Part shown: positions 1 through 54,905 of the stretch, piece after piece
How positions within the stretch are numbered: position 1 is the stretch's first letter
How the letters are laid out: each line of letters starts with the position of its first letter
Notes under the pieces: generated by a model
What the model was told of the DNA's origin: nothing
The model's input: the letters and a program-made list of their open reading frames with translations, nothing else
Database searches by the model: none
Translations under genes and position numbers: made by a program
Assembly: GCF_003428695.1 (NCBI RefSeq)
Contig: NZ_QURH01000211.1
Coordinates: forward strand, 1 to 54,905
Reading direction: 5' to 3'
From: Actinomadura logoneensis
Lineage (GTDB): Bacteria; Actinomycetota; Actinomycetes; Streptosporangiales; Streptosporangiaceae
Length of the DNA: 54,905 bases

Positions 1-1503
1 CACGCCACCCAGGCGGGCGCGGCGGCCCGCTACGCCGAGCAGACCGCGCGCGCCGCCGAGGAACGGCTCGCCGTCGCCCGCACCGCCCGCGAGCTCGCCG
101 AGGCGGCCCTGACCCGGGCCGAGGCGGACGTCGCGGCGACCACGGACCGGATCGGCCAGACCGAGGCCGCGCTCGCCGAGCGCCGCTCGACCGCGGAGAC
201 CGAGAACGCCGAGGACGAGGCCGACCTCGCCGTCGCCGTCGAGGCCGCCGAGCGCTCCCGCGACCAGGTCGCGGCCCTCTGCGGCGACGAGGAGCCCGAC
301 ACCGCCCGGCTCCCCGCCGTCCAGGAGCGCGCGATGTCCCGGATCGAGGAGCTCACCGGCTTCCTCGCCGCGCTCGACGACAGCCCGCACGACGCCGGTT
401 CCGAGTTCGCCCGGACGCTGCTGCGGCGCGCGAGCGTCGTCGGCGGCTCACCGCTCGCCGTCTCGTCCGCCGACCCCGGCGACTTCGACGAACTGCTGGT
501 CACCGGCACCGAGCGGCTGGCCCCGGACGACCTGCTCATCGGCGCCGTCCACGCCCCCCACTGGACCCTGCTCACCGGCCCCACCCCCGAGGACGCGCAG
601 CCTCCCACCGAGGACACGCCCGAATCCCCCGCACCCGCCGCGGACGTACCGGAGTCCACCCCGCACGCCGCGGACACGGCGGACTCCGCTGCACACGCCG
701 CGGACGTGCCGGACTCCCCCGCGCACGCCGCAGACACACCGGACTCCGCCGCGCACACCGCGGACGTGCCGGAATCCTCTGTGGACGCCGACGACGCGCC
801 GTCCGACCCGACGAACGCCCTCCCGTCGTCCGAGCCGTCCCCGGCGCACCTCCCCGCATCACCGTCAGAACCGGCCGACGCGACGCGTCTGGAGCCGCTG
901 CCTACCGACCTGCCGGAGCCGGAGGGGACGGAGGCCACGCATCCCGCGGATCTGCACGCTCCGGAGCCCAGGCCGGCCGACGCCACGCTGGTAGACCTCG
1001 CACCGGTCGATCTGCCGGACGTGGAGCCGGACCCGACACAGGCCATGCGTCCCGCATCCGCCCCCGCCGATCTCCCCGCCCCCGAACCGAGCCCGGCGAA
1101 CGCCACGCAGCCCGCGCCGGCGCCGGCGGAGCTGCACACTTCCGAACCGGGACCGGCCGACGCCACCCTTCCGGAGCCGGTCCTTGCCGACCTGCCGAGC
1201 AACGAGCCAGGCCCGGCCGAAGCCGCGCACCCCGCAGCGGACCCGGCGGATCTGCCCGCGACCGAGGCGAGCCCGGCGGACGCCACCCTCCCAGCGCCCG
1301 TCCCCACAGAGCTGACGGCACCCGAGGCCGGACCGGCGGACGAGACGCTTCCCGCGCCCGCACCCGCGCCCTCAGACCTGGCGGGAGCAGGGGCGACGGA
1401 CGCGACGCTCCCCGCGCCCGTCCCCGCCGACGCCCCCGCCGCTCATCCCGAGGACGTCGCGCACGGCCGTCGAGAGCGGGACTCCTCGAACGACCCGGCC
1501 TAG
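1..1503 (+). CDS. Coiled-coil protein with Ala/Pro-rich repeat tail (5' partial)
   Basis: The frame is open from base 1, so the gene begins upstream and about 500 codons are visible. The first 110 residues are rich in Ala, Glu and Arg with a heptad-like pattern (AEQTARAAEERLAVARTARE), which indicates a long coiled coil. A short less-biased segment with the only Cys follows. From about residue 195 the protein is a low-complexity tail: first 10-residue repeats of the type AADVPDSPAH, then longer repeats built on PADLPxxEPxPADAT. It ends in a basic/acidic stretch. An internal ATG at 334 exists, but the coiled coil before it is plainly coding. No enzyme motif is visible. The role is unknown; a structural or surface/cytoskeletal function is only a guess. 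Confidence 0.75.
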   Translation, partial: HATQAGAAARYAEQTARAAEERLAVARTARELAEAALTRAEADVAATTDRIGQTEAALAERRSTAETENAEDEADLAVAVEAAERSRDQVAALCGDEEPDTARLPAVQERAMSRIEELTGFLAALDDSPHDAGSEFARTLLRRASVVGGSPLAVSSADPGDFDELLVTGTERLAPDDLLIGAVHAPHWTLLTGPTPEDAQPPTEDTPESPAPAADVPESTPHAADTADSAAHAADVPDSPAHAADTPDSAAHTADVPESSVDADDAPSDPTNALPSSEPSPAHLPASPSEPADATRLEPLPTDLPEPEGTEATHPADLHAPEPRPADATLVDLAPVDLPDVEPDPTQAMRPASAPADLPAPEPSPANATQPAPAPAELHTSEPGPADATLPEPVLADLPSNEPGPAEAAHPAADPADLPATEASPADATLPAPVPTELTAPEAGPADETLPAPAPAPSDLAGAGATDATLPAPVPADAPAAHPEDVAHGRRERDSSNDPA

Positions 1504-1690
1504 GCAAGGGCCTGTCTCGAGGGGCCTCGACCACACGCGCGAACGCGTGACCTGCCCGGGGAAGCGAAGCCGGAGGCGAGCGGAGCCGGGCAGATCGCGA
1601 AGCGATGCCGCGTTCGCCCAGGCACGGTCACGTAGCGAGCCCCTGGGCGAGCGGAGTGGGCCGGGGCTGCGATCAACACGGCCTGGAAAC

Positions 1691-1740
1691 GACGACACCC
1701 GCGCCGTCCTGCGGAGGCAGGAGGCGCGGGTGTTCTCGTC
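1691..1740. terminator. Bidirectional hairpin terminator
   Basis: An 11-bp perfect outer stem (ACACCCGCGCC with GGCGCGGGTGT) encloses an inner stem TCCTGC-GGAG-GCAGGA. GACG and CGTC extend it at the base. It lies between the converging coiled-coil gene and the holin-like gene. The preceding 190 bp (1504-1690) hold only GCGAGCGGAG-type intergenic repeats and no gene. Confidence 0.7.
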
Positions 1741-1759
1741 GCGGGCGGGGGCCGCTCCG

Positions 1760-2146
1760 TCAGTCGTCCTCGTCGTCGTCACCGGGGATCAGGACGTGCA
1801 GCAGCCAGCCGACGACCCCGACGACGATGGCGCCCCAGAAGGCGGGCCAGAAGCCGTCGACGTGGAAGGGGAGGTCGAACCTGCCGGCCAGGTAGCTGGT
1901 CAGCAACAGCAGCAGCGCGTTCACGACCAGGCCGATGAGCCCGAGGGTGAGGACGTAGAAGGCGCATCCGAGGGTCTTGATGATGGGCTTGAGGACGGCG
2001 TTCACCACGCCGAAGATCACCGCGACGCCGAGCAGCGTGAGCGCGCGCCTTCCGGCGCTGTCGCCGGTGACGGTGATGCCGCGGATGAGCAGTTCCGCCA
2101 CCCACAGCGCGACCGCCGTGATCGCAACCTTGATGATGATTCGCAC
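1760..2146 (-). CDS. Phage holin family / DUF360-like small membrane protein
   Basis: This 128-aa protein is almost entirely hydrophobic, with about four predicted membrane segments (near residues 5-25, 37-55, 62-85 and 98-120). It ends in an acidic tail (DDDEDD). The pattern with paired small helices, the internal GVVNAVLKPIIK motif and the length match the phage-holin-superfamily-4/DUF360 membrane proteins (PF04020 type) common in actinobacteria. These are not normally phage lysis proteins, and their function is unknown. The start is GTG, preceded by AAGGA about 8 bases upstream. The gene reads away from the neighbouring membrane protein gene in the same orientation and may share its transcript. 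Confidence 0.8.
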   Translation of the reverse strand: MRIIIKVAITAVALWVAELLIRGITVTGDSAGRRALTLLGVAVIFGVVNAVLKPIIKTLGCAFYVLTLGLIGLVVNALLLLLTSYLAGRFDLPFHVDGFWPAFWGAIVVGVVGWLLHVLIPGDDDEDD

Positions 2147-2243
2147 GACTACGATCCTTCACTCCCGGACGTGCGGCGGTCATCCCTCCGCACGGCTACT
2201 TCCACGGCCCGGTCCTCCTCTGCGAGGACGACCCGCGCCATCG

Positions 2244-2975
2244 TCACTCGGCCCTGTCGAAGAACGGGGACGCCGCGTCGATGCGCGGGCCGCCCTGCCG
2301 GGACGGTCCGCCGCGTCCGGCCACGGTCGTCGCGGCGGGATCGCCCGCCGGACGGGGCGGGCCGCCTTGACCGCCTCGCGCGGACGAGGTCGGAACCGGC
2401 CTCGGCGCACCGCCGGAAACGGGCGCACCGGCCGGAGCGGGCGCGGGAGCACCGGCCGAAGCGGGAGCACCGGCCGAAGCGGGAGCACCGGCGGGGGCGG
2501 GAGCAGGCCGGCGGCGGCGACGCCCGGGAGCGGACACGGGAGCGTCGCCCTCCGGCGCCGGTCCGGCGTTCACCGGCGCAGGGGCCTCCGACCAGCGCGG
2601 ACCGTCCCCACGGGCGGGACGGTCCGCGGTCGGGGCGTCGGCGGCGCGGCGGCCCGGACGGTCGGGTCCGTCACCGCGCCGCGCGCGGGCAAGCTGCTCC
2701 TGCAGCTCCTTCTTCTCCATCTCCAGGGTGGTCAGGGAGTCGCGCAGGTCCCGGCGGTTCGCCAGCATCCGGCCGAAGCCGACCCACAGCATGATCATCG
2801 CGAGCACGAACAGCACGGCGGTGCCCGCTCCGGCGAGGAAGACCTGCCAGAGGGAGGTGATTCCGGGGACCTGCCGGTCGAAGAGGGTCAGGTGCGCGGG
2901 ACCGGTGTCGAAGACGACGACCGCCGTGCCGAACGCGACGGCGGCGACGGCGAGGATCAGTCCGAAGAACAGCAT
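2244..2975 (-). CDS. Membrane protein, LapA/DUF1049-like N-terminus with Pro/Ala tail
   Basis: This 243-aa protein has two membrane helices: residues 1-22, and about 44-68 ending in a Trp-Val-Gly-Phe-Gly turn. A short coiled coil (about 72-100; LTTLEMEKKELQEQLARAR) follows. That layout (two TM segments, then a cytoplasmic coiled coil) is typical of LapA-domain/DUF1049 proteins. The remaining 140 residues are low-complexity Pro/Ala/Gly/Arg, including SAGAPASAGAP repeats. The ribosome binding site GGAGAGGAG lies 9 bases before the ATG. It is the upstream gene of a two-gene minus-strand set with the holin-like protein. Function is unknown; envelope stress or scaffold roles are only inferred from the family. 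Confidence 0.7.
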   Translation of the reverse strand: MLFFGLILAVAAVAFGTAVVVFDTGPAHLTLFDRQVPGITSLWQVFLAGAGTAVLFVLAMIMLWVGFGRMLANRRDLRDSLTTLEMEKKELQEQLARARRGDGPDRPGRRAADAPTADRPARGDGPRWSEAPAPVNAGPAPEGDAPVSAPGRRRRRPAPAPAGAPASAGAPASAGAPAPAPAGAPVSGGAPRPVPTSSARGGQGGPPRPAGDPAATTVAGRGGPSRQGGPRIDAASPFFDRAE

Positions 2976-3155
2976 CTGGGCGTTCTCCTCTCCTGTAGCG
3001 GGGGTGCCCCACCATGCCAGAAGTCGCCCGTTCTATGCCCATTTCCGAAGATTTGTGCAGGTCAGCCCGGTTGACGGAAGCCCGGCCGGGGTAAGGGTCG
3101 TTCCCGAGCCACGTTTCGGTCCGGTCGCGGTCCGGCCGGAAGGAGGGACCCCCTG

Positions 3156-3815
3156 ATGACGATCCCGCAGGCCGTCGTCTTCGACATGGACGGCGTGCTG
3201 GTCGACTCCGAGCCGGTGTGGGAGGAGGTCCGCCGCGGCTACGTCGCCGACAGGGGCGGAACCTGGCACTCCGACACCCAGGAGCGGCTCATGGGCATGA
3301 ACACCCCCGAGTGGGCCGCGTACCTGGCCACGGACGTGATCGGCGGCGACGCCACGGCCGAGCAGGTCGCCTACGAGGTCGTGGACCGGATGTCCCGCCG
3401 CTACGCCGACGAGGTCCCGGTGATGCCGGGCGCCGTCGAGGCCGTCGAGCGGCTGGCGGAGTTCCGGCCGCTCGGGGTCGCCAGCTCGTCGCCGCGCGTC
3501 CTGATCGAGCTCGTGCTGGGCCGCCTCGGCATCGCCGGGCGCTTCCGCACGCTGGTCTCCACCGAGGACGTCGACCTGGGCAAACCCGCCCCGGACGGCT
3601 ACCTCGCCGCCGCCGCGCGGCTGGAGGTCGCGGCCGAGGCGTGCGTGGCGGTCGAGGACTCCAGCAACGGCCTCCGCTCGGCGCACGCGGCCGGGATGCG
3701 GGTCGTCGCCGTCCCCCACCCGCGCTATCCCCCGGCGGAGGACGCGCTGGCGCTCGCGTCCCTGAAGATCAGTTCGCTGGACGAACTCACACCGACCGTC
3801 CTCAGGGACCTCTAG
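3156..3815 (+). CDS. HAD-family phosphatase (beta-phosphoglucomutase-like)
   Basis: A 219-aa HAD hydrolase of subclass IA. Motif I is DMDGVLVDSE (nucleophile Asp10, acid Asp12). Motif II is the Ser-rich ASSSP stretch. The conserved Lys lies in GKPAPDGYL, and the metal-binding Asp in VEDSSNG. A helical cap occupies about residues 15-90. The combination FDMDGVLVDSEP plus GKPAPDGY is characteristic of phosphoglycolate/beta-phosphoglucomutase-like sugar phosphatases; the exact substrate cannot be read from sequence. A strong AGGAGGG ribosome binding site precedes the ATG. It is flanked by a divergent membrane-protein gene and the recQ gene, with no obvious operon partner. Confidence 0.88.
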   Translation: MTIPQAVVFDMDGVLVDSEPVWEEVRRGYVADRGGTWHSDTQERLMGMNTPEWAAYLATDVIGGDATAEQVAYEVVDRMSRRYADEVPVMPGAVEAVERLAEFRPLGVASSSPRVLIELVLGRLGIAGRFRTLVSTEDVDLGKPAPDGYLAAAARLEVAAEACVAVEDSSNGLRSAHAAGMRVVAVPHPRYPPAEDALALASLKISSLDELTPTVLRDL

Positions 3816-4128
3816 CCCATCCCCTGGAACCCGGCGGCCGACCGTCCCCGACGGCCCGGCCGCCCTTCCCCGCACGCCCCGCACCCGAACGCCCATCGGC
3901 CAGGACCGGAACGCCCATCGGCCAGGACCGGAACGGCCATCGGCCAGCGCGCACGCGGCCTTCAGAGGTCTGCGGGCGGCCCACGGCCAGTGCGCAGGCG
4001 GCCTTCGGGCAGTGCCTGGACGGCGATCAAGGAGCGCCTGGACGGCTTCGGCGGGTGCCCGGTCCGTCCCGTCGGCGGAGGTTGTCCACAGGTCGGCGGG
4101 AAGGGCCTCGGCTGTCGGCGGGCGCTCA
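3816..4128. other. Non-coding gap with 22-bp tandem repeats
   Basis: No gene is supported here. Three near-identical 22-bp units (GGAACGCCCATCGGCCAGGA plus CC) lie at 3886-3951. Looser copies of GGCCAGTGC/GGCAGTGCC follow to about 4020. Confidence 0.6.
3886..3951. repeat. 22-bp tandem repeat, three copies
   Basis: Units start at 3886, 3908 and 3930. The first two differ at one base and the third at a few. The repeat lies in the gap between the HAD phosphatase and recQ. Confidence 0.8.
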
Positions 4129-4140
4129 TAGTATGACTCG
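4129..4140 (+). promoter_or_regulatory. Leaderless-type -10 element of recQ
   Basis: TAGTAT (4129-4134, matching TAnnnT) is followed by six bases and then the GTG start. There is no Shine-Dalgarno sequence, so the mRNA probably begins at or next to the start codon. No good -35 is seen. Confidence 0.5.
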
Positions 4141-6129
4141 GTGGCTTCTCCCGAGGACGACGGGTTCCCGCCCCCGTACGACGAGTACCTGAGCGAGGCC
4201 GACCTCGCCTACGCCGACGAGGGCCTCCCTCCGCCGGACTTCGACGCGTACGGCGAGCCGGGTCCCGGACCCGCCGAGCGCGGCGAGCTCCCGCCGCCGC
4301 ACCCCGAGTACGGCACGCCCATCGAGGTGCTGCGCCGCGTCTTCGGCTACGACGCGTTCCGGGACGGCCAGCAGGAGATCATCGAGCACGTCGCGGACGG
4401 CGGCGACGCGCTCGTGCTGATGCCGACCGGCGGCGGCAAGTCGCTGTGCTACCAGATCCCCGCGCTGGTCCGGAAGGGCGTCGGCGTGGTGATCTCCCCG
4501 CTGATCGCCCTCATGCAGGACCAGGTGGACGCGCTGCGCGCGCTCGGCGTCCGCGCCGGCTTCCTCAACTCCACCCAGGACTTCGAGGAGCGCCGCGTCG
4601 TCGAGGCCCAGTTCCTCCAGGGCGAGCTCGACCTGCTCTACCTCGCGCCCGAGCGGCTGCGCGTCCCGGCGACGGTCGAGCTGCTCGACCGGGGCACGAT
4701 CGCGCTGTTCGCGATCGACGAGGCGCACTGCGTGTCGCAGTGGGGGCACGACTTCCGGCCCGACTACCTCATGCTGTCCCACCTGCACGAACGCTGGCCG
4801 GACGTGCCGCGCATCGCGCTCACCGCGACCGCCACCCCGGCCACCCGGCAGGAGATCGCGACCCGGCTGAAGCTCACCGACGCCCGGCACTTCGTCGCGT
4901 CCTTCGACCGGCCGAACATCCAGTACCGGATCGTCCCGAAGAGCGACCCGAAGCGGCAGCTCCTCCAGCTGCTGAAGACCGAGCACGCCGGTGACGCGGG
5001 CATCGTGTACTGCCTGTCCCGCTCGTCGGTGGAGAAGACGGCCGAGTTCCTGACCGCGAACGGCGTCGAGGCGATCCCGTACCACGCGGGCCTCGACGCG
5101 CCCGTCCGCGCCGCGAACCAGTCCCGCTTCCTGCGCGAGGACGGCCTGGTCGTCTGCGCGACGATCGCGTTCGGGATGGGCATCGACAAGCCGGACGTCC
5201 GGTTCGTCGCGCACCTCGACCTGCCGAAGTCCGTCGAGGGCTACTACCAGGAGACCGGGCGCGCCGGACGCGACGGCCTGCCGTCCACCGCCTGGCTCGC
5301 CTACGGCCTCCAGGACGTCGTCAACCTGCGCAAGTTCATCGACGGCTCGGAGGGCGACGAGCAGCACCGGCGCCGCCAGGCCCTCCACCTCGACTCGATG
5401 CTCGCGCTGTGCGAGACGGTCGAGTGCCGACGCGTCCAGCTGCTGAACTACTTCGGGCAGCCGTCCGAGCCGTGCGGCAACTGCGACACCTGCCTGTCCC
5501 CGCCCGAGTCCTGGGACGGGACGATCCCGGCGCAGAAGGTGCTGTCCACGATCGTCCGGCTGGAGCGCGAGCGGCGGCAGAAGTTCGGCGCGAGCCACAT
5601 CGTCGACATCCTGGTCGGCAAGAAGAACGCCAAGGTCATCCAGTTCGACCACGACTCGCTGTCGGTCTTCGGCGTCGGCTCGGACCTGCGCGACGTGGAG
5701 TGGCGCGGCGTGATCCGGCAGCTCCTCGCGCAGGGCCTGCTCGCGGTCGAGAGCAACCACGGCACCCTCGTGCTCACCGAGCAGAGCGCCACGGTGCTGC
5801 GCGGCGACCGCCGGGTCCTGATGCGCCGCGAACCCGAACGCGCGACCCCGGCGAAGGCCGCCGCGAAGTCGACCCGCGAGCGCAAGGCCGCCGTCGAGCT
5901 GCCCGCCGAGGCCATGCCGCTCTTCGAGCGCCTGCGCGCCTGGCGCGCGGCGACGGCCAAGGAGCAGGGCGTCCCCGCCTACGTCATCTTCCACGACGCG
6001 ACCCTGCGCGAGATCGCCACGGCCAACCCCACGTCCCTCGCCGAGCTCAGCACCATCAGCGGCGTCGGCGAGAACAAGCTCGCCAAGTTCGGCGACCAGG
6101 TCCTGGAGGTCCTCACCACCGAACCCTGA
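4141..6129 (+). CDS. recQ: ATP-dependent DNA helicase RecQ
   Basis: A 662-aa superfamily-2 3'-5' DNA helicase used in recombination and repair. The Walker A motif is MPTGGGKS with Lys at about residue 100. The Walker B DEAH box is at 193-196, followed by the RecQ aromatic-rich loop CVSQWGHDFRPDY. Motif VI is QETGRAGRDG. The RecQ zinc-binding domain shows paired cysteines (CGNCDTCL). A winged-helix region follows, and the C-terminus carries one HRDC domain (about 585-660, ending SGVGENKLAKFGDQVLEVL). The first 60 residues are an acidic, Pro/Asp-rich extension absent from E. coli RecQ. The GTG start is set by the -10 element six bases upstream. It is transcribed alone. Confidence 0.96.
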   Translation: MASPEDDGFPPPYDEYLSEADLAYADEGLPPPDFDAYGEPGPGPAERGELPPPHPEYGTPIEVLRRVFGYDAFRDGQQEIIEHVADGGDALVLMPTGGGKSLCYQIPALVRKGVGVVISPLIALMQDQVDALRALGVRAGFLNSTQDFEERRVVEAQFLQGELDLLYLAPERLRVPATVELLDRGTIALFAIDEAHCVSQWGHDFRPDYLMLSHLHERWPDVPRIALTATATPATRQEIATRLKLTDARHFVASFDRPNIQYRIVPKSDPKRQLLQLLKTEHAGDAGIVYCLSRSSVEKTAEFLTANGVEAIPYHAGLDAPVRAANQSRFLREDGLVVCATIAFGMGIDKPDVRFVAHLDLPKSVEGYYQETGRAGRDGLPSTAWLAYGLQDVVNLRKFIDGSEGDEQHRRRQALHLDSMLALCETVECRRVQLLNYFGQPSEPCGNCDTCLSPPESWDGTIPAQKVLSTIVRLERERRQKFGASHIVDILVGKKNAKVIQFDHDSLSVFGVGSDLRDVEWRGVIRQLLAQGLLAVESNHGTLVLTEQSATVLRGDRRVLMRREPERATPAKAAAKSTRERKAAVELPAEAMPLFERLRAWRAATAKEQGVPAYVIFHDATLREIATANPTSLAELSTISGVGENKLAKFGDQVLEVLTTEP

Positions 6130-6616
6130 CCCGCAGCCACCCCGACCACCCGCCGACCCGCCCGGACACACCGGCCGCCCGCCGACCCGCCCGGACTCCC
6201 CGGCCGCCCGCCGACCCGCCCGGACACACCGGCCGCCCACCGGCCCGCCCGGACACACGGCCCGCCTGGACACACGGACCGGCCAGGAGGCCGGAAGGGC
6301 CGGCCGCCGGTCGATGCGTCCGCGCGGACGCGGATGGCCGACGGTGACCGCCGGCCCCCAGTCGCCAGTCAGCCGCGCTGCCCGGTCAGCCCGGTCGTCC
6401 GTCAGCCGCAGTGCTCCGTCGACCGCGGGATCAGGCGACCGCGGGATCAGTCGGCCACGGTGGCCCTTCAGCCACGGTGGTCCATCAGTCCCGGTGATCC
6501 ATCACCCCCCGGTGATCCGTCAGTCCCGGTGCTCCGTCAGCAGCAGGCTCAGTCGGCACTGATCGTCGAGCAGTCCGGCGGTCCGTCAGTCCGGCGGGGG
6601 TCCGTCAGCCGTGGGG
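6130..6616. other. 487-bp non-coding gap filled with degenerate repeats
   Basis: No gene is supported. The left part holds a 29-bp tandem repeat (6153-6275). The right part (about 6340-6610) holds irregular copies of a GGTGATCCGTCAGTCCCGG-like unit. It separates the converging recQ and add genes. Confidence 0.6.
6153..6275. repeat. 29-bp tandem repeat, three copies plus partial
   Basis: Units begin at 6153, 6182 and 6211 (CCGACCCGCCCGGACACACC followed by GGCCGCCCG). A fourth, shortened and diverged copy starts at about 6240. Confidence 0.8.
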
Positions 6617-7663
6617 TCAGTCGGCGGCGTCGGCCGGGGTGGCGGCGGTCGCGGCGGCCGTCGCCGCGTACTCGTCCAGTTCGGCCAGGTAGGCGTCCTT
6701 GGCGGCGCGCGGGAGCCAGGCGATCTCGAAGGCGTTGCGCTCGAAGCGGAGGACCTCGTCGCGGGTCAGGTCCAGCTTGCGCTGGACGGCCTGGAGGTTC
6801 TCGGTGACGTAGGCGAGGAAGTAGGCGGGGTCGTCGGAGTTGATCGTCACCTTGAGCCCGAGGTCGAGCATCCGGCGGATCTCGGCGGCCTTCATGTCGG
6901 ACGTCACGAAGCCGTTCGACACCGGGCAGACGGTGAAGCCGAGGCCCCGGCGGCCGATCTCCTCGGTGAGCCACTCGTCCTCGAGGGCGTTGGAGCCGTG
7001 GTCGATGCGGTCGACGCCGAGGACGTCCAGGCACTGCCGGATGTGCTCGTGGGTGTCGGGCTGGTCGATGTCGCAGTGCGCGGTGAGCAGGTAGCCCTCC
7101 CGGCGCGCCCGCGCGAACACCTTCTCGAACTTCACCGGCGGGTTGCCGCGCTCGTCGGAGTCCAGGCCGACGCCGACGATCCACTCGCGGTACGGCAGCG
7201 ACTCCAGGAGCGTCGCCATCGCGTACTCGGCGGAGAAGTCCCGCAGGAAGCACATGATCAGCTGGGCGCGGACGCCGTGCAGCCGCTCGCCGTCCATGAT
7301 CGCCCGGCGCAGCCCGCGGATCACGATGTCGAACGGCACGCCCCGCGAGGTGTGCGCCTGCGGGTCGAAGAAGATCTCCGCGTACCGGACGTTCTGCGAC
7401 GCGGCCTTGGTCAGGTAGGCGGTGGCCAGGTCGTAGAAGTCCTGCTCGGTCAGCAGGACGTTCATGCTCTCGTAGTAGCCGACCAGGAAGGACGTGAGGC
7501 TGTCGAAGTTGTAGGCGTTGCGGGCCTCCTCGACCGTCCGGTACGGCATCCTCACGTTGTTGCGCTCGGCGAGCAGCATCTTGAGCTCGGGTTCGAGGGT
7601 GCCCTCGATGTGCAGGTGCAGCTCGCACTTGGGCATTCCGGCGATGAACGCGTCCAAGGCCAT
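6617..7663 (-). CDS. add: Adenosine deaminase
   Basis: A 348-aa metal-dependent purine hydrolase of the amidohydrolase superfamily, converting adenosine to inosine in purine salvage. The zinc-binding HxH is in CELHLHIEGTLEP (His16, His18). The central zinc His is in LLTAHCD. The catalytic region HGSNALEDE and the SDDP motif (NSDDPAYF) near the C-terminus are intact. Family members such as adenosine deaminase-like proteins may prefer other aminopurines, for example adenine; the substrate is inferred. The ATG at 7661-7663 is preceded by an ideal GGAGGAGG ribosome binding site, which fixes the start although the frame stays open further upstream. Confidence 0.92.
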   Translation of the reverse strand: MALDAFIAGMPKCELHLHIEGTLEPELKMLLAERNNVRMPYRTVEEARNAYNFDSLTSFLVGYYESMNVLLTEQDFYDLATAYLTKAASQNVRYAEIFFDPQAHTSRGVPFDIVIRGLRRAIMDGERLHGVRAQLIMCFLRDFSAEYAMATLLESLPYREWIVGVGLDSDERGNPPVKFEKVFARARREGYLLTAHCDIDQPDTHEHIRQCLDVLGVDRIDHGSNALEDEWLTEEIGRRGLGFTVCPVSNGFVTSDMKAAEIRRMLDLGLKVTINSDDPAYFLAYVTENLQAVQRKLDLTRDEVLRFERNAFEIAWLPRAAKDAYLAELDEYAATAAATAATPADAAD

Positions 7664-7749
7664 CCTCCTCCGGGTCCGTCCCGTCCGTCCGAGCGTAACC
7701 CGGCAGGTCACGACGGGTTCGGGGCGGCCCCGGGGCGGCTTTCCGGCCA

Positions 7750-7768
7750 TTCTCAGGTTTTTCTCAGG
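7750..7768 (+). promoter_or_regulatory. Direct repeats, OmpR/PhoB-type regulator box
   Basis: Two identical TTCTCAGG octamers start exactly 11 bp apart (7750 and 7761), one helical turn. This is the classic spacing for OmpR-family response regulators. They lie 46 bp before the start of the secreted protein gene. Confidence 0.5.
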
Positions 7769-7813
7769 GTCTTCCCGGCCCAACTTCCAGGACGGTCGGG
7801 TTCGCTGGGTGCC

Positions 7814-8320
7814 ATGAGAGCCAACAAGAAGACGATGGCGGCCGGTGTCGCCGCCGCTGGTTTGCTCGGTGTAGGTCTGTACGCCGCGGTTCCCGCCTTC
7901 GCGGCGAACCCGTCCCCGTCCCCGTCCGCGTCCGGAAAGGCGCACGACGGAAAGGGCCACGACGGCGGCCACTGGCGTCACGGCGGCAAGGACGGGATGC
8001 GCGGGCACGGCGGCTTCGGCGGCGGCATGCGCGGCGTCCATGGCGAGGCCACCGTGAAGGCCAAGGACAACACGTTCAAGCTGGTCTCCTGGCAGCGCGG
8101 CCAGGTCACCGGCAAGTCCGGCACCACCCTGACCGTGAAGAGCGCGGACGGCGTGAGCTGGACGTGGACGGTCAACGGCAAGACCCGGGTCATGAAGGCC
8201 CGCGCCAAGGCCGACCTGAACGCCGTGGCGAACGGCGACCAGGTCGTGGTGTTCGGCGACCGGACCGGCGACGTCCGCACCGCCCTCGCCGTCCGCGAGC
8301 CGCAGAAGAAGCCGAACTGA
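7814..8320 (+). CDS. Secreted DUF5666-like protein
   Basis: A 168-aa exported protein. The N-terminus MRANKKT, a hydrophobic Ala/Gly/Leu/Val stretch and VPAFAANP form a signal peptide with likely cleavage after AFA. The next 45 residues are His/Gly/Lys-rich low complexity (GHDGGHWRHGGKDGMRGHGG), which could bind metal. From about residue 80 to the end the sequence resembles the small beta-barrel DUF5666 domain (GEATVKAKDNTFKLVSWQRG, then GDQVVVFGDRTGDVRTALAV). The TTCTCAGG repeats upstream suggest control by a response regulator. Family proteins have no known enzymatic activity. Confidence 0.8.
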   Translation: MRANKKTMAAGVAAAGLLGVGLYAAVPAFAANPSPSPSASGKAHDGKGHDGGHWRHGGKDGMRGHGGFGGGMRGVHGEATVKAKDNTFKLVSWQRGQVTGKSGTTLTVKSADGVSWTWTVNGKTRVMKARAKADLNAVANGDQVVVFGDRTGDVRTALAVREPQKKPN

Positions 8321-8476
8321 CCCGGCCGGCCGCCGCATCGCTCATGTAGCCGACGGCGCGGCGCGGAGCCCGTTGCCCGCCCTCCGCAGGGGGACGAGAC
8401 GCGACGCGGCCATCAGCCCCGCGCCGCCGCCGTCCATCCACGAGCACCGCGGAACAGCCCGGCCGACCTTCCGGCC

Positions 8477-8564
8477 GCGCCGCGTCGGCCGTGCCGCGTC
8501 GGACGTGCCGCGTCGGACGTGCCGCGTCGGAGTTGCCGCGTTGGGGGGACGTGCCGCGTCGGAC
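8477..8564. repeat. 14-bp GTGCCGCGTCGGAC tandem repeat
   Basis: About five copies of GTGCCGCGTCGGAC. Three are nearly perfect in a row (8491-8532), with diverged copies on both sides. They sit in the 254-bp gap after the secreted DUF5666-like gene; the gap has no gene. Confidence 0.75.
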
Positions 8565-8574
8565 GGTCCGGTGG

Positions 8575-9051
8575 TCAGTCGATGTCGTAGACGGTCACGG
8601 GGACGCCTCGCTCGACCAGGTGCCGTTCGATCAGCGGTTCCACCTCTGACCAGCGTCCGCCCGCCAGCCCGCAGCCGATGCGCGGCATGTGGACGGACGC
8701 CTCCAGTTCGAGGGCGCGCGCGCCGACGCCGTCCAGGCACCTGCCGAGCGCGTCGTACCGGATCGGCACGCCCTTGCTGCCGCGCTTGGTCCCGCGCTGC
8801 GCGACCATGTTCGCCACGTGGACGTACTGCTCGACCTGGACGAACTGCACCGCGCCGAGGCCGAAGTCGTTCTTCGCCCGGTTCCGGTGCCACTCGCGGT
8901 AGGCGCGCTCCGGCTGGTCCCACCGGCGCGACACGGCGAGCACGAACCCCTTCCCCCAGCCGCCGAGGTCGTTGCAGACGTGCGCGATCACCTTCACGCC
9001 CTTGGCCTGCGGAGAGGTCGCGTCTCCGCGCACATACCGGATCCCGCCCAT
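8575..9051 (-). CDS. Macro domain protein (ADP-ribose hydrolase-like)
   Basis: A 158-aa stand-alone macro domain. The N-terminal strand IRYVRGDAT, the HVCNDLGGWGKGFVLAVSRRW segment (the ADP-ribose-binding Asn and Gly-rich loop) and the later PRIGCGLAGG loop are the characteristic pieces. Macro domains bind or hydrolyse ADP-ribose adducts on protein or nucleic acid, or O-acetyl-ADP-ribose. Which of these applies here is not determinable. The ATG at 9049-9051 was chosen because a TAGTGT -10 element sits seven bases upstream, indicating a leaderless transcript, and because homology starts there. Confidence 0.88.
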   Translation of the reverse strand: MGGIRYVRGDATSPQAKGVKVIAHVCNDLGGWGKGFVLAVSRRWDQPERAYREWHRNRAKNDFGLGAVQFVQVEQYVHVANMVAQRGTKRGSKGVPIRYDALGRCLDGVGARALELEASVHMPRIGCGLAGGRWSEVEPLIERHLVERGVPVTVYDID

Positions 9052-9064
9052 AGCCGGAACACTA
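9052..9064 (-). promoter_or_regulatory. Leaderless-type -10 element of the macro-domain gene
   Basis: On the minus strand TAGTGT is followed by seven bases and then ATG, with no ribosome binding site. Confidence 0.45.
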
Positions 9065-9179
9065 GGCGCAGACTCCGACACCCTCCCGACAAAACCTCCC
9101 AAAAGAGCGTCGCGCGATGCCGCCGAGCCCGCCCACCGACCCAAGGCACCCGTCCGCCCGCTTCATGAGCGCGCGTCCG

Positions 9180-9263
9180 TCAGCGTCGCTTGAGCAGCAT
9201 CACCAGCAGGACGACGAACCCTCCGAGAAGCTCCAGCACTGCGAGGAGCAGCAGGACCAGCAA
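9180..9263 (-). CDS. Tiny hydrophobic protein (possible, start unclear)
   Basis: A 27-codon frame reads as one membrane helix ending in a basic cluster (LLLLAVLELLGGFVVLLVML, then LKRR, stop). The only in-frame start is a TTG without a ribosome binding site. An excellent GGAGGAG followed by TTG lies 31 bases further up, but in another frame. The hydrophobic frame and C-terminus resemble the neighbouring tiny gene at 9379-9492. The gene may be real with a frameshift near its start, or decayed. Confidence 0.35.
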   Translation of the reverse strand: MLVLLLLAVLELLGGFVVLLVMLLKRR

Positions 9264-9378
9264 AACCGAGAAAAGCGATCGACAAGGAGATCTCCTCCTA
9301 CCGGCTGGGGGGGTGAGGGCCGACAAAGTACCGGCCTCGCCTCTTCCGGACGCCTCACCCCCACCCCCGGATCACGCG

Positions 9379-9492
9379 TCAGCGCCGCTTGCTCATCCGC
9401 CCGAACACGAAACCGAGCCCGACCAGCAGGAGCACCCCGCCACCGAGGACGAACAGCAGCAGTAGGACTTCCATGATCCCTAGACCCGCCAC
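9379..9492 (-). CDS. 37-aa single-helix membrane protein
   Basis: GTG start at 9490-9492, with GGAGGAG exactly six bases upstream. The protein begins VAGLGIMEVLLLLFVLGGGV, continues hydrophobic, and ends in a basic FGRMSKRR. One membrane helix with a positively charged C-terminus is clear. An alternative ATG start lies six codons in. It lies upstream of, and in the same orientation as, the similar tiny frame at 9180-9263; both share the GGAGGAGATC leader. No family is recognised. Small hydrophobic proteins of this kind often go unannotated in actinobacteria. Confidence 0.6.
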   Translation of the reverse strand: MAGLGIMEVLLLLFVLGGGVLLLVGLGFVFGRMSKRR

Positions 9493-9600
9493 ACCGATCT
9501 CCTCCAAACCAGGGGACAACGGAGCTTACAGCCCCGAGTCGGAGTCTCTGGAGCTCGGAACCGCCCGACCGCGAGCCGTCCAGGACATTCCATCAAGTGA

Positions 9601-9636
9601 TTGACGGAGATGGGAGCCGGGTCCTAGTTTGACCCC
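9601..9636 (+). promoter_or_regulatory. Leaderless promoter of the TetR gene with overlapping palindrome
   Basis: The -35 is TTGACG (9601-9606), the spacer is 18 bp, the -10 is TAGTTT (9625-9630), and six bases then precede the ATG. The inverted repeat TCAA-GTGA-TTGA overlaps the -35 and could be the autoregulatory operator. Confidence 0.6.
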
Positions 9637-10230
9637 ATGAGCGGCGACTCCGCACGCGAGCGGATCCTCGAGGTCGCGACCCGGCTCTTCGCGGACCTCG
9701 GCTACGACGGGACCTCCACGCGGCTGATCGCGGAGGCGACCGGGCTGAACATCGCCACGGTCGCCTACCACGTCGGCAGCAAACGCGACCTGTACCTGGC
9801 GGTCATGGAGCGCGCGCACCGGAAGGAACGCGCCGCGCTGGAGGAGGTGACCGCCCGCCTCACCCCCGACCTCGAGAGCGTCCTGCTGCTGCTCGACCAC
9901 TACGTCGACTTCTGCGCCGCCAACCCCGAGATCCCCGCGCTGTGGGTGCACCGGTGGCAGTCGGACGCCTCGGACGTGGCCCATCTGGAGAACGCCTACG
10001 TCCAGCCGCTGATCGAGATGGTCGGGGAGGCCATCGGCAAGGTCGCCGGCGAGGACATCGACCTCGAGTACGTCGTGTGGAGCGTCATCTGGTGCACGCA
10101 CGGCTTCGCCCGCGGCGGCGTCCTGCGCGAGGACGGCCAGCGGCACCGGATGGACGACCCGAGCGCGCTGATCCGCTTCCGCGCCCACATGCGGCGCATG
10201 GTGACCGCCACGCTCGGGATCACCCCGTGA
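9637..10230 (+). CDS. TetR/AcrR family transcriptional regulator
   Basis: A 197-aa regulator. The N-terminal helix-turn-helix (about residues 8-52) has the TetR signature: RILEVATRLFADLGYDGTS, then IAEATGLNIATVAYHVGSKRDLY. The C-terminal ligand-binding domain is all-helical. The leaderless promoter and the palindrome on its -35 suggest autorepression. Its stop overlaps the GTG start of the MFS gene by four bases (GTGA), and that gene overlaps the PLP-enzyme gene, so the three form one operon. The likely role is ligand-controlled expression of the transporter and the lyase; the ligand is unknown. Confidence 0.92.
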   Translation: MSGDSARERILEVATRLFADLGYDGTSTRLIAEATGLNIATVAYHVGSKRDLYLAVMERAHRKERAALEEVTARLTPDLESVLLLLDHYVDFCAANPEIPALWVHRWQSDASDVAHLENAYVQPLIEMVGEAIGKVAGEDIDLEYVVWSVIWCTHGFARGGVLREDGQRHRMDDPSALIRFRAHMRRMVTATLGITP

Positions 10231-11573
10231 CCACCGCCCTGTCGCGCCGCCGGCTGCTCGGCTACGGCATCGGCTCGGTCGGGACGGGCGTGTTCTCCGC
10301 GGTCCCCGGCCTGCTCCTCCTCTACTACCTGACCGACGTGATGGGCGTCGCGGCGGGGATCGCGGGCGCCGTCCTCGTCGTCCCGAAGGCATGGGACGTC
10401 CTGCTCAACCCGGTCGTCGGGGCCGCCAGCGACCGCGAGGCCGTCCGCACCGGGCACCGCACCCGGCTGCTGCTCGCCGGAGCGGTCACCCTGCCCGTCC
10501 TGTTCGCCGCGATGTTCGCCGCGCCGGTGGACGGCCCGGGCTTCGCCGCGATCTGGTCCGGCCTGGCGTTCCTGCTGGCCGCGAGCGCGTTCGCGTGCTT
10601 CCAGGTGCCGTACGTCGCGCTGCCCGCCGAGATCTCCGAGGTTCCCGCCGAACGCGGACGCGCGATGGCGTGGCGGATCGTCTGCCTCACGGTCGGCATC
10701 CTGCTGGCGGGCGGTGTCGCCCCCGCGCTGTCGGACGCCGCCGGCGGCGGACGCGGCGGGCACGCCGTCATGGGCGTCGCGATCGGGCTGCTGATGGGCG
10801 CGGCGATGCTGGTCAGTGCCCTCGCCACCCGGTGGATCCCGGCGCGTCCGGGGCCGCGTCCGCTCGGCCTCGCCGCCGCGCTGCGCGCCGCCCGCGGCAA
10901 CCGGCCGTTCTTCGCGCTGCTCGGCGCGTTCGCCGCCCAGTCCCTCGCCGTCGCGATCATGCTGGCGGGCGCGCCCTACGTCGCCGTCTACCGGCTGGAC
11001 GACCACGGCCTGACCTCGGTGATGTTCGTCTGCATGGTCGGACCCAGCGCGGTGGCCGTCCCCCTGTGGCGCCGTCTCGCCGCCCGGTACGGTCACGTCG
11101 GCTGCTACATCACCGCGGTGGCTCTGTTCGCGGTCACGGACGTGGCCCTGCTGCCCGCCGTCACCGCCGGATCGACCGCGACCGTCCTCGCGCTGACCGC
11201 GCTGGTCGGCGTCTGCTACGCCGCCCTCCAGCTCCTGCCGCTGTCCCTGCTGCCCGAGACCGTCCGCGCCGACGCCGGACGCACCGGACAGGCGCAGCCC
11301 GGCGCCTTCACCGGCATCTGGACGGCCGCCGAGACCGGCGCGATGGCCCTCGGGCCGGGCGTCTTCGCGCTGATCCTCGCGGTGACGTCCTTCCACTCGT
11401 CCGACCTCGACACCCCCGTCCGGCAGCCGGACTCGGCCCTGACCGGGCTGACCGCCGGATACACGCTGGTCCCGGCCGTCCTCCTCCTGCTGAGCGTCCC
11501 CCTCCTGCTGGCCTACCGCGGGCTGGCCGCCGCCCACCGACCCACCGGAGAGCCCCACCCCCATGTCGCCTGA
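10227..11573 (+). CDS. MFS transporter, GPH-type
   Basis: A 448-aa integral membrane protein with about 12 hydrophobic helices. The N-terminal segment (SVGTGVFSAVPGLLLLYYLT, then VVPKAWDVLLNPVVGAASD) resembles the glycoside-pentoside-hexuronide:cation symporter group, where this PK-WDVLxNPVVG-type region is conserved. The GTG start overlaps the TetR stop (GTGA). The 3' end overlaps the next gene by 11 bp, showing translational coupling. The substrate is probably linked to the downstream PLP enzyme, but could equally be a drug or metabolite sensed by the TetR protein. Confidence 0.85.
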   Translation: MTTALSRRRLLGYGIGSVGTGVFSAVPGLLLLYYLTDVMGVAAGIAGAVLVVPKAWDVLLNPVVGAASDREAVRTGHRTRLLLAGAVTLPVLFAAMFAAPVDGPGFAAIWSGLAFLLAASAFACFQVPYVALPAEISEVPAERGRAMAWRIVCLTVGILLAGGVAPALSDAAGGGRGGHAVMGVAIGLLMGAAMLVSALATRWIPARPGPRPLGLAAALRAARGNRPFFALLGAFAAQSLAVAIMLAGAPYVAVYRLDDHGLTSVMFVCMVGPSAVAVPLWRRLAARYGHVGCYITAVALFAVTDVALLPAVTAGSTATVLALTALVGVCYAALQLLPLSLLPETVRADAGRTGQAQPGAFTGIWTAAETGAMALGPGVFALILAVTSFHSSDLDTPVRQPDSALTGLTAGYTLVPAVLLLLSVPLLLAYRGLAAAHRPTGEPHPHVA

Positions 11574-13005
11574 AACCGCCCTCCCCGAGTCCGGACGTCC
11601 GGCCGCCGACGTCCTCGCCGAGCTCGCCCGCCTCCGCGCAGGGGACCTGCCCGTACGCGGCGGCCGGGTCACCGCCTACGTCTACGACACCGGACGCGAC
11701 GCCGTGCACGACCTCGCCGCCACCGCGCACCGCGAGCTGCTGGAGGTCAACTGCCTGGACCCGACCGCGTTCCCCAGCATCGTGGCGCTGGAGCGGTCCA
11801 TCGTCGCGGCGGTCGCCGTCCGGCTCGGCGGCACGCCGGCCACCCCCGGCGTCTTCACCAGCGGCGGCACCGAGTCGATCATGCTCGCGGTGAAGGCCGC
11901 CCGGGACGCCCGTCCGGTCGAGGGACGCCCGCAGCTCGTCCTGCCCGCCACCGCCCACCCCGCCTTCCGCAAGGCCGCGCACTACCTCGGCCTGGAGGTC
12001 GTGACGATCCCGGTCGACCCGGACACCTTCCGCGCCGACCCCGAGGCCACCCGCGCCGCCCTCACCCCGCGGACCGTCCTGGTCGTGTGCTCCGCGCCGT
12101 CCTACCCGCACGGCGTGCTCGACCCGGTCGAGAAGTTCGCCGCGCTCGCCGCCGAAGCCGGGATCCTCTGCCACGTGGACGCCTGCGTCGGCGGCTGGGT
12201 CCTGCCCTGGATGACCGACCGCGCCGTCCCGCCCTTCGACCTGTCCGTCCCGGGCGTCACGTCCCTCTCCTGCGACCTGCACAAATACGGCTACGCGCCG
12301 AAGGGCGCCTCGGTCGTCCTCTTCGCGGACGAGGCCCTCCGCCGCCACGCCTACTACGCGTCCGCCGAGTGGCCCGGCTACACCGTGATCAACTCGACCG
12401 TGCAGAGCAGCCGCAGCGCCGGCCCCCTCGCCGCCGCCTGGGCCACGCTCCGCGCGCTCGGCGCGGACGGCTACCGCGACCTGACCGCCGCCGCCATGGC
12501 CGCCGCCGACCGCCTCCGCGCGGGCATCGCCGACATCCCGGGCCTGCGCGTCCTGGGCGACCCGTCCGTCCCCCTCGTCGCCGTCACCTCCGACGACCCC
12601 GGCCTGGACGTCTTCGTCCTCGCCGACCAGGCCCGGACCCGCGGCTGGTTCTTCCAGCCCCAGCTCACCTACCAGGGCCTCCCCGCCAACCTCCACTTCA
12701 CTCTGACCGGCGTCACCGACGTCGAGGCCCTCCTCGCAGCCCTGGCCGACTCCGCCAAGGCCGCCCGCGAAGCCGGCCCGCCGGACGTCCCGTCCGACCT
12801 GATCGACGCCCTGGCCACCCTGGACCTGACCGCCGTGACCGACGCCGACTTCGCCGCCCTGCTGACCTCGGTGGGCGTGGACCTGAACTCCGAGGCCACT
12901 CCGGAGATGGCCTTCGTCAACACCGTCCTGAACGCCCTCCCTCCCACCACCCGCGAATCCCTCCTGATCCGCTTCCTCTCCGTCCTCTACTCGACCCCCG
13001 CATAG
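11563..13005 (+). CDS. PLP-dependent decarboxylase/lyase, sphingosine-1-phosphate lyase-like
   Basis: A 480-aa fold-type I PLP enzyme. The substrate/PLP segment FTSGGTESIMLAVKAARD, the cofactor-stacking/Asp region HVDACVGGWVLPW and the Schiff-base lysine in DLHKYGYAPKG (Lys241) are all present. These match group II decarboxylases and in particular the sphingosine-1-phosphate lyase (SPL/DPL1) branch, where the GGT-S-I and HVD-C-GG motifs are diagnostic. Bacterial members act on phosphorylated amino alcohols or amino acids; the substrate here is unknown. A region of about 110 residues after the core domain is helical. It is the last gene of the TetR-MFS operon and overlaps the transporter by 11 bp. 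Confidence 0.85.
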   Translation: MSPETALPESGRPAADVLAELARLRAGDLPVRGGRVTAYVYDTGRDAVHDLAATAHRELLEVNCLDPTAFPSIVALERSIVAAVAVRLGGTPATPGVFTSGGTESIMLAVKAARDARPVEGRPQLVLPATAHPAFRKAAHYLGLEVVTIPVDPDTFRADPEATRAALTPRTVLVVCSAPSYPHGVLDPVEKFAALAAEAGILCHVDACVGGWVLPWMTDRAVPPFDLSVPGVTSLSCDLHKYGYAPKGASVVLFADEALRRHAYYASAEWPGYTVINSTVQSSRSAGPLAAAWATLRALGADGYRDLTAAAMAAADRLRAGIADIPGLRVLGDPSVPLVAVTSDDPGLDVFVLADQARTRGWFFQPQLTYQGLPANLHFTLTGVTDVEALLAALADSAKAAREAGPPDVPSDLIDALATLDLTAVTDADFAALLTSVGVDLNSEATPEMAFVNTVLNALPPTTRESLLIRFLSVLYSTPA

Positions 13006-13158
13006 CCCGCTCCCGCGGGGGCCAATATCGACCCCATTTCCCGCTCAAAGGAGCGATAACAGCACAAAACTCACAACCGCAATAGCCCACGAGCCACGGT
13101 CCTTTTCCCGATAATGCGAAGGGGCACCTGCCCTTTACCGCAGCGGAAGGACCACACG

Positions 13159-14283
13159 GTGACGCTGTACGCATACGACGACCAGCAACGTTCGCTGTCG
13201 GCCATCTGGGGAACCGGGACCGGCCACCGGCTCGCGCCGGTGGCCGCAGTCCCGGAGAGCACCAAAGACAGGGACGCCCTGCGCCTGGCGGAGGCGTTGA
13301 CCACGCTGTCGGGCGCCCTGTGGCGGACGTACACGCACCCGCCCGAAGCCGCCGGAAGCCTGGAGGAGAACAGCGAAGGCTGGCGACGCGCCCAGACCCA
13401 GGCCGTGCTGCCGAAAGTCCCCGAGATCCTGGAGAATCCGAACCTCCCCGACGGGGGAACCATGGTCGTCTCCTACGACCCGGTCGAGGAGAGCGCCCAC
13501 CACGTCGGAAGGGCCCTCCACGCCATCTCCGACGACAAGCTCTCGGACGCCGTGATCCGTGAGGTCCGCACCGAGCTGGACGCCATCGAACGAGCCGGCC
13601 TCGGCGACCTCACCGGACGGGCCGCCCACGCCGTCACCCTGACCCGAGCAGGCGCCTCCCCAGCCCAGATCGCCGCCGCGGACGAACTCCTCCGCACCGG
13701 CCCCCTCGGCGACCCCGCCCTGTTCACCGACCTGGACCCCGCCGCCTCGGCCGTAGCGGCCGCCCACTGGCTCCAGGCGGCGGCCGACGTCACCGCCAAA
13801 GCCTCGGGCATCGCTCCGACGGCGATCGTCCGAGACGCCGACAACATCGAAGCGCTCCCCTACCGCACGCCGACGATCGTCCTCGAACTCATGCAAGAGG
13901 GCCTCTCGCCCTACGACGCGGTGACACACCTGCTCGCCGAAGCCATGGCCGTCGCCGAAGGCTACGTCTACGACGTCGAGGAACTCCAGGTGAGGTTCGC
14001 CGAACTGGACGAACTCGCCGACCGCTACCCCGACCTCCCCGCCTCCCTGCTCGCGGAGGTCAGACTGACCACACTCGACCCCACCCGCCCCGCCCTGGAC
14101 CTCCTGGAAGACCTCCTCACCGGAATCCGGGCCTGCTGGCTGATCTACTCAGAATCCGCCGACCTCGACATCCCGGACACCGAAGACGAGGCCTACGCAG
14201 AAGAACTCGACGAACAGGTCCACACCGCCTTCCTGGAGGCCGTAAGAAAAGAAGCCCAAAAAACCGCAGACCGCCTCCACTAA
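13159..14283 (+). CDS. Hypothetical 374-aa protein
   Basis: I do not recognise this protein. The GTG start (VTLYAYDDQQRSLSAIWG) follows GGAAGG at good spacing, so an upstream ATG at 13114 is less likely. No signal peptide or membrane segment is seen. The sequence is mostly helical, acidic overall and lacks recognisable catalytic motifs. The C-terminal 130 residues are strongly acidic and end in KKEAQKTADRLH. Codon use is like the host up to about 14200, then AT-richer synonyms appear as the gene meets the lower-GC region. It stands alone between the TetR-MFS-lyase operon and the genomic island. Confidence 0.7.
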   Translation: MTLYAYDDQQRSLSAIWGTGTGHRLAPVAAVPESTKDRDALRLAEALTTLSGALWRTYTHPPEAAGSLEENSEGWRRAQTQAVLPKVPEILENPNLPDGGTMVVSYDPVEESAHHVGRALHAISDDKLSDAVIREVRTELDAIERAGLGDLTGRAAHAVTLTRAGASPAQIAAADELLRTGPLGDPALFTDLDPAASAVAAAHWLQAAADVTAKASGIAPTAIVRDADNIEALPYRTPTIVLELMQEGLSPYDAVTHLLAEAMAVAEGYVYDVEELQVRFAELDELADRYPDLPASLLAEVRLTTLDPTRPALDLLEDLLTGIRACWLIYSESADLDIPDTEDEAYAEELDEQVHTAFLEAVRKEAQKTADRLH

Positions 14284-15250
14284 TCTTCACCCCAACGACA
14301 CAACCACCCATCCCAAACAAGTGCCTCGACGGCAACGCCCGGCACCGAAGCCCTCGCCAGAACCGCTACCGCGCCTTCACAAGCTCGGCTCGCGGCCAAC
14401 AAACTGCCGCTGAACCGTCCCCGTGTGGATCGTCCGCCATGCCTGCCCCAAGGTGCTCCTAGAGACCGTGAGGTGGTGAAGGTTCAGTGGCACTGCCACG
14501 GAAGGGACCACAGAAGATCACCGTCGGCGACGTCGAATCCGGGAGGGGGGTACGTGGCCGCCCGACCTACTGCCAGGCGATGGGTTGGTCCCCACTGTCC
14601 TTCGCCGCGCAGCAGACCGCCAGCGCAGGCACGCTTGGCGGTACCCGCGCCCATCCAAGCAAAGACCTCGACCTCCCGCAGCGCCACCCTGCCTCGGACC
14701 GCAGGCCCCGCTTTCCTCTCCCGAACCTGTCAGACCACGCGAGCGTGGCCGCACATGCTGTCCGAGCTTGAACGAGCATCGCGAATAGGAAGGATGCCTA
14801 CGGGTACCTGATGGCGCCTAACAAGGTCGGCAGCGAACCCCCAGCAGTGCAACTTACGCCATCCAGAAGGCCGAAGCTCCCTCGGCAATCCAAAGGCCCA
14901 TTTCTATAATAAGAAAGAGCCTTAAATAGTGCACACTAGAAGGATTCCAGGCACTAGGCTTCTAATCCACAGCAAGATCGAGTCCGTCAACAGACGTCCC
15001 CCACGGTCTCCTGACCAGCGTTGCAAGCTCCCACTCTCGTCCACTTCTATCCAAGGTCATCAGACGCCTTCGGTTAGCACCGCCATCAGCGCGCACACCG
15101 TCCCGAGGGGTGCGCGCCCGCGAACGGCGAGGCGTGTGGCAAACAGATCCGTGCGGGCGTACCCCAAAGCTCCCAGGGATTGCGGGCCGCGGCCGCGAGC
15201 CCTCGCTTTGCGTACGACCCGTGCCCCGAAGCGCAGCGCCGAAAGCACCC
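14284..15250. other. 967-bp gap, left flank of the low-GC island
   Basis: No intact gene is supported. It contains the decayed remnant at 14487-14771, an AT-rich patch near 14900-14950 (TTTCTATAATAAGAAAGAGC) and otherwise mixed composition. I searched by eye for a copy of the tRNA-Arg 3' end as a left attachment site and did not find one. Confidence 0.5.
14487..14771 (+). pseudogene. Decayed small actinobacterial hypothetical protein gene
   Basis: The frame opens GTG as VALPRKGPQKITVGDV, then RGRPTYCQAMGWSPLSFA. This is close to a widespread actinobacterial family of about 100-120 aa whose N-terminus I recall as roughly MALPRKGSRRI, VDGV-YRWRVR, then PTYSQG-WTPLTFAVE. The family's YRW-R-R centre is missing here. 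After about residue 45 homology breaks into other frames (AHPSKDLDLP in this frame, then SATLPRTAGPAF in another). This suggests several small indels. Recognition is from memory and needs a database comparison. Confidence 0.4.
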
Positions 15251-16498
15251 TCAGCTCAAATTATGCTTAGCAAGCCAAGCAGAAACCGCAGACAGCAACC
15301 CAGGGCTATCCTTGAGCTTTTCCTGATGCTCACTCCAAGCATCGCTCATTTTGTCGCGAACAGATGCCACTACATCGGTCAAATTGGCGCCAGTCAATCC
15401 GAAGCGCCGGTCTAGCCTGCTCTCCAGAATTTGGAACGATGCAAGAGAGACTGATTCAAATCGTCGACTGCCGCAGAAGGTCAGCCCAAGATCTTCTCTT
15501 TGTTCGCCCGACTCGTAGTACGGCATAGTCGAAACCAGGTCATAAACCGGCGACAGTGTCGGCATGCGACGGTCGGCATATATTAGCGACCAGTTTTTAA
15601 GATGGGAATCGCCATTGCCGATCATTACTCCAAAGGCAAGGCGCCGAGCAAACTCTTGCAGCGCACCTAGGTCACGCCCTCGATACACCAGTGCTGCGAC
15701 TGTTTCAAAAGATCCTTCATACTTATTCTGGGGGTATTTGTCTCGCACCTGAGCAAGATCTTCAATATGAACGGTGGATCTATTTACATCGGGAAGACGA
15801 TCAAAACGACGTGTCGCGTAAGCCCATTCTTCACTATTAGGCCACATGCGATCTGGAAGACCGCTTAGTTCGTCACGATGTATAAGGCGCACATCAGGAG
15901 TATTGATTCCTACTTCGCGCGCAAGGGACATCATGCAGAACTCATTCCGCGGAACATCCGGGAAGCGATAATCCGGAAACTTGACCAACCAATCTCCACG
16001 CTCGCCTACCGCTGGCACAGTTAGTCGATCACCTCTGGCCAGCATCGAAAATTTAAGCGCAACTCCAGCGAGGGAGAAACGCCAAGGCGAGAGAGCTGAG
16101 GACGAATACTGCTGTGGGTCGGGTATTATTTCACCTAGCGGCCACTGCCAACTCCCATCCGGACCGTCTGCCGGAAATACTTGCACGGCACCTGGCAGGT
16201 CACTACCAACCTGAGCTAGCAACTCCATTTCGCGATCCAGGGCGACATCCCGATCTTGCGCTATCCACTCGCGGAGAGGCCCTTCGGGGAGAAGATTTGA
16301 GAACCAGCGCGGAAGTCGTAAAGCAGAAGCATAAGGGCGACGCAGATTTTCCTCAAAACGCAGTCCCAGAACGGGACGTGAAGGATCTACAACGTAGTCT
16401 TCATTGAACATGAACCTGGTATAGTCGCCTTTTTGGCAGAGAGTGCCGATGCGCTGCCCATGCAACAACACTGCATAATAGTTCTCAGTCAACGCCAT
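15251..16498 (-). CDS. HipA-like serine/threonine kinase (toxin family)
   Basis: A 415-aa HipA-fold kinase. The N-terminal couple_hipA-like region (about 1-110) includes RFSNLLPEGPLRE-type residues (FSNLLPEGPLREW). The kinase core has a Lys in WLVKFP (173), NEFCMMSLAREVGI (185-198) and ATRRFDR (228-234). The catalytic loop is GNGDSHLKNW (294-303, Asp297), and the metal-binding YD (319-320) is in SPVYDLV. HipA kinases phosphorylate targets such as glutamyl-tRNA synthetase and arrest growth. No HipB-type HTH gene is adjacent. Its ATG overlaps the end of the DUF262 gene by 14 bp, so the two are translationally coupled. GC content is clearly below the surrounding chromosome, indicating transfer. 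Confidence 0.85.
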   Translation of the reverse strand: MALTENYYAVLLHGQRIGTLCQKGDYTRFMFNEDYVVDPSRPVLGLRFEENLRRPYASALRLPRWFSNLLPEGPLREWIAQDRDVALDREMELLAQVGSDLPGAVQVFPADGPDGSWQWPLGEIIPDPQQYSSSALSPWRFSLAGVALKFSMLARGDRLTVPAVGERGDWLVKFPDYRFPDVPRNEFCMMSLAREVGINTPDVRLIHRDELSGLPDRMWPNSEEWAYATRRFDRLPDVNRSTVHIEDLAQVRDKYPQNKYEGSFETVAALVYRGRDLGALQEFARRLAFGVMIGNGDSHLKNWSLIYADRRMPTLSPVYDLVSTMPYYESGEQREDLGLTFCGSRRFESVSLASFQILESRLDRRFGLTGANLTDVVASVRDKMSDAWSEHQEKLKDSPGLLSAVSAWLAKHNLS

Positions 16499-18191
16499 TT
16501 GAAGATTCGTCCAGTTCGTCCAGGTCAAGGGAATCAAGCGGCGGAGTGTCCTCGTAATTCCATTCTGCCATTCGAGCAAGGAATGTCGCGAGATTTGCAG
16601 TGACTGCCTCTTGCCGGCGGAGAAGGAACGGTTCTTTGTGGCCCTGTGAGAACAATTTCACAGATGTGCGATCAAGGCAATAGGATATGAGGACGCGCTC
16701 CCAGACGTCATCTTCCATGTCCAACGGTTGTTGGGCTATTCCCTCAAGGAACGTGTCCGCCGAGTCGGTCTCACTTGGCACGAAGAGCCGGTTCGCTGCC
16801 CAGAGCTGCTGGCGACCAGTCAGCCCGTGACGATAGAAACGATGAACTGCCAAGGCTGCCGTGGACTGTTCCGAGAGCAAAGTGGTCAATTCACGAGTAT
16901 CATAAATCTGCCCCGTGACAGGAGAGCGAGGGTTTAGCGCCCACCAGGAACATAGAATAATCTTGCCGACAGCCTCGTTAGTTCGGAAGCGCTCACTATT
17001 AGGAGTGGCTGGATTCGCTTCATTCATTGAATTTATGAGCCCCGTAATTGAGCCCTCCTCGTCGCCTGGCTTTACCAGTGCACAGAGTACGCGGCTCATT
17101 TGTGTGAAGCTACCCTTGAAGACTGTGGGTCCACTCACTGCCACGCGCCAGTAAAAGCGGCGAAGCAGCAGGAGGTTTCGCTCATTGGGATTCGGAAAGT
17201 GGGCGAAGAACCTGGTAAGGACAACAAGAAGTGCCTTGTAGGTGAGCAAAGAGAGGTGCGGGACTCCTGCACTGTTCTGGAGGAAGGTAACTGCTCGGAC
17301 CAGAGCTTGCTCGCCCTCTTCATAAGCGGCATCTTGCTTCTCGCCAGGAAATTCCGGTGCAGTGCGTCGACTGCTGTCGTCGAATTCGCTGCGAATATCG
17401 CGCATCGGGTCCGGGCCCCGCCGAGCCAAAATCGTATGCAACACGGTGTTATCGTCAATGATACCGAACCCAGTACGCGCAGCGACACGCTCCGCAATTC
17501 GAGGGATCGATAGACGATCCGGCGCGCCTTCCTCTGGTCCGGCAAAAAGAGCTGAGAAGATCTCGGCCCTACTAAGCCGCTTCCCATAGTTATTCATCCG
17601 GTCGAAAATATCGGTCAAAATTCGTTCGTCGTGCTGACGGACCAAGTATGCTGGAACCTTATACTGGCGAAGCAGTTTGGCCACACGACGCGCTTCAGGG
17701 AAGTACTCTGAACTCGACTGCCCGGGCCCGGAAAACCAATTTAGCAACTCGTCTAGATCGAAAAGCACCGGAAGTGGAACTTGGCTCGCATCCGGAAACT
17801 TGGGGCAGTCGATAAATTCTCGATTCGCTAGATCATAGTAGATGGAGAATGGAGAATGTTCATTTCCTTTGGGATGAAGAGCATTCGCTAGACTAGTGAT
17901 GCGCTGCTGGCCATCGACAACCCACAGGATGTTGTCCCCGCCTGGCGCATCGATTGAAAGTGAGCCCAATGTAATACGGTCGCGCCCCGACTGGCGAACC
18001 CACAGCAGAAGGCTACCGATGGGGTAACCCTTTATTATGCTGTCGAAGAGTCTAATTACATCCTGAGTACCCCAGCGAAAATCTCGCTGAAAATGAGGAA
18101 CGCGAACTCGTCCGCTCCAGGCTTCGCCCACCAGATCTTCAAGCTCATAAGTTGTTGCGCTTGGTTGTGTATCGAGTCCAGCGGCAGACAT
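16485..18191 (-). CDS. DUF262 domain protein (GmrSD N-terminal-like)
   Basis: A 568-aa protein. The DUF262/ParB-like nuclease-fold motifs are VPHFQRDFRW (31-40) and VVDGQQRITSL (91-101), with the linking FDSIIKGYPIGSLLLW helix between them. This is the N-terminal domain found in type IV restriction enzyme GmrSD and in other phage-defence proteins, where DGQQR binds and hydrolyses nucleotide to drive the effector. No DUF1524 HNH motif is evident in the C-terminal 350 residues, which are helical and unassigned. The low GC content matches the HipA-like gene it overlaps. The ATG at 18189-18191 is preceded by AAGGAAG. Confidence 0.85.
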   Translation of the reverse strand: MSAAGLDTQPSATTYELEDLVGEAWSGRVRVPHFQRDFRWGTQDVIRLFDSIIKGYPIGSLLLWVRQSGRDRITLGSLSIDAPGGDNILWVVDGQQRITSLANALHPKGNEHSPFSIYYDLANREFIDCPKFPDASQVPLPVLFDLDELLNWFSGPGQSSSEYFPEARRVAKLLRQYKVPAYLVRQHDERILTDIFDRMNNYGKRLSRAEIFSALFAGPEEGAPDRLSIPRIAERVAARTGFGIIDDNTVLHTILARRGPDPMRDIRSEFDDSSRRTAPEFPGEKQDAAYEEGEQALVRAVTFLQNSAGVPHLSLLTYKALLVVLTRFFAHFPNPNERNLLLLRRFYWRVAVSGPTVFKGSFTQMSRVLCALVKPGDEEGSITGLINSMNEANPATPNSERFRTNEAVGKIILCSWWALNPRSPVTGQIYDTRELTTLLSEQSTAALAVHRFYRHGLTGRQQLWAANRLFVPSETDSADTFLEGIAQQPLDMEDDVWERVLISYCLDRTSVKLFSQGHKEPFLLRRQEAVTANLATFLARMAEWNYEDTPPLDSLDLDELDESSNGVD

Positions 18192-18493
18192 GGCTTCACG
18201 CTTCCTTCATGAGACATCCCGCTTATAGTGTGCTTTTCCGCTTCATGCGAAGGACAAACTCTAGGCCTAGGACCTTTGCCCGCCAAGCTAAGCACCCTCC
18301 CAAGTATGACACTACGTTACCGCTTGTGAACGTCTTTCGAATGTCTCTATGGCCAGTTGTGGCTCCTGAGGACGGGGAGCGGCCGCGGGAGCCGCGCGCC
18401 TGGCACTCAGGAGGCCGGCGATCGCGGAGCGGGCGCACTTGAAGACGTAGAGAGAGTTCTCATCCGGCTCGGGTGTCACGGGTGTCACGTGGG
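18192..18493. other. Promoter region of the DUF262-HipA pair
   Basis: No gene is seen here. On the minus strand a possible -10 (TATAAG, near 18226-18232) lies about 40 bp before the DUF262 start, with TTCGCA at 18-bp spacing as a weak -35. Around 18470-18490 there is a short GGTGTCACG direct repeat. Confidence 0.4.
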
Positions 18494-19060
18494 TTAGGGC
18501 GTGAGTTTGTGGAGGGCTGTGCGGGTTTGGTCGGCGAGGCTGAGGGCTGCGCCGTGACGGTTGTCGATCGTGGTGGTGATGCCGGGCGGCGGGCTGTCCT
18601 GGAGGGTTGTACTCGTCCCAGTGGTTGAGCTTTCAGGCGTCGCGTGGGGCGTCTCGGGTTTCGATGTAGTCGTGCATGGTGTCGTTGTCGCTGTGGATCC
18701 AGATCGCGGCGACGTCCACGCCTCTGGCCTTGCAGCGGTGGGTGAGGCGGTCCAGCCATCCCGGGGTGTGGAGCTCGGTGGCAAAGGGCGCGGAGACGAT
18801 CATGTAGACGTTGGCGTCGATGTTGGCGTAGGCGCTGTTGAACAGGCACCGGTACTCGTGGGAGCGGATCTCGCGCTGGTAGAGGGTGGTGTGGCGGTCG
18901 TGGGGGTAGCCGCCCAAAGAGATGAGCAGGCGTTCGGTCATGCGACGGGTCATGGCGTCCTTGTCCAGGACGGACCAGCCGGTCATGTCGGACAGGAAGC
19001 GCGCGAACTCGGTCTTGCCTGATCCGGCGTAACCGGCTACCAGGAGCGGGGCCGCGGTAG
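18494..19060 (-). pseudogene. Broken P-loop NTPase/kinase gene (zeta-toxin/AAA-like)
   Basis: The frame carries a Walker A motif (LLVAGYAGSGKTEFARFL), then LDKDAMTRRM, VSAPFATEL and DNDTMHDYIETR. These match small ATP-binding proteins or nucleoside-kinase-like enzymes of actinobacteria. Three lesions are visible. There is no start codon before the first conserved residues, where the gene runs into the integrase start. An in-frame TGA lies at 18633-18635, after which the same frame continues KLNHWDEYN. A frameshift follows, beyond which another frame supplies ITTTIDNRHGAALSLADQ and reaches a TAA at 18494. So the gene is decayed rather than merely short. Confidence 0.75.
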
Positions 19061-19070
19061 CGGTGGTGAC

Positions 19071-20342
19071 GTGGCGGGAACCGCCCTCGCCACCCCCGAC
19101 GAACCGGACCGCCCGAAGAAGAAGCGGAAGGCCGCCAAGAACACGCCCAAGCTCCGCGACGGCGTCATGAAGCGGGGCAACACCTGGTCCTACGTCATCC
19201 GCGTCAAGGACCCCGAGACCGGCATCTCCAAGCCCAGGTGGGTCGGCGGCTTCCCCAGCGAAGAAGCTGCCAAGGAGGCTCGCGACGAAGCACGCGTCAG
19301 AGCTCGCCGCGGCGAGTACATCGACCGGAACCTGATCACCGTGGCCGACTACCTCGATGAGTGGTTGGAGAACCACGCGGTCACGATCAAGCCCAAGACG
19401 CTCTCGGACTACCGGCACCTGATCGATCGCCACGTCAAGCCGCGCATCGGCGGAGCCAAGCTCCAGGCCGTCCGTCCCGCGCAGATCACCAAGCTCTACC
19501 GGGACCTGATCACCGAGGGAGGACGCTCCGGAGCCGGGCTGTCTCCGCGCACCGTCGCCTACGTCCACGCGGTACTTCGAAAGGCGTTCCGGGACGCCGT
19601 GGAAGTGGAGCAGCTCATTCCGTCCAATCCCGTCGAGCGCGCGAAGCGGCCGAAGTCCCGCCCCGGAGAACTGGGCCAGATCTGGACGCCGGACCAGCTT
19701 CGGACCTTCCTCGACCACGCATCGGCTCACCGCCTTTCCGCGTTCTTCCACCTCGCCGCCTACACAGGCGCCCGACGCGGAGAACTGCTCAATCTGCGGT
19801 GGCGGGACGTCGACTTCACCGGCAGCCAGATTTACATCAAAGGCTCGGCCTCATTCGTCGCTGGGCAGCGCATCGAAGGGACGACCAAGAGCGGCCGGTC
19901 TCGCGTGGTCAGCATCGCCCCGGGAACGGTGAAGGTTCTCAAGTCCCATCGGGCCCGGCAGGACGCTGAGCGGCTCCTGGTCGGCAAGGACTGGAAGGGA
20001 GCCGCGGCCCCCGGCGACCGGTACGTCTTCGCCACGGGGTGGGGCGAGCCGATCCACCCCGACACGGTCTCGTCGCTGATGGCGACGCTGATCAAGTCGT
20101 ACAACCAGCCGAGCGAGGGGGAGCCTTCCGCCGAGCCGCTGCCCCGCGTCCGGCTTCACGACCTCCGGCACGTCCACGCCACGACGCTTCTGCTGGCCGG
20201 CGTGGCGGTGCACGTCGTCGCAGCTCGGCTCGGGCACGCGGACCCGTCGATCACGCTCCGGGTCTACGCGCACGTGATCAACGAACAGCTCGCTGAGGCG
20301 GCGGACATCTTCGCTCGGCGGATCGGCGAAGGAATGGAGTAG
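19071..20342 (+). CDS. Tyrosine-type site-specific integrase
   Basis: A 423-aa tyrosine recombinase. The N-terminus is Lys-rich, followed by an AP2-like arm-binding region (WSYVIRVKDPETG, 39-51) and a SAM-like core-binding domain (about 90-185). The catalytic residues are complete: Arg235 in TGARRGE, Lys273, His363-x-x-Arg366 in LHDLRHVHA, His389 in LGHADPS and Tyr399 in RVYAHV. This is the phage/ICE integrase type of actinobacteria. It ends 71 bp from the 3' end of tRNA-Arg and points at it, the usual arrangement for an element integrated into that tRNA gene. The GTG start is provisional. No excisionase gene is seen upstream. Confidence 0.93.
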   Translation: MAGTALATPDEPDRPKKKRKAAKNTPKLRDGVMKRGNTWSYVIRVKDPETGISKPRWVGGFPSEEAAKEARDEARVRARRGEYIDRNLITVADYLDEWLENHAVTIKPKTLSDYRHLIDRHVKPRIGGAKLQAVRPAQITKLYRDLITEGGRSGAGLSPRTVAYVHAVLRKAFRDAVEVEQLIPSNPVERAKRPKSRPGELGQIWTPDQLRTFLDHASAHRLSAFFHLAAYTGARRGELLNLRWRDVDFTGSQIYIKGSASFVAGQRIEGTTKSGRSRVVSIAPGTVKVLKSHRARQDAERLLVGKDWKGAAAPGDRYVFATGWGEPIHPDTVSSLMATLIKSYNQPSEGEPSAEPLPRVRLHDLRHVHATTLLLAGVAVHVVAARLGHADPSITLRVYAHVINEQLAEAADIFARRIGEGME

Positions 20343-20372
20343 GGGGCGCTGTTAGCAAGCCCGTTAGCAAAG

Positions 20373-20401
20373 AAGGCACTTCCGAAGATCGGAAGTGCCT
20401 T
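20373..20401. terminator. Bidirectional terminator between integrase and tRNA-Arg
   Basis: A perfect 13-bp stem (AAGGCACTTCCGA with TCGGAAGTGCCTT) has a 3-base loop. On the minus strand it is followed by CTTT. It sits between the converging integrase and tRNA genes. GTTAGCAA occurs twice just before it. Confidence 0.8.
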
Positions 20402-20412
20402 CTCACCTGTGC

Positions 20413-20484
20413 GCACCCGAAGGGATTCGAACCCCTAACCTTCTGATCCGTAGTCAGATGCTCTATCCGTTGAGCTACGGGTGC
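20413..20484 (-). tRNA. tRNA-Arg (ACG)
   Basis: The 72-nt cloverleaf is complete. The acceptor stem is GCACCCG with CGGGTGC. The D-arm is GCTC..GAGC. The anticodon stem TCTGA/TCAGA has loop CTACGGA, giving anticodon ACG. The T-arm contains GTTCGAAT. The CCA end is not encoded. Its 3' end faces the integrase, so it is the likely attachment site of the island to its left. Confidence 0.96.
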
Positions 20485-20736
20485 CCGCTTCAGGTCATCG
20501 ACCTGTCGCGTTGTTGCCGTCCGGAAGTCTACCAGCTCCGCACCTTGGTGCTTGCGCCGTTGGTTTCCGTCCGAGCGACATGACCAGTGTAGGGCACCTG
20601 GGACGGTGCTTGCGCCGGGATGTCGTGGGAACCGGACGGGGCCGAGGTGCGCCAAAGGGTGACCGAGCCGGAAGTCGGGCGGACCCTCTGCAGTCGTCCG
20701 ATACTCGGCTCCCCCCAAACAAGGAGAATCATTCAG

Positions 20737-21165
20737 ATGCGCATGTCCGCCAGCCACCTGATCGGGACCGTCGTCCTGGGCGGCGCCTTGATCGCGTCCG
20801 CCGCCTGCGGGCCGCTCGACTCGGTCACCGGCGGGAACAAGAAGGCCGCGTGCGACAACATCCAGTCGGAGCTGGCTTCGATCAAGACCAAGATCACCTC
20901 GCCGGACGCCAGCAACCTGCGGGCCAGCTCGGCCGCCAACGCCAGGCTCTACCGGGACGCGGCCGGCAAGATCCGGAGCGAAGGAGCAAAGGCGGGCGGT
21001 GACGTCCAGTCGTCCTCGGACAAGGTCGCCAGCGACCTCGAGTCCCTGGCCACCGTGCTCGGCAACATCGGGGCGGGCGGCACCGGCACCTCGAACATGA
21101 GCGGGAGCCGCAACTTCATCCAGGACGCCGCCGCCCTGGGCCGGGCCTGCGGCTACTCTGGCTGA
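20737..21165 (+). CDS. Secreted/lipoprotein-like hypothetical protein
   Basis: A 142-aa protein with an N-terminal export signal (MRMSASHLIGTVVLGGALIA, then SAACG). The Cys at the end of the hydrophobic stretch could be a lipidation site, although SAAC is a weak lipobox because residue -3 is not Leu/Val/Ile. The mature part is Ser/Ala/Lys-rich and helical, with regular spacing (ASIKTKITSPDASNLRAS). It has only one pair of further cysteines (ACDNIQ near the start, RACGYSG at the end), which may form a disulfide. AAGGAG lies 10 bases before the first ATG, and a second in-frame ATG follows two codons later. Function is unknown. Confidence 0.75.
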   Translation: MRMSASHLIGTVVLGGALIASAACGPLDSVTGGNKKAACDNIQSELASIKTKITSPDASNLRASSAANARLYRDAAGKIRSEGAKAGGDVQSSSDKVASDLESLATVLGNIGAGGTGTSNMSGSRNFIQDAAALGRACGYSG

Positions 21166-21257
21166 CCCCGACACGACCGGAAGAGGCTATCCTCGTCATC
21201 GGCTTTGCCGGTTGGCCCGCCGCCCGGTAGCCTGTGCTGAGCCCAACGGGCTCACAT

Positions 21258-21350
21258 GGAGGATTCGCCTAGTCCGGTCTATGGCGCCGCACTGCTAATG
21301 CGGTTTGGGTTTACCGCCCATCCGGGGTTCAAATCCCCGATCCTCCGCCA
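21258..21350 (+). tRNA. tRNA-Ser (GCU)
   Basis: A 93-nt class II tRNA with an encoded CCA. The acceptor is GGAGGAT with ATCCTCC, with discriminator G. The anticodon stem CCGCA/TGCGG has loop CTGCTAA (anticodon GCT). A long variable arm follows, and the T-arm GGGGTTCAAATCCCC is complete. Confidence 0.95.
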
Positions 21351-21357
21351 CCTGACC

Positions 21358-21396
21358 AGGGGCTTCGCCGAGAGCAAGATTCTCAGCGGAGCCCCT
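21358..21396 (+). terminator. Hairpin terminator after tRNA-Ser
   Basis: A 16-bp stem (AGGGGCTTCGCCGAGA with TCTCAGCGGAGCCCCT, two G-U pairs) with a 7-base loop starts eight bases after the tRNA. Confidence 0.75.
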
Positions 21397-21847
21397 GTCG
21401 CGTTCCTGAATGCCTGGTTTGATGGGACTGGAGTGCACGTGGTGGGCACAGGATGGCGCCCGCTCCCAGAATCCGCTTGTGGGCGCTCGAGATCGCTACT
21501 CAGCATGTACCGCAGCGAGGCCGCGCAGCGCTGCGACCGTCGCTACCCCCAAGGCCCGCCCGCTCGGTCGCAGCCTCGCCCGCCGGGCTACTCCCCCTCC
21601 CGCCCCTGTTGCGACTGCATCACTCCGCCGACGCCTTCTTGGCTCGTCGCCATGTCACGCGCCTTTCGGTCGGAGACCGAGCATTGGGCGGGTTGCTCGC
21701 GCTTCAGACGCGCACGTTGGCACAGACCCACGGCCGCCCTGTACACGGCACCGTCCCGGAGGAATATCGGCTTGCACGGTGGCGGACGCGGGCCGCCGCC
21801 CACGGAGCGCGTTCCGGGGCGGCGGGTAGGGCGTGGGCGGGTGGGGC
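21397..21847. other. 451-bp gap without recognisable gene
   Basis: Between the tRNA-Ser terminator and the secreted protein gene I see only short open frames with implausible composition on both strands, and no repeats or motifs. Confidence 0.5.
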
Positions 21848-22201
21848 TCAGCCTCTTATCCACTCGCCGTTGCGGCAGGTCCACTTGATGCCGAGCCAGC
21901 TCCAGTCGCTCTCGCCGTCTTGATAGGTGCGGGCGCTGGCGCTGACCCGGCCGAGGACACCGAATCCTGACACCCAGATGCAGGGTTGACCGTCCGCAAC
22001 AAGGGCTCGACGCTTGGTCGGGTCGTCGTCGGGGACCACGCACTTCTTGAGCTTGGAGAAGAAGATCTCGTCTTGGCGGGGACACTCCGGGTCGTCGGCG
22101 GCGCGGGCGGACGCACCGGTCGCCACGGCTCCGGTCGTCAGCGCCGCCGCCACCGGCAGAGCGGCCGCCACAGCGGCGATCCGGCGTCTCATCTTTGACA
22201 T
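21848..22201 (-). CDS. Small secreted protein with four cysteines
   Basis: This 117-aa protein has a clear signal peptide: MSKMRRR, a hydrophobic Ala/Val/Leu stretch, and cleavage near ASARA-ADDP. The mature part, about 80 residues, has four Cys (PECPR, KKCVV, QPCIW, WTCRN), likely two disulfides. It contains Trp-rich strands near the end (SDWSWLGIKWTCRNGEWIRG). No family is recognised with confidence. A perfect 13-bp inverted repeat sits eight bases upstream of the start. It lies near another small secreted four-Cys protein, in the same orientation. Confidence 0.75.
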   Translation of the reverse strand: MSKMRRRIAAVAAALPVAAALTTGAVATGASARAADDPECPRQDEIFFSKLKKCVVPDDDPTKRRALVADGQPCIWVSGFGVLGRVSASARTYQDGESDWSWLGIKWTCRNGEWIRG

Positions 22202-22208
22202 TCTTCTG

Positions 22209-22247
22209 CCTCACTCTCTGTTGTCGGTCTGACTACAGAGAGTGAGG
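22209..22247 (-). promoter_or_regulatory. Perfect 13-bp inverted repeat before a secreted-protein gene
   Basis: CCTCACTCTCTGT (22209-22221) and its exact reverse complement (22235-22247) flank a 13-base gap and end 8 bp before the ATG. It could be an operator or a leader hairpin controlling translation. Confidence 0.6.
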
Positions 22248-22664
22248 TTCCCTGATCGGGGCGGAATCAACCTGGATGGCGGAGGCGGCCGGTCCCAGCG
22301 GGGGGATGAGCTGCCGCGATCTCTGGACGCGTGAGTGACTCCGAACGCGCAGGGCGGCCGGGCTCGCCGGGTCTGGTCGGTTGGAGCTTCTGGTCATTCA
22401 CAGACCGGTGAGCACGGCCGTGGCCGGGTGACGGTGGAGGCGCTGCGAGTCTCTGCTCGAATGATCGCCGCCGGGGTTCCGGGTGCGGACGACGGACGGC
22501 GGCGGTGGACCGCATCGATCTGCCGAGTGGCCTCGCGGAGTCCCGAACCGAGCGTCCGCTGGACGCCTCCGGGGCGGGCAGGAGCCTCGTTGCCAGCGGT
22601 CGCCGAGACTCGGGCCCGCCCTGCCGGGCTGGCGGCGCTGAGCACCTGCGCGGCGTTGGAGGCG
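22248..22664. other. 417-bp gap without recognisable gene
   Basis: No open frame here has a plausible start, ribosome binding site or composition. It presumably carries the promoter of the gene at 21848 and the 3' end of the hydrophobin-like transcript. Confidence 0.5.
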
Positions 22665-22970
22665 TCAGCAGAGCACGGTGGTCTCCCGACCGAGCACGAT
22701 GAGCCCGTTGATGTTGTTGGTCGCGCAGAAGTTGTGCTGGTTCGGGGCGGGCGCGGGGACGCAGTTGAGGCCGACGGGCTGGCCGGTCGGCTCAAGGACG
22801 ATGCCGAACAGGCCGGCCAGCGTCTTGGTGGAGCCACTGACCTCCTTGTGGATCTGCATGCACCGCATCGGCTGCCCTTCGGCGTGGGCGGCGGTGGCGG
22901 TGAGCGCCGTCGCGGCGCACGCCGCCAGCAGGGCGGTCGCGCAACGGCGAGGGATCGAGGTCGTCAGCAC
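22665..22970 (-). CDS. Secreted hydrophobin-like protein
   Basis: A 101-aa protein with a signal peptide (1-30, cleavage after AHA) and a 71-residue mature part. Its core reads TLAGLFGIVLEPTGQPVGLN-Cys70, a Pro-rich loop, Cys82, then ATNNINGLIVLG. That order, LxGLxGIVL, VGLxC, then NxNGLIxLG, is the pattern of fungal class I hydrophobins (PF01185), which coat aerial structures with amphipathic films. Fungal proteins have eight Cys; here there are four (37, 70, 82, 101), and the usual Cys after GLIxLG is Arg95. The GTG start follows AAAGGGA. It could be a bacterial hydrophobin relative or convergent. Its likely location is the cell surface. Confidence 0.7.
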   Translation of the reverse strand: MLTTSIPRRCATALLAACAATALTATAAHAEGQPMRCMQIHKEVSGSTKTLAGLFGIVLEPTGQPVGLNCVPAPAPNQHNFCATNNINGLIVLGRETTVLC

Positions 22971-23379
22971 GGAGTGTCCCTTTCTGTCGACTGCGCTGGG
23001 CACCCTCCCATCTATGCCCCCACCCTGGAGCGATGACACTGTGTAGTTGCCTTGTGATGCTAGGTCCTCTCGGGTGTTTCGAGTCCCCGAGACCTGGCGG
23101 CGGGCCGGATCGTTGCTCTGGTCGCCCACTGCCGCGCCGAAGGCTCGTTCGTACCGGGGCGCAGATGGAGTTGTTGCGGAGGGCTTGTTGGCGCTGCTGG
23201 TCCTGATGGGCGGGTGGGGCGGTAGGGCGGGGAGACGGGCTTCGGGCTCCTCGGCGAATGCGTCTGGGGCGAAGGGGGCGTCCTTGCGAGGACCGCTCCA
23301 GAGTTGAGATAGCTGGTGGCCGGTCCAGGCCCTGGGCGGCGGCGCAACCGGGGGGGCGGGGCGGCGGCGTCCTTAGGGC
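22971..23379. other. Gap upstream of the hydrophobin-like gene
   Basis: No gene is seen. On the minus strand a possible promoter (TGTCAT, 17 bp, ATAGAT) lies about 60 bp before the hydrophobin-like start. The rest is featureless. Confidence 0.4.
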
Positions 23380-24151
23380 GTGGAGTGGCGCATCGACGGG
23401 TTTGAGGAGATTCGCGAGCTCGGGCGTGGCGGGCAGGGGCGGGTGGTGTTCGCCCGGCATGCCGTCTCGGGTGACCTGGTGGCGGTCAAGTACCTGCTCG
23501 CGAGTTCCGGGGCGGGTGCCCGCGCGGTTCCGGGAGGAGGCCGTCCTTTTGGGACGGGTCCGTGACGCGCACGTCGCGCGCCTGTTCCAGCTGGTGGAGG
23601 GCGAGCGGGGGCTCGCGCTGGTGATGGAGGCCGTAGATGGTGTCTCGTTCCGGGACATCCTCGACCGGTACGGGACGCTGGCGCCGGAGGCGACGTTGGC
23701 GGTTCTGAAGGGGTCGCTCCTCGGCTTGGCCGCCGCGCACGCGGCCGGGGTCGTGCATCGCGACTACAAGCCGTCCAACGTGATCGCCCCGGCGGGCGGA
23801 CTTCTACGTCGCCAGCCGGTACACGCCCAACGACACGTTCGCCTCGCGCTTCTTCCAGGACGAAGGCATGAGCTGTCCCGCCCACACCACGCTGCGCGTG
23901 GGCGCGGCGGCTTACGGAGCGCGCCAGACCGTCGACAGGTCTGCGCGGATGGGCACTCGCACAGCGCGCTACATCGAGTGGTCGGTTCCCTGTGGACGCG
24001 TGACTACAGCCGGGACGGCTATTTCAAGACGCGAACGTCCACCACCTACACCGAGCGGATCTGGTACCTCCCCGCCTCGGAGATCGTCATCGCGGACTTC
24101 TGGCGCACCCCCGACCTGGAGAACATCCTGGCCAAGGCGATCTGGACCTGA
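23380..24151 (+). pseudogene. Ser/Thr protein kinase pseudogene
   Basis: The frame opens FEEIRELGRGGQGRVVFARH, then VAVKYLL: the Gly-rich loop and ATP-binding Lys of a Hanks-type kinase. At about 23515 the frame breaks. RFREEAVLLGRVRDAHVARL, LVMEAVDGVSF and the catalytic loop VVHRDYKPSNV continue in another frame. Kinase sequence stops right after this loop: no DFG or APE region exists. A third frame then reads ADFYVASRYTPNDTFASRFF to about YIEWSVP, and a final shift gives DGYFKTRTSTTYTERIWYLP, ending LENILAKAIWT. So the kinase domain is internally deleted, fused to an unrelated C-terminal region, and carries at least three frameshifts. No functional kinase can be made. Confidence 0.75.
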
Positions 24152-24307
24152 CGCCGGGGTGATGTGGTGCTCGTCCGCGGGCAGGCCGGTCGTGGTGAGG
24201 GCGGCGGACCGTCTTCAGGTAGCGCCACGTGCTCGTCGGCATTGGGCCGGCGCGGCTGAGCGGCTGCCGCCTCGCGCCTGGGTGGGCGCGAGGCGGCGGC
24301 TCTCTCG

Positions 24308-24652
24308 TCAGGCCGATTCGAGGATCGGGCGGATCTCGATGGTTTCCGGGGTCGGGAGGGACTTGGCCAGTTGGACGGCCTCGTCGCGGTCGGCCACCTC
24401 GACCACGAACCAGCCGCCCAGGGTTTCCTCGGTGGTGTGGGCCGGTTCGTCCGCCGTGGTGGCGGTGCCGTCGGCGGGCTTGCGGACGGTGACCGGGGTG
24501 GCCTCGGTGTCGAGGGCCTCCCCGCCGACCAGCTTGCCGGCGGCGGCTATCTGGCCGATCCAGGTCTGGTACTGCTCGCGGTAGGCGGCGCGGTCGGACT
24601 GGATGGCGCGGCGGGAGGCATCCGTTTCGAAGATGACCAGGGCGAATCGCAT
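24308..24652 (-). CDS. YCII/DGPF-domain protein
   Basis: A 114-aa stand-alone YCII-related protein. The N-terminal strand MRFALVIFE, the central TWIGQIAAAGKLVGGEALD and the C-terminal GGWFVVEVADRDEAVQLAKS with EIRPI match the DGPF/YCII ferredoxin-like fold. These proteins often sit beside VOC proteins, sigma factors or regulators; their chemistry is poorly known. It lies 12 bp downstream of the VOC gene in the same direction, so the two form an operon divergent from a TetR gene. Confidence 0.9.
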   Translation of the reverse strand: MRFALVIFETDASRRAIQSDRAAYREQYQTWIGQIAAAGKLVGGEALDTEATPVTVRKPADGTATTADEPAHTTEETLGGWFVVEVADRDEAVQLAKSLPTPETIEIRPILESA

Positions 24653-24664
24653 GGGGGTGTCCTT

Positions 24665-25042
24665 TCAGGCGGTCCACTGGACGAACTGGACGATCACGCC
24701 GTTGGGGTCGGTGACCTGGAACAGGCGCTCGCCCCAGGGCTCCTCGCGCAGCGGCATGGTGATCTCGACTCCGGCCTCGCGGAGCAGCTTCTCCTGCTCG
24801 TCCAGGCCGTCGGCGAGGGTGAAGGCGAGAATCAGGCCGGCGGCGCGCCGGTCGCGCTGCTCGGGCGGGAGCACCTCGGTGCCGCGGGCCAGCAGGACGA
24901 TGTCGAACGCGTCGGGCCGGGTCAGGGACGCGAAGCCGTCGGCGGCCTGCTGGACCGTGTAGCCGAGACGGGTGGTCAGGAACTTCTGCGAGGCGGCGAC
25001 GTCGTCGACGGTCAGCGAGACGGTGGAGGCGGTGAACTGCAC
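24665..25042 (-). CDS. VOC family protein (glyoxalase/bleomycin-resistance fold)
   Basis: A 125-aa vicinal-oxygen-chelate protein with two beta-alpha-beta-beta-beta modules. The first starts TVSLTVDDVAASQKFL. The second contains PLREEPWGERLFQVTDPNGV, then QFVQW, with the PWGxRxFxVxDPxGN-type signature and a final metal-ligand-like position. Reactions include dioxygenation, isomerisation and antibiotic binding; none can be assigned here. The GTG start with AAGGAG seven bases upstream was chosen over longer frames. It is part of the minus-strand set 25238-24308, controlled presumably by the divergent TetR protein. Confidence 0.9.
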   Translation of the reverse strand: MQFTASTVSLTVDDVAASQKFLTTRLGYTVQQAADGFASLTRPDAFDIVLLARGTEVLPPEQRDRRAAGLILAFTLADGLDEQEKLLREAGVEITMPLREEPWGERLFQVTDPNGVIVQFVQWTA

Positions 25043-25076
25043 GGGTCTCCTTGTGCTGGAGGGGAGGGACGGGGGG

Positions 25077-25238
25077 TCAGTAGCCGCGTCGGCGCGGGAC
25101 GAGGCGGACGCCCTTGGCCTGCTGCCGGCCGCGGGCCCGCTGGTCGGACGGGAGGCGGCGCAGTTCGGCGCCGCGCGTCCGGGGGCGGGGCGCGGCGGCG
25201 GACTCGACCGCGGCGAGGTCATGGGTGTGCTTGCGCAT
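25077..25238 (-). CDS. Small basic protein, 53 aa
   Basis: ATG with AGGGGGA six bases upstream. The sequence begins MRKHTHDLAAVESAAA and continues with many Arg/Pro/Gln (TRGAELRRLPSDQRARGR), ending PRRRGY. It is strongly basic, has no hydrophobic segment and no recognised domain. It lies 34 bp upstream of the VOC gene in the same orientation, directly under the divergent palindromic operator. It is therefore probably the first gene of the VOC-YCII operon. A spurious frame cannot be excluded in this high-GC context. Confidence 0.5.
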   Translation of the reverse strand: MRKHTHDLAAVESAAAPRPRTRGAELRRLPSDQRARGRQQAKGVRLVPRRRGY

Positions 25239-25267
25239 GGGCGTCCCCCTTGAACATCGAGTTCCAT

Positions 25268-25285
25268 CGTCGCAAACTTGCGACG
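25268..25285. promoter_or_regulatory. 18-bp palindrome, probable TetR operator
   Basis: CGTCGCAA-AC-TTGCGACG has perfect 8-bp arms. It lies between the divergent small-protein/VOC/YCII operon and the TetR gene, and is the best candidate for the binding site of that TetR protein. Confidence 0.7.
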
Positions 25286-25317
25286 GAGGTAAATTTAGCC
25301 TGAGGGGTTCGGTGGTG

Positions 25318-25353
25318 TCAACATAAAGATGCTACGAGGGTAAGATTCCGCCC
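25318..25353 (+). promoter_or_regulatory. Leaderless promoter of the TetR gene
   Basis: TCAACA, a 17-bp spacer, TAAGAT (25341-25346), then seven bases and ATG. No ribosome binding site is present. Confidence 0.55.
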
Positions 25354-25992
25354 ATGGCTACTCCAATGCCCGTCCCCGGCCTGCGCGAGACCAAGAAGCA
25401 GGAGACCCGGCAGCTCATCTCCGACCATGCGACCCGGCTGTTCATCGCCCAGGGCTTCGAGCGGACGACGATCGCCGAGATCGCCGCCGCCGCCCGCGTC
25501 GCCAAGAAGACCGTCACGAACTACTTCGCCCGCAAGGAGGACCTGGCCCTGGACCATCAGGAGGAGTTCGCCGCGTCCCTGGCCGGCGCCATCGGCGGAC
25601 GCGCCGCAGGGGAGTCGGCCCTGGCCGCGCTGCGCCGCGCGTTCGCCGACGCCGTCGCCGCCCGGGACCCGGTCGCGGGCTTCTCGGGGCCGGAGTTCGC
25701 CCGCATGGTCGCCGAGAGCCCCACCCTGACCGGTTGCCTGCGCGGCCTGCACGACCAGCGCGAGCACCATCTCGCCCTGGCGCTCGCCGAGGCCACCGGG
25801 GCGGAGGCCGACGACATCACGGTCCGGACCGCCGCCGGCCTGCTCGGGACCGTCCACCGGGTGCTGTTCCACCGCATCCAGGCGCTCACGCTGGCGTGCC
25901 GTTCCAACGACGAGATCGCCGAGATCATCGGGGCGGAGGCCACCCGGGCCTTCGACCTGCTCGAACCCTCTCTGGGCGAGTACGCGGCCTGA
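25354..25992 (+). CDS. TetR/AcrR family transcriptional regulator
   Basis: A 212-aa regulator with a standard N-terminal TetR helix-turn-helix (about residues 15-60: LISDHATRLFIAQGFERTTI, then IAAAARVAKKTVTNYFARKEDL). A helical ligand-binding domain follows. It is divergently oriented from the basic protein/VOC/YCII operon across a perfect 8-bp-arm palindrome, so autorepression and control of that operon are likely. The ATG was chosen by the leaderless promoter seven bases upstream. The ligand is unknown. Confidence 0.92.
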   Translation: MATPMPVPGLRETKKQETRQLISDHATRLFIAQGFERTTIAEIAAAARVAKKTVTNYFARKEDLALDHQEEFAASLAGAIGGRAAGESALAALRRAFADAVAARDPVAGFSGPEFARMVAESPTLTGCLRGLHDQREHHLALALAEATGAEADDITVRTAAGLLGTVHRVLFHRIQALTLACRSNDEIAEIIGAEATRAFDLLEPSLGEYAA

Positions 25993-26238
25993 GCCGGCCG
26001 GCGCTCCGCGCCCATCGTCCGGAGGTCGGGGGCGCGGAGCACGGAGGCCAGCGGTCGTGCGCGGCGACGTCGTTCAGGCCGCGCGGTTCGCTTGCCGGTC
26101 AAGGGACGGCATGGGCGGCAAAGGTGCGGCTGGGATGCGGCGATGAGAACGGCACGAAGCCTCCCGCGATCGTCCACGGGCCGCGGATTCGCGGCTGAAT
26201 AGGGATGAGGAGGCGGACGCGCGGGGGGAGGCGCTGCG

Positions 26239-27240
26239 ATGCTGATCGCGGGGCCCGTGTCACCGATGCTCGCGGCCACGGTCGATCGCATCCCCGACGG
26301 GAGGATGGCGTTCGAGCCGAAGTGGGACGGCTTCCGCGTCCAGGTGCGGGTGGGGCCGGACGGGCGGGTCGAGCTGTATTCGCGGGCGCTGGCACGTCTG
26401 ACGGCGCTGTTCCCGGAGACGGCCGCGGCGGTCGGACGGCTGGTCCCACCGGGGACCGTGCTGGACGGTGAACTGGTCCGCTGGGCGCCCACCGGACGGC
26501 TCGACTTCGAGGTTCTGCAGCAACGGCTTCGCGGCGGGACGGGACGGGCGGCCGCGCAGGCGCGTGAACGTCCGGTGCACGTGGTGGTGTTCGACGTGCT
26601 CGAGACGGCCGGCGAGGGGGACGTGCGCGGTCTCCCGTTGCAGCAGCGGCGGCGGATTCTGGAGGGGCTGTTCGCGGACGCGCCGCCGGACGGGCTCGTG
26701 GTGCTGACGCCGCAGACCGTCGACCGGGGCGAGGCCGAACTGTGGCTCGAGGTGCTGACCAGCCAGGGCATCGAGGGGTTGGTGATCAAGCCGCTGGACG
26801 GCGCGTACCTGCCGGGACGGCGGCGGTGGTTCAAGCTGAAGCGGCGGTGGACGACGCTGGCGGTCGCGGGCGGGTTCCTCGGGTCGTTCGACGCGCCGAC
26901 CGGGCTGGTGATCGGGCGCGTCTTCCCGGACGGGCGGATGCGCATCACCGGACGCACGTCCGCGCCCGCGCAGCCGCTGCGGCGGGGGCTGGCGGCCGAG
27001 CTGGCGGCGCGGTTCCCGGCGCCGCCGGAGCATCCGTGGCCGGACCGGCTCGCGCCGAACTGGCACGGCGAGCAGCCCGAACCGATCCTGTACCACCGGA
27101 TCCGGCCGGACCTGGTGGTGGAGGTGTCCGTGGACGTCGCCACCGAGCGTGACCGGCGCTGGCGGCATCTGGCCCGGCTGCTCGACGTCCGTGGGGATCT
27201 CGACCCGGCGGACGTGCCGCGCGGGCTGGATCTGGAGTGA
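26239..27240 (+). CDS. ATP-dependent DNA ligase (LigC-like)
   Basis: A 333-aa nucleotidyltransferase plus OB-fold ligase, about the size of mycobacterial LigC and of the ligase domain of LigD. The nucleophile is Lys28 in motif I (EPKWDGFR). Motif III (VLDGELVRW), motif IV (GIEGLVIK) and motif V (WFKLKRRWTT) are intact. The C-terminal OB domain runs from about residue 215. It lacks polymerase and nuclease domains, so it is a stand-alone ligase. Such enzymes act in short-patch base excision or end-joining back-up repair. ATG was taken as the start; RBS-like GGGGGAGG lies 10 bases upstream. No ku gene is nearby. Confidence 0.93.
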   Translation: MLIAGPVSPMLAATVDRIPDGRMAFEPKWDGFRVQVRVGPDGRVELYSRALARLTALFPETAAAVGRLVPPGTVLDGELVRWAPTGRLDFEVLQQRLRGGTGRAAAQARERPVHVVVFDVLETAGEGDVRGLPLQQRRRILEGLFADAPPDGLVVLTPQTVDRGEAELWLEVLTSQGIEGLVIKPLDGAYLPGRRRWFKLKRRWTTLAVAGGFLGSFDAPTGLVIGRVFPDGRMRITGRTSAPAQPLRRGLAAELAARFPAPPEHPWPDRLAPNWHGEQPEPILYHRIRPDLVVEVSVDVATERDRRWRHLARLLDVRGDLDPADVPRGLDLE

Positions 27241-27338
27241 ATCCGACTCGTCCGGGATCGGGGCACAAGGGGGGATCCGGTCCATCATTTGACCACTCTG
27301 AGTAATCTGTCAGTGACTTGTTGCATATGGTCGGGTGC

Positions 27339-27890
27339 ATGAGTGATCTACGCACGCGCAAGTACCACCAGTGGTTCCAGGGCGCCGACGCGGACGACGA
27401 CGGGCTGCTCGCCCGCGGCGACCTGATGCGGATCGCCGAGCGGGCCGTGGCCGTCCAGGGCGTCGCGCCCAACTCGCCGCACGCCCGGCAGCTGAACGAG
27501 TCGATGGACTGGTTCTGGACGGGGGTCATCGCGCCCTACGACCGCAACGGCGACGAGCAGGTGAACCGCGCGGAGATGACCGAGGGGTTCATGGCCGCGC
27601 TCACCGACCGGTCCCGGTACGCCGAGCAGCTCAAATGGATCGCCGACCTCATCTTCGACCTGGGCGACGCCGACCGCGACGGGCGGATCTCGCTGGCCGA
27701 GTTCAGCCAGGTCTTCGCGGCGGGGATGCGGATCCCGAGCACCGACTGCGCGCTGGTCTTCAACCAGCTCGACCTGGACGGATCGGGCACGCTGGGCCGT
27801 CCGCAGTACCACGACGCCGTGGTCGAGTTCTTCTACGGCGACGACCCCGAATCCCCCGCCAACCACCTGTTCGGCCGCATCTACAGCTGA
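27339..27890 (+). CDS. EF-hand calcium-binding protein (calerythrin-like)
   Basis: A 183-aa cytosolic protein with four EF-hand loops: DADDDGLLARGD (17-28), DRNGDEQVNRAE, DADRDGRISLAE and DLDGSGTLGRPQ. Loops 2 and 3 have the ideal Asp/Asn/Glu ligand set. Loop 1 ends in Asp and loop 4 in Gln, so these bind more weakly or not at all. The arrangement resembles actinobacterial calerythrin and sarcoplasmic-type calcium buffers. The ATG at 27339 is supported by TATGGT seven bases upstream (leaderless) rather than the ATG at 27318. It is transcribed alone and ends in a bidirectional terminator. Confidence 0.9.
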   Translation: MSDLRTRKYHQWFQGADADDDGLLARGDLMRIAERAVAVQGVAPNSPHARQLNESMDWFWTGVIAPYDRNGDEQVNRAEMTEGFMAALTDRSRYAEQLKWIADLIFDLGDADRDGRISLAEFSQVFAAGMRIPSTDCALVFNQLDLDGSGTLGRPQYHDAVVEFFYGDDPESPANHLFGRIYS

Positions 27891-27917
27891 CACGTCCGAG
27901 GCGAGGGGCGGCGCGGT

Positions 27918-27956
27918 CGGCCGGGGCGCGCGCGGGTGGCGGCGCGCCCCCGGCCG
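27918..27956. terminator. Bidirectional terminator
   Basis: CGGCCGGGGCGCGC pairs with GCGCGCCCCCGGCCG (one-base bulge) around a short loop. It lies between the converging EF-hand and oxygenase genes. Confidence 0.7.
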
Positions 27957-27962
27957 CCGACA

Positions 27963-28874
27963 TCAGGCGGGGGCGGTGCGCAGGGGGTTGTCCAGGGCGC
28001 GCTTCTCGTAGTCGAGCGCCAGCTCCTCGGGCATGGCGGCGAGGTCGGAGCAGCGGACGAAGTCGCGCAGCGTGGTGCCGGTGCAGGCGGCGTCCACGTT
28101 CGGCGCGCCGCGGCGGGCGCGGACGTCGTCCAGGTGGACGGTGCGGAAGTCGATGCTGAAGCGCGTCCGGCCGGAGGTGTTCGGGACGGTCGAGTGGAAC
28201 TGCGCGCCGGAGAAGACCAGCATCCCGCCCGCCTCCGGGACGACGCGGATCTGCGGGTCCAGTTCGATCGGCTCCTCCGGTTTCGGCTGGTCGCGGGTGT
28301 CGGTGCCGATGTGCCGGGCGGCGGTGCGGCGGCTCGTCCGGTTCCATTCGGCGTAGTCGTAGCGCGCGCTGCCGTTCAGCACCGGGCGGTCGAAGTAGCG
28401 CGGGTGGAACGCCATGGCGTTCTCCGGGACGATCCCGAAGACCGGTATCCACCAGTTGACCTGGTTGAACGGGGCGGAGTACCAGCAGTCCCGGTGCGGG
28501 TGGAAGGCGTAGGAGATGCCGGTGGTGAGGTAGTCGCCGGACGTCGAGGTCCGCAGCCGCGGCACGTCGAAGTAGGTGCGGTCCGGGTCGCAGCCCATCT
28601 CGGCCAGCAGCGCGGGCAGCAGCTCGCGGCAGCGGGGATGGTGGATGAAGCGGGGCTTGAGCTCCGCCAGCAGCGCGGCGAACGCGCCGACCTCCATCTC
28701 GTGCTGCGCCGTCTCCGGGTCGCGGTCGCCGAACGCCTCGGCGATCAGCTCGCGGGCGAATCCGGTCAGCGCCAGCGACGCCGGGGTCGCCGAATAGACG
28801 AACACCTCCCCCTGGAAGAGCAGCCCCCGTCGTGTGTCGTCGTCCAGCACGGCATTGGAGAACACCGAACTCAT
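27963..28874 (-). CDS. Fe(II)/2-oxoglutarate-dependent oxygenase-like protein
   Basis: A 303-aa protein with a jelly-roll oxygenase pattern. The iron ligands HxD are in FHPHRDCWYSAP (His127, Asp129). The distal His227 (QFHSTVPN) and a following Arg in SGRTRFSIDFR (2-oxoglutarate carboxylate binding) complete the facial triad and cosubstrate site. The double-stranded helix spans about 110-245. This is the phytanoyl-CoA/proline-hydroxylase-like superfamily; the substrate is unknown and could be a small secondary-metabolite or amino-acid derivative. AAGGGGG lies 10 bases before the ATG. It stands alone, downstream of a 271-bp gap with no gene. Confidence 0.78.
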   Translation of the reverse strand: MSSVFSNAVLDDDTRRGLLFQGEVFVYSATPASLALTGFARELIAEAFGDRDPETAQHEMEVGAFAALLAELKPRFIHHPRCRELLPALLAEMGCDPDRTYFDVPRLRTSTSGDYLTTGISYAFHPHRDCWYSAPFNQVNWWIPVFGIVPENAMAFHPRYFDRPVLNGSARYDYAEWNRTSRRTAARHIGTDTRDQPKPEEPIELDPQIRVVPEAGGMLVFSGAQFHSTVPNTSGRTRFSIDFRTVHLDDVRARRGAPNVDAACTGTTLRDFVRCSDLAAMPEELALDYEKRALDNPLRTAPA

Positions 28875-29145
28875 CGTTGAACGCCCCCTTGCCCCCGTCC
28901 ACCATCTTTCCGGACGAATAGTCGCTCATGAGCCGACGAATTACCGCAGTGCGGACGGCGAATGACCGGAACAGGACAGCAGAAGGCGTCAGCGGCGTCG
29001 GACGCGCCGCCCGGATGCCCGGCGAGCTGCGGTTTCAGGCGTCCGAAGGCGGTCCCGACAAGGCGGGGGCGGCCTTTTCCGGACGGCTCGCATCACCTTT
29101 CGTAACGGGTTTCGCCAATCGCGTGACCGAATGCGCGAGCCGGCG

Positions 29146-29709
29146 TCAGGTGTGTTCCGAGATGAGGGTCGCGCGCGTTCCGGCCTCCAGGGCCTGGAAG
29201 GTGTGCGGAAGGTCGCCGGGATAGGAGATGTAGTCGCCGGGCGCGAGTTCGACGGGGTCGTCCAGCAGGCCGACGAGGGCGCTGCCGGTGCTGAGGACGA
29301 CGTGCTCGACGACGCCCGGCATGTGCGGGTCGGACACGCGGGGCGGGCCGGGCTCGGCGGTGATCTGGTAGACGTCGCGGCGGGCGCCGGGCGGGCAGGA
29401 GGCGAGGACGGTCGCGCGGTAGTCGGCGCGGTCGGCGGCCAGCGAGGGCCCCTCCCCGGCCCGGATCACCTGGACGCGCGGGACGGGCTGCGCGACGAGC
29501 TGCGCGAACGGGACGTCGAGCGCGACGGCGAGCGCCCACAGCGTCTCCACGCTCGGGTTGCCCGCGCCCGACTCCAGCTGGGACAGCGTGGACTTGGCGA
29601 CCCCGGCGCGGCGCGCGACCTCGGTCAGGGACAGGCCGCCGCGGGCGCGTTCCCGGCGCAGCGCGGCGGCGATGAACTCCATCGGCGGACGGGCGGGCTG
29701 CTCGCTCAT
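29146..29709 (-). CDS. XRE-family regulator with C-terminal cupin
   Basis: A 187-aa regulator. The N-terminal helix-turn-helix (about 10-65) is GGLSLTEVARRAGVAKSTLS, then LESGAGNPSVETLWALA. The C-terminal cupin (about 105-185) includes VVEHVVLSTGSALV, then DYISYPGDLPHTFQALE with the typical His-rich barrel strand. Such proteins repress catabolic or efflux genes in response to a small molecule. It is divergent from the AzlC gene with only 58 bp between, containing the palindrome CGTTCA-N6-TGAACG. It is therefore the likely regulator of the AzlCD pair. Confidence 0.92.
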   Translation of the reverse strand: MSEQPARPPMEFIAAALRRERARGGLSLTEVARRAGVAKSTLSQLESGAGNPSVETLWALAVALDVPFAQLVAQPVPRVQVIRAGEGPSLAADRADYRATVLASCPPGARRDVYQITAEPGPPRVSDPHMPGVVEHVVLSTGSALVGLLDDPVELAPGDYISYPGDLPHTFQALEAGTRATLISEHT

Positions 29710-29712
29710 GGC

Positions 29713-29730
29713 CGTTCATCCTAGTGAACG
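29713..29730. promoter_or_regulatory. Inverted repeat, probable XRE-cupin operator
   Basis: CGTTCA-N6-TGAACG lies four bases upstream of the regulator's start codon. Further CGTTC-type half sites lie at 29760-29785 over the AzlC promoter. Confidence 0.55.
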
Positions 29731-29767
29731 AGGTTCGATTTGACGAACAACGCCCGAATCGTTCATT

Positions 29768-30541
29768 TTGGACTACGTGCGTTCGATATGGAGAACAGTC
29801 GACCGGGACATCGCGCTGGTGTGCCTGGCCGTGGGTGTGACCTCGGTGTCCTACGGCGCGGTCTCGGTGGCGTCCGGGCTGCCGTTCTGGTTCCCGGTGG
29901 TGATGGGGACGCTGGTCCTCGCCGGATCGTCGGAGTTCCTGTTCGTCGGGATCGTCGGCGCGGGCGGCTCGCCGGTCGCGGGGGCCCTCGCCGGGCTGCT
30001 GGTCAACGCCCGGCACCTGCCGTACGGGCTGGCGCTGCCCGACGTCCTCGGCCGCGGCTGGCGGCGGGCGCTCGGCGTCCACGTCATGAACGACGAGTCG
30101 GTCGTGTTCGCGCTCACCCGCAAGGAGAACGCGGCGCGCTCCTACTGGACGTCCGGCATCGGCGTCCTGGTGTGCTGGCCGCTGGGCGCGCTGCTCGGCG
30201 CGGCTCTCGGCTCGACGGTCAGCGACCCGAACGCGTTCGGGCTGGACGCGATGTTCCCCGTCGTGATCCTCGCGCTGATCCTGCCGTCGCTGCGGGACCG
30301 CGTGGCCCGGCGTCCGGCGCTGCTCGGCGCGGTCATCGCGCTCGTGTGCGCGCCGCTGCTGCCCACCGGACTGCCGCTGCTGGCGAGCCTCGCTGCCCTG
30401 GCCGCGGTCCCCCTCCTCGGCGGCCTGGGCACGAGCCCGAGCGCGAGCGCGGACGCGAGCCCGAGCGCGGACGCGCGCCCGAGCGCGGGCCCGAGCGCGG
30501 GCACGAGCGGGGACGCGGAGTCGGAGAGGGGGCGGGCGTGA
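29768..30541 (+). CDS. AzlC family branched-chain amino acid exporter, large subunit
   Basis: A 257-aa membrane protein with several hydrophobic helices. The AzlC signature region (GTLVLAGSSEFLFVGIVGAG, NARHLPYGLALPDVL, NDESVVFALT) is intact. AzlC with AzlD exports branched-chain or related amino acids. The last 35 residues are an unusual low-complexity Pro-Ser-Ala-Asp tail (SADASPSADARPSAGPSAG) not typical of the family. The start is uncertain: TTG at 29768, or GTG at 29777 with a -10-like TCATTT and TTGACG -35 upstream. The stop overlaps the next gene's GTG by four bases. Regulation is probably by the divergent XRE-cupin protein. Confidence 0.9.
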   Translation: MDYVRSIWRTVDRDIALVCLAVGVTSVSYGAVSVASGLPFWFPVVMGTLVLAGSSEFLFVGIVGAGGSPVAGALAGLLVNARHLPYGLALPDVLGRGWRRALGVHVMNDESVVFALTRKENAARSYWTSGIGVLVCWPLGALLGAALGSTVSDPNAFGLDAMFPVVILALILPSLRDRVARRPALLGAVIALVCAPLLPTGLPLLASLAALAAVPLLGGLGTSPSASADASPSADARPSAGPSAGTSGDAESERGRA

Positions 30542-30837
30542 TCGTCGCGTCGATGCTCGTCCTCGCCGTCGGGACGTACCTGCTGCGCCTGTCCGGGCCG
30601 CTGCTGCGGACGCGCGTCTCCTTCCCGCCGAGTGCCGAGCGGCTGCTCGACGTGGCGGCGGTGGTGCTGCTGACCGCGCTGGTCGCGGTGACCGCGCTGA
30701 CCGAGGGCGGCGGCCCGGCGGACGCCGCGCGTCCGGCGGGAGTGCTGGTCGGAGGGGTCCTGGCCTGGCGGAAGGCGTCGTTCATGGTCGCCGTCCTCGC
30801 CGCCGCGGCGACCACCGCCGTCCTCCGCCTCATCTGA
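30538..30837 (+). CDS. AzlD family branched-chain amino acid exporter, small subunit
   Basis: A 99-aa protein with about four membrane segments. It starts VIVASMLVLAVGTYLLRLSG, has a central AAVVLLTALVAVTAL, and ends in WRKASFMVAVLAAAATTAVL. This is the AzlD partner of AzlC. The GTG start overlaps the AzlC stop (GTGA), so the two are coupled. Nothing in the sequence fixes the exported amino acid. Confidence 0.9.
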   Translation: MIVASMLVLAVGTYLLRLSGPLLRTRVSFPPSAERLLDVAAVVLLTALVAVTALTEGGGPADAARPAGVLVGGVLAWRKASFMVAVLAAAATTAVLRLI

Positions 30838-30942
30838 GCCGGCCGGACGGCGTGACGCGAGCGGACGGGCGACAAGAGCGGGGGCGCGGGTTTGTCGGGT
30901 GCCGCCTTGCCGCGGTTCGCGCCGACGCCGAAGGATCGGACC

Positions 30943-31395
30943 ATGAGGCGTTTCGCGAGTGTGGACGAGTTCGCCGCCGCCAAGGGCGAGCACCTGGGGT
31001 ACAGCCCGTGGCGGACGGTGGAGCAGCGGCAGATCGACCTGTTCGCCGAGGCGACCGACGACCGGCAGTGGATCCACGTGGACCCCGAACGGGCCAAGGA
31101 CGGCCCGTTCGGCACCACGATCGCGCACGGCTACCTCACGTTGTCGCTGGTCAGCGCGTTCATGCCGGAGATCTTCCACATCGACGGACTGTCCATGGGC
31201 GTGAACGTGGGGCTGAACCGGGTGCGGTTCCCGGCTCCGGTGAAGGTCGGCTCGCGGATCCGGGGCGGCGCCCGGCTCGTCGACATCAAGAACTCTCCGG
31301 CCGGGAAGCTGTCGACGGTCAAGCTGACGGTCGAGGTCGAGGGTGAGCGGCGCGCCGCCTGCGTCGCCGAAACGCTCTCGCTCTACGTGCCTTAG
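30943..31395 (+). CDS. MaoC family dehydratase
   Basis: A 150-aa single hot-dog domain protein. The hydratase-2 motif lies in GPFGTTIAHGYLTLSL, with upstream FAEATDDRQWIHVDPERAK giving the conserved Asp/His pair. This is the (R)-specific enoyl-CoA/enoyl-ACP hydratase type, adding water to trans-2-enoyl thioesters in fatty-acid or PHA metabolism. Substrate length cannot be read. AAGGA lies seven bases before the ATG. An upstream in-frame ATG at 30892 is less likely because homology begins at MRRFASVDEF. It is not in an operon with the AzlCD pair (105-bp gap). Confidence 0.92.
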   Translation: MRRFASVDEFAAAKGEHLGYSPWRTVEQRQIDLFAEATDDRQWIHVDPERAKDGPFGTTIAHGYLTLSLVSAFMPEIFHIDGLSMGVNVGLNRVRFPAPVKVGSRIRGGARLVDIKNSPAGKLSTVKLTVEVEGERRAACVAETLSLYVP

Positions 31396-31432
31396 GCGGG
31401 GGCGCGGACGTCGCCGGCCCGCGGCGGTGGGC

Positions 31433-31445
31433 TAGCTTCACCGGT
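31433..31445 (+). promoter_or_regulatory. Leaderless-type -10 element
   Basis: TAGCTT (31433-31438) followed by seven bases and then the ATG of the ASCH-DinB gene, with no ribosome binding site. Confidence 0.45.
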
Positions 31446-32366
31446 ATGGGTGATCTGCGCGGGTTGGAGCGGTTGGAGTTCGCGTTTCCGGGGCCGCTGC
31501 GCGACCGGCTCGTCGCCGCGATCCTCTCCGGCGCGAAGACGAGCACGACCGGCCTGCTGGCCGAGTACGAGGCCGGCGGCGATCCGCTGCCCGAGCCCGG
31601 GCGGCGCGGCGTCCTGGTCGACTCCGCCGAGCGGGACGTGGCGGTGCTGGAGACGGTCGAGGTCGGGACGGTCCGGCTGGCGGACGTCGGCTGGGAGCAC
31701 GCGCGGGACGAGGGCGAGGGCCACCGGTCGGTCGCCGAGTGGCGGGCGGCGCACGAGGACTTCTGGCACGGCGCGGAGATGCGCGCGGTCCTCGGCGACC
31801 CGGACTTCACCGTGGACGACGACACCCTCGTGGTGACCGAGCGGTTCCGGGTCGTCCGGACGCTGGCCGACCACGGGCGGTACGAGCCCGCGCGGACGTC
31901 CGGGGAGCGCGAGACGCTGGCGGGGTTCCTCGACTGGCAGCGCGCCACGCTCGCGTTGAAGTGCGAGGGGCTGGACGCCGATCAGTTGCGGCGCAAGGCG
32001 CTCCTCCCCTCGGAGCTGTCGCTGCTCGGACTCGTCCGGCACATGGCGCAGGTCGAGCACGACTGGTTCCGCGTCGTGGTCTGCGGCGACGACCGCGCGG
32101 GCCTGTGGCCGCGCGCGGCCGACGGCGGGTACACCGACTTCCACGTGGACGACGCCGATCCCGACGAGATGTTCGCGGTGTGGCGCGGGGAGTGCGAGAA
32201 CTCGCGCGCCGTCGTCGCCGAACGGGACCTGGACCAGGCCGTCCGCTGGCGGGACGAGACGTACTCGGTGCGCTGGGTGGTCACCCACATGATCGAGGAG
32301 TACGCGCGCCACAACGGGCACGCCGACCTGCTCCGCGAGCACATCGACGGCGTCACCGGCGAGTGA
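31446..32366 (+). CDS. ASCH domain - DinB/DUF664 fusion protein
   Basis: This 306-aa protein has two domains. Residues 1-135 form an ASCH domain: FPGPLRDRLVAAILSGAKTS, GRRGVLVDSAERDVAVLETV, then ERFRVVRTL near its end. ASCH domains bind RNA or modified nucleosides; some hydrolyse N4-acetylcytidine. Residues 150-306 form a DinB-like four-helix DUF664 domain: LLGLVRHMAQVEHDWFR, then VRWVVTHMIEEYARHNGHAD with metal-binding His at HMxxxE and HNGH. DinB domains include mycothiol-dependent enzymes. The fusion is unusual; a separate DinB gene with a very similar ending lies just downstream in the opposite direction. Confidence 0.85.
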   Translation: MGDLRGLERLEFAFPGPLRDRLVAAILSGAKTSTTGLLAEYEAGGDPLPEPGRRGVLVDSAERDVAVLETVEVGTVRLADVGWEHARDEGEGHRSVAEWRAAHEDFWHGAEMRAVLGDPDFTVDDDTLVVTERFRVVRTLADHGRYEPARTSGERETLAGFLDWQRATLALKCEGLDADQLRRKALLPSELSLLGLVRHMAQVEHDWFRVVVCGDDRAGLWPRAADGGYTDFHVDDADPDEMFAVWRGECENSRAVVAERDLDQAVRWRDETYSVRWVVTHMIEEYARHNGHADLLREHIDGVTGE

Positions 32367-32419
32367 GGCGGCGCCGCTGACGCCAGGGGCGCTCAGACGG
32401 CGCCCGTGAGAAGGAGTTC

Positions 32420-32911
32420 TCAGCGGTCCAGGGGGACGGCGGTTCCGTCGATCGCGGCGCGCAGCACCTCGGCGTGGCCGTGGTGGCGGGCGTACTCCTC
32501 GATCATGTGGCAGAGGATCCAGCGGAGCGAGACCGCCCCGCGCCTCGGGTGCTCGCCCGTCGCGTCCAGGCCGGGCGCGGCGGCGACGATCGCGCGCGAC
32601 CGGGCGCACTCCTCGTACCAGGCGTCGTAGGCGGCGTCGGCGGTTCCGGTGAAGCCGAAGTCGTCGCCGGGGAACCGGGACCACCGCAGCGGCACGTCCT
32701 CACCTGCGAAGACGCGCCGGAACCAGGCGCGTTCGACCTCCGCCATGTGCCCGACGAGGCCGCTGAGCGTGAGCGCGGACGGGGCGGCGGCGCGGGCGGC
32801 CATCTCGTCCTCGGACAGCCCCGCGCAGACCATCGCCAGGGCGTCCCGCCGCCCCTCCAGGAGGGCGGTAAGGATCGTCCGCTCGTCCGTCCCGGTGCCG
32901 GATTCGTCCAC
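32420..32911 (-). CDS. DinB/DUF664 family protein
   Basis: A 163-aa four-helix DinB-like protein. The first metal His region is LSGLVGHMAEVERAWFRRVF. The C-terminal pair is in LRWILCHMIEEYARHHGHAE. In actinobacteria this family includes mycothiol-dependent S-transferases, which fits the presence of mca in this window; the reaction is unproven. It is clearly paralogous to the C-terminal half of the converging ASCH-DinB gene, 53 bp away. The start is set at ATG 32909-32911, although GTG alternatives exist. Confidence 0.88.
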   Translation of the reverse strand: MDESGTGTDERTILTALLEGRRDALAMVCAGLSEDEMAARAAAPSALTLSGLVGHMAEVERAWFRRVFAGEDVPLRWSRFPGDDFGFTGTADAAYDAWYEECARSRAIVAAAPGLDATGEHPRRGAVSLRWILCHMIEEYARHHGHAEVLRAAIDGTAVPLDR

Positions 32912-32996
32912 CTGGCCAGCCTAGTCACGCGCCCTTGCCGGACGTCCGCCGGGCGGTCACGCTGTGATCGACGGCGACCGGACGCCAGGAGGCGCG

Positions 32997-33563
32997 ATGG
33001 ACCTCTACGAGACGGCCTACCTGTGCGGAGGCCGCGACCGCGTCGCGCTCGTCGCCCTCGTCCGGGCGGCCGGTGAGGGCCGCATCGCGATCGCGCCGGC
33101 CCGGCACCGGGTCACGGCCGGTTCGCCGGCCTCCGGCGCGGCGCCGGACCCGGTGGAGGCCGCGGTGCTCGCCGCGCTTCCGGCCACGGGCGCGCTGCTC
33201 GGCGAGCTCAGGCGGCGGGTGGCCCGCTCGGACGCGGTCGCGGACGTCCGGCGGGGCCTGGCGGCACAGGGCCTGCTGCTGGGAGGCTTCCGGACTCCGC
33301 GCGGACGCCGCCGCCGGGCGGAGCTCGATCCGGGAACGCCGCCGGAGCGGGTCGCGGTGCTCGGGGAGCCCGGCATCGCGGACGAACGGCTCCGCCGGAT
33401 CTTCACGACGCCCGACCCGGACCTGGCGGCCGTCCGCTGGCTGCGCCGCCACCCGGTGGCGGACGGGCGCGACCGTGGCGGCCTTTACAGCCCGTCCGAC
33501 GGCGGCGCTTCCGGCTACGACGGTGGCGGCGGCGGGAGCGGGAGCGGCGGCGGAGGGTGGTGA
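32997..33563 (+). CDS. TIGR04222 domain protein, short form
   Basis: A 188-aa protein. The N-terminus MDLYETAYLCGGRDRVALVA is the hallmark of TIGR04222 proteins, which in longer members is followed by a membrane region and a Gly-rich end. Here no membrane segment is obvious, and the last 25 residues are Gly/Ser-rich, ending GGGGW. The ATG at 32997 has AGGAGG six bases upstream and replaces an earlier in-frame ATG. Function is unknown; the Gly-rich C-terminus suggests an exposed or secreted tail. Confidence 0.8.
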   Translation: MDLYETAYLCGGRDRVALVALVRAAGEGRIAIAPARHRVTAGSPASGAAPDPVEAAVLAALPATGALLGELRRRVARSDAVADVRRGLAAQGLLLGGFRTPRGRRRRAELDPGTPPERVAVLGEPGIADERLRRIFTTPDPDLAAVRWLRRHPVADGRDRGGLYSPSDGGASGYDGGGGGSGSGGGGW

Positions 33564-33690
33564 GTCCGGCGCACGGGGTGTGAGACGACCGTCACGTCGG
33601 ATTCGCGGTTGACCTCAACCATTCTTGAGGTCCCAGAGTGGGGCGTGCCGTCCCGACCAGCGGGACGCACGATCCCCTGGAGACGCAGAG

Positions 33691-34305
33691 ATGAGCGAGA
33701 CCCACACGCTCGATCCGCGGCGACCGTCGTCCGCATCCCGGCCGCTGCGGGTCGTCGCGATCGTCGGCAGCACGCGGCCCGGCCGGTACGGCCCCACGAT
33801 CGCCGACTGGTTCACCGGCGTCGCCCGGACCCGGGACGACATGGAGTTCGAGGTCATCGACCTCGCCGAGACCATGCCGCCGCCGGACGCCGCCGCCCGC
33901 CCGTCCGCCGCCGAGAGCGTCCAGGCGTTCGCCGAGGCGACGGGGAAGCTGGCCCGCGCGGACGCGTTCGTGGTGGTCACGCCCGAGTACAACCACAGCT
34001 TCCCGGGCGGGCTGAAGGAGTTCATCGACGCGCACCGGACGCAGTGGGCCGCCAAGCCCGTCGCGTTCGTGTCGTACGGCGGGATGTCGGGCGGGCTGCG
34101 CGCGGTCGAGCACCTGCGCCAGGTGTTCGCCGAACTGCACGCCACGTCCGTCCGGAACGTGGTGAGCGTCCACAACCCGTGGACGACGTTCGACGCCGCC
34201 TGCCCGGACGCGCGGGCCGCCGCGCACCGGATGCTGGACCAGCTCGGCTGGTGGGGCGGCGCGCTGCGCGACGCCCGCGCCGTCCGCCCGTACGAGGCGG
34301 TGTGA
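33691..34305 (+). CDS. NAD(P)H-dependent FMN reductase
   Basis: This 204-aa flavodoxin-fold reductase has a phosphate-binding loop VGSTRPGRYGPTIADWF and the flavin-contacting TPEYNHSFPGGLKEFIDA. SYGGMSGGLRAVEHLRQVF follows. These match the SsuE/ArsH/chromate-reductase group (NADPH-dependent FMN reductase family). It is the first gene of a three-gene operon; the stop overlaps the first possible start of the DHA2 exporter, which in turn overlaps a DsbA-like gene. A redox or xenobiotic-detoxification role is plausible. Confidence 0.93.
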   Translation: MSETHTLDPRRPSSASRPLRVVAIVGSTRPGRYGPTIADWFTGVARTRDDMEFEVIDLAETMPPPDAAARPSAAESVQAFAEATGKLARADAFVVVTPEYNHSFPGGLKEFIDAHRTQWAAKPVAFVSYGGMSGGLRAVEHLRQVFAELHATSVRNVVSVHNPWTTFDAACPDARAAAHRMLDQLGWWGGALRDARAVRPYEAV

Positions 34306-34307
34306 CG

Positions 34308-35771
34308 ATGGCCGCGACGATGACGCGCGGCGGGACGACCGCCGCGGCGCCGCACGGACCGCGGCCGATGACGATCGCGCTGGTCCTGGTGCTCGGCGGG
34401 GTGATGGTCTCGCTCGACACCACGGTCGTGAACGTCGCGGTCGACCGGCTGTCCCAGACGTTCGACGCCTCGCTCGCGACGATCCAGTGGATCGCCACCG
34501 GCTATTCGCTGGCGCTCGGCGCGATGGTGCCGACGGCGGCGTGGGCCGTCGGGCGGTTCGGGGCGAAGCGGCTGTACCTGACGGCCGTGTCCGCGTTCGC
34601 GCTCGGTTCCGTGCTGGCCGGGCTGGCCTGGGACGTCCCGTCGATGATCGCGTTCCGGGTGGTGCAGGGGCTGGCGGGCGGGCTGGTGATGCCCGCCGGG
34701 ATGACCATCCTCATCCGCGCCGCGAAGCCGGAGGAGCTCGGCAAGCTGATGGGCACCAACGGGCTGGCGATCCTCGTCGGGCCGCTCGCGGGGCCCGCGC
34801 TCGGCGGCTGGCTGATCGACCAGGTGTCGTGGCGCTGGATGTTCTTCATCAACCTGCCGGTCGGGCTGGCGATCCTGCTGCTGGCCGGACGGCTGTTCCC
34901 GGCCGACGTGACCGGCGCGCGGCGCTCGCTGGACGTCCCCGGACTGCTGCTGCTCTCCCCCGGGCTCGTCGCGCTGATCTACGGCGTCACCCGGTTCGGG
35001 GACGGCGCGTCCGGCGCGGCCCCGTTCGCGTGGATCGCGCTCGGGCTGGGGCTCGCCGCCGCGTTCGCCGTGCGGGCCCGGTTCGCCGCGCATCCGCTCA
35101 TCGACCTGCGGCTCTTCCGCACGCGGGCGTTCTCCGCCGCGACCGGGACGATGACGGTGTTCTGCGCCGGGTACTTCGGCACGATGATCCTGGCCCCGCT
35201 GTACTTCCAGCTCGTGCGGGGCGAGTCCGCGACGGTCGCCGGGCTGCTGGCGATGCCGGGCGCGCTCGCGTCCGGGACGGCCATGCAGGTCGCGGGCCGG
35301 CTGGCGGACCGGATCGGCCCGGGACGGATCGTCCCGGTGGCGGTCGCGGTCGCGGCGTCCGGGTTCGCGCTGCTGACCGCCCTGCTGACCGCGGACGCGT
35401 CGTACTGGGCGCTCGCGGGCGCGACGATGCTGGTCGGCGCGGGCGGCGGCGCCACGATCATGCCCGCGATGACGGCCGCGACGCGCGGCGTCTCGCACGA
35501 CCAGGCGCCCGCCGCGAGCACCACCGTCAACCTGGTGACGACCACGATGGCCGCGGTCGGGACGGCGTCGGCGAGCGCGCTGCTGTCCGCCCGGCTGCCG
35601 GACGGCGGCATCAAGGCCGTCCACCGGATGTCGGAGGCCGCCCGGGAGGCCGCGGCCCCCGCCCTCGCGGACGCCTTCCGGTTCACCTACGCCCTCCCGC
35701 TGACGCTGGTCGTGGCCGCGCTCGTGCCCGCCCTGCTGATCCACCGCCGTTCCACCGAGAAGGAGTCGTGA
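34308..35771 (+). CDS. DHA2 family MFS drug exporter (EmrB/QacA type)
   Basis: A 487-aa exporter with 14 expected helices. Characteristic segments are VMVSLDTTVVNVAVDRL (helix 1 with motif D1), QWIATGYSLALGAMVP, and PLAGPALGGWLIDQVSWRWMFF, then INLPVG (motif C plus the conserved loop). It exports lipophilic compounds by proton antiport. ATG at 34308 was preferred; a GTG at 34302 overlapping the upstream stop is possible. Its TGA overlaps the ATG of the next gene by one base. Substrate unknown. Confidence 0.92.
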   Translation: MAATMTRGGTTAAAPHGPRPMTIALVLVLGGVMVSLDTTVVNVAVDRLSQTFDASLATIQWIATGYSLALGAMVPTAAWAVGRFGAKRLYLTAVSAFALGSVLAGLAWDVPSMIAFRVVQGLAGGLVMPAGMTILIRAAKPEELGKLMGTNGLAILVGPLAGPALGGWLIDQVSWRWMFFINLPVGLAILLLAGRLFPADVTGARRSLDVPGLLLLSPGLVALIYGVTRFGDGASGAAPFAWIALGLGLAAAFAVRARFAAHPLIDLRLFRTRAFSAATGTMTVFCAGYFGTMILAPLYFQLVRGESATVAGLLAMPGALASGTAMQVAGRLADRIGPGRIVPVAVAVAASGFALLTALLTADASYWALAGATMLVGAGGGATIMPAMTAATRGVSHDQAPAASTTVNLVTTTMAAVGTASASALLSARLPDGGIKAVHRMSEAAREAAAPALADAFRFTYALPLTLVVAALVPALLIHRRSTEKES

Positions 35772-36382
35772 TGAAGGTCCGCATCGAGATGACCCAGGAC
35801 ATCGCCTGCGCGTGGTCCGCGCTCGCGCACGCGCGGCTGGAGAACGCGCTCGAGCGGTTCCGCGCCGGGGGCGGCGAGGCGGAGGTCGTCTACCGGCCGT
35901 TCCAGATCGTCCCGGACGCGCCGCCCGACGGGGAGCCGCTGAGCGAGGTGCACCGGCGCGTGTTCGGTCCGGAGGCCGAGCGCAACACCGCCCGGATGAC
36001 CGCGCTCGCCGCCCGCGACGGGTTCACGATGCGCTTCGACCGCGCCGTGTTCGCCAACACGCTCGACGCGCACCGGCTGGTGGCGACCGCCGCCCTGCAC
36101 GGCCGGGGCGAGGAGGCCGCCGGACGGCTGTTCCGCGCGTACTTCCAGGACGGTCTCAACGTCGCCGCGCCGGACGTGCTGGCCCGGCTGGCCGGCGAGC
36201 TCGGCGTCCCCTGGGCGCCGGACGGCGACTCCGGCGAGGTCCGGGCGGCGGTCGGACGGGTGCGCGCGGAGGGCGTGACGAGCGTGCCGCGCTTCGTCAT
36301 CGGCGACCGGACGCTGCCGCCGGGCGCGCCGTCCACCGACGACCTGCTCGCGGCGATGCACGACGCGGCCCGGGCGGCCTAG
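35771..36382 (+). CDS. DsbA family (FrnE-like) protein with altered active site
   Basis: A 203-aa thioredoxin-fold protein of the FrnE/2-hydroxychromene isomerase-like group. The helical insertion (about 55-140) and the C-terminal GVTSVPRFVIGDRTLPPGAP strand with cis-Pro match the family. Members often have CPWC; here the motif reads DIACAWSALAH, so the second Cys is Ser and disulfide exchange cannot proceed in the usual way. A glutathione-/mycothiol-like transferase or isomerase role is more likely. It is the last gene of the FMN reductase-exporter operon (TGATG overlap). Confidence 0.88.
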   Translation: MKVRIEMTQDIACAWSALAHARLENALERFRAGGGEAEVVYRPFQIVPDAPPDGEPLSEVHRRVFGPEAERNTARMTALAARDGFTMRFDRAVFANTLDAHRLVATAALHGRGEEAAGRLFRAYFQDGLNVAAPDVLARLAGELGVPWAPDGDSGEVRAAVGRVRAEGVTSVPRFVIGDRTLPPGAPSTDDLLAAMHDAARAA

Positions 36383-36400
36383 CCGGCGGAACGGGTCCGC

Positions 36401-37417
36401 TCACCGGTCCATGGTCAGGACGGTCCGGAAGCGGGCCCGGTTCATGGTCTGGAACGCGTCCTCCGCCTCGGCGAGCGGACGCGTCTGGACCATCGGCCGG
36501 ACGCCGGTCAGCACCGCGAACTCCATGGCGTCCTCGGCGTCGGCGGCGTGCCCGCTGTACCAGCCGGTCACCTCGCGGCGGCCGAACATCAGCAGGTCGC
36601 CGGGGACCGGGATCGGGTCGTGGTCGTTGGCGATGACGACCATCCGGCCGTTCGGCGTGAGGCCGGTCGCGATGTCGGCCTGCGCCTGGGCGGACCCGAC
36701 GGTGGCCAGCACGACCCGCGCGCCGCCGAGCCGCGCGAGCTGCGCGCCCGCGCTCGACTCCTCGCTGTCCACGTACTCGTCCGCGCCGAGCCGCCGCGCG
36801 AGCTCCTCCTTCGCGCGGCCCCGGTTCACGGCGACGACGCGCAGGCCCATCTTGTCGGCGTACTGGACGGCCAGGTGCCCGAGGCCGCCGATGCCCTGGA
36901 CGGCCACGGTGTCGCCGGGCCGCGCGCCGCTGTGCCGCAGCGCGTTGAAGGTGGTGAGGCCCGCGCACATGAGCGGCGCGGCCTCCTCCAGCGCCAGGGC
37001 GTCCGGGACGCGGGCGAGCGCGGCCTGCGGCGCGACCATGTACTCGGCGTAGCCGCCGTCGAAGCTCGCGCCGGTGATCAGCCGCTCGGCGCAGTTGACG
37101 AAGTCGCCGCGGCGGCAGGCGCGGCAGGTGAAGCAGTGGCCGCCGTGCCAGCCCGCGCCGACCCGGTCGCCGGGCCGCCACGCGGTGACGCCGTCGCCGA
37201 CCGCGTCCACGACGCCCGCGACCTCGTGGCCGGGCGTGCGGGGCGTGCCGAGGCCGAGGGCGTCGAACCGGGTCACGCCGTCGCCGCCGCACACGCCGCA
37301 CGCGTGCACCTTCACCCGCACCTGGCCCGGTCCGGGCTCGGGCACGGGAAGCGTCGCGGGCTCGAACGGCTTCCCGGCGGCGACGGCCCGGACGGTCCGC
37401 ATCGTGCTGCTGCTCAT
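36401..37417 (-). CDS. Zinc-dependent alcohol dehydrogenase
   Basis: A 338-aa MDR-family enzyme. The catalytic zinc ligands are CGVCGGD and GHEVAG. The structural-zinc lobe has four Cys (CFTCRACRRGDFVNC). The Rossmann motif is GIGGLGHLAVQYA. This matches NAD(P)-dependent alcohol dehydrogenases of the AdhA/CAD-like type. The ATG at 37415-37417 has GAGGAGG eight bases before it. It is divergent from a TetR gene with a 111-bp spacer that holds repeated GATAAC elements, so it is likely induced when that regulator binds its ligand. Confidence 0.93.
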   Translation of the reverse strand: MSSSTMRTVRAVAAGKPFEPATLPVPEPGPGQVRVKVHACGVCGGDGVTRFDALGLGTPRTPGHEVAGVVDAVGDGVTAWRPGDRVGAGWHGGHCFTCRACRRGDFVNCAERLITGASFDGGYAEYMVAPQAALARVPDALALEEAAPLMCAGLTTFNALRHSGARPGDTVAVQGIGGLGHLAVQYADKMGLRVVAVNRGRAKEELARRLGADEYVDSEESSAGAQLARLGGARVVLATVGSAQAQADIATGLTPNGRMVVIANDHDPIPVPGDLLMFGRREVTGWYSGHAADAEDAMEFAVLTGVRPMVQTRPLAEAEDAFQTMNRARFRTVLTMDR

Positions 37418-37460
37418 GGGGTTCCTCCTCGGAAGGGTGTTCCGGCCGCACGGTCGGTAA

Positions 37461-37510
37461 CAGCGATAACTGTTTCGCGCTTTCGACGTTACCATACAGC
37501 GTTATCGCTG
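37461..37510. promoter_or_regulatory. Operator region with CAGCGATAAC inverted repeats
   Basis: CAGCGATAAC (37461-37470) and its exact reverse complement GTTATCGCTG (37501-37510) stand 40 bp apart. The second overlaps a local palindrome CAGCGTTATCGCTG. These are probable binding sites of the TetR protein at 37529, between it and the alcohol dehydrogenase. Confidence 0.6.
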
Positions 37511-37528
37511 ATTTGTTAACATCGATAC

Positions 37529-38278
37529 ATGACCGACCGCACGCAGACCCGGGAGCGCATCGTCGCCGCCGCCGACGAGCTGCTGACCGCCCGCGGGCGC
37601 GACGCGGTGACCACGCGCGCGGTGAGCGCCGCCGCCGGCGTCCAGCCGCCCGCCATCTACCGCCTGTTCGGGGACATGAGCGGGCTGCTGGAGGCGGTCG
37701 CCACCGAGGCGTTCGGGCGCTACCTGGCCCTCAAGGAGGCCCAGCCCCGGACCGGCGACCCCGTCGACGACCTGCGCGCGGGCTGGGACCTGCACGTCCG
37801 CTTCGGCCTGGAGAACCCCGCCCGGTACCGGCTGATGGGCGAGTTCCTCGGCCCCGGGTCGGACCTCCCGGCGGCCCGGGCGTCGCGCGACATCCTGCGC
37901 GGCCTGGTCGACCGGGTCGCCGAGGCCGGACGGCTCTCGGTCGCGGTCGAGCAGGCCGTCGAGATGGTGCTGGCGACCGGTCTCGGCGTGACGCTGACCC
38001 TGCTCGACCAGCCGGCCGAGCGCCGGAACACCGCCCTGTCCGAGCGCACCCGCGAGGCCGTGATCGCCGCCGTGACGTCGGACGCCGCCGTGACGTCGGA
38101 CGTCGCCGGGCCCGGCGACGAGCCGGCGGGTGCGCGCGAGGGCGCGCACCGCGGCGACCGGGAACCGGCGCGGCGGGCGGTGGCGCTGCGGGCCGTTCTG
38201 GACGAGTCGTCCGCCGCCTTCACCCCCGGCGAGCGGCTGCTGCTGGAGGAGCTTCTCGACCGGCTGGCGCACGCCTGA
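37529..38278 (+). CDS. TetR/AcrR family transcriptional regulator
   Basis: A 249-aa regulator, long for the family. The helix-turn-helix is at about 8-52: RIVAAADELLTARGRDAVTT, then VSAAAGVQPPAIYRLFGDMSGL. The C-terminal ligand-binding domain continues to about 190, followed by an extra 50-residue tail containing the repeated DAAVTSDVA segment. It is divergent from the alcohol dehydrogenase over shared GATAAC-type inverted repeats, indicating local repression. No ribosome binding site is obvious before the ATG. Confidence 0.9.
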   Translation: MTDRTQTRERIVAAADELLTARGRDAVTTRAVSAAAGVQPPAIYRLFGDMSGLLEAVATEAFGRYLALKEAQPRTGDPVDDLRAGWDLHVRFGLENPARYRLMGEFLGPGSDLPAARASRDILRGLVDRVAEAGRLSVAVEQAVEMVLATGLGVTLTLLDQPAERRNTALSERTREAVIAAVTSDAAVTSDVAGPGDEPAGAREGAHRGDREPARRAVALRAVLDESSAAFTPGERLLLEELLDRLAHA

Positions 38279-38416
38279 CCCTGGTCGGCCGGCGCACGCC
38301 TGACCCGACCGGCTGCCGTCCGCCTGCCCCGACCGGCCCTCGGACGCGGCCGTCCGCCCGGATGGGGTCGGTCACATCGGTACCTGAGAGACAACCGCGT
38401 CTGCTAGAAAGCCTTC

Positions 38417-40507
38417 GTGGAAGCGCTGAGGCCCGGCGACCCCCGGCGGATCGGCCCCTACCGGCTGGAGGCGCGCCTCGGCCAGGGCGGGATGGGCCGC
38501 GTCTTCCTCGGCGTCTCCCCCGGCGGACGGCGCGTCGCGGTGAAGGCCATCGAGGCCGCGCACGCCGAGGACCCCGCCTACCGCCGCCGCTTCGCCCGCG
38601 AGATCGCGTCCGCCCGCAGGGTCGGCGGATTCCACACCGCGCAGGTCGTGGACGCCGACCCGGACGCGCCGGAGCCGTGGCTCGCCACCGCGTACATCCC
38701 CGGCCCCTCGCTGCGCCGGCTGGTGGACGAGCGCGGCCCGCTCGCCGGGGACGACCTGCGCGCGCTCGCCGCGGGGCTCGCCGAAGGCCTGGCCGCGATC
38801 CACGCCTGCGGGCTGGTGCACCGCGACCTGAAGCCGGAGAACGTCCTCATGGCCGAGGACGGACCGCGGATCATCGACTTCGGTGTGGCCCGCGCCACCG
38901 ACGCGACGTCCCTGACCTCGCACGGCGTGGTCGTCGGCACGTACGCGTCCATGGCGCCCGAGCAGGTGCTCGCCGGACCTGCCGGGCCGCCCGCCGACGT
39001 GTTCTCGCTGGGCTGCGTGCTCGCTTTCGCGGCGACCGGGCGAGGGCCGTTCGACGCGCCGACCCTCCCGGCGATCGTGCACCGAGTACTCAACGACGCG
39101 CCCGAGCTGGGCGGCGTTCCGGAGCCGCTGCGCGCGCTGGTCGCGGTCTGCCTCGCGAAGGACCCGGCGGCGCGTCCCACCGTCGGGCAGGTCCTCGCGC
39201 ACCTCACCGATCCGGACGGCGGCGCGCTCCCGACCCCGAGCCTGGCCGCGCTGCTCACCACCCCGGCCGAAGCCGCACCCGCCACCCCTGCCGAGGCCGC
39301 ACCCGCCGCACCCGCCGACGCCGCACCCGCCACCGCGACGGACGCGACCGCGGCGGAGAGGACGCTCGCGGAGCGGACTGTCGCGCGTCCGGCGACGATG
39401 GTCGCCCCAGCGGACGCCGTCTCCGCGCCGGCCACCGCTCAGTCCGTCGCGGTGCGCAGGCGCGCATTGCTGGTCGGAGGCGGCGCGGCGCTCGCCACGG
39501 CAGCGCTCGGCGGCTCCGCCGCACTGCTCCTCGGCGGCTCCGACGGCGCAAAGGACACCCCGAAGAGCCGGACGCCGCGCCTCGTCTCGTTCACCCAGCC
39601 CACCGCCGCCCTCGCCGGGCACACGCAGGGCGTGCGCAGCGTGGCGTTCAGCCCGGACGGACGGTTCCTCGCCAGCGGCAGCGGCGACTCGACCGTCATC
39701 GTCTGGGACGTCACCGCCGGACGCGCCGTCCACACCCTGCGCGGGCACACGTCCGCGGTGCTCGCGGTCGCCTACAGCCCGGACGGACGCACCGTGGCGA
39801 GTTCGGCGCTCGACGGGACCGTCCGGCTGTGGGACGCGACGACCGGCACGCCCCGGCAGATCCTCCCCACCGACCGGTACGGCGTGAGCGGCCTCGCGTA
39901 CAGCCCGGACGGGCACTACCTCGCGGGCTGCAACCCCGACGTCCGGATCTGGGACGCGGCGACCGGCCGCAGGCTCCGCACGCTCACCGGAAGCGGGAAC
40001 GCGGGCGTCGACGACGTCGCGTTCAGCCAGGACGGACGGACCGTCGCGGCCGTGACCGACGGCTTCTACAAGAAGGCGCCGGGCAGCAGCGTCCTGATGT
40101 ACGACCCGGCCACCGGACGCCGCACGGGCACCCTAACCGGGCACCGGGACAGCGTCCACGCGCTCGCCTTCGTCCCCGGCGGACGGACGCTGGTGAGCGG
40201 CGGGAACGAGGGGATCGTCCGGATCTGGGACTACCCGTCCGGGCGGACCACCGCGACGGTCGACGTGGGCGGCGGCGTCATCCACGGCCTGGCGGCGACG
40301 CCGGACGGCCGCACGCTCGTCGTGGGGTGCGCCGACCGGACCGTCCGGCTGTTCGACCTCGCGACCCGCGCCCCCGCCGGGACGCTGACGGGCCCGTCGT
40401 CGGAGATCGAGTCGGTGCGGACCGCCCCGGACGGCGCGCTCGTCGCGGCGGGCTCCGGCACGGGATCGGACGCCGACACGAACGTCTACCTGTGGAAGGT
40501 GCGCTGA
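38417..40507 (+). CDS. Ser/Thr protein kinase with WD40 repeats (first of tandem pair)
   Basis: A 696-aa receptor-like kinase. The N-terminal Hanks kinase domain (about 1-265) has GQGGMGRVFLG, the VAVK Lys, HRDLKPENVLM, DFGVARA and an activation segment ending in SMAPEQV. An Ala-rich linker and one membrane helix (about 350-375, LVGGGAALATAALGGSAALL) follow. The extracytoplasmic part has roughly seven WD40-like blades with repeated FSPDGR-LASGSGD and WD motifs (for example GHTSAVLAVAYSPDGRTVAS). It is a sensor kinase in which the propeller is outside the membrane. It overlaps the next, similar kinase gene by TGATG. The ligand is unknown. Confidence 0.94.
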   Translation: MEALRPGDPRRIGPYRLEARLGQGGMGRVFLGVSPGGRRVAVKAIEAAHAEDPAYRRRFAREIASARRVGGFHTAQVVDADPDAPEPWLATAYIPGPSLRRLVDERGPLAGDDLRALAAGLAEGLAAIHACGLVHRDLKPENVLMAEDGPRIIDFGVARATDATSLTSHGVVVGTYASMAPEQVLAGPAGPPADVFSLGCVLAFAATGRGPFDAPTLPAIVHRVLNDAPELGGVPEPLRALVAVCLAKDPAARPTVGQVLAHLTDPDGGALPTPSLAALLTTPAEAAPATPAEAAPAAPADAAPATATDATAAERTLAERTVARPATMVAPADAVSAPATAQSVAVRRRALLVGGGAALATAALGGSAALLLGGSDGAKDTPKSRTPRLVSFTQPTAALAGHTQGVRSVAFSPDGRFLASGSGDSTVIVWDVTAGRAVHTLRGHTSAVLAVAYSPDGRTVASSALDGTVRLWDATTGTPRQILPTDRYGVSGLAYSPDGHYLAGCNPDVRIWDAATGRRLRTLTGSGNAGVDDVAFSQDGRTVAAVTDGFYKKAPGSSVLMYDPATGRRTGTLTGHRDSVHALAFVPGGRTLVSGGNEGIVRIWDYPSGRTTATVDVGGGVIHGLAATPDGRTLVVGCADRTVRLFDLATRAPAGTLTGPSSEIESVRTAPDGALVAAGSGTGSDADTNVYLWKVR

Positions 40508-42396
40508 TGCCGCCACTGGGCCCGGGCGACCCGCGCGAGGTCGGCCCGTACCGGCTGGAGGAGCGGCTCGGCGCGGGCGGCATGGGCGAGGTGTTCCTCG
40601 GCGTCTCGCCCGGCGGGCGGCGCGTCGCGGTGAAGCTGATCCGCGCCGAGTTCGCGGCGGACGCGCGGTTCCGGGCGCGGTTCGCGCGGGAGATCGAGGC
40701 GGCGCGGAAGGTCGGCGGGTTCCACACCGCGCAGGTCGTGGACGCCGACGCCGAGGCCGCGTCGCCGTGGATGGCCACCGCGTTCGTGCCGGGACCGTCG
40801 CTGCGCCAGGTGGTCCTGCGGCAGGGGCCGCTGCCGCCGCACGAGGTGCGCCGCCTCGGCGCGGGCCTCGCCGAAGGGCTGGCGGCGATCCACGGCAGCG
40901 GGCTGGTGCACCGCGACCTGAAACCGGGGAACGTCGTCATGGCGCCCGACGGTCCGCGGATCATCGACTTCGGCATCGCGCGCGCCGCCGACGCGACGTC
41001 CCTGACCTCGGCGGGCGCGGTGGTCGGGACGTTCTCGTTCATGTCGCCGGAGCAGGTGTGCGCCGAGGAGACCGGGCCGCCCGGCGACGTGTTCTCGCTC
41101 GGCTGCCTGCTCACCTACGCGGCGACCGGGCACGGCCCGTTCGACGCGCCGACGATCCCGGCGATCGTCCACCGCATCACCGACGGGCCGCCCACGCTGG
41201 ACGGCCTGACGGGCGACCTGCGCGAGATCGTCGCCGCCTGCCTGCGGAAGGACCCGGCGGCCCGTCCGACCGTCCCCGACCTCATCGAACGCCTCACCGC
41301 ACCGGAGCCGCCCCGGCCCCCTGCTCTCCCCACGGCCCCGGACTCGGAGCCGGTTCCGGGCGGGGTCTCGCGGCGGGGTGTGCTCATCGGGGGCGCGGCT
41401 GCGGCGGTGGCGGCGGCCGTGGGCGTTCCGGCGGCCGTCCTGCTGTGGCCGGACGGCGGGACGGGAAGCGCGCTCCCCGAGACGCCGCTCGCCGTGCCCG
41501 TCCCGACGGTGCTCCCGAACACGGCCGTCGACATGCTCCAACTCGCCTACGGCGCGAACGGCGGGCGGCTCACCGGCGCGGCGTTCGACCAGATCTGGCA
41601 CTGGGACCTCGCGACGGGCAAGGGCTCGTCCACCACCTTCCAGTTCGACGACTGGACGCGTCCGCAGACGCTCAGCGCGGACGGGCGGATCGCGGCGGGC
41701 GCGACCCGCAACGGCCCGTTCACGATCCGGGACGCGCTGACCGGGAAGGCCATCGGCGGCCTGCCGTCCGGCACGCGTCCCCGGACCGTCGCCCTCGGCC
41801 CGGACGGACGGCTGCTCGCCTACCTCGGCGACGACGGCGCACTCCATATCTGGGACGTCGCCGCGAAGCGGATCGTCAAGTCGGAGCCCGCCCCGGCAGG
41901 CGGCGCGGACACCGGCTCCCGCCTGCTGTTCAGCCGGGACGGGCGGGACGTCCTGCGCCTGGACCAGGGCCGGACCACCCGGACGAGGGTGACCGGGAAG
42001 CCGGTCGCCGGAGCGCCCGCCGCCGTCCCGAGCCCGGCGGCCGAGATCGGCGTCCCGGTCGCGGCGGTCAGCCCGGACGGCTCGACCCTGGCGCTCGCGG
42101 CGGGCTCCGACTCGACGATCTCCCTCGGCCCGCCGGACGGCTCCCCGGTCCGGACGCTGGAAGGGCACACCGGCCGGGTCACCGCCGTCGCGTTCAGCCC
42201 GGACGGCCGGGTCCTCGCGAGCGGCGGGGAGGACGGGACCGTCCGGCTCTGGCACGTCCCGACCGGGCGGCCGGTCGCGGCCGTGCACGGCGATCCGAGG
42301 AAGGTCGAGTGCGTGGCCTTCGCCCCGGACGGCCGCTCCTTCGCCAGCGGCGGGGCGAGCGGCGTCACCAAGCTCTGGACCTTCCCGGCGCACTGA
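40507..42396 (+). CDS. Ser/Thr protein kinase with WD40 repeats (second of tandem pair)
   Basis: A 629-aa paralogue of the preceding kinase. The kinase domain (GAGGMGEVFLG, VAVK, VHRDLKPGNVVM, DFGIARA, MSPEQV) is about as conserved as the first. A membrane helix lies at about 295-318 (VLIGGAAAAVAAAVGVPAAV). The C-terminal beta-propeller is more degenerate: early blades lack the WD dipeptide, and only the last two (VTAVAFSPDGRVLASGG, then WHVPTGRPV) are canonical. The pair clearly arose by tandem duplication, with the second propeller diverging. The start overlaps the previous stop, so they are co-translated. Confidence 0.94.
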   Translation: MPPLGPGDPREVGPYRLEERLGAGGMGEVFLGVSPGGRRVAVKLIRAEFAADARFRARFAREIEAARKVGGFHTAQVVDADAEAASPWMATAFVPGPSLRQVVLRQGPLPPHEVRRLGAGLAEGLAAIHGSGLVHRDLKPGNVVMAPDGPRIIDFGIARAADATSLTSAGAVVGTFSFMSPEQVCAEETGPPGDVFSLGCLLTYAATGHGPFDAPTIPAIVHRITDGPPTLDGLTGDLREIVAACLRKDPAARPTVPDLIERLTAPEPPRPPALPTAPDSEPVPGGVSRRGVLIGGAAAAVAAAVGVPAAVLLWPDGGTGSALPETPLAVPVPTVLPNTAVDMLQLAYGANGGRLTGAAFDQIWHWDLATGKGSSTTFQFDDWTRPQTLSADGRIAAGATRNGPFTIRDALTGKAIGGLPSGTRPRTVALGPDGRLLAYLGDDGALHIWDVAAKRIVKSEPAPAGGADTGSRLLFSRDGRDVLRLDQGRTTRTRVTGKPVAGAPAAVPSPAAEIGVPVAAVSPDGSTLALAAGSDSTISLGPPDGSPVRTLEGHTGRVTAVAFSPDGRVLASGGEDGTVRLWHVPTGRPVAAVHGDPRKVECVAFAPDGRSFASGGASGVTKLWTFPAH

Positions 42397-42419
42397 AACG
42401 GTGCCTCGCCGCTCGCACC

Positions 42420-42454
42420 TAGTCAACAAATTGAATAATCACTACGATGGTGCC
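42420..42454 (+). promoter_or_regulatory. Leaderless promoter of the PadR gene
   Basis: TAGTCA, a 17-bp spacer, TACGAT (42443-42448), then six bases and ATG. The AT-rich spacer (AACAAATTGAATAATCA) stands out from its surroundings and may be the PadR operator. Confidence 0.5.
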
Positions 42455-43018
42455 ATGTCGCTGCGCAACGCGGTGCTGGCCGCGCTCCTGGACGGTGAGG
42501 CGTCCGGCTACGACCTCGCCAAGAACTTCGACGCGGGCGTCGCCAACTTCTGGATGGCCACGCCGCAGCAGCTCTACCGCGAGCTGGAGCGGATGGCCGG
42601 GGAGGGCCTGATCCAGGCGCGGGTCGTCCAGCAGGAGCGGCGGCCCAACAAGCGGCTCTTCTCGCTCACCGACGCCGGGCGCCGCGCGCTGCGCGAGTTC
42701 ACGGCCGCGCCGCCGCGTCCAGGCGCGATCCGGGACGAGCTGATGGTCAAGGTCCAGGCGGTGGACGGCGGCGACGTCGAGGCCGTGATCGAGGCCGTCC
42801 GGGAGCGGATGGCGTGGGCCGAGGCGAAGGTCGCGCGGTTCGAGCGGCTGCGCGTGCGGCTGCTCGCCGGACGCACCGAGGGGGAGCACCTCGCCGAGGC
42901 CGAGCGGGTCGGCCCCTACCTGACGCTCATGCGCGGCCTGGAGTTCGAGCGGGAGAACCTGCGGTGGGGCGAGCGGGCGCTCGCCGTCCTGGAGGCCCGC
43001 CGCTCGCGAGTGGAGTGA
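42455..43018 (+). CDS. PadR family transcriptional regulator
   Basis: This 187-aa regulator has a PadR-type winged helix (about 1-85: MSLRNAVLAALLDGEASGYD, NFWMATPQQLYRELERMAGE, then RRPNKRLFSLTDAGRRAL). A Vir_act_alpha_C helical dimerisation domain follows to the end (WAEAKVARFERLRVRLL). The ATG at 42455 is favoured over an upstream start by the promoter spacing. A GDSL hydrolase gene begins six bases after its stop, so the two are co-transcribed. PadR proteins normally respond to phenolic or antibiotic ligands. Confidence 0.92.
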   Translation: MSLRNAVLAALLDGEASGYDLAKNFDAGVANFWMATPQQLYRELERMAGEGLIQARVVQQERRPNKRLFSLTDAGRRALREFTAAPPRPGAIRDELMVKVQAVDGGDVEAVIEAVRERMAWAEAKVARFERLRVRLLAGRTEGEHLAEAERVGPYLTLMRGLEFERENLRWGERALAVLEARRSRVE

Positions 43019-43023
43019 GGACC

Positions 43024-43794
43024 ATGCGCTACCTGCGCTATGTGGCGGTCGGCGACAGCCAGACCGAGGGACTGATGGACGGCGACGAGGTGTCCGGCTA
43101 CCGGGGCTGGGCCGACCGGCTCGCCGAGATGCTGGCCGCCCGCGAACCGGAGTTCCGGTACGCGAACCTCGCCGTCCGGGGGCATCTGGCGGCGGCGGTC
43201 CGGGCGCACCAGATGGACGCCGCGCTCGCCCTGGAGCCGGACCTCATCACCGTCACGGCCGGGATGAACGACCTGATCAGACCGGGATGCGACATCGACG
43301 CGGTCGCCGCCGAGCTGGACGCGATGCTCGCCGCGTTCACCGCGTCGGGCGCGACCGTGGTGGCCTTCACCTTCCCGGACGTCGGCGAGATCGCGCCGCT
43401 GGTCGCGCGGCTGCGTCCCCGGATCGTGGCGTTCAACGAACGGGTGCGGGCGATGGCCGAGCGGCACGGCGCCGTCCTCGTGGACACGTGGGGGCGGCCG
43501 GTCGTCACCGATCCGCGCATCTGGAACCCCGACCGCCTGCACGCGTCGCCGCTCGGGCACGCGCGCATCGCCGCCGCCGCCGCGCACGCCCTGGGCCTGC
43601 CGGGCAGCGACGCGTCCTGGGCCGATCCGCTGCCGCCGCTGCCGCCCGTCCCGGGATGGCGGCGCGTCGGAGGGGAGCTGGCCTGGGCGGCCGGGTTCCT
43701 CGGTCCGTGGGTGTGGCGGCGGGTCCGGGGACGCTCGTCGGCGGACGGCCGCACCGCCAAGCGCCCCGAGCTGCTGCCCGTCAGCCTTCCGTAG
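43024..43794 (+). CDS. SGNH/GDSL hydrolase family protein
   Basis: A 256-aa SGNH hydrolase. The block I nucleophile is in VAVGDSQTEG (GDSQ rather than GDSL). Block II Gly and block III Asn lie in VTAGMNDLI, and the Asp-x-x-His pair is in NPDRLHASPLGH. The enzyme would be an esterase or lipase; no signal peptide is seen, so it acts inside the cell. The C-terminal 40 residues are Trp/Arg-rich and not part of the fold. It is co-transcribed with PadR, and its 3' end overlaps the convergent mca gene by 14 bp. Confidence 0.9.
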   Translation: MRYLRYVAVGDSQTEGLMDGDEVSGYRGWADRLAEMLAAREPEFRYANLAVRGHLAAAVRAHQMDAALALEPDLITVTAGMNDLIRPGCDIDAVAAELDAMLAAFTASGATVVAFTFPDVGEIAPLVARLRPRIVAFNERVRAMAERHGAVLVDTWGRPVVTDPRIWNPDRLHASPLGHARIAAAAAHALGLPGSDASWADPLPPLPPVPGWRRVGGELAWAAGFLGPWVWRRVRGRSSADGRTAKRPELLPVSLP

Positions 43795-44638
43795 GGACGC
43801 CCGCGAAGAGGTCGTCCTCGGGGAGCGTGACGGGAACGAGCGCCTTCGCGAGGAAGTAGTCCTCGGTCGGCCACACCTCACGTTCGACGTCCCGGTCGTG
43901 CAGCATGAACCCGCTGTGCGGACCGACCTGCGTCGCGTGGGCGAGCAGCGCCTCGTCCCGGACGGCGAAGTACTCGGCGCACCGGACGCGCGTGGTGAAC
44001 TCCGGCGCCGGGACGTCGTCGGGGAACTCCGTCAGGACGTCCGCCATGGGCGATGCGAGACCGCGCGCGGTCATCCCGTCGTGCAGCGCCTGGAACCACG
44101 CCTTCGACAGAGCGCCGTGGTAGTAGAGCTTGAGCGGCTGCCACGGCTCACCGCCGCCGGGGAACCGGCCACCGTCACCCGCCGCGTCGAAGGCGGCGAC
44201 GGTCACCTCGTGCGTGCGCACGTGGTCGGGGTGCGGATACCCGCCCGTCTCGTCGTAGGTGACGACCACGTGCGGACGGAACTCCCGCATGACCGCGACG
44301 AGCCGGCCCGCGGCCTCCTCCAGCGGCGTGCGCGCGAAGCACCCGTCCGGCAGCGGTTCACCGGGACCGGGCAGGCCCGAGTCCGTGAACCCCAGGAACC
44401 GGTGCCCGACACCCAGCACCCTCCGCGCCGCCTCCATCTCCGCGCGCCGGATCGCGGGCAGGTCCTCCCGGACGCCGGGACGGTCCATCGCGGGGTTGAG
44501 GACGTCGCCGCGCTCGCCGCCCGTGCAGGTGACGACCAGCACGTCCACGCCCTCGGCCGCGTACCTGGCCAGCGTCGCCGCGCCCTTGTTCGACTCGTCG
44601 TCCGGGTGGGCGTGCACGGTCATCAGTCGCAACGTCAT
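43781..44638 (-). CDS. mca: Mycothiol S-conjugate amidase
   Basis: A 285-aa zinc amidase of the PIG-L/LmbE family. The zinc motif AHPDDESNKG, CTGGERGDVLNPAM and the second metal/His segment YPHPDH are present. The NKG after the AHPDDE and the length distinguish Mca from the deacetylase MshB. It cleaves mycothiol-toxin conjugates to mercapturic acids for export, a detoxification function specific to actinobacteria. AUG is chosen at MTLRLMTVHAHP. It is separated by 25 bp from the TetR gene in the same orientation, so it may be in its transcript. Confidence 0.93.
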   Translation of the reverse strand: MTLRLMTVHAHPDDESNKGAATLARYAAEGVDVLVVTCTGGERGDVLNPAMDRPGVREDLPAIRRAEMEAARRVLGVGHRFLGFTDSGLPGPGEPLPDGCFARTPLEEAAGRLVAVMREFRPHVVVTYDETGGYPHPDHVRTHEVTVAAFDAAGDGGRFPGGGEPWQPLKLYYHGALSKAWFQALHDGMTARGLASPMADVLTEFPDDVPAPEFTTRVRCAEYFAVRDEALLAHATQVGPHSGFMLHDRDVEREVWPTEDYFLAKALVPVTLPEDDLFAGVPTEG

Positions 44639-44663
44639 GCGCGGAATCTTAGGTTCGACCTAA

Positions 44664-45296
44664 CTACTCGGCAAGCGAGCTCCTAGGCTCGACATAAGCT
44701 CCTGCGCGCGCGGCACAGCAGGCGGCGTGCGCGGCGCGGTCCGCGACCGCCTCGTCCAGGGGGTCTCCGCTGGCCAGGAAGCGGTAGTACAGCGGGGCCG
44801 ACACCGCGCGGACGACCTCGGCGGCGTCCGTGCCCTCCGGCACCTCGCCGCGCTCGACGGCCTCCGTCACGCAGGGGGCCCACTCGGCGATGCGGGTGGC
44901 GTAGAAGCGGTGCAGCGCCTCGGCGGTGCGCTCGTCCCCGGTCGCGGCGGCGATCACGGCCTTGAACAGCGCGCCCTGCCGCTCGTCGGTGAGCGTCCGG
45001 ACGACAAGCCGGGCGTTCGCGCGCAGGTCGCCGTCCAGCGAGCCGGTCTCCGCGCGGGCGACGGACTGCTCGGCCATGTCGTCCAGCAGGTCGGCGACCA
45101 GGACGCGCGGGCTGCCCCAGCGCCGGTAGACGGTCGTCTTGCCGACCTCCGCGCGGCGCGCGACCTCGGCCAGGTCGATGCCGTCGAAGCCGCACTCGAT
45201 CAGCGCGTCCTCGGCCGCGCGGAGCACGGCGGCCCGCACCCGGGCGGTCCGCCCGCCGGGGCGCAGGGTGCCGGGCGCGGTCTCCGGTTCGGGCAT
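44664..45296 (-). CDS. TetR/AcrR family transcriptional regulator
   Basis: A 210-aa regulator with helix-turn-helix at about 22-65 (VLRAAEDALIECGFDGIDLA, then ARRAEVGKTTVYRRWGSPRV). The C-terminal part matches the TetR_C_11-type ligand domain (AVIAAATGDERTAEALHRFY). It is divergent from a DHA2 exporter. The gap contains AGTTCC-type half sites that probably form its operator, making it the exporter's repressor. The ATG at 45294-45296 was used; no strong ribosome binding site is evident. Confidence 0.92.
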   Translation of the reverse strand: MPEPETAPGTLRPGGRTARVRAAVLRAAEDALIECGFDGIDLAEVARRAEVGKTTVYRRWGSPRVLVADLLDDMAEQSVARAETGSLDGDLRANARLVVRTLTDERQGALFKAVIAAATGDERTAEALHRFYATRIAEWAPCVTEAVERGEVPEGTDAAEVVRAVSAPLYYRFLASGDPLDEAVADRAAHAACCAARAGAYVEPRSSLAE

Positions 45297-45307
45297 AACG
45301 GGTCTCC

Positions 45308-45372
45308 AGTTCCATTTAGGCGCGACGGGTGGTACGGTCGCCCCATCCTAACGGAACTACAGAACCGTTTAG
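45308..45372. promoter_or_regulatory. Operator region between TetR and DHA2 exporter
   Basis: AGTTCCATTTA (45308-45318), its approximate reverse complement TAACGGAACT (45350-45359) and a third element AACCGTTTA (45363-45371) form imperfect inverted repeats. They are candidate binding sites for the adjacent TetR protein. Confidence 0.5.
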
Positions 45373-45388
45373 AGCCGGAGGCTTCCCC

Positions 45389-46849
45389 ATGGCCACACCC
45401 ACCACCGCATCATCCGCGTCCGCACCGCCCAGCACGGCACCGCCCAGCACGGCACCTCCCGCCGCTCGTCCGGCCGACGCGCCGCACCGGATGACCGGGC
45501 GGCAGCGGCTGCTGCTCACCCTGCTGCTCGGCGCGCAGTTCATGGTCGCCGTCGACTTCTCGATCCTGAACGTGGCGCTCCCCGAGGTCGGCGCGGGCCT
45601 CGGCTTCGCGCTGGCGGACCTGCAGTGGATCGCCACCGCGTTCGCGCTGGCCGCCGCCGGGTTCACGCTGCTGTTCGGCCGCCTCGCCGACCTCGTCGGA
45701 CGCAAGCGGCTGTTCGTCGGCGGGATGGCCGTGCTCGGCGCGTCCTCCCTGCTCGGCGGGCTCGCGACCGGCCCCGAGGTGCTGCTCGCGGCGCGCGTCC
45801 TGCAGGGCCTCGCGACCGCCGCCGTCACCCCGGCCGGCCTCGCCCTGCTGACCACCGCGTTCCGCGAGGGGCCGCTGCGCGAGCGCGCGCTCGGCCTGAA
45901 CGGCGCGCTGATGTCGGCCGGGTTCACCGCCGGGGCGATCCTCGGCGGGCTGCTGACCAGCCTGCTGTCCTGGCGCTTCGCGTTCCTGGTCAACGTGCCG
46001 GTCGCCGCGCTGGTGGTGGCGCTCGCGCCCCGGATGATCACCGAGTCGCGGCCGGCCGTCCGGCCCCGGCTGGACGTGCCCGGCGCGGCCTCGGTGACCG
46101 CCGGCCTCCTGCTGCTGGTGTTCGGCCTCACCCGGGCGGGCGAGCACGGCTGGACCGCGCCCGGCACGCTCGGCCCGCTCGCCGCCGGGGCCGTGCTGGT
46201 CGTCGCGTTCTGGTTCGTGGAGAAGCGCGCCGCCGAACCGCTCGTCCCGACCGCCCTGCTCAGGCGGCGCACGGTCATCTGGGGCAACACCGCCGGGCTG
46301 GTCGCGTTCGTGACCGAGACCTCGCTGGTCTTCCTGCTCACGCTCTACCTGCAGAAGGTCCTCGGCTACTCGCCGCTGGCGACCGGGCTGGCGTTCGGCG
46401 TCCTCGGGCTCGGCACCGTCCTCGGCGGGACCCTGGGCGGACGCGTCGTCGGCCGGTTCGGCACCCGCGCCACCCTCCTCGGCGGCGGCCTGGCGCAGGC
46501 GGCGGCCACCGCGACCCTGGTGGCGCTCGGCACGTCGCACGCCTGGATCGCCCTGCTGCTCGCGGCGACCTTCGCCGGCGGCGTCGGCAACATGCTGATG
46601 ATCGTCGCCTTCATGGTCACCGCCACGTCCGGGCTGCCGGACGCCGACCAGGGCCGCGCGACGGGCGTCGCCACCATGACGCAGCAGATCGGCATCACGC
46701 TCGGCACGCCGGTCATGAGCGCGGTCGTGATCGCGAGCTCCACCGCGGCGGACGTCCTGCCCGGCATCCGCGTCGCGATCGGCGTCAACGCCGCCCTCGT
46801 CGCCGCCGGGGCCGTTGTCGCCGCCGCGGCCCTCAAGCGCGGACGTTGA
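45389..46849 (+). CDS. DHA2 family MFS exporter
   Basis: A 486-aa 14-helix exporter. Signature segments are FMVAVDFSILNVALPEVGAG (D1 motif), QWIATAFALAAAGFTLLFGR, then ADLVGRKR (motif A), and AGAILGGLLTSLLSWRFAFL, then VNVPV (motif C and loop). The first 35 residues are a Pro/Ser/Thr cytoplasmic extension. It is divergently paired with the TetR gene and ends at a strong terminator. The substrate is not apparent. Confidence 0.93.
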   Translation: MATPTTASSASAPPSTAPPSTAPPAARPADAPHRMTGRQRLLLTLLLGAQFMVAVDFSILNVALPEVGAGLGFALADLQWIATAFALAAAGFTLLFGRLADLVGRKRLFVGGMAVLGASSLLGGLATGPEVLLAARVLQGLATAAVTPAGLALLTTAFREGPLRERALGLNGALMSAGFTAGAILGGLLTSLLSWRFAFLVNVPVAALVVALAPRMITESRPAVRPRLDVPGAASVTAGLLLLVFGLTRAGEHGWTAPGTLGPLAAGAVLVVAFWFVEKRAAEPLVPTALLRRRTVIWGNTAGLVAFVTETSLVFLLTLYLQKVLGYSPLATGLAFGVLGLGTVLGGTLGGRVVGRFGTRATLLGGGLAQAAATATLVALGTSHAWIALLLAATFAGGVGNMLMIVAFMVTATSGLPDADQGRATGVATMTQQIGITLGTPVMSAVVIASSTAADVLPGIRVAIGVNAALVAAGAVVAAAALKRGR

Positions 46850-46869
46850 CCGTCCCGCCCCTGCTCCTC

Positions 46870-46904
46870 CGATCGACCCGGCCGTCACCCGGCCGGGTCG
46901 ATCG
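46870..46904. terminator. Strong hairpin terminator
   Basis: A 15-bp perfect stem (CGATCGACCCGGCCG with CGGCCGGGTCGATCG) and a 5-base loop follow the DHA2 exporter by 21 bp. Confidence 0.85.
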
Positions 46905-47011
46905 CCTGCGCGCCGAACAGCCCGCCCCTCCGGGCATCCCCTCTGCGCGGTGAGCACGCTGTCCCACAACGGAGACGCGGGATGATCGCAACTGGCCGTT
47001 GTAGTGCGTGG

Positions 47012-48214
47012 TCAGCGGGACGGGGCCGCCGCGCGGCGGACGCCGACCGACCTCGCCAGCGCGAGGACGGCCAGACCGCCCACGAGAGCGCACACGCCGA
47101 GCCAGCCGATCCGCGCGTACGCCTGCGCGCCGAGCCACGAGCCGACGCCGCCGCCCAGGTACGCGCACGTCATGTAGGCCGTGTTGACGCGGCTGCGCTC
47201 GGAGTCGCGCAGCGCGTAGTTGCGCACCTGGTTCGCGACCATGCCGGACTGCATCGCGACGTCCAGGACCAGGAAGCCCGCCACGAGGACGGCGATCCCG
47301 GCCGTCCCGCCCGCCGTCCCGAGGGCGAGGACCGCGGCGGACGCGACGACCGCCGCCATGCTCACGCGGTTCACCGGCTCCGGGCCGTGCCGGTCGGCGA
47401 GGCGTCCGGCGAGCGGTGTGCAGAACATCGTGGCGGCGTTGACCAGCGCGAGCAGCCCGACCGCGCGCGTCGTCAGGCCGTAGCCCGGTCCGGTGAGCAG
47501 CAGCGCGACGCCCGTCCACGCCGCCGAGAACCCGCCGAAGACCGCGGCCTGGTAGAAGCACGACCGGCGCAGTGCCGGCTCGGCACGCAGCAGCCGCAGC
47601 GGCGCGGCCAGCAGGGCCGGGTAGCGCTCGCGCGTCCCCGGCTCGGTGTCCGGCAGGACGCGCGCCAGCACCAGCGCGGACACGAACGTCAGCGCCGCGG
47701 CACAGAAGTAGGGGGCGCGCCAGCCGAGCCATTCCCCGGCGAACCCGCCGAGCGTCCGGGACAGCAGCATCCCGCCGATGGACCCGCCGAGCAGGACGCC
47801 GCTGACCGTCCCGCGCCGTCCGGGATCGACCAGGCCCGCCGCCATCGGCCCGAGGATCGGCGCGACGACCGTGGCCGCGCCGACGAGCGCCGACGCGGCG
47901 GCCAGCGGTGCGATGCCGGGGGCGGCGCCGGCCGCGACCAGCCCGGCCCCGGTCAGCGCGAGCAGCGCCACGACCAGCCGCCGGTGCGGGATCCGGTCGC
48001 CGAGCGGGACCAGCAGGAAGATCCCGGCCGCGTACCCGAACTGCGTCGCCGTCACCGCGAGCGCGGCCGTGTCGGGCGGGACGCCCAGCCCGGCCGCGAC
48101 CGACGGGCCGACCGCCTGCGGGAAGTAGACGTTGCCCACGGCCACGCCGCAGGTCAGGGCGAGGAGCGGGATCACGCCGCGGCCGGCGTCCGCCCGGTGG
48201 AGGATGAGCGTCAT
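47012..48214 (-). CDS. MFS transporter, DHA1-like
   Basis: A 400-aa 12-helix transporter. Recognisable pieces are CGVAVGNVYFPQAVGPSVAA (helix 1), VPLGDRIPHRR (motif A) and ILGPMAAGLVDPGRRGTVSG (motif C region). The later half contains RLADRHGPEPV, the second motif A copy. Start: ATG at 48212-48214 gives a normal length, while a TTG at 48248 would overlap the divergent ArsR promoter. It is divergent from the (frameshifted) ArsR gene across a TAGCC-TGC-GGCTA palindrome, so it would be that regulator's target. Confidence 0.9.
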   Translation of the reverse strand: MTLILHRADAGRGVIPLLALTCGVAVGNVYFPQAVGPSVAAGLGVPPDTAALAVTATQFGYAAGIFLLVPLGDRIPHRRLVVALLALTGAGLVAAGAAPGIAPLAAASALVGAATVVAPILGPMAAGLVDPGRRGTVSGVLLGGSIGGMLLSRTLGGFAGEWLGWRAPYFCAAALTFVSALVLARVLPDTEPGTRERYPALLAAPLRLLRAEPALRRSCFYQAAVFGGFSAAWTGVALLLTGPGYGLTTRAVGLLALVNAATMFCTPLAGRLADRHGPEPVNRVSMAAVVASAAVLALGTAGGTAGIAVLVAGFLVLDVAMQSGMVANQVRNYALRDSERSRVNTAYMTCAYLGGGVGSWLGAQAYARIGWLGVCALVGGLAVLALARSVGVRRAAAPSR

Positions 48215-48256
48215 ACGGCCGAGTCCACCGGCCGGGGACGCGCGGGCCAATCGATG

Positions 48257-48269
48257 TAGCCTGCGGCTA
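48257..48269. promoter_or_regulatory. 13-bp palindrome over the ArsR/MFS promoters
   Basis: TAGCC-TGC-GGCTA overlaps a -10-like TAGCCT and ends one base before the ArsR gene's ATG. It is the likely operator. The close -10 to ATG distance suggests a leaderless ArsR mRNA. Confidence 0.55.
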
Positions 48270-48270
48270 A

Positions 48271-49285
48271 ATGGTCACTTTCGAGCTGGACGTCGAAGAC
48301 CTCGCCGACACCAGGTTCGCGCTGTCCCCGCTGCACGAGACCGTCATCAGCCTGCGCGTGCTGCGCGACCCGGCCCTGTTCGCGCTGCACCTGCCGTGGC
48401 GGCGCGCCGTCCTCGCCGAACTGGACCCCCCCGACCTGCGGCTCCTGCTCTCCCTGGTCAGCGACCGCCTCACCCTGCCGGACTTCCTGACGCCGCGTCC
48501 CGAGGTGTTCGCCTCCGCCTTCGAGGCGGAGCTGGAGGTCGTCCGGCGGACGCCCGGTCCGGTCGTCCGTCGTCCGGCGGACGCCCGGTCCGGTCGTCCG
48601 CGGCGATCTGGAGGCGGCCCACGCGCCCGGCGCCCTGCCCGCGCCGCTCCGGGAAGCGCTGGACGAGCCGGCGGACGAGACGGCCGCCGAACAACTACGC
48701 GCCGCGATCTGCGACGTCCTGCACCGGTACTGGCGACTGGCGGTCGAGCCGCACTGGCAGCAGGTACGGCTCGTCCTGGAAGCGGACATGACCTACCGCG
48801 CGCGCCGCCTCGCCGTCGGCGGCGCGCGCCTGCTGTTCGCCGACATGCACCCGAACCTGCGCTGGAACGACGGCGTGCTGCGGATCAGCAGGATGATCAG
48901 CCGCCACCACGTCGTCGCGGGCGGTCGCGGCCTGCTGCTGATGCCGTCGGTGTTCGCCCACAAGCCCGCCCCGCCGCTCGGCCCGGACGAGCCGCCGATG
49001 CTCGCCTATCCGTCCCGGGGTGTGGCCACGCTGTGGGCCGCCGCGCCGCCGCCCGACCGGCACGCGCTCGGCGAACTCCTCGGCGCGCCGAAAGCGCGCC
49101 TGCTCCTGCTGCTCGCCGAGCCGCTGCCGACCGTCGAGGTCGCGCGCCGCCTCCGCGTCACGCCGAGCGCCGTCTCCCAGCACCTGCGGGTGCTGCACGC
49201 GACCGGCCTGGTGAGCCGCGCCCGCGACGGCCGCCAGGTCCTCTACCGCCGCACGCCCCTGGGCGACGACCTCGTCAGGGCGTGA
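48271..49285 (+). pseudogene. ArsR family regulator gene frameshifted by a 31-bp tandem duplication
   Basis: The gene begins MVTFELDVEDLADTRFALSP and reads normally for about 90 codons. There a perfect 31-bp duplication (48539-48600) adds one base to the frame. Read with a single copy, the sequence continues cleanly: VVRGDLEAAHAPGALPAPLR, then MTYRARRLAVGG and a C-terminal ArsR winged helix (LLAEPLPTVEVARRLRVTPS, AVSQHLRVLH), ending at 49285. The intact form would be about 327 aa (DUF5937-type N-terminus plus ArsR HTH). As written, translation from the start runs out of frame and lacks the DNA-binding domain. An internal ATG at 48788 could yield an HTH-only fragment. The last bases overlap the convergent gene. 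Confidence 0.85.
48539..48600. repeat. Perfect 31-bp tandem duplication inside the ArsR gene
   Basis: Copy 1 is at 48539-48569 and copy 2 at 48570-48600. Each begins TCGTCCGGCGGACGC and ends GGTCGTCCG, with no mismatch. Because 31 is not a multiple of three, the second copy shifts the frame. Confidence 0.95.
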
Positions 49286-49598
49286 CCGCGCCCAGACGCC
49301 GGACGGTCATCGGCTCGGCGAGGATGCGGTCGAACACCATCTCGGCATGCCGGAAGTGCGGCGTCGCGAAGTGGGCGCCGAGGGCCGCCGGGCCCGTCCA
49401 CTCCTCGACGACCACCATCCGGGAGGGGTCGTTGGGATCGGCGTACGGCCGGTAGGCGAGGCATCCGGGCTCGTCCAGCGACGGTTCGACCATCGCCTCC
49501 AGCGCGGTGCGAAGCCGGTCCTCCTGCCCTCCCATCGCGCGGAGCTCCGCGACGACGAACAGAGTCACGTCCTTTTCCTTCACGTTCGGCTCACTCAT
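49275..49598 (-). CDS. Antibiotic biosynthesis monooxygenase/quinol monooxygenase-like protein
   Basis: A 107-aa dimeric alpha+beta barrel (ABM) protein. The pattern VTLFVVAELRAMGGQEDRLR, EPGCLAYRPYADPND, then MVVVEEWTGPAALGAHF with THFxHA-like FATPHFRHAE is typical of YgiN-like quinol monooxygenases. The Tyr-His contacts for cofactor-free oxygenation are approximately preserved. It follows the aldo-keto reductase by 41 bp in the same orientation and overlaps the ArsR gene end by 11 bp. The pair is probably regulated by the MmyB-like protein upstream. Confidence 0.9.
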   Translation of the reverse strand: MSEPNVKEKDVTLFVVAELRAMGGQEDRLRTALEAMVEPSLDEPGCLAYRPYADPNDPSRMVVVEEWTGPAALGAHFATPHFRHAEMVFDRILAEPMTVRRLGAVTP

Positions 49599-49639
49599 GT
49601 CCTGCCCCTTCGTTTTTTCTCGCATCCGTCTCGCGACCT

Positions 49640-50698
49640 TCACGGGCGGGCCGGGCCGGTGCCCGCTCCCGTCGCGGTGATGGCGTCGGCCACCTCGTCG
49701 ATGTCGGCCCGGGTCAGGCGGACGTCCGCCGCGCCGATCCAGCCGTCCACCTGCCGCGCGAAGCGGGCGCCGACGATCGCGCCGGTGAGGCCGGGCCAGG
49801 CCAGCGCCCACGCGATCGCGACCTCGGCGACGCTCACTCCGTGCCGCTCGGCGATGGGCCGCAGCGCGTCCGCGAGCCGCAGGTTCGCGGCGAGACCGGT
49901 GGTGAAGTCGGCGTGCGCGGTCCGCCAGTCGTCGGACGGCAGGTTCGCCACGCGCTCGGCCGAGAACGTGCCCGTGAGCAGCCCGGACTGCAGCGGTGAG
50001 TAGCCGATCACCGCGGTCCCGTTCTCCTTCGCCCACGCGATCTCGGCGGCGGCCGACCGGTTGATCGCCGAGAACGGCGGCTGGACGGCGTCCACGTGCG
50101 CGATCCTCTCGGCGGCGGCGAGCTGCTCGGCCGAGTGGTTCGACAGGCCGATCGCGCGGACCTTCCCCTCCGCCTTCAGGTCGGCCATGACCTGCCAGTA
50201 CTCCTCCAGCGGCGTCGCGTTCGGCGACACCGCGCCGAACCCGCCGCCCGCGTACTCCAGCGACTCGCCGGTGTCGGGGTAGTGCACCTGGTAGAGGTCG
50301 ATGCGCTCGACGCCGAGGCGGCGCAGCGAGTCCTCGACCTCCCGGCGGACGCTCTCCGGCCTCATGATCCGGCGGGGCGCGGCCGACGGGTTCTCCGGGT
50401 CCCAGACGAGGCCCGCCTTGGTGAACACGTACGGGCGGTCGGCCTCGGGCAGCCCGGCGATCGCCCGGCCGACGAGCTCCTCGGAGTGGCCGAGGCCGTA
50501 GACGGCGGCGGTGTCGATCCAGTTGACGCCGAGCTCCAGCGCGTGCCGGATCGCCGCGACCGAGTCGGCGTCGTCCGTCTCGCCCCAGCCGAACGTCCAG
50601 CCCGCCCCGGACACGGCCCACGACCCGAAGCCGAGGCGGGTGACGTCCATGTCGGTGCCGCCGAACCGCACCGTCTCGTTGATCCTGCTGTCGGTCAT
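49640..50698 (-). CDS. Aldo/keto reductase
   Basis: A 352-aa AKR-family oxidoreductase. The catalytic tetrad is complete: Asp in IDTAAVYG with Tyr, Lys in VFTKAGL, and His in YQVHYPD. The NADPH-binding end GYSPLQSGLLTG and IVGARFARQVD are present. It resembles the YajO/perakine-reductase-like AKR group that reduces aldehydes. ATG with a weak AGGAA upstream; longer in-frame starts are unsupported. It is the first gene of a two-gene operon with the ABM protein and divergent from the MmyB-like regulator, the usual setup for that regulator class. Confidence 0.93.
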   Translation of the reverse strand: MTDSRINETVRFGGTDMDVTRLGFGSWAVSGAGWTFGWGETDDADSVAAIRHALELGVNWIDTAAVYGLGHSEELVGRAIAGLPEADRPYVFTKAGLVWDPENPSAAPRRIMRPESVRREVEDSLRRLGVERIDLYQVHYPDTGESLEYAGGGFGAVSPNATPLEEYWQVMADLKAEGKVRAIGLSNHSAEQLAAAERIAHVDAVQPPFSAINRSAAAEIAWAKENGTAVIGYSPLQSGLLTGTFSAERVANLPSDDWRTAHADFTTGLAANLRLADALRPIAERHGVSVAEVAIAWALAWPGLTGAIVGARFARQVDGWIGAADVRLTRADIDEVADAITATGAGTGPARP

Positions 50699-50823
50699 CT
50701 TCGTCGTTCCGTTCCTGCTCGGTGGGTTCCGCTGACCAGAACCCTGGCCGGGCGCGAACGGCCTACCCAGTGCCCGCCCGTGCCTGGGCACCGCGTGACC
50801 AGGCTGCGGTGGTCCTCGCCCGC

Positions 50824-50835
50824 GATACTGGGGCC
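50824..50835 (+). promoter_or_regulatory. Leaderless-type -10 element
   Basis: GATACT (50824-50829), then six bases and the ATG of the MmyB-like regulator, with no ribosome binding site. Confidence 0.4.
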
Positions 50836-51705
50836 ATGGCTTTGGACAGACGCGCCGAACTGGGCGAATTCCTCCGATCCCGCCGGGCGCGGCTGCGGCC
50901 CGAGGAGCTCGGGCTGCCCGACTACGGCGGGCGGCGGCGCGTCCCCGGTCTGCGGCGCGAGGAGCTCGCCCGGCTCGCCGGGGTCAGCGTCGACCACTAC
51001 GTCCGCCTGGAACAGGGCCGCACGCTGCACTTCTCCGAGGAGGTCATCGACGCCGTCGCCCGCGCGCTGCGGCTGGACGCGGCCGAGCGCGAACACCTGG
51101 CCCGCCTCGCGCGGCCGTGGTCCGGGACGGGCGCGCCCGCCGGGCCGCAGACCGTCCGGCCGGGACTGCGGCGGCTGCTGGACACGGCGTCGGACGTCCC
51201 CGCGTACATCGTCGGGCGCGGCACGGACGTCCTCGCCTGGAACCACCTCGCCGCCGCGCTCGTCATCGACTTCGGCGCGCTGCCGCCGGAGGAGCGCAAC
51301 CTCGCCCGGCTCGTCTGCCGGGACGAGGGCATGCGCGCGCTCTACGAGGACTGGCCCGGCAAGGTCGCCGACGTCGCCGCCTACCTGCGGCTCGACGCGT
51401 CCCGGCACCCGGACGACCCGCGCCTCGCCGCGCTCGTCGAGGAGCTGTCGGCGGGCACCCCCGAGTTCGCGGCGGCGTGGGCGGAGCAGCGCGTCCGCGA
51501 CAAGACCCACGGACGCTACGTCTACCTGCACCCGGTCGTCGGCCGGATCGACCTCGGCTACGAGACCCTGCGCCTCCCGGACGACCCGGACCAGGCGCTC
51601 GTCGCGCACACCGTCGAGGAGGACTCCCCGTCCGAGGCGGCGCTCCGCATCCTCGCCACCCTCGCCCACCGCCCCGCGCCCAGCTCCAGCCACCGTGCGG
51701 GATGA
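50836..51705 (+). CDS. MmyB-like helix-turn-helix regulator
   Basis: A 289-aa protein. The N-terminal HTH (about 8-85) contains RRRVPGLRREELARLAGVSV, then YVRLEQGRTLHFSEEVIDAV, the diagnostic GLRREE-A-LAGVSV-Y---EQGR pattern. The C-terminal PAS-like MLTR/MmyB ligand-binding domain (about 105-270) has VPAYIVGRGTDVLAWN and a conserved GRYVYLHPVVG. MLTR-type proteins bind fatty-acid-like ligands and usually repress a divergent dehydrogenase or reductase. Here the divergent aldo/keto reductase (start 50698) is the probable target. Confidence 0.93.
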   Translation: MALDRRAELGEFLRSRRARLRPEELGLPDYGGRRRVPGLRREELARLAGVSVDHYVRLEQGRTLHFSEEVIDAVARALRLDAAEREHLARLARPWSGTGAPAGPQTVRPGLRRLLDTASDVPAYIVGRGTDVLAWNHLAAALVIDFGALPPEERNLARLVCRDEGMRALYEDWPGKVADVAAYLRLDASRHPDDPRLAALVEELSAGTPEFAAAWAEQRVRDKTHGRYVYLHPVVGRIDLGYETLRLPDDPDQALVAHTVEEDSPSEAALRILATLAHRPAPSSSHRAG

Positions 51706-51756
51706 CCACTCCGCCCCTGAGCAGGCCGGCCGCGCGTGACTCAGCCGCCGCGTGGC

Positions 51757-52416
51757 TCAGCCGCGCGGGGTGACCAGGCCGGACTCGTAGGCGAGGACGA
51801 CGAGCTGGGCGCGGTCCCGGGCGCCCAGCTTGACCATCGCCCGGTTGACGTGCGTCTTCGCGGTCACCGGGCTGATGTCCATCCGGACCGCGATCTCGTC
51901 GTTGGCCAGGCCCTGCGCGACCAGCGCGACGGCCTCCCGCTCCCGGTTGGTCAGCCTCTCCAGGCCCGTCCCCGGCCCCGGGCGGACCGGCCGCGTGACG
52001 TACTCGCCGATCAGCCGCCGGGTGATGGACGGCGCGAGCAGCGCGTCGCCGCGCGCCGCGACCCGCACCGAGTGCAGCAGGTCCTCCGGCTCGATGTCCT
52101 TCACCAGGAACCCGGCGGCCCCGGCGCGCAGCGCGTTGAACACGTACTCGTCGAAGCCGTAGTTGGTCAGGATGACGACGTGCACCCCGGCCAGCGCGGG
52201 GTCGGCGGCGATGCGGCGGGTCGTCTCGATGCCGTCCATGACCGGCATCTGGATGTCGACGAGCGCGACGTCCGGGAGCCGTTCGCGGGCGAGCGCCAGC
52301 CCCTCCGCGCCGTCGCCGGCCTCGGCGACCACCTCGATGTCGTCCTCGGCGTCGAGCAGCGCGCGGAACCCGCCGCGCAGCAGCGGCTGGTCGTCCACCA
52401 GCAGCACGCCGATCAC
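51757..52416 (-). CDS. NarL/FixJ (LuxR-type) response regulator
   Basis: A 219-aa response regulator. The receiver domain (1-125) has acidic pocket VDDQPL, phosphoacceptor Asp in ALVDIQMPVMDG and the Lys in GFLVKDI. The LuxR helix-turn-helix (about 150-215) is LTNREREAVALVAQGLANDE, then SPVTAKTHVNRAMVKLGARD. The GTG start overlaps the kinase stop by four bases (GTGA), so it is co-translated with its cognate kinase. Targets are unknown; the neighbouring MMPL gene is one candidate. Confidence 0.95.
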   Translation of the reverse strand: MIGVLLVDDQPLLRGGFRALLDAEDDIEVVAEAGDGAEGLALARERLPDVALVDIQMPVMDGIETTRRIAADPALAGVHVVILTNYGFDEYVFNALRAGAAGFLVKDIEPEDLLHSVRVAARGDALLAPSITRRLIGEYVTRPVRPGPGTGLERLTNREREAVALVAQGLANDEIAVRMDISPVTAKTHVNRAMVKLGARDRAQLVVLAYESGLVTPRG

Positions 52417-53552
52417 GGGACGGGCGCCGCGGGCGACACGGGCAGCTCGGCCCGCACGCTGAAACCGCCCTCGTCGCGGGGCTCGGCGCGCAGCCGCCCG
52501 CCGAGCGCGGTGACGCGCTCGCGCATCCCGAGCAGTCCCACGCCGGGAACGGGCGGGCTGCCGGGGACGGCGCCGCCGTCGTCGTCGACCCGGATCGCGA
52601 GCATGTCCGGACGGTAGTCGATCACGATGGACGCCGTCGTCGCGGCGGCGTGCCGGGCGGTGTTCGTCAGCGACTCCTGGACGATCCGGTAGGCGGTGCG
52701 GTCCACCGCCGCCGGCACGTCCTGCGGCCGGCCCTCGATCGTCAGGACGGTGTTCAGGCCCGTCCCCCGGGCGCGTTCGACCAGGTCGGGGACGTGGTCC
52801 AGGCCGTACGCCGGGGAGCCCGAGTCGTCCCGCAGGGTCTCCAGCGTGGCGCGCAGCTCGCGGGACGCCTCCCGTCCGGCCTCCTGGATCGCCAGCAGCG
52901 CCTCGGGCACCCGCTCGCCGCGCTTGCGCGCCAGGTGGACGGCCACCCCGGCCTGCACCTTGATGATCGAGATCTGGTGGGTGAGCGAGTCGTGCAGCTC
53001 GCGCGCGATGTGCAGCCGCTCCTCGCTGGCGCGCAGCCGCGCCGCCTCCTCGCGGGTGCGCTCGGCCTCGTCCGCGCGCCGCTCGGCCTGCCGCAGCGCC
53101 TCCCCGGCGGCCCCGGCGGCGATCAGCCACGCGATCTCCAGGACGCCCCGGGCCTGCACGAACGACTCGCCCACCGACCAGTGGTGCGGCGAGACCATCG
53201 CCGCGACCGGCAGCGTCAGCAGCAGCATCACGCTCGCCGCAACCGTGACGAGCCGGTGCCCGGCCCGGACCGCGGTGTAGGTGGCGAACAGGTACGCGAC
53301 GGCGGGCACCTCGAACCCGACCGCCTGGTAGCCGGCGACGCACATCCAGGCGACGACCAGCACCGGGACCGGGGCCCGGCGGACGAACGCCATCGCGAGG
53401 CCGCTGACCGCGATCAGCGCGTAGCCGCAGAGGTCCAGCCCGACGGCGGGGTGCCCCTCGCCCGCGGCGGTGATCAGCAGCGCCGCCGCGAGGAAGACGG
53501 CGATCAGCCAGTCCCTGTGCCTGGACCAGACGGCGGACAGTCCGGTGCTCAT
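52413..53552 (-). CDS. Sensor histidine kinase (NarL-type partner, HisKA_3)
   Basis: A 379-aa kinase with an N-terminal membrane part of about five helices (14-150) and no obvious extracellular sensor loop, so it probably senses a membrane signal. A coiled coil (about 152-182) leads to the HisKA_3 dimerisation helix with phosphorylated His in ARELHDSLTHQIS. The ATPase domain shows ESLTNTARHA (N box), DDGG (G1 box) and VGLLGMRERV (G2 box). It is paired with the downstream response regulator by a 4-bp overlap. The stimulus is unknown. Confidence 0.95.
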   Translation of the reverse strand: MSTGLSAVWSRHRDWLIAVFLAAALLITAAGEGHPAVGLDLCGYALIAVSGLAMAFVRRAPVPVLVVAWMCVAGYQAVGFEVPAVAYLFATYTAVRAGHRLVTVAASVMLLLTLPVAAMVSPHHWSVGESFVQARGVLEIAWLIAAGAAGEALRQAERRADEAERTREEAARLRASEERLHIARELHDSLTHQISIIKVQAGVAVHLARKRGERVPEALLAIQEAGREASRELRATLETLRDDSGSPAYGLDHVPDLVERARGTGLNTVLTIEGRPQDVPAAVDRTAYRIVQESLTNTARHAAATTASIVIDYRPDMLAIRVDDDGGAVPGSPPVPGVGLLGMRERVTALGGRLRAEPRDEGGFSVRAELPVSPAAPVP

Positions 53553-53775
53553 AGGCGCAACCTAACCAAAACCGGGCGGCGGCACCTCCTGCCCGCGGAC
53601 GAGGGGGCCACTACCGCGAGCGCAGTAGGCCCACGGCGTCCGCAGCAGAAAGGGCCGGAGAAATGCGGCGCCGGGCGTAGCGCGAATTCACCACGACGGG
53701 CGGACGACTTTCACGAATGCGCGCGAAATCATCAATTCCGTTCGGCCGCGGAACAACGGCACAAGGAGTTTGATG

Positions 53776-54905
53776 ATGACGACCGAGACCCCACGCGAGG
53801 GCGGCGTCCTGGCGGGACTCGCCCGCTTCTGCTACCGGCGACGACGCCTGGTCCTGCTGGCCTGGATCGTGGGCGTGCTCGCGGTGGCGGTCGGCGGGTT
53901 CGGCTTCGGGGCCGCCTCGAACAACGATTTCTCCGGTGGCGGATCCGGGTCCGCCGAGGCGCAGACACTGATCAAGCGGCATTTCCCCGAACAGCAGGGT
54001 GACACGCTGACCCTCGCCATCAAGGCGGACCGCGGGATCGACGACCCGGCCGCCCGGCAGCGGATCGAGAAGGTCGTCTCCGTCCTGGACGCCTCGCCCG
54101 TGACGGGCCCGGTGACCTCGCCCTACACCGATCCGTCGCTGGTCACCAAGGACCGCCGGATCGCCCGCACGACCATCCCGCTGACCAGCCAGGACGTGAA
54201 GAAGTCCGAGGTGGCGTCGCTGGTCACGGCGGTCAAGGACGCGTCGGGCGGCGCCGTGACCCTCGGGCTCGCGGGCGAGCAGGCGCAGAAGGCCGAGGCT
54301 CCCGCGCAGGGACCGGGTGAGGCGGTCGGGATCCTGGCGGCGGCGATCATCCTGTTCATCGCGTTCGGCTCGCTCGTCGCGATGGGCCTGCCGATCGTCA
54401 CCGCGCTGATGGCGATCGTCGGCGGGATCGCGCTGATGAAGCTGGTCGGGTACGTCTTCCCCGCGCCGGACTTCACCGCGATCGTCTCCGCCCTGATCGG
54501 GCTCGGCGTCGGCATCGACTACGCACTGTTCATCGTGACGCGCTACAAGGACGCCCTGAAGGACGGTGACGACCCGGAGGCCGCGACGGTCAGGGCGATC
54601 ACCACCGCCGGGCACGCCGTGCTGTTCGCCGGGACGACCGTCGTGATCGCGCTGCTCGGCCTGGTCGCCATGGGACAGCGGCTGATGACCGGCGTGGGCG
54701 TCGCCGCGTCCGTGACCGTGCTGGTCACGATGGTCGCCGCGGTGACGCTGCTACCCGCGTTCCTCGGCTTCACCGGCCACCGGATCAACGCGCTGCGGCT
54801 GCCCCGGCGCGCGGCCCGGGGCGAGGGCGCCGGCCCGGCCCGGCGGACGCCCGCCGAGCGCTGGGCGACCGCGGTGCAGCGCCGTCCGGTGATCGCGGCC
54901 GCCCT
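53776..54905 (+). CDS. MMPL family transporter (3' partial)
   Basis: The frame is open to the window end; 376 residues are visible. A first membrane helix (VLLAWIVGVLAVAVGGFGFG) follows a short basic N-terminus. A periplasmic domain of about 150 residues comes next. A bundle of helices with the RND-type signature then appears (SALIGLGVGIDYALFIVTRY, then VLFAGTTVVIALLGL). These are MMPL/RND exporters of lipids or other envelope compounds. AAGGAG lies seven bases before the ATG at 53776; an adjacent ATG at 53773 is less well spaced. It starts 223 bp from the divergent histidine kinase gene. Confidence 0.93.
   Translation, partial: MTTETPREGGVLAGLARFCYRRRRLVLLAWIVGVLAVAVGGFGFGAASNNDFSGGGSGSAEAQTLIKRHFPEQQGDTLTLAIKADRGIDDPAARQRIEKVVSVLDASPVTGPVTSPYTDPSLVTKDRRIARTTIPLTSQDVKKSEVASLVTAVKDASGGAVTLGLAGEQAQKAEAPAQGPGEAVGILAAAIILFIAFGSLVAMGLPIVTALMAIVGGIALMKLVGYVFPAPDFTAIVSALIGLGVGIDYALFIVTRYKDALKDGDDPEAATVRAITTAGHAVLFAGTTVVIALLGLVAMGQRLMTGVGVAASVTVLVTMVAAVTLLPAFLGFTGHRINALRLPRRAARGEGAGPARRTPAERWATAVQRRPVIAAA

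Follow-up and report, generated by a model that had tools for sequence, protein, structure and literature searches.

A four-cysteine hydrophobin-like protein in Actinomadura logoneensis and six-cysteine hydrophobins in other actinobacteria

Hydrophobins are described as unique to the fungal kingdom (PMC3364958) and as exclusive to fungi (PMC7827705) in the parts of these papers that were available, which also give the fungal disulfides as C1-C6, C2-C5, C3-C4 and C7-C8. In Streptomyces, chaplins render aerial mycelium and spores hydrophobic (excerpts of PMC3079736 and PMC5314377). A SapB-deficient mutant of Streptomyces coelicolor reportedly regains aerial growth with the fungal hydrophobin SC3 (PMC4255298, in part, citing Kodani 2005), indicating that a hydrophobin is able to fill this role in such a cell. 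Hydrophobin-like regions were reported in mycobacterial kinases in 2005 (excerpt of PMC1262709), and a structure search found hydrophobin-like domains in an alga, a diatom and a plant (PMC12375992, in part). No report of small PF01185 proteins in actinobacteria was found among the papers listed in searches of the open-licence literature, and databases may hold uncommented bacterial hydrophobin entries.

Here, these systems are compared with a gene from Actinomadura logoneensis, carried on a contig of 54.9 kb and 71.8% GC that also holds bacterial genes and tRNAs (the window, meaning this whole stretch of DNA). With a probability of roughly 0.6, its product (the window protein) is a diverged relative of the class I hydrophobins that has four cysteines, would be secreted and is predicted to form an amphipathic film at the air-water or cell-surface interface. 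Following up this protein uncovered clear six-cysteine hydrophobins in actinobacteria. Proteins of this phylum that score above the family cut-off contradict the fungi-only view of hydrophobins, and would imply that mycelial organisms of two kinds have the same coat protein by descent, beyond the analogy with chaplins.

The gene, its cysteines and its surroundings

The preliminary description of this locus, in which a signal peptide is followed by TLAGLFGIVL, VGLN-Cys and Cys-ATNNINGLIVLG-Arg, is exact when read by eye against the translated frame. The mature protein, 71 residues long, reads EGQPMRCMQIHKEVSGSTKTLAGLFGIVLEPTGQPVGLNCVPAPAPNQHNFCATNNINGLIVLGRETTVLC, and its features are collected in Table 1. 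GC content at the three codon positions of the frame is 0.618, 0.539 and 0.931. An overlapping plus-strand frame (22678-23046) has a third-position GC of 0.878; because both frames are GC3-rich, the choice of strand cannot rest on GC alone, and the minus strand was chosen for its signal-peptide-like start, the AAAGGGA before the GTG and the homology described below.

Table 1. Features of the hydrophobin-like gene and its surroundings in the window
Feature	Position	Strand	Basis or remark
CDS of hydrophobin-like protein	22665..22970	minus	101 aa, GTG start, stop included
Likely signal peptide	22881..22970	minus	residues 1-30, end A-H-A; by eye
Mature protein (putative cleavage)	22668..22880	minus	71 aa, four cysteines
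Ribosome-binding-site-like GAAAGGGA	22977..22984	minus	by eye; AAAGGGA 6 nt 5' of GTG
Cys at C3 position	22860..22862	minus	alignments
Cys at C4 position	22761..22763	minus	32 residues after C3
Cys at C7 position	22725..22727	minus	alignment, spacing
Arg at C8 position	22686..22688	minus	12 residues after C7
C-terminal Cys	22668..22670	minus	6 residues past C8 position; could replace C8
Stretch aligned to fungal hydrophobin profile A3	22689..22865	minus	profile positions 8-74 of 82
tRNA-Ser(gct)	21258..21350	plus	conservation with five relatives ends near here
Variable stretch holding the gene	21460..27255		blastn, five genus relatives

The cysteines of the mature protein lie at residues 7, 40, 52 and 71, with no CC doublet. 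Alignment to fungal cores bore out the earlier reading that four of the eight hallmark cysteines are absent and that an Arg follows GLIxLG. As C1, C6, C2 and C5 are missing, two whole fungal bridges are gone; what remains would be the C3-C4 pair plus C7, for which the C-terminal cysteine may serve as a new partner. C3 and C4 are 32 residues apart, as in 111 of 118 fungal cores, and the 12-residue spacing of C7 and C8 found in all 118 is kept up to the Arg, while the stretch from C4 to C7 counts 11 residues versus 19 in 114 of the 118. By the eight-cysteine criterion with its C2C3 and C6C7 doublets the protein thus lies outside the family, whereas the order and spacing of its C3-C4 and C7-C8 segments are those of a hydrophobin. 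Its GRAVY value of 0.08, compared with 0.72 +/- 0.14 for the fungal cores and 0.88 for the actinobacterial protein L104 (see below), stands at the low end of the range of 0-1 given for the family (excerpt of PMC12375992).

The gene sits in a stretch that differs between relatives. A blastn search with this stretch gave no match in sequences fetched from five relatives of the genus; beside tRNA-Ser(gct), conservation extends to 21362-21372 in four of them and to 21458 in the remaining one, and it picks up again at 27256 in a single relative. Likewise, tblastn with eight ORFs or fragments from 21.8-27.2 kb, including the target, found none of them in the five fetched stretches (17.7-19 kb). Two relatives have a second tRNA-Ser 3' part some kilobases on, followed in one of them by the window's sequence to 21459. 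Such a duplicated 3' part is the mark of an integration site or island at this tRNA; the window itself has no such repeat. The att-like second copies were seen at 6395-6563 of L090 and 4172-4251 of L091. In 65 genomes of the genus searched for an ortholog, a match better than E 0.008 was obtained only in the protein's own genome, and a shared-word search of 5.8 billion proteins returned no relative.

Several neighbouring features were recorded. A 117-residue, secreted-looking protein with cysteines (21848-22201, minus strand) has no Pfam match and a weak, sub-threshold NCBIfam match to WGxxGxxG, and was not found in the stretches fetched from the five relatives. Pieces that by eye resemble a broken kinase, together with a second fragment, occupy 23380-24151 between the target and a YCII gene, with no Pfam match for the parts given. 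The interval 15251-20484 holds a HipA-like gene and a GmrSD_N (DUF262) gene, whose GC at third codon positions is close to 0.5, as well as a phage-type integrase that adjoins tRNA-Arg, and looks like an integrated defence-type element. The genome also has a chaplin array on another contig (C894), with eight domain matches in one frame of 1056 residues (G000:C894:5968-7392), which we take to be unusually long.

These features bear on the main rival reading, under which the protein descends from hydrophobins and no longer acts as one, being either a decaying relic or a secreted protein with another role. The loss of two bridges, the shortened C4-C7 loop, the low GRAVY, the occurrence in a single genome and the location within a variable stretch, close to broken kinase-like pieces, would all fit such a history. 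Against it, the frame is intact, with a signal-peptide-like start and high third-position GC, and the cysteines that were kept include the fungal C3-C4 bridge as well as C7 with its possible substitute partner. Class I assembly, moreover, may not need cysteine bridges at all (PMC12375992, in part). A relic or repurposed protein is accordingly judged unlikely, if by no means negligible.

Likeness to the hydrophobin family

The preliminary description had likened the protein to the class I hydrophobin core and proposed a check with PF01185. Pfam itself gave a near miss: PF01185 (Hydrophobin) is the best match of the window protein, at 17.4 bits and E 0.0071, below the curated gathering cut-off of 23 bits. 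Since four other matches in 396 genomes of the phylum score alike (16.4-17.8 bits), the Pfam score alone is not proof. Mushroom-type hydrophobins, in contrast, gave a clearly significant result. A fungal-only profile was built from the 118 of 120 fungal hydrophobins that have the full eight-cysteine core; the named members of the 120 are presumably all from mushrooms and their kin, and five are without names. This profile scored 25.8 bits against the whole protein (p 5.8e-10) and 27.7 bits against the mature part (p 1.5e-10), compared with 0.1 for the reversed sequence. None of 19,870 scored shuffles (20,000 made) reached the mature score, the best being 17.2 bits.

Other measures gave the same picture. 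The best Smith-Waterman score was 99, compared with a maximum of 72 over 1,500 full shuffles (Gumbel p 5e-7) and of 70 over 1,500 shuffles that kept the cysteines fixed (Gumbel p 4e-7). The N half, from C3 to VGLNCVP, scored 20.6 bits, as high as none of 19,713 shuffles, and the C half 9.7 bits, a score reached by 15 of 19,709. With cysteines masked, the mature part still scored 14.4 bits (p 2.1e-6). HHalign against 16 fungal cores gave the window protein a probability of 96.3%, compared with 0.2% for the secreted-looking neighbour. A profile made solely of the five actinobacterial proteins described in the next section scored 24.4 bits (p 1.6e-9), as high as none of 19,879 shuffles (best 19.8). 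Pairwise likeness to two of these five is weaker, with a BLASTP E of 0.025 to L104 and Smith-Waterman p values of 5e-5 to L104 and 3e-4 to L105.

Six-frame genome searches with the same 16 fungal cores (profile A3) placed the window protein at the top by bit score among the matches listed, both in 65 genomes of the genus (20.4; next 16.2) and in 394 genomes of the class (20.3; next 18.4), the latter with at most 14 candidates scored per genome. By E-value in the class search, the window protein is slightly outranked by a match that contains three stops and comes from a 1.5-Mb genome (0.0038 vs 0.0048). Weak matches from the phylum search (the four mentioned above, L036-L039) and the class search (L061-L063) do not, on reading, resemble secreted hydrophobins, and two matches in 345 genomes of the order (L102 and L103; E 5.4e-4 and 0.005) were rejected, both being antisense to long frames. 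Searches with the window protein gave no match in the PDB by phmmer at E 10, none in NCBIfam, nothing useful among genome contigs, phages and viral contigs, and one chance-level match among plasmids (Bosea, E 4).

The protein might instead be an unrelated small secreted actinobacterial protein whose hydrophobic pattern resembles that of hydrophobins by chance or convergence. The Pfam score does lie within the chance range of the 396 genomes, the case was picked by eye out of many proteins, and a single-sequence structure model was poor (pLDDT 47.8) and without a significant structural match, to hydrophobins or otherwise. A second model resembles the hydrophobin SC16, but it was derived from a fungal alignment and hence is biased. 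Set against this are the shuffle tests with two profiles that both leave the window protein out, the match of both halves in order and spacing, and the existence of true hydrophobins in other actinobacteria. For this window alone, about 2e-4 such matches would be expected, given p 1.5e-10, about 50 genes and 24,736 Pfam families. Coincidental likeness is therefore considered improbable. The window protein falls outside the canonical hydrophobins, as it misses both the Pfam cut-off and the eight-cysteine rule, but it is very likely a reduced descendant of hydrophobin stock.

Six-cysteine hydrophobins in other actinobacteria

The resemblance first noticed in motifs read by eye is supported as homology by these statistics and, decisively, by five actinobacterial proteins that pass the PF01185 cut-off. 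A profile of the window protein and three fungal cores, run against 341 genomes of the taxonomic family, gave matches at E <=0.1 in 29 of them: the genome of origin, two strong cases and 26 weak ones. The strong cases are L104 (48.1 bits, E 1.2e-11) and L105 (46.5 bits, E 3.6e-11), both 123 residues long and secreted-looking by eye. They score 55.2 and 54.0 bits with PF01185, and phmmer matched L104 to solved hydrophobins at a best E of 3.9e-6. Their contigs are collinear, with 73-74% GC and flanks 87-91% identical; the two genes differ at 36 of 369 bases, and the dN of 0.055 and dS of 0.248 suggest purifying selection. Among the six weak matches that were read (L106-L111), L110 alone may be a broken hydrophobin. 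Its frame of 53 residues (1498-1656, minus strand; G960:C45) holds CEQNNVGGLIAIGC, which resembles a hydrophobin's C-terminal half. No intact N-terminal counterpart stands in frame with it, and it may be a broken remnant in the genus to which L104 and L105 belong.

PF01185 run over 150 genomes of another genus gave three proteins above the cut-off, namely L125 (55.6-56.4 bits), L126 (27.2-27.4) and L127 (25.3). Over 89 residues L126 is identical to part of NZ_CP109451.1, a linear plasmid of Streptomyces sp. NBC_01471, which identifies the genus as Streptomyces. On that plasmid, the hydrophobin ORF (L143, 7902-8270) has a GGAGG start signal and adjoins a carotenoid oxygenase family gene. The plasmid's table, which is incomplete, gives no CDS for it, and the flanking tags RS02660 and RS02665 seem consecutive; the gene is probably unannotated. 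The L127 gene (L142, about 8617-9430, minus strand) lies directly before a gene that by eye encodes what we take to be a secreted pectate-lyase-like protein, an arrangement that recalls fungal hydrophobins cooperating with plant-surface enzymes.

By alignment, all five have the six cysteines C2C3, C4, C5, C7 and C8. C1 is absent and the C6 position is held by M, M, V, Q and E in L104, L105, L125, L126 and L127, respectively, so that one fungal disulfide pair is missing. In L127 the last two cysteine spacings are longer (7 and 15 vs 6 and 12). All five therefore lie outside the eight-cysteine criterion while passing the 23-bit Pfam cut-off, and a profile made from them scores every one of the 118 fungal cores at 46-77 bits. 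Such genes look rare, since searches of 99 relatives and of 396 genomes of the phylum gave nothing above the PF01185 cut-off. Plasmid searches with L104, L125 and L127 gave no match, and NCBIfam gave none for L104 and a chance-level one for L105. A single-pattern scan of genome contigs for hydrophobins confirmed none, which is no evidence of absence, as L104-type proteins exist in genomes.

Fungal contamination of the assembly, which the mushroom hydrophobins found as closest sequences might suggest, is in effect refuted by the context of the contig: the gene lies among bacterial genes and tRNAs at high GC, the contig's tRNA side is conserved in five genus relatives, the single open frame has a third-position GC of 0.931, and L104/L105 and L126 stand on collinear bacterial contigs and a complete Streptomyces plasmid, respectively.

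Origin, proposed function and known systems

The gene family is more likely to have passed from fungus to bacterium than the other way, given that the family is broad in fungi and rare in the bacterial genomes searched. A tree of 39 rows, with good support for two of its 36 inner branches, does not group the bacteria together: four changes are needed, at least two of them forced by supported branches, and the bacteria form one group in 0 of 200 bootstrap trees. A supported branch (96/93) joins L104/L105 with two Coprinopsis proteins, which would fit more than one transfer from mushrooms but may be an artefact. The tree was set aside as evidence because of its low support, its unsettled bootstrap and its bacterial rows, which are long and of odd composition.

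If the window protein is a working hydrophobin relative, it would be exported by means of the signal peptide read by eye and fold as a minimal hydrophobin core. C3 and C4 would pair as in fungi and C7 with the C-terminal cysteine instead of C8, bridges C1-C6 and C2-C5 having presumably been lost pair by pair. Adsorption to the air-water interface or to the wall would then give an amphipathic layer, possibly supplementing the genome's chaplins on aerial hyphae or spores. A broader proposal, which we advance tentatively and would not yet bet on, is that actinobacteria have a hydrophobin lineage of their own, with six cysteines and the C1-C6 bridge dropped, thinly spread across Streptomyces and further genera, located in part on plasmids and tRNA-side islands, and held in common with mushrooms through gene transfer. 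In that case the window protein would be its most reduced form, a minimal natural core that retains C3-C4 and a rebuilt C7 bridge and works alongside chaplins on aerial surfaces. A natural series of eight, six and four cysteines would offer a test of which disulfides the fold and the film need, and actinobacterial hydrophobins could serve as compact surfactants for production in bacteria.

Among known systems, chaplins (PF03777) and rodlins of Streptomyces are secreted actinobacterial surface proteins, as proposed for the window protein. PF03777 is absent from its Pfam matches up to E 10, where weak matches above about 0.1 were mostly filtered. BslA and YweA of Bacillus subtilis, so-called bacterial hydrophobins, are film-formers by function; they have an immunoglobulin-like fold and are called non-canonical (excerpt of PMC12375992), and the window protein has no Pfam or PDB sequence match to BslA. 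The kinase, alga, diatom and plant cases are regions of larger or other proteins, unlike the small secreted actinobacterial proteins above the Pfam cut-off. The closest likeness is to the Basidiomycete class I (class IB) hydrophobins (PF01185), such as SC3, Vmh2 and SC16, which share with the window protein a small size, the C3-x32-C4 spacing and, in the same order, LxGLxGIVL, VGLNCxP and NNxNGLIVxG. The window protein differs from them in its four rather than eight cysteines, the Arg at C8, the bacterial host, a C4-C7 stretch shorter by 8 and a much lower hydrophobicity. L104, L105, L125, L126 and L127 resemble it in being bacterial, secreted-looking by eye and built on the C3..C4..C7 frame without C1 and C6, but they have six cysteines, keep C2, C5 and C8 and score above the Pfam cut-off.
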